Source: a virus
Reading direction: 5' to 3' (one strand)
IMG/VR virus record: IMGVR_UViG_3300036841_000024
Coordinates: 1 to 25,717 of that record
DNA: 25,717 bases
The notes below the pieces were generated by a model that searched no databases, was not told where the DNA came from, and saw only the letters and a program-made list of their open reading frames with translations. Made by a program: the position numbers and the translations under genes. Of the stretch, positions 1 to 25,717 are shown in pieces; within the stretch, counting starts at the first letter, position 1, and every line of letters begins with the position of its first letter.

Positions 1-136
1 GGCTGACGTAGTAGAAGAACATGACCACCAGCAGCGTGTTCATGAGCACCATGGCCAGCACGAGAGGCTGCTGCTTCAACGCGTCGATGATGCCGCGCGC
101 GGTCTGTCCGGCTTCTTCGGAGATACTTGGACTCAT
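1..136 (-). CDS. Small membrane protein, holin candidate (3' end cut by window edge)
   Basis: The ATG at 136-134 overlaps the stop of the preceding 67-aa gene as ATGA, and the frame stays open to the window edge, giving at least 45 residues. The visible part has a polar N-terminus (residues 1-22, with SEEAGQTARG) and then a strongly hydrophobic stretch from about residue 25 (LVLAMVLMNTLLVVMFFYYV) that reads as one transmembrane helix. It is the next gene after the lysin and a small protein, where phages often keep lysis membrane proteins. I infer a possible holin or other lysis-related membrane protein; no diagnostic motif proves it. The C-terminus is outside the window, so total length and number of helices are unknown. 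Confidence 0.6.
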   Translation of the reverse strand, partial: MSPSISEEAGQTARGIIDALKQQPLVLAMVLMNTLLVVMFFYYVS

Positions 137-336
137 GGCTGCTCCTTGGGTTGCTTGGGTTTGAGCAGCGTGGCCCGCTGCGCCGCACGATCGGCCATCA
201 GGTCGTAATCGGCCGCGATGCGCAGCATCTTCCCGCGCGAGACTTGGTCGCGCATGTTCTCGGCCACCGTGCGCGCCTCTTCGGCCCGATTGCGCCAGTG
301 CTCGGGGTCGTCGAAGATTTTCGGCGGCGTCGTCAT
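133..336 (-). CDS. Small hypothetical protein, 67 aa
   Basis: I chose the ATG at 336 because it overlaps the lysin stop as ATGA and because the frame upstream of it is Arg-rich shadow sequence. The protein is charged and soluble, with an N-terminal IFDDPEHWRNRAEEARTVAE segment and a helical middle (MLRIAADYDLMADRAAQRA). In my memory, short proteins with the pattern DDPEHWR.RAEEAR...MLRIA.DY are common in Bradyrhizobium and relatives, where they are annotated only as hypothetical. That resemblance is one reason to suspect such a host. It lies between the lysin and a membrane protein, so a lysis-related role is possible but unproven. No signal peptide or transmembrane segment is visible. Confidence 0.7.
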   Translation of the reverse strand: MTTPPKIFDDPEHWRNRAEEARTVAENMRDQVSRGKMLRIAADYDLMADRAAQRATLLKPKQPKEQP

Positions 337-1952
337 GCTTGCGGCTCGGCGGCGCCGATGAGCTTGACGATCGCGCTGCCGGGCGGCGACACCGTGATCG
401 TGATGGTGGCAACGCCAGGGGTCGGCGGCTCTGGCGCCGGAGCGCGCTCGACGAGCGCCTGCACCTCGCGCAGCATGGCGTCGGCATCGGCGCGCAGCTC
501 GGCCTCGTTGCGGTTGATCGGCCCCCAATGCTGGCGCAGATAGCGCATGCCGAGCGCGGTGACGAAGCAATGAAAGGCTGGCGCGTATTTGCTCAGGAAT
601 TGATATTTCGCGCCATCGCCGGAGCCATAGTTACCGAGGTCCGACGACTTCGGGTTCACGCCTTCGCAGAACACCTCGAGAAAGCCGTTCGGGTTGCCCC
701 AATAGGCCGACAGCAACGGCGGGATCAGGCTCGTGCACGAGCGGATATTCCATGAGGTCTGGAACAACCCGGCTTCCGCCGTATCGGCCGAGACGTTGCT
801 GGCGGATTGATCGCGCCCCTCGCAATAGCGCCCGCTCGACTCGCGCATGCCGAGCCCGAGGATCAGCGCGAACAGATGCCGCAGCGTATCGACACCGCTG
901 GTCGTGTTGCTCATGCCGAGCGACTGGAACTGCGAGCGATACCAGGACAACGCGTCGGTGTTGGGGTCGCCGCGATCCTTCTGCGCCATGGCGGCGACGC
1001 CCTCGTCGCCCTCCGCGAGCAACTGCACCGCGAGGCCGAAGCAACAGGCCACGCCCGCGGTGTAGCCCTTCGGCGCCTTGCCGCGGTCCTTCCAGCTGTA
1101 GCGCGCGATCGCGGACTCGTCGGCGAGGTCCATGATCGCGCTGATGGTGTCCTGGTCGAGGCCGTCGCTGCCGACGAGTTTGCGGGCATCGAGATCGTCG
1201 AGCGCCGCCCACGTTTGCGGGCCGACCACGCCGTCGACGCCGAGCCCGCAGGCGGCCTGATAGCCTTTGACCGCAGACTCGGTCACCGCGCCGAACTGCC
1301 CGTCGGCGGGGATGCCGAGGATGCGCTGCACCTCCGCGACGTCGGCCCCGCTGTCGCCCTGCGAGAGCGTGCGCCGCTCAGGCGGCACCGGAACGTTCGG
1401 CGGCAGGGCCGGAATGTCGGGGAGGTCCGCCTCATCGATGCCGGAGATGGCCGACGCGATCGCCGCGCAGATCGCATCGAATTTCAGGTCATAGATATCG
1501 GCATCGGCGCTCGAATCGACAAAGCACGTCTCGATCAGGATCGCCGGCTCGTCCGTGTTGTTGAGAAAATAGAGATCGGTGCGCTTCTTCGGCCCGCGAT
1601 CGATCAATCCCGACGCGCGGGCGATGCTGGTCGCGACCGTGTCGGCCAGCTCGCCCTGCGTCACGTACAGGCATTCGGTGCCCATCGGCTTGCTGGTGGT
1701 CTCGTAGGCGTTGAAATGCACTGACACGTCGAGGTCGCGGTTCTGCGCGTTGTGATAATCGACGATGCGCTCAAGGTTTTCCGACTGCGACTTGCTCACG
1801 TCGTCGTGGAACGTCTTCACGCTTACGTGCGACGCCGTCAGAATGTCAGCCACGCGGTTGACGACGCGGCGCGCCTCGTCGACCTCATCGAGATAGCCCG
1901 AGGCGCCACGCACATATTTGCAGTGGCCGGAGGAAATGACGATCGATGTCAT
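333..1952 (-). CDS. Endolysin: Amidase_3 + peptidoglycan-binding + lysozyme-like domain, 539 aa
   Basis: Predicted to cut cell-wall peptidoglycan at the end of infection. Residues 1-170 look like an N-acetylmuramoyl-L-alanine amidase of the Amidase_3 type: the expected zinc and catalytic residues can be assigned as H10 (SSGHC), E26 (DEVDEARR), H79 (VSVHFNA) and E141 (ILIETCF). Residues about 195-252 form a PG_binding_1 repeat (LSQGDSGADVAEVQ ... DGVVGPQTWAAL). Residues about 275-480 resemble a lysozyme or transglycosylase domain, with E371 in GMRESSGRY followed by TAEAGLFQTS. A Pro-rich linker and a short Val/Ile-rich tail end the protein. The ATG at 1952 is preferred over the upstream frame-open ATG at 2171 because the amidase domain starts there and AGGAA precedes it at good spacing; the extra 73 residues are unlike protein. 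It has no obvious signal peptide, so it probably depends on a holin. Two catalytic domains in one phage lysin is less usual than one. Confidence 0.88.
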   Translation of the reverse strand: MTSIVISSGHCKYVRGASGYLDEVDEARRVVNRVADILTASHVSVKTFHDDVSKSQSENLERIVDYHNAQNRDLDVSVHFNAYETTSKPMGTECLYVTQGELADTVATSIARASGLIDRGPKKRTDLYFLNNTDEPAILIETCFVDSSADADIYDLKFDAICAAIASAISGIDEADLPDIPALPPNVPVPPERRTLSQGDSGADVAEVQRILGIPADGQFGAVTESAVKGYQAACGLGVDGVVGPQTWAALDDLDARKLVGSDGLDQDTISAIMDLADESAIARYSWKDRGKAPKGYTAGVACCFGLAVQLLAEGDEGVAAMAQKDRGDPNTDALSWYRSQFQSLGMSNTTSGVDTLRHLFALILGLGMRESSGRYCEGRDQSASNVSADTAEAGLFQTSWNIRSCTSLIPPLLSAYWGNPNGFLEVFCEGVNPKSSDLGNYGSGDGAKYQFLSKYAPAFHCFVTALGMRYLRQHWGPINRNEAELRADADAMLREVQALVERAPAPEPPTPGVATITITVSPPGSAIVKLIGAAEPQA

Positions 1953-2089
1953 GGCTTTCCTTTCCGAAGCGCCCGGCGGGCCTTTCGCTGCTGCAAGCGC
2001 TTCAAGGTTTCGAGCGCACGCGGCCCTTTGAGGCGATCGTAGATATCGCGCGCGAACTTGCGCGCTTGCTGACAACCGCGACAGGTCAT
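1949..2089 (-). CDS. 46-aa basic peptide with N-terminal CxxC
   Basis: A short frame running from ATG at 2089 to a TGA at 1951-1949 that overlaps the lysin ATG by four bases (ATGA), the same coupling used throughout this operon. The peptide begins MTCRGCQQARKFARDIYDRL and ends with a strongly basic helix (KRLQQRKARRALRKGKP). Two cysteines in a CxxC arrangement could be half of a metal site or a dimer-forming disulfide; with only two cysteines a full zinc finger would need dimerisation. Codons end mostly in G or C, as in the neighbours. No clear Shine-Dalgarno precedes it, so translation may depend on coupling. Function unknown. A chance frame remains possible. Confidence 0.5.
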   Translation of the reverse strand: MTCRGCQQARKFARDIYDRLKGPRALETLKRLQQRKARRALRKGKP

Positions 2090-2118
2090 TGATGGGGCTG
2101 CAGAAACAGCAAGACGGT

Positions 2119-2241
2119 CTAGAGCAGAAACCAGACGACGACGGCAGCGCCGATGCCGCTCTCAACCGCAACGGCGAGAGCGAATACCGAAACCAGGATC
2201 ATCGCGATCGACCCCAGCAACATTCCGGTTTCGTCTTGCAT
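2119..2241 (-). CDS. 40-aa hydrophobic membrane peptide
   Basis: A short frame from ATG at 2241 to TAG at 2121-2119. It is almost entirely hydrophobic after residue 6: a likely transmembrane helix from about residue 7 to 25 (MLLGSIAMILVSVFALAVA), then a short ESGIG turn and a second apolar stretch (AAVVVWFLL). It overlaps the last 80 bases of the glycosyltransferase gene in a different frame. In that overlap this frame keeps the GC-ending codon habit better than the glycosyltransferase tail does. Its place directly before the lysin fits a small lysis-associated membrane peptide, but that is inference. The upstream ribosome site is weak (GGGACGACGG region). Confidence 0.42.
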   Translation of the reverse strand: MQDETGMLLGSIAMILVSVFALAVAVESGIGAAVVVWFLL

Positions 2242-3286
2242 ACCAGCCGTCGTCCCACAGCGTCATGAGCAGGCGGAAATACTCGTCGTAGCGCGGCCCG
2301 ATCGCTTCGAGCGAATAGTGTGCCATGGTGTGCTCACGGATGCGCATCGGATCGAGATGCTTCACCAGCTCCGCGGCGTCGAGAAATTGCTGAAACGTGC
2401 GGCAGCGAAAGCCGGTCTTGCCCTGCACGACGGTTTCGGTGAAGGCGCCCCAATCGCTGGTGATCACCGGCGTGCCGCACGCCATCGCCTCGACCGCGAC
2501 GTTGCCGAACGGCTCGATGTAGATCGTCGGCACGAACACCGCAGTGGCGTGCGCCATCAGCCGGCCGCGGTCGTGCGGCCCGACCACGCCGACATATTCG
2601 CCGTAGCGCGGCGGGGTGCCCTGGCCGGCGATCTTGAGCCGCTTGCCCAAAGTCTCGCACACTTCAATTGCGATGCTGAAGCCCTTGCGCTCGACCAACC
2701 GGCCGATGAACAGGTAATAGTCTTCCTTGCGCCCGGCGAACGGAAAGCGCTCGCGTTCCAGATAGCCGGGGATCACGGTATCGAACCATTGCCCGTCGGC
2801 GCCGTAGGCCGTGTATTGCTGGCCGTAGACCATGTGCATCCAGGCATAGGACTCGAACACGCGATATTTTGAGAACGTGCCGGCGTAGCCGATGCCGAAC
2901 TCGACCGCCATATGCTCGGGAAATGCTTCCGCGATCGACTGATGCGCGACGCCCGCAATCAGGCAGATGAAGTCGCGCGGCCTGATCCGCTGCTTGATCG
3001 CGATCACGGCCATGGCATTGAACTTGCGCCAGTGCGGCAGCCGCGTGTCGAATGATGCCTCACAATAATGCGCGGCGCCGACCGCCTGCGCGCGGTCGCT
3101 TTCCGAGATGCAACTCACGTGCTCGTCGCAAGGCGCCTCGTTGTCATCGCCCGAATAGAGAAAGACCGTGTGGCCAAGGTCCTTCATCATGCGGCAGAAC
3201 TTGCGCACCTTCTCGGTGTAGGCGCAGGCCCCAAAGGCCAGCGTCGTTTGCGTATGCGGAAGGGAGACGACGTGAAAGCGCATCAT
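2162..3286 (-). CDS. GT4-type (GT-B fold) glycosyltransferase, 374 aa
   Basis: Predicted to transfer a sugar from a nucleotide-sugar donor. Residues 1-150 form the acceptor half, opening with MRFHVVSLPHTQTT, a start I recognise from phage-encoded glycosyltransferases. The C-terminal half has FIGRLVERKGF (residues 193-203) and the GT4 donor-site E-x7-E motif as EPFGNVAVE (E258, E266), followed by MACGTPVITSDWGAFTE. The start is one of two adjacent ATGs at 3286 and 3283, overlapping the methyltransferase stop; the 88 upstream open codons are shadow sequence. The last 25 residues (from about WYARRNRN) are Arg-rich and overlap a membrane-peptide frame. Next to collagen-like fibres and a methyltransferase, its acceptor could be the phage fibre or a host surface glycan; neither is shown. 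Confidence 0.85.
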   Translation of the reverse strand: MMRFHVVSLPHTQTTLAFGACAYTEKVRKFCRMMKDLGHTVFLYSGDDNEAPCDEHVSCISESDRAQAVGAAHYCEASFDTRLPHWRKFNAMAVIAIKQRIRPRDFICLIAGVAHQSIAEAFPEHMAVEFGIGYAGTFSKYRVFESYAWMHMVYGQQYTAYGADGQWFDTVIPGYLERERFPFAGRKEDYYLFIGRLVERKGFSIAIEVCETLGKRLKIAGQGTPPRYGEYVGVVGPHDRGRLMAHATAVFVPTIYIEPFGNVAVEAMACGTPVITSDWGAFTETVVQGKTGFRCRTFQQFLDAAELVKHLDPMRIREHTMAHYSLEAIGPRYDEYFRLLMTLWDDGWYARRNRNVAGVDRDDPGFGIRSRRCG

Positions 3287-3873
3287 CGCAGCAACACCAG
3301 TCCCGAGCGGGCCCAATGGGTACCGGGCGAGCGGCGGCGCGTATCCTCGCTGATCGCTTGATCGAAGCGGAAGCCGCGCGCAACCATGCGCTCGATCCAA
3401 TACTCTGCCGGCTGGCAGTTGACGTGGTGATAGCCGCCCTGGCCGGGGAACGCGTGCGTCATCAGCACCGCCTTGCCCGCGAGATCGAACACCCGGAGGA
3501 AGCGCTCCATGTATCGCTCTTCGACATGCTCGACGAACTCGCACGACCACACCACATCGACGCCGAAATCGACGATGCCGTCGAGCACGTCCTGCGTGAA
3601 ATCATGGATCACGAAGCGCGTCGGCTCGACGATGCCGGCGTCGCGCGCTGCGACCATTCCCTCGATGCCGGTCGCAGTCACGCCGCGGTCGAGGAAATAC
3701 TTGAGCGCGTGGCCTTCGCCGCAGCCAAGGTCGATCAGCGTCCGCGGCGCGAACACCTTGATGATCCAGTCCCACACCTCCGGGCACCACGTCCACGGGT
3801 CACCGTGCGGATAGTCCGGCGTGCTCCTGATGTAGCCGCCGAGATGACGATCGGTGACGAATTGCGGAGTCAC
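3283..3873 (-). CDS. Class I SAM-dependent methyltransferase, 196 aa
   Basis: Predicted to move a methyl group from S-adenosylmethionine to an unknown acceptor. The SAM-binding motif I is clear at residues 46-54 (LIDLGCGEG), followed by a second-strand acidic residue in ATGIEG and a motif-like VVWSCEFVEHV segment near residues 107-117. Length and layout fit small Methyltransf_11/23-type enzymes. It has no DNA methyltransferase catalytic motif (no NPPY/DPPY or PC). The start is GTG at 3873, overlapping the previous stop as GTGA. It overlaps the glycosyltransferase start, so the two are probably translated together and may act on the same molecule, for example O-methylation of a transferred sugar. 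That coupling is inference from gene order. Confidence 0.82.
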   Translation of the reverse strand: MTPQFVTDRHLGGYIRSTPDYPHGDPWTWCPEVWDWIIKVFAPRTLIDLGCGEGHALKYFLDRGVTATGIEGMVAARDAGIVEPTRFVIHDFTQDVLDGIVDFGVDVVWSCEFVEHVEERYMERFLRVFDLAGKAVLMTHAFPGQGGYHHVNCQPAEYWIERMVARGFRFDQAISEDTRRRSPGTHWARSGLVLLR

Positions 3874-4322
3874 AGCAGAACGTCCGGAACGATTGCTTTC
3901 AGCTCTTCTGGGGTCATCGCGGCATCGATGCGCGGGTCTTGCGGCGCGTCACGCAACGCTTGCTTATAATCGCGGACCGCCTCTTTCGTCGCCGTGTCGC
4001 CGGCCTCATCTGCCTTCGCATAATCGACATCGGCCTCCGCAAACAGCGGCGCGCGCGCCCTGCGCAGAGCGTTGCGGTGGATTTCGCGCGCCTTCGTCAT
4101 GTCAACCGCGATCTGCGCACCTGCTTTGCCCGCGACGTGCGACCATGCATCGCGAAAGTATCGATCTTGTGGAATTGTCGCAGGATCGATCGGAGCATGA
4201 GAAGCGACCTTGGCTTGCTCTGCCGACGGCCATTTCGCGATCTCTTCCTCGGCCGTGACGCCGTCGAGAGCGATGATGATCGCGACGCTGCCGTCTTTTC
4301 GATTGACCACGAAGTGCTGCAT
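3870..4322 (-). CDS. Putative tail-fibre assembly chaperone-like protein, 150 aa
   Basis: Starts at ATG 4322, overlapping the stop of the large collagen-like fibre as TGATG; the nine earlier open codons lie inside that fibre gene and are left out. Residues 1-45 look like a small beta-rich domain (FVVNRKDGSVAIIIALDG). The C-terminal part is helical and charged, with RRARAPLFAEADVDYAKADEAGD, then KQALRDAPQDPRIDAAMTPEELKAI. This C-terminal pattern (R.RAPLLA.LDVDYMRA.E.GD ... KQ.LRD) is one I associate with small proteins encoded just after phage tail fibres. Its position after two fibres suggests it helps fold or attach them. The family link is from memory and the function is inferred. Confidence 0.55.
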   Translation of the reverse strand: MQHFVVNRKDGSVAIIIALDGVTAEEEIAKWPSAEQAKVASHAPIDPATIPQDRYFRDAWSHVAGKAGAQIAVDMTKAREIHRNALRRARAPLFAEADVDYAKADEAGDTATKEAVRDYKQALRDAPQDPRIDAAMTPEELKAIVPDVLL

Positions 4323-7102
4323 CAGGGCAAATCTCCGTAGAAGACGCATGCATAGCCCAACGGATCGGTAAATACGCTGTTTTCAATGTGGCGGATGGCG
4401 CACGAGCCGGTCGTGGGAGAGCTGTAGTCGGTGTCGTTGCTCGTGATCACCGCGGACGGCGCGGAAACGGCAGCTATGGCATAGTTGGCCGATGAAAAGC
4501 TCGTGCTGAAATTGATAGTGATGATGCCGACGCCGGTGTCGCTGACGCTGGAAACATTCCAATTCGCCGCCAGCGTTGGCGTGCCGCCGCTGACCGTGAC
4601 GAATGCCCATGCCTTGGCAGCGGCCGGATTGAATTTCTGCCGCAACGGCGTGACGAAAACAGATGTCGAGGTGGCGGCTTCCTGATCGGCCTGTGTGGCA
4701 ACAGCACTCGGACCCGTTGGTCCAGTTGGTCCGGTCGCCCCGGTGGCGCCGGCGGCGCCGGCAGCACCTGTACCGCCTGTGCCACCAGTCGTGCCAGTCG
4801 GACCGGTCGGACCAGTGGGGCCGGTCGCGCCAACATTGCCGACATCGCTTTCAATGATGTAGACGGCGAGATTGTTGGTGAGCGTTCCACCGGAGCCGAT
4901 CGAGCTGATTGGGACCGTGTCCCAGGTGCCGTTATCGGTTCTCGCGCCGGTGACATAGAATTCCCAATAGTTGGCCGGCGTGACCGGATCATAGATGCGA
5001 ACCCTCGCCTTGTTCGGCGATGTGCTCGTACCCCACGCTGCGATCACCGCAGCGAGCGCTTGGCTTGTCGCGCTCGTCTCGGAAATGTAGAGCGATGTGG
5101 CCGAGGCAAGCGTCGCGTTATTGCACTTGACGTTGCCCGAACCCGGATCGCTGTTCGTGGTCGCCGTCAGCCAATTGTACGAATAGTCGGCCGATCTCCC
5201 GGTCGCGCCGGTCGCTCCGGTCACGCCGCTTGGTCCGGTCACCCCCGTCGTGCCTGCGCCAGTCGGCCCGGTTGGCCCGGTCGGACCAGTTGCGCCGACA
5301 CCTCCCGCAGCTCCAGTTCCGCCGGTTGGTCCCGTCGGCCCCGTCGGACCAGTCGCGCCGGCGGGGCCTTGTGCCCCTGATGCGCCGCTTGGTCCGGTCG
5401 TGCCGGTCGGCCCAGATATGCCCGCACGGACGATTCCCAAAAGGGTCGGCTGGCCGCCATTGAGCGCATTTCCGGCCGACAGAAAGGTGACCGGCAGCTC
5501 GATGTAGCCGGTTTTGAAAACCGGATCGCCGCTCAAGTCATAGCGCGCATAAGCGGTCGCATCGTTCTTGTCTTGCACAACGGCGCGATCGCCCGCGTGA
5601 AATAGCGTGAAGTAATTCGAGACATCGATTCCGGTGCTGGTGAGCTTATCGATCCAAATCTTGGTCGCTGCCGATGCGCTCGCATCGTCGAACCTGATCT
5701 GATTGGAGCCCGGCGGCTCGGTCGTGGCGGCCGAAAAAGAGTATTCGAACAAGCTGGTCGAACCGCCCGCCGGCCCCGTCGAACCAGTCGGTCCGGGTGG
5801 TCCGGTAGTGCCAGTGACACCGATACCGGTTGGCCCGGTCGCGCCCACGGCGCCCTGTGGGCCGGTCGGCCCGGTCGGACCGGTGGCGCCCGTAACGCCG
5901 GCACCGGTGGGGCCGGTCGCTCCTACCGCGCCGGCCGGTCCTGACGGTCCCGTGGGTCCAGTTGGTCCCGTGGCACCCGTGACGCCGGCGCCAGTTGGAC
6001 CCGTCGCGCCTGTCGCGCCCGCGGAGCCCCCGGAGCCTTGTGGGCCTGTCGGCCCCGTGGCTCCAGTTACACCAGCGAAACCGATTCCGCCGCTCGGGCC
6101 TGCTGGTCCTGTCGGCCCCGTGGGTCCGGTGGCGCCCATCACTCCCGTTACGCCGGTCGGTCCGCTCGGTCCGACCGGACCAGTTGCGCCGGTCGCTCCC
6201 GCATCGCCCTTGTCGCCGGTGTCGGTTTCGGCAACCACGACGGCGAGGTTGTTGGTGAGCGTGCCGCCGCTGGCGATGTGAGTGATGGGAATCGTGTCCC
6301 AGGTGCCGTTATCGACGATGGCACCGGTGACGTAGAATTCCCAATAGGTCGAAGGCGCGGCCGGATTGACGATCTTGACGCGCGCGCGCTTGGCCGACGT
6401 CGGATCATCCCACGTCGTGATCAGCGGACCGAGCGGGACCGAGCCGCCCGCGGTCTCGGAGATGTAGAGCTGCGTCGCGGACGCCAGGACGACATTGTTG
6501 CACTTGACGTTGCCAACACCCGGATCGGCAGCAGTCGTCGCGGTGAGCCAATTATAGTTATAGCCGTTCGAAACGCCGGCCGGCCCGGTGGCGCCGCTCG
6601 GGCCAGTCGGGCCTTGAACGCCGTTCGCACCTGTTGCCCCCGTCATGCCGGTGGCACCGGCGAGACCTCCCGGACCCATCGGACCAGTTGGGCCGGTCGG
6701 TCCGGTGGGGCCGATCGGGCCGCCCGCCGGCCCGGTGGCACCGGTTGCGCCAGCGACACCGTCGTGGCCCGGTTGACCCGCGACGTTGATCTGCCAGTCC
6801 GAGAACGTGCCGCTGCCCGATTTCCAATCGAGCGCGAGGACGAGGTTGCGGTCGGCGTCGTAGGACTGGACGACGCCTTCCATCCATTGGTTGCTGCCGC
6901 CCTTGACGCTCGCGCGCAACCGCGTGCCGGGGGCAAATTCCAGCGCGTATTCGTTGATGACGAAGGTCGCCGTGCCCAAATCGGCGAGCGTCGCCGTCGA
7001 TTGGCTGGTGCCGGCGAGCACCGGCCCGCGCGGAGCGTACGGCGCGGCGACGGCGATGGCGGTCGGCGCGAGCTGCGAGGGGTCCAACGATTTCTTGACC
7101 AT
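4322..7102 (-). CDS. Large collagen-like tail fibre protein, 926 aa
   Basis: Probable trimeric receptor-binding fibre. The start is taken as ATG 7102 ([10 protein letters not shown]), coupled as TGATG to the previous stop. Its N-terminus resembles that of the smaller collagen-like fibre ([11 protein letters not shown] against [11 protein letters not shown]), which suggests a shared attachment point. A small domain follows ([14 protein letters not shown] ... [14 protein letters not shown]), then four blocks of Gly-X-Y triplets dominated by GPT, GAT and GPS. Three globular domains separate them: two copies of a YNWLTATT... NGTWDT domain and a shorter relative ([18 protein letters not shown]). 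The C-terminal 120 residues ([11 protein letters not shown] ... [20 protein letters not shown]) match a type of fibre tip domain I know from other phages. There is no signal peptide. Receptor unknown. Confidence 0.88.
4690..6785 (-). repeat. Collagen-like Gly-X-Y triplet arrays in the large fibre (four blocks)
   Basis: Four blocks of GGN-CCN-ACN-like nine-base units lie within this span, at roughly 6570-6785, 5775-6210, 5190-5415 and 4690-4835, separated by globular domains. On the plus strand they read as GPVGPVAP repeats, which produces long false frames. Thr is very frequent at the Y position. Such arrays form triple helices in bacterial and phage collagen-like proteins; the units are degenerate at wobble positions, which limits slippage. 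Confidence 0.9.
4846..5188 (-). repeat. Duplicated fibre domain, copy 2 (copy 1 at about 6222-6566)
   Basis: About 114 codons encoding a domain that starts [20 protein letters not shown] and ends [18 protein letters not shown]. It matches the segment at about 6222-6566 ([20 protein letters not shown] ... [18 protein letters not shown]). DNA identity is high locally: both copies contain tcccaggtgccgttatcg. This indicates internal duplication of a fibre segment. Confidence 0.85.
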
Positions 7103-8433
7103 CACGCGCCCCGCGAATCGCGCCAGCCCCAAACCGCGACGTCCAGGGCCGCGGCGGCCGAAAAGGCGCTGACGCGTGTGCGAATCTGCTGCGAGGTGTT
7201 GGTCCTCACAGAGAGCGGAGTCGAGCTGTACACGGTGTCGAGGCTGGAAATGATGGCGTTGGAATCGCCCAAACCCGTCGGCAACACGTCGGTCATGAAA
7301 AGCGGCGTGATGCGCGCGAAAACGGTGAAGTTGCTGTTGGCGCTATCGTTCAGCAGTCCGATGCTGACCAAGGCATCGACCACGACGCCCAGCGGCACGC
7401 TCGGGAGCGCTCGCGTGACCGCGGCGGTGGTGCCGACGTTGGTCACGCTCACGTCGAGCACCTGCGTCGCCCAACGGAATTCACTGCCCGACTGATTGAA
7501 CGCCAGGATGGCCGATGAGCCGTCGGTCTTGATCGAGCCGATGCGCCGTTCTTTGGTGTAGCTCGTCGGCATCGTCGGCGCGGACGGCGACGTCGAGAAC
7601 AGAACATCGACCGCGTTCGTGTCGGTGCGCTGAATGAGAAAGACGTGATACCACGTGTTCGCCGTGATCGTGCCGCTGTCAAGCCCGCCGTTGTTGTTGC
7701 CCGATACGAACGCGCTCACGGTTTTGCTGATCGCTGACGACAGGGTCATCAGCGTCGTGTTGTCATCCGACATCGCGCCGCCGACGGCGATGTCGATCTT
7801 GGTGTTGGGCGATCCCGAATTGTTGGCGAGCGTGAGTCCGGTCAGGAATGTCGGCGCTATCGGCCCGGTCGGGCCGGTTATACCCGTGGCGCCACTCGGG
7901 CCGGTTGGCCCGGTTGAGCCGATCGTGACCGGGCCGGTGACACCGGTGGCGCCGGCGGGGCCGGTGGGGCCGGTCGCTCCGGCCGGGCCGCTCGCGCCCG
8001 TTGCGCCAGTCGGCCCGCCGCTGGGGCCGGTCGGCCCGGTGGCCCCGGTTGGGCCGGTCGGCCCTGCAATGCCCGGCGGGCCGCTCACGCCGATGGGGCC
8101 GGTTGCGCCAGTGACGCCGCTCGGCCCCGTAGGGCCGCCAGCAGGGCCGGTTGCTCCGGTCACGCCTACCGTGCCAGGGGTGCCCGACGGCCCGGCTGGC
8201 CCGGTTGCACCTTGCGGGCCGGTGACACCGGTGGCGCCGGTCGGGCCGGTGGGTCCGCCGGCCGGACCCGTGGCGCCCGTCAGGCCAGTGGTGCCGGTTG
8301 CGCCGGTCAGCCCTTGCGGCCCCGTGGCGCCGACCGGGCCATAGGGCGCCGCGGTTGCGACCGACGATGGGATCAGATCGCCGTCAACAGTCTCGGCCGC
8401 TTGCCGCTTGAGCGTGACCGATCGGATCGTCAT
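7102..8433 (-). CDS. Collagen-like tail fibre protein, 443 aa
   Basis: Second collagen-like fibre. The start at 8433 overlaps the upstream 128-aa gene as ATGA. Residues 1-30 form a short anchor ([16 protein letters not shown] ... ATAAPYG). Residues about 30-190 are Gly-X-Y triplets, mostly GPT, GAT and GPS. The C-terminal 250 residues begin [20 protein letters not shown] and include [20 protein letters not shown] and [19 protein letters not shown]. This is a C-terminal domain I recognise from many alphaproteobacterial phage and prophage fibres. It probably trimerises and presents a receptor-binding or structural head. Its shared N-terminal pattern with the larger fibre downstream suggests both attach to the same baseplate partner, perhaps the 128-aa protein. 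Confidence 0.86.
7863..8345 (-). repeat. Collagen-like Gly-X-Y triplet array in the smaller fibre
   Basis: About 160 codons of almost unbroken Gly-X-Y, with Pro common at X and Thr, Ala or Ser at Y ([10 protein letters not shown] type). The DNA is a run of gg-cc-rich nine-base units with varied third bases. On the plus strand it creates a GPVGPV shadow frame. Confidence 0.92.
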
Positions 8434-8816
8434 CGCGTGATGCCCTCGACGATCTCGAGGTCGATCTCGACGACCACGCGGGTGTTCTCGTCATCGCTGC
8501 CGCGGATATCGGCGTAATAGATCCCGGGCAATTCGCCGGTCACCATCGCCATCGGCACGTTGATGATGAGGAAGCCGAAGTTCGGCGGATCGCCGATGAG
8601 CAGCGTGCCGTCTTTCGTCGAGGCCCGGATGATGACCTCGTGATCCTCGGGCTGGCGCCGCACCTCCATCTCGAAATAGATGCCGCGCAGGTCGAGCTGC
8701 GGCTGGCTTGGATCCGAGCCGTCCACGAGGAACAGCAGCGAATCGACCCAATCCTCATTGGTGCCGGTCTGAACTTCGATCGAGACCAGCGGGATCGCGA
8801 GCAGATTGGTCTGCAT
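8430..8816 (-). CDS. Small beta-rich baseplate/fibre-base protein (BppU N-terminal-like fold suspected), 128 aa
   Basis: A short acidic protein of predicted beta strands: [21 protein letters not shown], then [21 protein letters not shown], then [18 protein letters not shown], ending [13 protein letters not shown]. The order (DLtG..f.m.vR, ..dG.l.i, ..pG.YyaDir, ..G.v.v..GiTR) matches a pattern I associate with the N-terminal domain of upper baseplate proteins such as BppU and with small proteins placed just before phage fibres. It is followed, with an ATGA overlap, by the collagen-like fibre. I infer a connector between baseplate and fibre. The fold assignment is by eye only. Confidence 0.55.
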
Positions 8817-8822
8817 GTTGCT

Positions 8823-9311
8823 TTAAGCGGGCGGGATGTAAACCGGCGGAATCTTCGTCGGCCAATGACTGTCGTCGGTGGGATCGAGCGGTAGGCCGGA
8901 GACCATCGCGTCGGACGATTGCCGCACCGAATTGACGTAGTTCCAGCCGGCGTCGGCGGCCGCCTTGCGATCCTTGGCATCCGTCGGCCAGGCTTCCGTG
9001 TCGGCACCGAATTTCGTGATGCTCGCGACCGCGTCGGCCTGCGCGTTGCTTTGCGAATAATCGGGGAAAGCTTCGCTGATGCGGCGCTTGGCTTCGGCGT
9101 TGGCGATCACCTCCGCATGCGAGCGCCAATTGGCCGCCAGCACGTAGCCGGGAACATCCTTCGAAGGAACGACGGCGCTGTCGGGCACCGTCATCAGCGC
9201 GAGGTTCTCGCCGAGACGCGATAGATCGCGAATGATCGTGCCGTCGGGGTAGTACCCGATGACCATAGGCTGTTGCTCGCCGAGATCGGCGCGAGGCACG
9301 ATAACCTGCAT
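8823..9311 (-). CDS. Hypothetical protein in fibre region, 162 aa
   Basis: Starts at ATG 9311 with a good ribosome site (AAGGGGAAATC before ATG), which lends support to the gene. I do not recognise the family. The N-terminus is beta-like (QVIVPRADLGEQQPMVIGYYPDG). Residues about 50-110 are helical (ANWRSHAEVIANAEAKRRISEAF ... AQADAVASITKFGAD). The C-terminus is Pro-rich (TKIPPVYIPPA). There is no transmembrane segment or signal peptide. Its place between the beta-helix fibre and the connector-like protein suggests a fibre accessory or fibre assembly role. It is also possible that it is a structural adaptor. Confidence 0.7.
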   Translation of the reverse strand: MQVIVPRADLGEQQPMVIGYYPDGTIIRDLSRLGENLALMTVPDSAVVPSKDVPGYVLAANWRSHAEVIANAEAKRRISEAFPDYSQSNAQADAVASITKFGADTEAWPTDAKDRKAAADAGWNYVNSVRQSSDAMVSGLPLDPTDDSHWPTKIPPVYIPPA

Positions 9312-9326
9312 GATTTCCCCTTGGCT

Positions 9327-11003
9327 TTAGCCGGCTTTGACCAGCGAACCGTTGTTGCCGGGGCCGCCATTCGTCGCTGGCGACGACGTGCCCCAAGTCG
9401 AGCCAGTGGCATTCACCTCCGAGAGATCGAAAGCGTAGACGTCTAGAGTCGCGTTGCCGGTGAACGCGGAGCTGCCGACCAGCATGCCACCAAGCTGGCC
9501 CGCGATAGCACCGTAAGTGCCGTTCATCTGGCCTTGGCACAGCCTAAAAAAATAAATCTGCGAGCCGGTTGCCGATTCGTAGCCCGACCAGGCGTTGCCA
9601 TAACTGCCGCAAGTATCGAGCACCATCGATGCATTGGTGCTGCAACACCAACCGTCGGTGAAACAGCCGCACGCGTAGGAGTTGGTCGCATCAAGCGATG
9701 ACTCGATCGCGACATAACCGAAGCTGCCGCTGCCCCACACGCAAACGGTGTCACAATAGATATTGCCGCCGCGCGGTGGATTGATGCCGGCAACCTGACC
9801 AGCATTCGATGACGCATACACATTCTCGCCGGTAATCAGCAATTGCTTATAAGTGATGCGGCCCGGCCCGGTATGCTGTAGCCCGCAAAGCTGCGCGTTG
9901 GTGAAATGAATTTCGGTGCCGAACCGCGCGCGCAGCATGGCGATATTCGTCGCCGAGTCCGCCGCGCGCGCAGCCGAGCTGTTGCCGGTCTTGGCGAAGT
10001 CGGCCTGGCCCGGCGCGGCAGCCAGCATCGTGCCTTGCATGACGATCCGATTGGCGTCGACGTGATAGGTACTGATCGGCGAAAACACGCCAGTCCCGAG
10101 CTGGATCGTCACCGTGACGTTGGGCGGGATGCGCTTGCGGCCGAGCGCGCTGAACACGGCTGCCGGCGTCGCGAATTGCGACGACGGCACGTTGAGGGTG
10201 ACGTTCTGCGTTATCGAGACGTTGGGCGCGACGTAGAAGCGGGTGCCGTCATAGCTCAGGATCAGGATGTCGCCGGCACAGATGTCGGATGGCAGCAGAT
10301 CGCCGCCGCCGAGCGCATACACCTGCTTGGCGCCAAGCGACTGCACGTTGATGGTCGTCGGGCCGGTGTTCGTGTTTGCGGCCTTGACCATGCAGATGAA
10401 GCCAGCGACCAGCTGCGAGCCGGTGACGGCCGGCGAGAAATTTGCGGTGATCAGATTGGGAGTCGGCGAACTGTCGACCGTGTAAGGGACGTTGATGTAA
10501 TAGACGGTCGAACCACCGCCGCCGGTGCCGGTGCCGCCAAAATTGATCGCCTGGAAATTCGTACCATCATAGACCAGCTCGACGATGTCGCCGGCATAGA
10601 AATCATTTGCCGCGAGCTGCGCGCCGCCTGGTTTCTTGATCTGCACGCGGCCGGCGCCGGCGTCGATGGTCGCCGGGCCGGTGATCGTATTTTTCACCTT
10701 GACGCGCAGCGGCAGGCCGACGGTGTAGCTCGTCATCGGCGGATCGTAGGCGACCGAGAGCGAGTTGACCGAGCCGGAATCCTCGGCATAGTTCATCCGT
10801 TGCGAGCGGACGCCCTTCGCCATCTGCGCCAGATCGTTCTCCTCGGGAGTGATGATGCTTTTCGAGATGACCGCCACGATCTCGCGCATCGGGTTTTCGA
10901 ACGCCGCCGCCGGCGGGATCGAGCCTTGGCGCGCCTGGCTCGGATCGCCGTTGATGTAGTGCGCATCGGGATCGCTGATGCCATACGGCTGCACATATTT
11001 CAT
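9327..11003 (-). CDS. Tail fibre/spike protein with repeated N-terminal domains and beta-helix-like C-terminus, 558 aa
   Basis: First fibre gene after the baseplate genes, where Mu has its fibre gene S. The N-terminus (MKYVQPYGISDPDAHYINGD ... GSIPPAAAFENPMREIV) is an anchor type I recognise from alphaproteobacterial prophage fibres. Residues about 85-160 and 170-260 are two versions of one domain (GPATIDAGAG ... AGDIVELVYDGTNF and GPTTINVQSLG ... AGDILILSYDGTRF). From about residue 265 the sequence is low in charge and rich in Gly, Ser, Thr and Asn, with short strands as in right-handed beta-helices. This part carries clustered cysteines (YCDTVC, ACGCFTDGWCCS, DTCGSYG, RLCQG). AGGGG overlaps the gp48 stop and serves as ribosome site. 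No depolymerase catalytic site can be assigned. Confidence 0.82.
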   Translation of the reverse strand: MKYVQPYGISDPDAHYINGDPSQARQGSIPPAAAFENPMREIVAVISKSIITPEENDLAQMAKGVRSQRMNYAEDSGSVNSLSVAYDPPMTSYTVGLPLRVKVKNTITGPATIDAGAGRVQIKKPGGAQLAANDFYAGDIVELVYDGTNFQAINFGGTGTGGGGSTVYYINVPYTVDSSPTPNLITANFSPAVTGSQLVAGFICMVKAANTNTGPTTINVQSLGAKQVYALGGGDLLPSDICAGDILILSYDGTRFYVAPNVSITQNVTLNVPSSQFATPAAVFSALGRKRIPPNVTVTIQLGTGVFSPISTYHVDANRIVMQGTMLAAAPGQADFAKTGNSSAARAADSATNIAMLRARFGTEIHFTNAQLCGLQHTGPGRITYKQLLITGENVYASSNAGQVAGINPPRGGNIYCDTVCVWGSGSFGYVAIESSLDATNSYACGCFTDGWCCSTNASMVLDTCGSYGNAWSGYESATGSQIYFFRLCQGQMNGTYGAIAGQLGGMLVGSSAFTGNATLDVYAFDLSEVNATGSTWGTSSPATNGGPGNNGSLVKAG

Positions 11004-11013
11004 TGTCCGACCC

Positions 11014-11748
11014 CTAGGGGGTTCCCTGCATCGGTCCGCCGAATGCGAGCGACGAGAAATCCATGGTCAGATACGTCTGTGCGGGCTTCCACCGGTTGAG
11101 CAGGCATTGCAGTTCTTCCGGGACCGCGAACTTGAGATGCGGGTCGACGCCGGCCTGGCCGCTGCCGGCGCGGAACCAGGTCAGCCCGACTTGTCCGACC
11201 TCGATCGACCAATAGAACCGCAGCTCCGGCGGGCCGATGTACCAGCGGAAGTTCTCGTCAGTGTTGACGATGAGGTTGCCGTTGGCGTCGCGCGTGCTCG
11301 GCCGCGTATCGCCGACCTGGCTGATGCCGGCCATGAACGGCGCGAATTCCTTGATGTGAATGGTGTAGCCGAGCCACTCCATCACCTGTTCGTAGTAGGC
11401 GCGCGACTGCCCGCCCTTCCACGTCATCATCAGCACCAGCATGCGCTGGCGCTCGGCGATGGTCGTGGCGCTCGGCAGGCACGGATCCGGCAATCGCCAT
11501 GCGCGCTCCCATTCGGGCAGGAGCTCGATGGTCTTGCGCGGATCGCTCTCGCGCTCGAGCAGGTCGGCGGCGCGGCCGTCGACGTAGCCCCAGATCTGCG
11601 CAAGCCCGCGACAGGTGCGAACGAGGACGCTGTCCGGCTTGCGCGGCCAGGCGATGCCTAGCGGCAGCAAACGCAGAAACGGCCAGACGTAGTCATCGCC
11701 GCTGCGGCGGACGTGGCGATCGCGGTTAATCGTAGTAGTAGACGTCAC
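11014..11748 (-). CDS. Baseplate protein, Mu gp48-like (YmfQ/DUF2313), 244 aa
   Basis: Belongs to the baseplate protein family that follows the J-like wedge protein in Mu and many Mu-like tails. Family features seen here are the opening FLRLLPLGIAWPRKPDSVLV, then GRAADLLERESDPRKTIELLPEWERAWRLPD, then TIAERQRMLVLMMTWKGGQS and YYEQVMEWLGYTIHIKEF. The C-terminus ends with the typical LLNRWKPAQTYLTMDFS. Start is GTG at 11748, lying inside the last 23 bases of the gp47-like gene. Length is near that of relatives. It should sit in the baseplate between wedge and fibre. Confidence 0.9.
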   Translation of the reverse strand: MTSTTTINRDRHVRRSGDDYVWPFLRLLPLGIAWPRKPDSVLVRTCRGLAQIWGYVDGRAADLLERESDPRKTIELLPEWERAWRLPDPCLPSATTIAERQRMLVLMMTWKGGQSRAYYEQVMEWLGYTIHIKEFAPFMAGISQVGDTRPSTRDANGNLIVNTDENFRWYIGPPELRFYWSIEVGQVGLTWFRAGSGQAGVDPHLKFAVPEELQCLLNRWKPAQTYLTMDFSSLAFGGPMQGTP

Positions 11749-12799
11749 CGAGCACCGCCATGTGGCCGGGGCCTTGCATCACGTCGTCGTCGTTGTTGAC
11801 GAGATCGAACGACACGACCTGCAGCGCGTTCATGACCGCGTAGGATTTCCAGCTGGCGAAGATGGTTTGTCCCGGCTTCGCCTTTTCCCACAGCATTGCC
11901 TTGAGGCTGGCCTCGATCGACGCGCGCACCTCCGGCGTGTCGGGATCGAGCTTGGCAATGCGCACGTCGATGAATTGCTTGAGCGGCGCCAGGACCCAAA
12001 AGTCCTCGACCGCAACCGGCCGCATCGTGTCGATGTACTGCTTGACCGGGACGAGGTCGGCCTCGTAAGGAAAGCCATCGTTGTCGGCGCGCAGGTCGTC
12101 CATCATCACGCGCACGGTTACGGTCCCGACGCCCATCTCGAGCGGCGCGCACCAGGCGCGGGTCACGCCGGGCACCGCGAGCGCCCAGTGCTCATAGTCG
12201 TAGGCAGCCCCGCCTTGCGGTGGCTGGCGGATGCGCTTGAGCACGCGCGCGCGCAGTTCGGAATCGGTCTCGACGTCGGTGCCGCCGGTGAGCTCGCCGG
12301 CGACCTCCGCTATCGAATCCACGCCGGGAAGCACGACCGTAAAATTGAGCGCGGTCGCTTCGTTGCCGGCGACGCCGGCGTCGAGTGCGCGCACCGGCGC
12401 GTTGGTCGCCCCCTCGCCGATGACGATGTCCGCGGTGGTTTCGTAACCGATGTTATTGCCGGTGAGCTGGCTCCCGTTCGGCACCAGGGTGCCGGCGACG
12501 CCAGTGACCATGATCGTGCCCTGCGCGAAGGTCGCCTGCTTGCGGCCGGTGGTGCCATCGGCATTGACCAGCCAGATGTCTCCGTGACGGTCGAGCCATT
12601 CGTGCTCGGCGGTATCGGGGAGGAGCTGCTTGGACAGCCAGTCGATATAGCGCAGGACATGATGCGCCAGGCCGGCCATCGCGTCCAACATGACGCGCAG
12701 GACGTTGTTGCCGATGAAGGCAGCGCCGTAGAGCGAGGCGGTGATGTTATCACGCACCATCTCCCGAACTTGACGCAGTGTTGGAGTTTGCCAGGGCAC
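11726..12799 (-). CDS. Baseplate wedge protein J-like (Mu gp47-like), 357 aa
   Basis: A Baseplate_J family protein that builds the wedge of contractile-tail baseplates. Family hallmarks are the N-terminal helical part (NVLRVMLDAMAGLAHHVLRYIDWLSKQLLPDTAEHEWLDR, two segments), the beta part (GTLVPNGSQLTGNNIGYETT), the conserved GGTDVETDSELRARVLKRIRQPP and AVPGVTRAW. The start is GTG at 12799, one base after the gp46-like stop. Its length is close to Mu gp47. It is followed by the gp48-like gene with a 23-base overlap, the same order as in Mu. Confidence 0.94.
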   Translation of the reverse strand: MPWQTPTLRQVREMVRDNITASLYGAAFIGNNVLRVMLDAMAGLAHHVLRYIDWLSKQLLPDTAEHEWLDRHGDIWLVNADGTTGRKQATFAQGTIMVTGVAGTLVPNGSQLTGNNIGYETTADIVIGEGATNAPVRALDAGVAGNEATALNFTVVLPGVDSIAEVAGELTGGTDVETDSELRARVLKRIRQPPQGGAAYDYEHWALAVPGVTRAWCAPLEMGVGTVTVRVMMDDLRADNDGFPYEADLVPVKQYIDTMRPVAVEDFWVLAPLKQFIDVRIAKLDPDTPEVRASIEASLKAMLWEKAKPGQTIFASWKSYAVMNALQVVSFDLVNNDDDVMQGPGHMAVLGDVYYYD

Positions 12800-12800
12800 G

Positions 12801-13307
12801 TTAGAACGAGACGTCAGCCATTTCTGACCAAAGATATTGCCAGCGCAGTTCGATTGCGGTTTTCGGCCCGCGATACATCACGACATAGATGTCGATGCGT
12901 TCCTTGCCGACACGGGCCGCTTGCACCTCGACCTGCGAGCAGATGCGGCGATCGATGAACGGTTGCAGCGCTTCGCGGACATAGGCTTGCGCGCGCACGA
13001 CGGTGGCGCCTTCCTTGGCGCCCGGATCGGCGATCTTGGCGCGGCGCAACAGCCAATGCTTGCAGCCGATCGGCCAGCCGTTCCAGATTTCTTCCGCGTC
13101 GATGTCGGCCCACCAGCCGCGACGATCGGGGTCATCCGGATCGGGGACCACGTCGTCCTCGCCGGCGAGCGCATCGGTCCCGACCGCCAGGCGCACCGCG
13201 GTCGCCAGCTCCTCCTCCTCGCTCAAGGTACCGTCTGGCATTTGCAGCCAGTCCATCAGCGTGCTCTCAAGCGTGAAGGTCGTGTTGCGGAGCTTGATGT
13301 CGGTCAT
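12801..13307 (-). CDS. Baseplate protein Mu gp46-like (phage GP46 family), 168 aa
   Basis: The ATG at 13307 overlaps the previous stop as ATGA; earlier open codons are Arg/Asp-rich shadow. The middle has the family pattern DRRGWWADIDAEEIWNGWPI followed by KHWLLRRAKI, then an AQAYVREALQPFID helix. The C-terminus is beta-rich (VQAARVGKERIDIYVVMYRG). In Mu-like tails this is a wedge component comparable to gpW/gp25 of other phages. Its position directly before the J-like gene supports the call. Confidence 0.9.
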   Translation of the reverse strand: MTDIKLRNTTFTLESTLMDWLQMPDGTLSEEEELATAVRLAVGTDALAGEDDVVPDPDDPDRRGWWADIDAEEIWNGWPIGCKHWLLRRAKIADPGAKEGATVVRAQAYVREALQPFIDRRICSQVEVQAARVGKERIDIYVVMYRGPKTAIELRWQYLWSEMADVSF

Positions 13308-14425
13308 GGCCAGCCCGCCGTCACGTCGTAGTCGATGACGTCGTCGATATCGGTCAAGGCCATGATCGCGTTGCTCTTGCTGGTCTTGACCGTCAGCAAG
13401 TCTTCGCGGCGGGACGCGATGCCCGACATGATCGCGGAGATCTCGGCGAGCGTCAGATCGACCGGCGTCGCGCTCTCGATCGGCGTCCACCCCACCTTCG
13501 ATGAGAGCGGGGTGCTGATGTTATCGACAGGTACAAAGGTATTTGAGATCGGTGTGAGCGCGGCGAGAGCGGACAACGCCGCGAATGCGAGCACGAGCGT
13601 GGTAGCGCCGCCAAACGCCACGGCAGTGTGTGCGATACCTCCGCTCAAGCCCGGTGCCGCATTGCCGGCAGAGGTTTGCAGTTTGTTGTTGACCGTGTTC
13701 GCGTCGACGGCAATGTCGCCGAGCACCGTATCGTTGAGAAACGACACCAGCACATTGGCCGCGCCGGCGAGATTATTGATCGCCACAACTTTGTCGTTGT
13801 GGTCGACGATCAGGCTGTTGCCGCTCGCGACCACGCCGGCATTGACCGGCTCGACCACGCCGGAATTGACCCTGGTGATGATGGCTGCTTCCTGCGCGTT
13901 CACTTGGGTCACGAGCGTGTTGGCGTGGGTTACGATGTTGGCGTTGATCAGATTGATGATAGTGTTGATCTGGCTGATCAGATCGTTTCCGCCGGAGGAA
14001 CCGGGTCCGAGCCCGGCGAGGACGGATGGCATCGTCTTGGTCGACATGTTCGCGACCGCGCCATCGTCCGCCGGCCAGGTGTAGTCGCCTGCAGCAACCG
14101 CATGATGCAGCGGCAGTTGCCGCTTGCTGTCATAGAGCTCCTGGATCAGGTCGGTCTGTATCTTTTGCGCCTGCGCCAGCGTGAGCCCGGGCAACAGGTG
14201 CATGAACTGCTGGAAGAACGGACACCAGGGCGTCAGGTAGGTGAAGGTTTCGCGCAGGCCGTTGAGGTTATTCCCGGCCTCGTCCTGCAGTTCGATCTCG
14301 CCCTTGCCGTCGATCCACTGCACCATCCAAATGTTGTCGGGCAGCAATGACGAAACGTCGATCCCCTTGGTCGAGCTGTTGTCGACCGACATCAAACCGT
14401 GGTCGGTGTTGATCCACCACCGCAC
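13304..14425 (-). CDS. Unrecognised structural protein inserted between spike and gp46, 373 aa
   Basis: Starts at GTG 14425, three bases after the spike stop, and overlaps gp46 by four bases, so it is fully part of the operon. Residues 1-60 look globular (WWINTDHGLMSVD ... DNIWMVQWIDGKGEIELQD). Residues about 65-110 include a helix (LTLAQAQKIQTDLIQELYDSKRQ). The middle, residues about 140-260, is a long Asn/Val/Ala-rich helical or coiled region with alternating Ile and Asn (QINTIINLINANIVTHANTL), then an Ala-rich hydrophobic stretch (ATTLVLAFAALSALAAL). The C-terminus (SGIASRREDLLTVKTSKSNA ... DIDDVIDYDVTAGWP) resembles the end of some phage fibre-associated proteins, possibly DUF4376-like. 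Mu has no gene here. It may be a fibre, a spike partner or a baseplate decoration. Confidence 0.75.
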   Translation of the reverse strand: MRWWINTDHGLMSVDNSSTKGIDVSSLLPDNIWMVQWIDGKGEIELQDEAGNNLNGLRETFTYLTPWCPFFQQFMHLLPGLTLAQAQKIQTDLIQELYDSKRQLPLHHAVAAGDYTWPADDGAVANMSTKTMPSVLAGLGPGSSGGNDLISQINTIINLINANIVTHANTLVTQVNAQEAAIITRVNSGVVEPVNAGVVASGNSLIVDHNDKVVAINNLAGAANVLVSFLNDTVLGDIAVDANTVNNKLQTSAGNAAPGLSGGIAHTAVAFGGATTLVLAFAALSALAALTPISNTFVPVDNISTPLSSKVGWTPIESATPVDLTLAEISAIMSGIASRREDLLTVKTSKSNAIMALTDIDDVIDYDVTAGWP

Positions 14426-14428
14426 GAT

Positions 14429-15295
14429 TCAGACCTTACAGTGCGGGTCTTTTTTGGTGATGATCGGCACATCCGAATAGCAGCCGGTATCGTCGACCCA
14501 CACGCGGAAGTCCTCGAAGCGGATGTGCGCGTGCTGGTCGGTGACCTGCGTCGAATGCTTGCGATCGTTATGATAGGTGCTCGTATCGCTGCCACCGCGC
14601 TGCGCTGCATAGTATTCGCCGTGCCGCTGCGTCTGCACCTGGCCCTGCTGCTCCATATAGACTTCCGACTTGAGATTGTCATCGCGTGCCGATTTCTGGC
14701 CGAGCTCCTTCTGTTGCGTCTGCTGCTGCGGCTGAGCTCCCCGCGCGCCCTGCTGTTGCTGCTGTTGCTGACTTTGCGATTTGGGAACGAGGGCGATGCG
14801 CAGCACCTTGTCGTCACGGGTCGACAGATAGGTGCCGTCCTTGTGCATCAAAAGCTGCTGCCGATCGTCCTTGAGGCGATATTGCGCAGTGTCGCCTTCC
14901 TCGAGCTCTTTCAAGCGGTGGCGCCGGTCGTCGATCGCGATGATGACCGGATGCGAGCGCGAGCCGTTGATGTAGAGCACGATCGCCTCGGCGGCGTCGC
15001 CCTGCGGCTGCTGCCCGACATCGCCCGGCGTATTGCCCGCGCCACCGCCGCCGTTCGCCGCCGGCGCATCGAATTGCGGATTCGGCTGTTGCTGCTGGTC
15101 GTCCTGGTCCTGCTTCGCCGGGACGTTGGTAAACCCGTAGCTCTGGGCGCGCTCGACGTCGGTGTGGGTTTCCGACTTCATCACATCGAGCGACTTGGCC
15201 TGCTGCCAGAGATGCTTGTCGTCGGCCTCGCGCAAGGTCGCGCGTGACGCGCTGGTCTGAACCCGCTGCGCGGTGTCGAGGGTATTCGATCGCAT
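14429..15295 (-). CDS. Baseplate spike protein, Mu gp45-like, with Gln-rich insertion, 288 aa
   Basis: Mu gp45 family trimeric spike that pierces the outer membrane. Family signals are ERAQSYGFTNVP near residues 49-60, AEAIVLYINGSRSHPVIIAIDDRRHRLKELEEGD near residues 102-135 (an OB-like domain, given as joined segments) and LLMHKDGTYLS. The C-terminus has DQHAHIRFEDFRVWVDD and ends DPHCKV. Histidines here might bind the apical metal, but I cannot assign the site. Two Gln-rich segments are inserted, one near residues 62-75 and one near 173-200 with seven Gln in a row. The protein is longer than Mu gp45 (about 200 aa). It follows the hub gene by three bases. Confidence 0.88.
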   Translation of the reverse strand: MRSNTLDTAQRVQTSASRATLREADDKHLWQQAKSLDVMKSETHTDVERAQSYGFTNVPAKQDQDDQQQQPNPQFDAPAANGGGGAGNTPGDVGQQPQGDAAEAIVLYINGSRSHPVIIAIDDRRHRLKELEEGDTAQYRLKDDRQQLLMHKDGTYLSTRDDKVLRIALVPKSQSQQQQQQQGARGAQPQQQTQQKELGQKSARDDNLKSEVYMEQQGQVQTQRHGEYYAAQRGGSDTSTYHNDRKHSTQVTDQHAHIRFEDFRVWVDDTGCYSDVPIITKKDPHCKV

Positions 15296-15298
15296 GCT

Positions 15299-16411
15299 TT
15301 ATCCGCCTCCGCCTCCGCCTCCGTTGCCGCCGCCGCCGTTCTGGCTGCGGTAGTCGTACTGCTGGCCGCCAGGCCCGCGGCTCAAGCTCAGCGTCGTGCG
15401 GGTCCCAGACTTGTTGTCTTGCGTGAACGTGACCTTGTTGAGCTTGAGGTCCTCGTCGACGATCAGCATCGGCGATGTCACGTGCACCATCTGTCCGGCT
15501 TGCCAGAGCCCGCCGCTCGGCCGCAGCCAGCCCTGCACGACGATGTCGACGTTGAGCTGCTCATAGCCGCTGACCTGATCCTCGAATTTGTTGCGCATCT
15601 CGGCATCGTCCTTGTCGCCGGGGTGCTCGAGCAGAACTTTTTTCGGCGCATAGACGCCCTGCGGTCCGCCAAACGAGGCGAGCATGCTGCCCGGCAACAT
15701 GCTGAACGGCGCCTGCGCGGCCTTCGGACCGTGACGCTCGTCGGTGCTCGGCTGCTGGCTCTGGCCGTAGTTGTAGCCGGTCGATCCGCCTTTCAGGGTC
15801 ATGATCTCGCGACCCTCGAGGATGTTGATGCCCTCGATCAGCGCGTCGCCGGTCTGATCCCATTGCACGCGGCCGGTCAAATTCCCTTGTGCATTCGAGC
15901 CGAGCACGATCCCGCGCTGGCGCGCGAGGGTGTCGAGCACGTTCCAGGCGGTCTCGCCTGGCGCCATGCATACGCGTTCGAACTTCTTCTCCGAGACCGC
16001 GCCGATCGGCTTGAACTGAATTCCGAATGGCTTGCATATCGTGTTCGCGATTTGGGTATAGCTGGCGTTCTTGATCTCGTGCGTGTCGTGCATCACCGCG
16101 CCGTAGTTGAGCGCCCGCGTGTAGTTGTGGCCGATGATCTCGATCCCGTGGCTCTCCCCGGTATAGGCGACCTGGCGTGTCTCGACGAAGCCGGAGATCG
16201 CAAGCTGGCCCGCGAGCATAACCGTGCAATGATCGCCGGGCCGGATGCGGATCGCGGTCCAATTTTTCGATAGCGGCTTGCCCTCCGAGCAGGTGAACCG
16301 AAAATAATCCGATGCGTGATATTCCTCGTCGAATACTGTGACGCTTTCCCAATCGCGATATTTCATCCCGTGGACCGTGATCTCGGCCACTTCCTTCGGG
16401 TTGAACGCCAT
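15299..16411 (-). CDS. Baseplate hub protein, Mu gp44-like (gpP), 370 aa
   Basis: Trimeric hub comparable to T4 gp27 and phage D proteins. It opens with AEITVHGMKYRDWESVTV, then FRFTCSEG, then RIRPGDHCTVMLAGQLAISG and a YTGESHGIEIIGHNYTRALN segment typical of this family. ITV-, GDH- and GETAWNVLDTLARQRGIVL-type segments follow in the expected order. The C-terminus (WQAGQMVHVTSPMLIVDED ... GTRTTLSLSR) also fits. Length is near Mu gp44 (379 aa). The last dozen residues are a Gly-rich tail (QNGGGGNGGGGGGG), which is not a family feature. It lies directly before the spike gene, as in Mu. Confidence 0.92.
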   Translation of the reverse strand: MAFNPKEVAEITVHGMKYRDWESVTVFDEEYHASDYFRFTCSEGKPLSKNWTAIRIRPGDHCTVMLAGQLAISGFVETRQVAYTGESHGIEIIGHNYTRALNYGAVMHDTHEIKNASYTQIANTICKPFGIQFKPIGAVSEKKFERVCMAPGETAWNVLDTLARQRGIVLGSNAQGNLTGRVQWDQTGDALIEGINILEGREIMTLKGGSTGYNYGQSQQPSTDERHGPKAAQAPFSMLPGSMLASFGGPQGVYAPKKVLLEHPGDKDDAEMRNKFEDQVSGYEQLNVDIVVQGWLRPSGGLWQAGQMVHVTSPMLIVDEDLKLNKVTFTQDNKSGTRTTLSLSRGPGGQQYDYRSQNGGGGNGGGGGGG

Positions 16412-16432
16412 CGGGCTGCCATCCGCCGGCGA

Positions 16433-17101
16433 TCACGCCGAAAGTCCCCTGATCTGGTTCGGACAGAAAGCCGGGTGCACGATCTTGTTCTCGTCCACGA
16501 GCTCGTCGCTGCGGTCGCCGACGTGATAGAGAAACTGCGATAGCGCGAGCGCCGGCATCGGGACGACCTGATAGTCCAGCATGCGCGGCAGCGGCCGCGC
16601 GACGTCCGAGAGATAGCGCGTGATCGCGCCCGACAGCGAAATGAGCGCCGCATAAGCCGGATTGTCGGCCTGGTCGGAGGCGAGCTCCTGCGTGATGTCG
16701 AACCAATTTTTCATGCGCGTGAGCATGTCCTCGACATCTTCGCGGCTGGTGAATTCGGTGGCCGCCAGGATGCGGCCGTCCTGCGCCAGCGCCATCAAGG
16801 TCAGGTATTGCGTGACCAGGACCGCGGTGAGCTCGGCCGGCTGCTCGCTGGTCAATTGCTCGAGCACCTTGTCAAGCCAGTCGACCGTGATGCCGGCTTC
16901 GGTTGCCAGGGTGAAACAATTCAGGACCCGGGCGCCGAAGCTCCCGTCGACGACGTAGACATTGATGCGCGCCTGCAGGTCGCCGACCGCATAGCGCAGC
17001 TCGGCGCCAGCGCGGCCGGTCTCACTGATGAACGTCAGCAGCAGATCGGTCGCCCGTTCGACGATGCCCTCGATCTCGCTGACCGCTTTCCTGATCGCCA
17101 T
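16433..17101 (-). CDS. C-terminal half of DNA-circularisation protein gpN, as a separate gene, 222 aa
   Basis: Resembles the C-terminal part of Mu-like gpN, a baseplate/tail protein once named for DNA circularisation. The diagnostic end is PALALSQFLYHVGDRSDELVDENKIVHPAFCPNQ (two joined segments), matching the usual pattern PALVLAHRLYGD...ADEL..RN.I.HPGF.P. The rest is helical: an N-terminal SEIEGIVERATDLLLTFI, then a beta-like RINVYVVDGSFGARVLN. ATG 17101 lies one base after the TGA of the gene carrying the N-terminal domain. Together the two total 400 residues, against about 490 in Mu gpN. The two products probably act together. Confidence 0.8.
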   Translation of the reverse strand: MAIRKAVSEIEGIVERATDLLLTFISETGRAGAELRYAVGDLQARINVYVVDGSFGARVLNCFTLATEAGITVDWLDKVLEQLTSEQPAELTAVLVTQYLTLMALAQDGRILAATEFTSREDVEDMLTRMKNWFDITQELASDQADNPAYAALISLSGAITRYLSDVARPLPRMLDYQVVPMPALALSQFLYHVGDRSDELVDENKIVHPAFCPNQIRGLSA

Positions 17102-17102
17102 G

Positions 17103-17639
17103 TCAGCCTGGTCCTGTATCGGAATCGACGAGGGCTTTCGTTGCAGTGTCGGTCGACTGCTTAGCCGTTTGCTCGGCGTTGCCGGATTGCTGCAACAGGT
17201 TTGCGGTTGCGTCGATAAAGCCCTGCAGCGCCGGCGCTCCGGCCTCGATGAACTGCATATCGTATTCGAAGAATCCGCCGGTCTGCCGCTTGTCCGAGTA
17301 GCTCCACCGCTCGCACATCACGAGCATGCTGCCGAGCAACGGATGGATGAGCAGACCGGCGTCATCGTCATCGAGCGCGCTATTGAGCGCGGCGACTTGC
17401 TGCAGGACGTTGCCGGGGAATCCGTAGTCGCCGTGGATCAGGTAGCCCGAGAAATTCCAGCGCGTCGCCTCGCGGCCCATATCCTCCGCGTAGGGAACGT
17501 TGCGCTTCGGATACTGGTGGACAACCATTCGGCGGCCGCCGCCTCGGCTCGAGTTCTCGACGTGAAACAGCGCGCCGCGAAAGCTCGCGGGGATCAGCGC
17601 ATCGCGCCAGACGTTATGGATGTCGCGGATCGAGGCCAT
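17103..17639 (-). CDS. N-terminal half of DNA-circularisation protein gpN (DNA_circ_N domain), 178 aa
   Basis: Matches the DNA_circ_N domain: WRDALIPASFRGALFHVE, then RRMVVHQYPKRNVPYAEDMG, then FSGYLIHGDYGFPGNVL, and GLLIHPLLGSMLVMCERWSYSD. In Mu this domain is the front of one long gpN. Here it stops with TGA at 17105-17103 after a polar helical tail (NLLQQSGNAEQTAKQSTDTATKA), and the remaining gpN-like part continues as a separate gene one base later. ATG 17639 abuts the tape measure stop (TAAATG). Its position after the tape measure is that of gpN. Confidence 0.88.
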   Translation of the reverse strand: MASIRDIHNVWRDALIPASFRGALFHVENSSRGGGRRMVVHQYPKRNVPYAEDMGREATRWNFSGYLIHGDYGFPGNVLQQVAALNSALDDDDAGLLIHPLLGSMLVMCERWSYSDKRQTGGFFEYDMQFIEAGAPALQGFIDATANLLQQSGNAEQTAKQSTDTATKALVDSDTGPG

Positions 17640-20486
17640 TTAATTCGCCGTTATCGTGTCGGGCTCGCGCGTGATCTCGCGCTCGACTGTCGTGTTGCCC
17701 TCGAACACGCCGCCGGATTCGTGTTGGACCTTGATGCCCGGTCGGCCGCGGACGTTGACTCGGAGCCTGATGCGCGATTGCCGCGCGCGCTGCGCGAGTG
17801 AGGGGCGATCGAGGCCGGCATCGTCGACCGGGTGCAGCGGCGTGCCGGCATCGACATGCGCGCCGGGACGCAATCCGAGCGCGGTTGCCGGGTTCGTCGT
17901 GCCGCGCTGAAAGGAGGTGCTTGCGTTGCCGCGTCGATCGAATTCGCTCCACACCGGATTCGGCCGACCACCCGGCAGGAATTGATGCACCTCCTCATAG
18001 TGCAGATGGCCCCTGTTGATGATGCCCAGCGATTGGCCCTGCTGCACGGTCTGGCCGGACTGCACCAGGCTCGGGCCGTGAAAGGCATAGCGGCGGAAAA
18101 TGCCGTCGCTGCCTTTGACCACCGCGTAATGGCCATAGCCGCCGGGATTGTTCCCGACCCACGTCACGACGCCATCGATCATCGCGACGGCATGGCTTCC
18201 GTCCGGCGCCTGCCAATCGGTTCCTGAATGCGGCCGGCCGCCAGGACGCCCGGCGCCGTAATGTGAGCGCGATCCGCCTACGAACGTGCCGGTGATCGGC
18301 GCAACCAGTCCTCCGGACTCGACCGTTGAGCCAGACGCCGGCGCTGCGGGCACCGCCGGTGCCGTCGCAGGACGATCGCCGCCTTGCTCGATCTGACGCT
18401 GCTGGTTTTCGGCAAAGCGTCGGCTGTCCTCGTGGGTGTATTCGCGGCCGTCGCGCCGGCCTTTCCAAAAGTTGTAAACCTCATTCGTGCCGGGCACTTT
18501 AATGCGCCCGGGCCCGCGCACATTTGGATCGCTGCCGCTGCCTTGATCGGTTCGCCCTTTGATCAGGTTGCTGCCGCCGGCGACCGCGTCGAGCGCGCTC
18601 TGATAAGCTTCCTGCTCGGCCGGGCCAATCGCCCTGCCCTGCGCGATACCCCTGTTGATCGGGCCATAGAATCCGCTGTGCAGCTCTTGTTTGATTGTGT
18701 TGCCGACCATCACCGAGCGATTGATGAGCGCCTCGAGCGTGGCAACCTTGCCGAGCCCGCGCGGGCCGGATTCGGTCGACAGCATTTGCATGACCAGCCG
18801 TTTGAGCGCCGGATCGCCATTGATTTCGGCCATCCGGCTCGCGCGCTGCGCCTTGAGAAATTCGTTACCGGATAGCCCGGCCGCAGCCTCAGCATCGGCG
18901 CGCCGCCGCTGATCGCTATCGCCGCTATCGGCCCGACCGCCGCCTCCGCCGCGCGGAAAGCGCGTCCGGGTGCCTCCGCCACCACCACCTCCTCCGCCGC
19001 CTCCGCCGGGAACTCCGCCGCCTCCGCCGCCCGAGAGGCGCGTGGCGAAGCCGGCAAGCCCGCCGGCGCCGGCTTCGGAGGTCGTGAACGCCTGCGCCGA
19101 GAGGTAGTTGTTGAGCTCGGCCATGCGGACGGTCGTTTTCTTGACGCTTTCGCCCAGATCCAGGACGAACTCGCGATCCTGCCGGAGCGAGAGCGAACCG
19201 GACTGCCCGTGCGTCGAGGGCGTGGGCGGGGCCGTGCCAGCCGGCGGCGTCAGCGGCGCGCTTTGAGGGAAGCGGCTCCTCCGCCTCACCGTCACGGTCG
19301 GGAGCTCGATCGCGCCCGGTCCGCCAGGAATAAGCGGCGCCTCGTCGGCCTTGGCGGTCGAGGGCGCGAGCACCGCGATGCCAGCGATGGTGGTGACGAC
19401 CCACATGAGGCTGCCGATGCCGCTCAAGCCTTTGGCGAAGTTGCCGAGGAACGCGACGAAGCCGATCGCGACCAGCCCCTCGAGCACCGGCGTCCATCCG
19501 CCGAATTTCTCGCGCACGAACTGATCGAGCGCGACCACGATCGGCTTGAGCTTGTCGAAGCCGGCGATCAGCGCATCGATGGCGCCCGTGATGCCCTCGA
19601 CGAATGCCTTGACGTCCGCCGACTTGATCGAGGAGAGCCAGGCGGCGAATTGATTGACGAGCTCCCGCCCGGGCCCGCGAAGATAGTTCTCGATGCCGAG
19701 CGACATCTCCTGGAACGCCGGCAACAGCACGGTGCCGAGCGTCGTCTTGATGTTCTCCCATGTGCGATTGAGGTTGACCCATTGCAGATTGTATTCCTTG
19801 AGCGCCTCGGTTGGGGCCTCGCTGATTTGCGAGAGGCCCTTGACGTTGAACATCTCCGACCAGGCGATCGACGATTGGCCGAAAATGTTCTTGATCGAGA
19901 CTTGCGATTGCGTCGCCATCCCGCGCGTCTGCCGCGCGAGAAACCCCATCGCCCGCTCGATTCCGTTCCGGCCTTGAACGAGGCGGATCAGCTCGGCTCC
20001 GAGCTGCGCTCCGCCTTTGCCTCTCGCGAGCTCCTGGAATTCGTGCGCGCGCGTGCCCTGCACGCGCATGTTCTCCAAATGCTTAGCGAGCGACTCGACG
20101 TTCGAGCGCGCCTCCGCCTGGCTCATGCCGAACACGCGGCCGGCATCGGAGAGCTCGCGCAGCCGTTCGGCAGTGATGCCGATCTCCCTTGCAGCGTAGT
20201 GCAGCTGCAGGCCCGCTTGCGCGAACTGGTTCATGGCCTGCGCGGCCCGGGCGAGCCCGGCGAGCATGCCGCCGCCGACGAAGGCGCTGATTCCAGTTAT
20301 GCCTAAGAGGCGAGTGAATTCACGGTCGACGCCCTTGGACAGCCCTTCGAGCGCCTTCCACTGCTCGGTGAATTGCGGGAACCGGACGGCATGATCGCGC
20401 GAGCGCAGCTCACGCTTCATGCGCTCGTACTTCTCGGAGAACTCGTCCGTTATCAGGACTTCGATGAGCGGCGTGCCGGTCGGCAT
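17640..20486 (-). CDS. Second tape measure paralogue with M23 peptidase domain, 948 aa
   Basis: The N-terminal 270 residues are paralogous to the preceding tape measure: AMNQFAQAGLQLHYAAREIGIT (84-105) against SLSQFAQTGIRSHYTAQQLGIS, and WENIKTTLGTVLLPAF (243-258) against WENIKTTIGIALLPAF. A hydrophobic stretch follows (IGFVAFLGNFAKGL ... LMWVVTTIAGIAVLA). Then come a Pro/Ser region and a run of glycines near residues 485-520. Residues about 560-650 might be a cell-wall hydrolase-like segment (LSTESGPRGLGKVATLEALINRS); I am unsure. Residues about 745-835 are an M23/LytM-type domain with HxxxD (H753, D757) and HxH (H827, H829), so the metal site looks intact. It starts four bases after the first tape measure stop. 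Likely tail-associated, cutting host peptidoglycan during DNA entry. Confidence 0.85.
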   Translation of the reverse strand: MPTGTPLIEVLITDEFSEKYERMKRELRSRDHAVRFPQFTEQWKALEGLSKGVDREFTRLLGITGISAFVGGGMLAGLARAAQAMNQFAQAGLQLHYAAREIGITAERLRELSDAGRVFGMSQAEARSNVESLAKHLENMRVQGTRAHEFQELARGKGGAQLGAELIRLVQGRNGIERAMGFLARQTRGMATQSQVSIKNIFGQSSIAWSEMFNVKGLSQISEAPTEALKEYNLQWVNLNRTWENIKTTLGTVLLPAFQEMSLGIENYLRGPGRELVNQFAAWLSSIKSADVKAFVEGITGAIDALIAGFDKLKPIVVALDQFVREKFGGWTPVLEGLVAIGFVAFLGNFAKGLSGIGSLMWVVTTIAGIAVLAPSTAKADEAPLIPGGPGAIELPTVTVRRRSRFPQSAPLTPPAGTAPPTPSTHGQSGSLSLRQDREFVLDLGESVKKTTVRMAELNNYLSAQAFTTSEAGAGGLAGFATRLSGGGGGGVPGGGGGGGGGGGGTRTRFPRGGGGGRADSGDSDQRRRADAEAAAGLSGNEFLKAQRASRMAEINGDPALKRLVMQMLSTESGPRGLGKVATLEALINRSVMVGNTIKQELHSGFYGPINRGIAQGRAIGPAEQEAYQSALDAVAGGSNLIKGRTDQGSGSDPNVRGPGRIKVPGTNEVYNFWKGRRDGREYTHEDSRRFAENQQRQIEQGGDRPATAPAVPAAPASGSTVESGGLVAPITGTFVGGSRSHYGAGRPGGRPHSGTDWQAPDGSHAVAMIDGVVTWVGNNPGGYGHYAVVKGSDGIFRRYAFHGPSLVQSGQTVQQGQSLGIINRGHLHYEEVHQFLPGGRPNPVWSEFDRRGNASTSFQRGTTNPATALGLRPGAHVDAGTPLHPVDDAGLDRPSLAQRARQSRIRLRVNVRGRPGIKVQHESGGVFEGNTTVEREITREPDTITAN

Positions 20487-20490
20487 TGCT

Positions 20491-22695
20491 TTATTGCGAG
20501 TTGAACAGTGAAGGCGCGGCCCGGTCGGATCCGGTCTTCGCCATCTGCGGCGTGTATTCGATGATGTGCGGCGTGAACAGGTTGCTGCCGCTGCTCCTAT
20601 CGGCGGACTTCGACGATGAGACGTCGATGTCGACGGTGGCCGAGCCCTCGAGCGGGCCGCCGTCGGCGCCGGTGCCGGCGATCAGCGAGCGCGGACGCGT
20701 GAGCGACGCGAGCTCGTCCGTATCCCAGCTTGTTCGCGGGGCAAACGAGTGCGGGGCGGGATGGCCGGCGTCGAGCCTCTGCCGCCACAGCACCTCGCTC
20801 AGCGAAAGCGTCGTCGGCTCGACGTGAAACAGCGGTTGATTGGGCCGCCCCTTCATTCCGGTCGGGAACGTCTTGGGCGTGTAACCCATCTTCTCGGCTT
20901 GCGCCGCCGACACGTCGACGATCTTTTGGGTTCTGATGCCCGGGCCGACGTCGGTTTGCCGGACCTTGTATTGCTCGCCGGTCGGTGTCGTCAGCAGGAA
21001 CCATTGGCCAAGCGTTTCCGTTGAGGCGAGCGCGATGCCTTGTTTCGATTCCGGCACGTCGAGCCCGTTGCTGCCCGGCTTGTCCATCGGGTCGACCCAA
21101 TTGTACCTGCCCGCGAAGTTCGCGAACCAGCTGCCGAGTCCCCAGCCCTCGGTGACGCCGCTCAAGATCGAGCCCTTGCGAGGCGGCAGCGGCGTCGCGC
21201 CGGTGGTTGGAAGTTGATAGCCGCTCCTGCCTGCCTTGCCTTCCGGGCCGCCGGGCAGCAGATAAGCATTGAGCTTCTCGAGCTCGTAATCGAGCGAGGC
21301 GAATTGATTGGTGAGATCGCGCTTGGCGGCGCGATCGAGCGCGAGATCGCCGAGTTGAATGCCGCCGGCCGGAGGCTCGAGCGCGCCCTGCTTTTGCGGC
21401 CCCTTGCCCCACAGATCAATGTTGCCCTTGAAGATGTCTTTCAGGATATCCCAGATCAGCCCGGGCAATGCTTCCGGGCCGCCGCGCGGCGCCTCGGGAT
21501 GTTCCTTGAGCGTCTGTTCGCGTTGCTTTCGCAGTTCCTCCCGGATCTCTTCCTTGCGGGTGAGCAGGGTGACCAGCGCGGTGATCACCGCGGCATAAGG
21601 CGCGATCTTGCTGAGCGCGGTTCCCATGCCGAACAGGAACGCGACGATGCGAGTAGCGACCAGCGCCTCGAATACCCTCGGCCAGCCGATTCCCATCGCT
21701 TGCACGACGGCGTCGGCGGCAGCGAATGCGGAGGACAGATCGTCGACGATCTTCGCGGCGCCGGCGCCGATTGCCTCGAGCTGCTTGCCGAAGCCGCCCG
21801 AGCTGACCCATTCCGTGAGCGCGGCGATCCAGCCCTTGACCCGCTCGACGAGCTTGGCGCCCGATTCCGACTGCAGGTATTTGTCGATTGCCGCATAGAG
21901 GTCCTTGAACGCCGGCAATAGCGCAATGCCGATCGTGGTTTTGATGTTCTCCCACGATCGCTGCAGATTGATGTTGGCGAGATTGTAATCGACGAGCTGA
22001 TCGCGGTTGAGGTGGATCAGCGGCCGCAGGCGCGGGAGGATGCGCGCCAGATCGGCGACGGCAAGATTTCCGAAGCCCAGGAAGCGCGAGAAATGCGCCT
22101 GCGTCTCGCGCGACATCCCGCGCAGGCGGGTGATCAAGAGCTGCAATGCCCGTTCCGGCCCCTCGGTCCGGTAGGTGCGCATCAACTCGTTGTAGAGTTG
22201 GACGCCGGTGCCGCGGACGCCGCGCGAGAGCTCCTCGAACAGTCGCGATTGCGTGCCCTTGTGGAACGCCTCCTCGAGCGTCTCCATGGCGTGACTGATG
22301 CCGGACTGCGCCTCTTGCTCGCTCTCGCCGAGCACGCGCAAGCCGTCGGTGTAGCGCTCGAGCGCATCGACCGAGATGCCGAGTTGTTGCGCCGTGTAGT
22401 GCGACCGGATGCCGGTCTGCGCAAATTGGCTGAGCGATCTCGAGGCGGCGGCCAGGCCGGCGATGACGCCGCCGGCGCCGAGGATGCCGCCGACGCCAGA
22501 GAGCATAGCGAGCGAGCGCAGTTCGCGGCCGACCTTCTGAGCGGCCTGGCCCATGAGGCCGAGGTGCTCGCGCGCCTTGTCGGTGCGCAGCTCGTTCAGG
22601 CGCAAGACTTCGGCAACGGTCTTGCGGACCTGCGCCGAGATTTCGTCGCGCAGCGCGAACTTTATCTCGATGACTTGGTCGGTGGTGTTGGCCAT
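20491..22695 (-). CDS. Tape measure protein with DPBB/RlpA-like segment, 734 aa
   Basis: Starts at ATG 22695, directly after the chaperone extension stop, the usual place for a tape measure gene. The first 60 residues are helical and charged (RDEISAQVRKTVAEVLRLNE), then comes an Ala/Gly-rich hydrophobic region (LSGVGGILGAGGVIAGLAAA). Residues 86-280 are shared with the second tape measure. A hydrophobic segment lies near residues 355-385 (FLFGMGTALSKIAPYAAVITALVTLLT), followed by a charged helix. Residues about 528-615 look like a double-psi beta-barrel domain: GIALASTETLGQWF, then VRQTDVGPG, then KIVDVSAAQAEKMGYTP. The family is known in RlpA and in phage tail proteins with wall-acting roles. 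Whether the catalytic residues are complete I cannot tell. Confidence 0.86.
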   Translation of the reverse strand: MANTTDQVIEIKFALRDEISAQVRKTVAEVLRLNELRTDKAREHLGLMGQAAQKVGRELRSLAMLSGVGGILGAGGVIAGLAAASRSLSQFAQTGIRSHYTAQQLGISVDALERYTDGLRVLGESEQEAQSGISHAMETLEEAFHKGTQSRLFEELSRGVRGTGVQLYNELMRTYRTEGPERALQLLITRLRGMSRETQAHFSRFLGFGNLAVADLARILPRLRPLIHLNRDQLVDYNLANINLQRSWENIKTTIGIALLPAFKDLYAAIDKYLQSESGAKLVERVKGWIAALTEWVSSGGFGKQLEAIGAGAAKIVDDLSSAFAAADAVVQAMGIGWPRVFEALVATRIVAFLFGMGTALSKIAPYAAVITALVTLLTRKEEIREELRKQREQTLKEHPEAPRGGPEALPGLIWDILKDIFKGNIDLWGKGPQKQGALEPPAGGIQLGDLALDRAAKRDLTNQFASLDYELEKLNAYLLPGGPEGKAGRSGYQLPTTGATPLPPRKGSILSGVTEGWGLGSWFANFAGRYNWVDPMDKPGSNGLDVPESKQGIALASTETLGQWFLLTTPTGEQYKVRQTDVGPGIRTQKIVDVSAAQAEKMGYTPKTFPTGMKGRPNQPLFHVEPTTLSLSEVLWRQRLDAGHPAPHSFAPRTSWDTDELASLTRPRSLIAGTGADGGPLEGSATVDIDVSSSKSADRSSGSNLFTPHIIEYTPQMAKTGSDRAAPSLFNSQ

Positions 22696-23309
22696 CTATC
22701 TGCGCATCCGCTCCGCCATCTCCTGCTCGGCCTGTATCTGATCCTGCAGGCGGCGCGTCCAATGGAGATTGCGCTTGAGCTCGTCGATTGTCTTGTCGAG
22801 GAACACTTGCGGATCGACGTGATAAAACTGCGCGAGCCAGTAGCTATAGAGGACGAGATCGTCGACGCTCCCGTCCCCTACATAAAAAATCGGAAGATCT
22901 TGAGCGAGATCGCGTTCCAGTCGCGCGCCATCAGCATGCGCACGCTCGAGGGCGGGATGGCCGCGAGCTGCGAGATCATCTTGGTCATCTTGATCTCGTC
23001 GAACGAGAGCTTCGGCTCGCCGCCGCCCATGCCGGAGATGACGATCGGATTGCCGGCCTTCTCGATGTCGCCGCCGGTCGGTTCGCGCCATTTGAGGACT
23101 GCGACCTCCTCGCCGTGCGCCTGGATCGGCCTCGTCAGAATATGCGAGAGCGGATCGTCGTTGGCTTGCGGCTCCTCGACGGCGGCGGTCTGCGCGTAAT
23201 CGAGGCCGCCATTCTGCGCCGACGACGTCGGCGTCTGCTGCTGCGGCTCATGCGTCGGCGCCGCCGGCGCCGGCTCTGCGAGTGGTTGACTGTTCATTGC
23301 CTCGTTCAT
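22696..23309 (-). CDS. Tail assembly chaperone, -1 frameshift fusion product (204 aa)
   Basis: The short chaperone frame ends at TAG 22880-22878, but the -1 frame is open from before that point down to TAG 22698-22696 and encodes natural-looking protein (GDGSVDDLVLYSYWLAQFYH ... RLQDQIQAEQEMAERMRR). It has no good start codon of its own near the junction. A slip at the run of six T (minus strand) joins residue 142 to YVGDGS and yields 204 residues. The extension ends one base before the tape measure ATG. Paired chaperones made by frameshift between the tube and tape measure genes are a known feature of long-tailed phages, including Mu. The coordinates span both frames; a plain translation of this interval will show a stop. 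Confidence 0.8.
22878..23309 (-). CDS. Tail assembly chaperone, short product (Mu gp41-like), 143 aa
   Basis: The start is ATG 23309, not the upstream in-frame codon at 23342, because a perfect AGGAGG lies at 23319-23314. The first 60 residues are a Pro/Gln/Ala-rich, likely disordered tail (QPLAEPAPAAPTHEPQQQTP). The core resembles phage tail assembly chaperones of the E/gp41/14 type: VLKWREPTGGDIEKAGNPIV, then KLSFDEIKMTKMISQLAAIP, then SSVRMLMARDWNAIS. It probably binds the tape measure before tube polymerisation and is absent from the finished virion, as known for the family. It ends FRFFM just after the slip site. Confidence 0.85.
   Translation of the reverse strand: MNEAMNSQPLAEPAPAAPTHEPQQQTPTSSAQNGGLDYAQTAAVEEPQANDDPLSHILTRPIQAHGEEVAVLKWREPTGGDIEKAGNPIVISGMGGGEPKLSFDEIKMTKMISQLAAIPPSSVRMLMARDWNAISLKIFRFFM
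22884..22889 (-). promoter_or_regulatory. Probable -1 ribosomal frameshift site (six U flanked by A)
   Basis: On the minus strand the reading is CGA-TTT-TTT-ATG-TAG, with six T immediately before ATG-TAG in the short frame. A -1 slip of tRNA-Phe on the second TTT gives TAT-GTA-GGG and enters the long downstream frame. The P-site re-pairing at the first TTT would face ATT, so a single-tRNA slip may be the route. The 0-frame stop lies six bases after the T run. I did not establish a downstream stimulatory structure. Confidence 0.68.
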
Positions 23310-23313
23310 GCTT

Positions 23314-23319
23314 CCTCCT
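23314..23319 (-). promoter_or_regulatory. Strong Shine-Dalgarno site of the chaperone gene
   Basis: The minus strand reads AGGAGG-AAGC-ATG. This fixes the chaperone start at 23309 and rejects the upstream in-frame start. It overlaps the region just after the tube stop at 23321. Confidence 0.85.
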
Positions 23320-23320
23320 G

Positions 23321-23686
23321 TTAAGAGCTGATCTCCTCGCAACTCGTGCCCTCGAACCGCACGCGCACCTGGCCTTCACGGGTGTTGTTCTCGAGGGCCG
23401 ATTTGCATGCCGCCTGTTTGAGCACGTAGGTTTTGCCGTTGATGAGCTCGGCGGTCACGGTGACGTCGACCATCGCGTCAAGGTCCTCGAGCAGCACCTC
23501 GGGCGTCGTAGTGACGTCTCCTTCGATCCACGGCACCCGCGGCAGCTCTTGATAACCGTGCACGTAGTCTTGGCCTGCGAGCATCGTGCGCTCGATCGGC
23601 GACGACGACACGGTGAAGTTGCCGCGGAGTGGGTATTGATCGCCATCGACCTTGAAGAAGGCCGTGCCTGCGACTGCTTGCGCCAT
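23321..23686 (-). CDS. Tail tube protein, Mu gpM-like, 121 aa
   Basis: Forms the inner tube through which DNA passes. It matches the Mu gpM-type tail tube family: AGTAFFKVDGDQYPLRGNFT, then ERTMLAGQDYVHGYQELPRV, then PWIEGDVTTTPEVLLEDLDA and AELINGKTYVLKQAACKS. Length is typical (Mu gpM is about 118 aa). Start is ATG 23686 with GGAGAT upstream. It is preceded by a 111-base gap, one of only two noticeable gaps in the window, which holds a terminator-like hairpin and a leader hairpin also found before the sheath gene. High expression is expected because the tube is built from many copies. Confidence 0.94.
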   Translation of the reverse strand: MAQAVAGTAFFKVDGDQYPLRGNFTVSSSPIERTMLAGQDYVHGYQELPRVPWIEGDVTTTPEVLLEDLDAMVDVTVTAELINGKTYVLKQAACKSALENNTREGQVRVRFEGTSCEEISS

Positions 23687-23693
23687 AGTGGGA

Positions 23694-23731
23694 TCTCCAT
23701 CTAGCGGGAGTGACGCGTCTCACGACGGATC
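23694..23731 (-). promoter_or_regulatory. Hairpin leader and ribosome site of the tube gene (copy 2)
   Basis: At 23731-23712 the minus strand reads GATCCGTCGTGAGACGCGTC. It can fold as an eight-position stem with one C-C mismatch and one G-U pair, closed by a GUGA loop of the GNRA type. Ten bases later comes GATGGAGA (23701-23694), seven bases before the ATG. The same arrangement lies before the sheath gene. The two hairpins differ at two bases only, and those two bases pair with each other. Probably acts in the mRNA; role unknown. Confidence 0.7.
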
Positions 23732-23763
23732 GAGCGGTCCTGATCCCGCGCGGGCCGTTTGCG

Positions 23764-23788
23764 CGGAAGAAAAGGCGCGGGCGCCTTT
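23764..23788 (-). terminator. Terminator-like hairpin after the sheath gene
   Basis: On the minus strand, AAAGGCG and CGCCTTT (seven pairs) enclose a CCCG loop, and the stem runs into TTTTCTT. It starts nine bases after the sheath stop codon. The shape fits a rho-independent terminator, perhaps partial, since the tail genes beyond must still be transcribed. It could also serve as a 3' end stabiliser for sheath mRNA. Confidence 0.6.
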
Positions 23789-23797
23789 CGCTTCGAC

Positions 23798-25348
23798 TTA
23801 CCGGAGAATCTCGGCGTCCTGGCCGCGGTTGGATTGGAGTCTGAACTGCACCAGCACGGCGTAGATGCGCAGCTGGTTCACGAGATCGGGCGGGTACAGA
23901 ACGTTGAGCCGATTCGGGTTATTAGGGTCACGCTCGACGATGAGGTTCGCCTTGTAGCTGGCGACGTCCTCGACCAGGCCGTTGAATTCGTCGATGCGAT
24001 ATTCGGCGACGAGCTCGGCCTTGACGATCTTGGGCGTGACAATTTTCTGCCCGACGCCGAAGCGGGTGCCGTCGTTGGCGAGTTTATGGCGCGGGAATTT
24101 CGAGGTGATCGCCTGGCGCTGATTGCGGATCAGCCGCGCCAGCGTTGCCATGGTGGTCACCAGCTCATAGGCATCGTCGCTCTGGCCATAGAGGTTGAGC
24201 TGGTAGGTGGTCGTGTCCCGCATGATCATCGGCTGACCATCGGAGCCGCGTTTCTGCGTCGCGATACCCACGCCGGAAAGGCTGTTGACCTCCGGCAGGA
24301 TGAACGTGTCCTCCGGCCTGGCCGGCAGGATCTTGTTGAGCGACAAGGTCTGCAGCGGGCGCGCCGGATCGTTGGTCAGCGCGCGTGCGGACTTGCTGGC
24401 ATAGGCCGCCGCCCACTCGTAGGTCGGCGATGGCGCCAGCGGCTCGACGCCCATGATCGAGGTCGGGCCGAAATTGCGCGTCTCGCCGAACACGATGAGG
24501 TCGGAATAGTCATCGCGCTTGGCAGCGAACAGATGACCATAGAGCTGGCGCATCCAGCCCCAGCGTCCGGTGTCGTCGAACCCCCATTCCTGCTCGAAGT
24601 CGAACAGCGTATTCGAATCGGTGTTGGCAAGCGCGACATATTCATATTCGTGCTCGCCGAGGTTCGCGATCGCGTTGGTGTAATCGGGCACGCCGGCGCC
24701 GCCGGAGAGGCTTGCGGGCATCGTCACCGCCATGCCGGGCGGGAGCGCCTGGCCGCCGACTTTGCCGTAGTAGTTCAAAGTCAGCGAGATGTCGTTGCCG
24801 TTCACGCCCTTGGTCTTGCAGGTCAACGTGACCGTGTCGGTTGCGGCCGCCGCGGTTACCGGCAAGCTCGGAATGTCGTTGATCGCCGCCGCCAGCGCGG
24901 TGGCGATGGTGTCCGGCGTGTCGGTGGTCCCGCAGACGATGCCGACGTGATGCCCGGCGATGTAGAGATGCAGCATCCCGGCCTCGGTCGGGACCGCGTC
25001 GATCGAGATGTCGCCGGTTGCCGCAATCGAGCCCGCCAGCGGCGCGACCGGCAGCGCCCAAATCTCCTGCGCGAAGTTGTTCGCGAAGCTCGCCGCGAAC
25101 ATGCAAGCGAGCTCGGATCCTTCGCCATATTGGTGATCCGCCTCGGCCTGCGTCCCGATCGGCCGCGGCACGTCGGGCACGGCGATGCCCGCGGTGACGC
25201 CGGTGGTCGCGTCGCTTTCGGTGATCATCGAGCCGACGAGGAGGATCGGCTGCCGCACGATCGGCAAGCCCGCCATCGACGGATCGATCTCGGCCCAGAA
25301 TAGCGGCATCCGCCAATTGGCGGGAATCGAGTCAAAGCTGATGGGCAT
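23798..25348 (-). CDS. Tail sheath protein, Mu gpL-like, 516 aa
   Basis: Contractile outer sheath of the tail. It is recognised by the gpL-type start (ISFDSIPANWRMPLFWAEID, then RQPILLVGSMI), GEGSELACMFAASFANNFAQEIWAL (two segments), the middle EYEYVALANTDSNTLFDFEQEW, and the C-terminal RDTTTYQLNLYGQSDDAYEL ... LARLIRNQRQAITSKFPRHK, ending with FNGLVEDVASYKANLIVERD. Length agrees with Mu gpL (about 495 aa). Start is ATG 25348 with GGAGA upstream. A leader hairpin precedes it and a terminator-like hairpin follows it. It lies between the DUF2635 gene and the tube gene, as in Mu. The 514-aa plus-strand frame across it is antisense shadow. Confidence 0.96.
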   Translation of the reverse strand: MPISFDSIPANWRMPLFWAEIDPSMAGLPIVRQPILLVGSMITESDATTGVTAGIAVPDVPRPIGTQAEADHQYGEGSELACMFAASFANNFAQEIWALPVAPLAGSIAATGDISIDAVPTEAGMLHLYIAGHHVGIVCGTTDTPDTIATALAAAINDIPSLPVTAAAATDTVTLTCKTKGVNGNDISLTLNYYGKVGGQALPPGMAVTMPASLSGGAGVPDYTNAIANLGEHEYEYVALANTDSNTLFDFEQEWGFDDTGRWGWMRQLYGHLFAAKRDDYSDLIVFGETRNFGPTSIMGVEPLAPSPTYEWAAAYASKSARALTNDPARPLQTLSLNKILPARPEDTFILPEVNSLSGVGIATQKRGSDGQPMIMRDTTTYQLNLYGQSDDAYELVTTMATLARLIRNQRQAITSKFPRHKLANDGTRFGVGQKIVTPKIVKAELVAEYRIDEFNGLVEDVASYKANLIVERDPNNPNRLNVLYPPDLVNQLRIYAVLVQFRLQSNRGQDAEILR

Positions 25349-25354
25349 GGACGT

Positions 25355-25390
25355 TCTCCATCGGAGGAAAGGCGCGTCTCACGACGGACC
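25355..25390 (-). promoter_or_regulatory. Hairpin leader and ribosome site of the sheath gene (copy 1)
   Basis: At 25390-25371 the minus strand reads GGTCCGTCGTGAGACGCGCC, an eight-position stem with a GUGA loop. Eight bases later comes GATGGAGA (25362-25355), six bases before the ATG. It is the partner of the tube-gene leader: 18 of 20 hairpin bases are equal, and the two changes keep a base pair. I see no further copy in the window. Confidence 0.7.
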
Positions 25391-25393
25391 GAG

Positions 25394-25413
25394 AAAAAGA
25401 GGCGAGGCGCGCC
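25394..25413 (-). terminator. Weak terminator-like element after the DUF2635 gene
   Basis: On the minus strand GGCG-CGCCT-CGCC is followed by TCTTTTTCTC, only a few bases after the TAA of the upstream gene. The stem has just four G-C pairs, so termination would be weak. I list it because the tube gene has a better element at the corresponding place. Confidence 0.35.
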
Positions 25414-25416
25414 GCT

Positions 25417-25717
25417 TTAGGTTTGCGGATCGCGCGCGCGCCGGCGTTGGTGCGTTGTGCGCTCGCCTTCGTCCTCGCGCTTGTGCGCCTGCGGCGCGCG
25501 GATGGCTTCCGCGACCGCGTCATCCGCAAGCTTGACCGTACCTTCCCTCAGCCGCCGCCAGGTGAAGGAATCGAGCGGCCACTCGACCGAGTCGCCGATG
25601 TTGGGAAGAAATTTCTGGCGCGTGACGCCGTGTTGGAGGGCCCGGCGATATTTCTCTTCCGTGGCGACCACGCGCACATGCGTCGGCCGCGAAAGATCGT
25701 CCGGCTTGTGCCGCTTC
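25417..25717 (-). CDS. DUF2635-like small tail protein, Mu gp38-like (5' end cut by window edge)
   Basis: The reading frame is open from the window edge; a GTG at 25677 exists, but the upstream codons (KRHKPDDLSRPTHV) look like protein, so the true start is probably outside. The core IGDSVEWPLDSFTWRRLREGTVKL fits the DUF2635 pattern (small beta domain with WRRRL.DG.V) known for the gene just before the sheath in Mu-like phages. The C-terminus is charged and Arg-rich (KREDEGERTTHQRRRARD). Role in tail assembly not established. Relative to the sheath, it has the expected position and strand. Confidence 0.72.
   Translation of the reverse strand, partial: KRHKPDDLSRPTHVRVVATEEKYRRALQHGVTRQKFLPNIGDSVEWPLDSFTWRRLREGTVKLADDAVAEAIRAPQAHKREDEGERTTHQRRRARDPQT

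Follow-up and report, generated by a model that had tools for sequence, protein, structure and literature searches.

Two leader hairpins in the tail gene cluster of an uncultured virus

The window, i.e., the whole stretch of DNA that was analyzed, is a record of 25,717 bases from an uncultured virus, in which the tail genes are on the minus strand, as are all the window features described below. Two of these genes are the putative controlled cistrons of the leader: a tail sheath gene of 516 aa (23798..25348), assigned through homologous sheath phrog_165, and a tail tube gene of 121 aa (23321..23686), the product of which matched the phrog_185 tail tube protein with an E-value of 6.5e-23. Each gene is preceded by a 20-base hairpin (hairpin C) that was identified from its sequence, its predicted fold and covariation in relatives. 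In the sheath leader (25371..25390; GGTCCGTCGTGAGACGCGCC), the outer arms GGT and GCC and the inner arms CGTC and GACG, which are separated by an internal C.C mismatch, enclose a GTGA loop of the GNRA class. In the tube leader (23712..23731; GATCCGTCGTGAGACGCGTC), the outer arms are GAT and GTC, and the mismatch, the inner arms and the loop are the same. Both hairpins have three outer pairs, the C.C mismatch and four inner pairs and, when folded alone, form the structure (((.((((....)))).))) at -8.3 kcal/mol (sheath) and -6.3 kcal/mol (tube). The two copies are equal at 18 of 20 positions, and the two differences, at positions 2 and 19, face each other as G-C in the sheath copy and A-T in the tube copy, exactly as an earlier note on this DNA had described them.

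Hairpin C is followed by an NNTCC box, which is TTTCC in the sheath leader (25366..25370) and ACTCC in the tube leader (23707..23711) and the TCC of which is nearly invariant in alignments A1 and A2. It is followed in turn by a GATGGAG Shine-Dalgarno sequence, 7 nt 5' of the ATG of the sheath gene (25356..25362) and 8 nt 5' of that of the tube gene (23695..23701), a spacing that is fixed in relatives. The sequence GATGGAGA is found 8 and 10 bases after the two window hairpins; this arrangement and the GTGA (GUGA) loop of both copies had also been pointed out in the earlier note and were confirmed in the sequence.

Only two exact copies of the core CCGTCGTGAGACGCG occur in the window, with no further one at up to two mismatches. 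A search of the window with model R1 also gave only these two as confident matches (E-values of 7e-12 and 7e-11, the next best being 0.62; these Infernal E-values are rough, given the short calibration). In three Mu-like relatives (L017:3464-3539, L024:3483-3556, and L025:3484-3557), a third leader copy precedes a small gene with no known function, which lies just 5' of the sheath gene, and the start of the matching window gene may be at or beyond the window edge. The window is GC- and repeat-rich, with 314 near-identical 20-mer pairs that are mostly within repetitive genes. Since near-identical 20-mers are not rare in the window, a comparison of the two copies alone is weak, and the decisive test is therefore a comparison across phages. 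Long runs of 9-base units (ACCGGCCCG) at 4700-8310 on the minus strand are Gly-X-Y collagen-like and probably belong to tail fibre genes.

Further hairpins are found upstream. In the tube leader, a hairpin B of the Mu-like type (23735..23757) has the arms CGGCCC and GGACCG around GGGATCA, with one C.A mismatch in the window copy, and the homologous stems covary in relatives; the sheath leader is without hairpin B. Hairpin A (23771..23788), located 3' of the sheath stop codon, is a 7-bp GC-rich hairpin with the arms AAAGGCG and CGCCTTT around CCCG and a weak T tail. Its stem differs in relatives, yet is complementary, and we do not call it a terminator. In the sheath leader, a weak hairpin is found before TTTTT. 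The earlier note had regarded both genes as preceded by a terminator-like element. The hairpins are indeed present, but neither passed our scan for intrinsic terminators (stem of at least 5 pairs plus a T run), which found none in 23600-25560, where 1.5 were expected by chance, and the association of the leader with a terminator is inconsistent. A scan of the same interval for -35/-10 hexamers, which covers sigma-70-type promoters only, found none.

Covariation of the hairpins across phages

We collected relatives of the sheath and tube genes from IMG/VR and from bacterial genomes. The close relatives have the hairpin before the sheath and tube genes, with stems that differ; it was not found before these genes in the distant relatives or in two Bradyrhizobium prophages. 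The sheath gene of one relative contains a group I intron (L110:1926-2143; Rfam RF00028, 76 bits), and L067 has a similar insertion in the same stretch. The sheath proteins of five other relatives (L011, L016, L022, L024, and L064) are 537-608 aa long, compared to 516 aa in the window, which looks like the result of an in-frame inserted domain and not of an intron.

Pairing was counted in three pattern scans, the patterns of which never imposed the counted pairs. In scan 1 of IMG/VR, the flanks and the GTGA loop were fixed and two inner pairs were left free. At least 120 stretches matched, and the inner pairs were complementary in 92 of the 93 sites among the matches listed, the sole exception being a chance match. 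When the loop was also left free (scan 2), 101 of 107 distinct sites had complementary inner pairs, and the loops of 96 of the 107 were of the GNRA class (GTGA in 78, GCGA in 13, GAGA in 4 and GCAA in 1). Scan 3, a pair of scans in which both stems were free, yielded 88 distinct sites. All 176 of their inner pairs were complementary (88/88 sites; mean 127.5 and maximum 141 in shuffles), as were 248 of 264 outer pairs (mean 188 and maximum 204), where the shuffles are guides and not probabilities, given that related sequences were counted more than once. The outer arms in scan 3 include GGC/GCC, GCC/GGC, GCG/CGC, CGC/GCG and GCA/TGC, and 77 of the 88 sites have C.C as the internal mismatch. It should be noted that the rows of alignments A1 and A2 had been selected by pairing and by GNRA loop. 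The pair counts in these alignments were set aside as main evidence, and the filtered alignment A2 was used only to build search model R1.

The stems of hairpin C thus vary yet stay complementary, also among copies within one phage. Taken together, the constraint to GNRA, the covariation of the stems and the kept mismatch indicate that the selected object is RNA. As judged from this comparison of sequences, hairpin C is a real RNA structure under selection in more than 100 phage leaders, which bears out the proposal, first made from the two window copies, that their G-C/A-T difference is a compensatory change in such a structure. In about half of the copies, the loop has a fifth base, which is a pyrimidine in 82 of 82 and in 47 of 50 sites of two site sets and could pair with the first loop G, closing an NRA triloop. 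Several leaders contain tandem C hairpins (L448:180-235, L459, L468, and G006:16989-17060). The upstream tandem copy in L448 differs at nearly every stem position, with the C.C mismatch kept.

Across the family, hairpin B is often found just 5' of hairpin C, with a stem of 4-7 bp and a loop of the CUUGGGCAA type. For hairpin B of the siphovirus type, the sites of which were picked by loop only, 219 of 228 stem cells were paired among many different stems, compared to a mean of 147 and a maximum of 165 in shuffled data. The Mu-like relatives have a longer hairpin B around GCGGGA(N)CA. A further GC-rich or terminator-like hairpin is found 5' of hairpin B in some leaders, and some relatives, unlike the window leaders, have an intrinsic terminator upstream. 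In a capsid leader of an alphaproteobacterial genome (L338:1440-1500), a strong hairpin ending in CTTTT lies directly 5' of hairpin C.

Position, target genes and distribution of the leader

The strand and position of the leader relative to the downstream gene are fixed. Hairpin C ends about 20-25 nt 5' of the start codon, the distance from the TCC box to the GGA is 7-9 nt in 137 of 151 leaders, and the Shine-Dalgarno sequence (GGAN) ends 5-11 nt before the start codon in 144 of 147. The upstream stop codon is often no more than 4-60 nt away. The downstream proteins form 26 clusters, and for at least 135 of 147 leaders the next gene is a virion or assembly gene as assigned by cluster, with one representative per cluster tested in PHROG searches. 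Their targets include major head proteins of at least five PHROG families (phrog_617/10, 283, 264, 1005, and 29), in addition to head decoration, scaffold, sheath and tube proteins, several major tail proteins, a tail assembly chaperone and a tail fibre. Searches of whole records revealed 1-4 copies per phage, all of them on one strand. The earlier note had linked the leader to abundantly made virion proteins and had placed it before sheath and tube genes only. The link is borne out and also covers capsid, scaffold and major tail genes; the restriction stands for the window fragment, in which R1 found no third copy, but not for the family, in which these other genes are preceded by the leader too.

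On this comparative evidence, the motif is a structured RNA leader that acts in cis and lies between the cistrons of late operons, directly 5' of genes for abundant virion proteins. As read from the aligned sequences, it consists of hairpin C (an 8-bp frame with the C.C mismatch, capped by a GNRA or GNRA+Y loop), an NNUCC(C) box, a GAUGGAG Shine-Dalgarno sequence and, often, hairpin B.

The carriers are unrelated phages, some of them in Alphaproteobacteria. An R1 search of 385 alphaproteobacterial genomes, in which 17 candidates per genome were scored, found copies in at least two genomes, before capsid-like and tail-tube-like genes. In a plasmid of Sinorhizobium medicae, both hairpins (B and C) are present, with 90% identity, 5' of an open reading frame of 775 aa. 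No copy was found in two Bradyrhizobium genomes and no match in E. coli genomes, and two consensus searches for the motif in cultured phages (50,697 phage records) gave no clear copy, the short partial matches having E-values of 2 or more and being, with one exception, inside annotated genes. A partial match in Nonomuraea (E-value of 0.4) was rejected, as was one exact copy in a 101-kb contig (L004); this contig is from an unrelated phage, and the copy falls within one of its intrinsic terminators and is thus due to chance. Most of the pattern matches in the 385 alphaproteobacterial genomes had non-complementary inner pairs and were rejected as chance matches or an unrelated repeat; thus, host genes seem to make no use of the motif. 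The repeat in question is in alphaproteobacterial genome G354 (L346, L348, L350-L352), where five copies of GCCCGACGCGATGACGCGCCTGTCC resemble hairpin C without its inner pairing and are probably unrelated to it.

Possible modes of action and relation to known systems

With structure, position and targets established by the comparison, the sign and the route of the effect are what we infer from them. The fixed Shine-Dalgarno geometry, the cistron specificity and the class of the targets suggest a role in translation initiation of high-copy proteins. We give a probability of about 0.55 to the reading that the leader raises or times the expression of single cistrons in the polycistronic late mRNA via translation initiation. 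Hairpin C would abut the bound 30S subunit, and the GNRA loop, the C.C mismatch and the loop of hairpin B would be surfaces read by a host component; alternatively, the structure alone might keep the Shine-Dalgarno region in a favorable state. No protein family outside the packaging and virion module was common to 22 carriers, and a Com zinc-ribbon protein was found above the cut-off in none of 23 records; some of these contigs and records are fragments, so that a shared factor could be missed. The lack of a shared phage family and of Com makes a host component or a self-sufficient structure likelier than a dedicated phage protein. More tentatively, the motif may be a portable two-hairpin late-gene leader, common to many unrelated alphaproteobacterial phages, that recruits one same host component (a ribosomal protein, an RNA chaperone or a nuclease) and thereby privileges the translation of virion cistrons. 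If so, phages would have a counterpart to viral internal expression elements, one that selection spreads or maintains whatever protein is encoded downstream. Mimicry of or pairing with rRNA was rejected: the complement of the B loop is absent from Bradyrhizobium 16S, and a 9-nt rRNA match (GTCGTGAGA), which is limited to one variant of the stem, was not counted as support.

The main other rival, which we consider rather unlikely, is an element for the stabilisation of processed mRNA: the transcript would be cut upstream, hairpins B and C would form the protected 5' end of the capsid or tail mRNA, and the upstream hairpin would guard the previous 3' end. Two stacked hairpins near a Shine-Dalgarno sequence are a usual form of 5' protection, and the target genes encode proteins of which many copies are required. 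Just 5' of hairpin C, there is often a GC-rich or terminator-like hairpin, and where it is strong and terminator-like, as in many leaders, it fits roles in processing or stability and counts against the translation reading. However, stabilisation would need neither a fixed loop class nor a fixed C.C mismatch or Shine-Dalgarno distance, and some copies lie 4 nt past the upstream stop codon without any hairpin B.

A less probable account is a protein-controlled translational switch, in which a phage or host RNA-binding protein on hairpins B and C would open or close a partly sequestered ribosome binding site for late timing or assembly feedback. The Shine-Dalgarno sequence of the leaders is predicted to be less accessible than those of 239 other starts on these contigs (unpaired: 0.27 in the leaders and 0.40 in the other starts; p 7e-8), which counts against a simple enhancer and keeps the switch model alive. 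Sequestration by the start codon region was rejected as a general feature, the mean pairing being only 0.11. The features of the leader that resemble recognition sites, i.e., the C.C mismatch, the B loop and the GNRA loop, are conserved, and the Com-mom system of phage Mu offers a precedent (PMC6483171). The absence of a common non-virion family and of a Com homologue at the thresholds given above argues against a switch, and the motif precedes unrelated proteins, for which one autoregulatory virion protein cannot account.

A DNA element, such as a late promoter or an operator of inverted repeats, is disfavored and very improbable, although the palindromic motif is found upstream of genes and recurs within one genome. 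Its loops vary within the GNRA class, its stems change but stay complementary even between copies of one phage, and its spacing to the start codon is fixed. Where the upstream stop codon is as near as 4 nt, a promoter would hardly fit into the gap, and these short gaps and the lack of a sigma-70-like site in the window leaders make a promoter unlikely. The many near-identical 20-mers of the window would speak for a chance resemblance of the two copies in a GC-rich genome, but this is refuted by the more than 100 leaders that agree in structure, spacing and gene class.

To our knowledge, little is understood, except in a few model phages, of how one late transcript yields hundreds of capsid and tube subunits but few copies of neighboring proteins. 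The motif marks high-copy virion cistrons in very different phages, with a precise structure, testable pairs and a consensus for reporters, and looks like a new, testable way for phages to set the amount of each particle part. In the annotation of uncultured alphaproteobacterial phages, it may also help to recognize the major capsid and tail tube genes, and work in rhizobia could profit from a strong expression leader.

We rejected homology to named RNA families, given that no Rfam 15 family matched the window or ten carrier loci at the gathering cut-off and that the best sub-threshold matches of the leader were due to chance. The families in a 2017 catalogue of 224 candidate RNAs should be in Rfam. 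Like the structured RNAs of Rfam, the leader is cis-acting with compensatory changes; unlike them, it has no family match. No report of the motif was found in the open-access literature, and by Rfam and this literature we file it as a new family of cis-acting phage leader RNA.

In Cluster K mycobacteriophages, the SAS/ESAS motifs are also repeated at several starts per phage, with inverted repeats 5' of the Shine-Dalgarno box. They are found only at non-structural genes, and their inverted repeats are without RNA covariation, for which the authors favored DNA binding (PMC3203893). The present motif differs by its virion genes and strong covariation, and has a GATGGAG box instead of the 13-bp GGGATAGGAGCCC box of the Cluster K non-structural genes (PMC3203893). 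The Com-mom system of Mu shares with the motif a hairpin just 5' of a phage start codon, for which translation control has been proposed, and a Mu-type context (PMC6483171). Com is a phage zinc-finger protein that acts on one modification gene (PMC6483171), whereas our sites are at virion genes, have another hairpin sequence and were accompanied by no Com at the cut-off. The T7 gene 10 leader (g10 RBS), which is 5' of the major capsid gene and strongly raises translation at a fixed distance to a GGAG-type Shine-Dalgarno sequence (PMC8748333), has the same kind of target gene and the same fixed Shine-Dalgarno spacing as the motif. The enhancer of T7 is an unstructured, A/U-rich box of 9 nt, which was not needed in Agrobacterium (PMC8748333), and no such box was found 5' of the Shine-Dalgarno sequence in our leaders, which are GC-rich and hairpin-forming. 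Unlike that enhancer, the present motif is a GC-rich, covarying GNRA hairpin that is found in unrelated phages and at several genes per phage.
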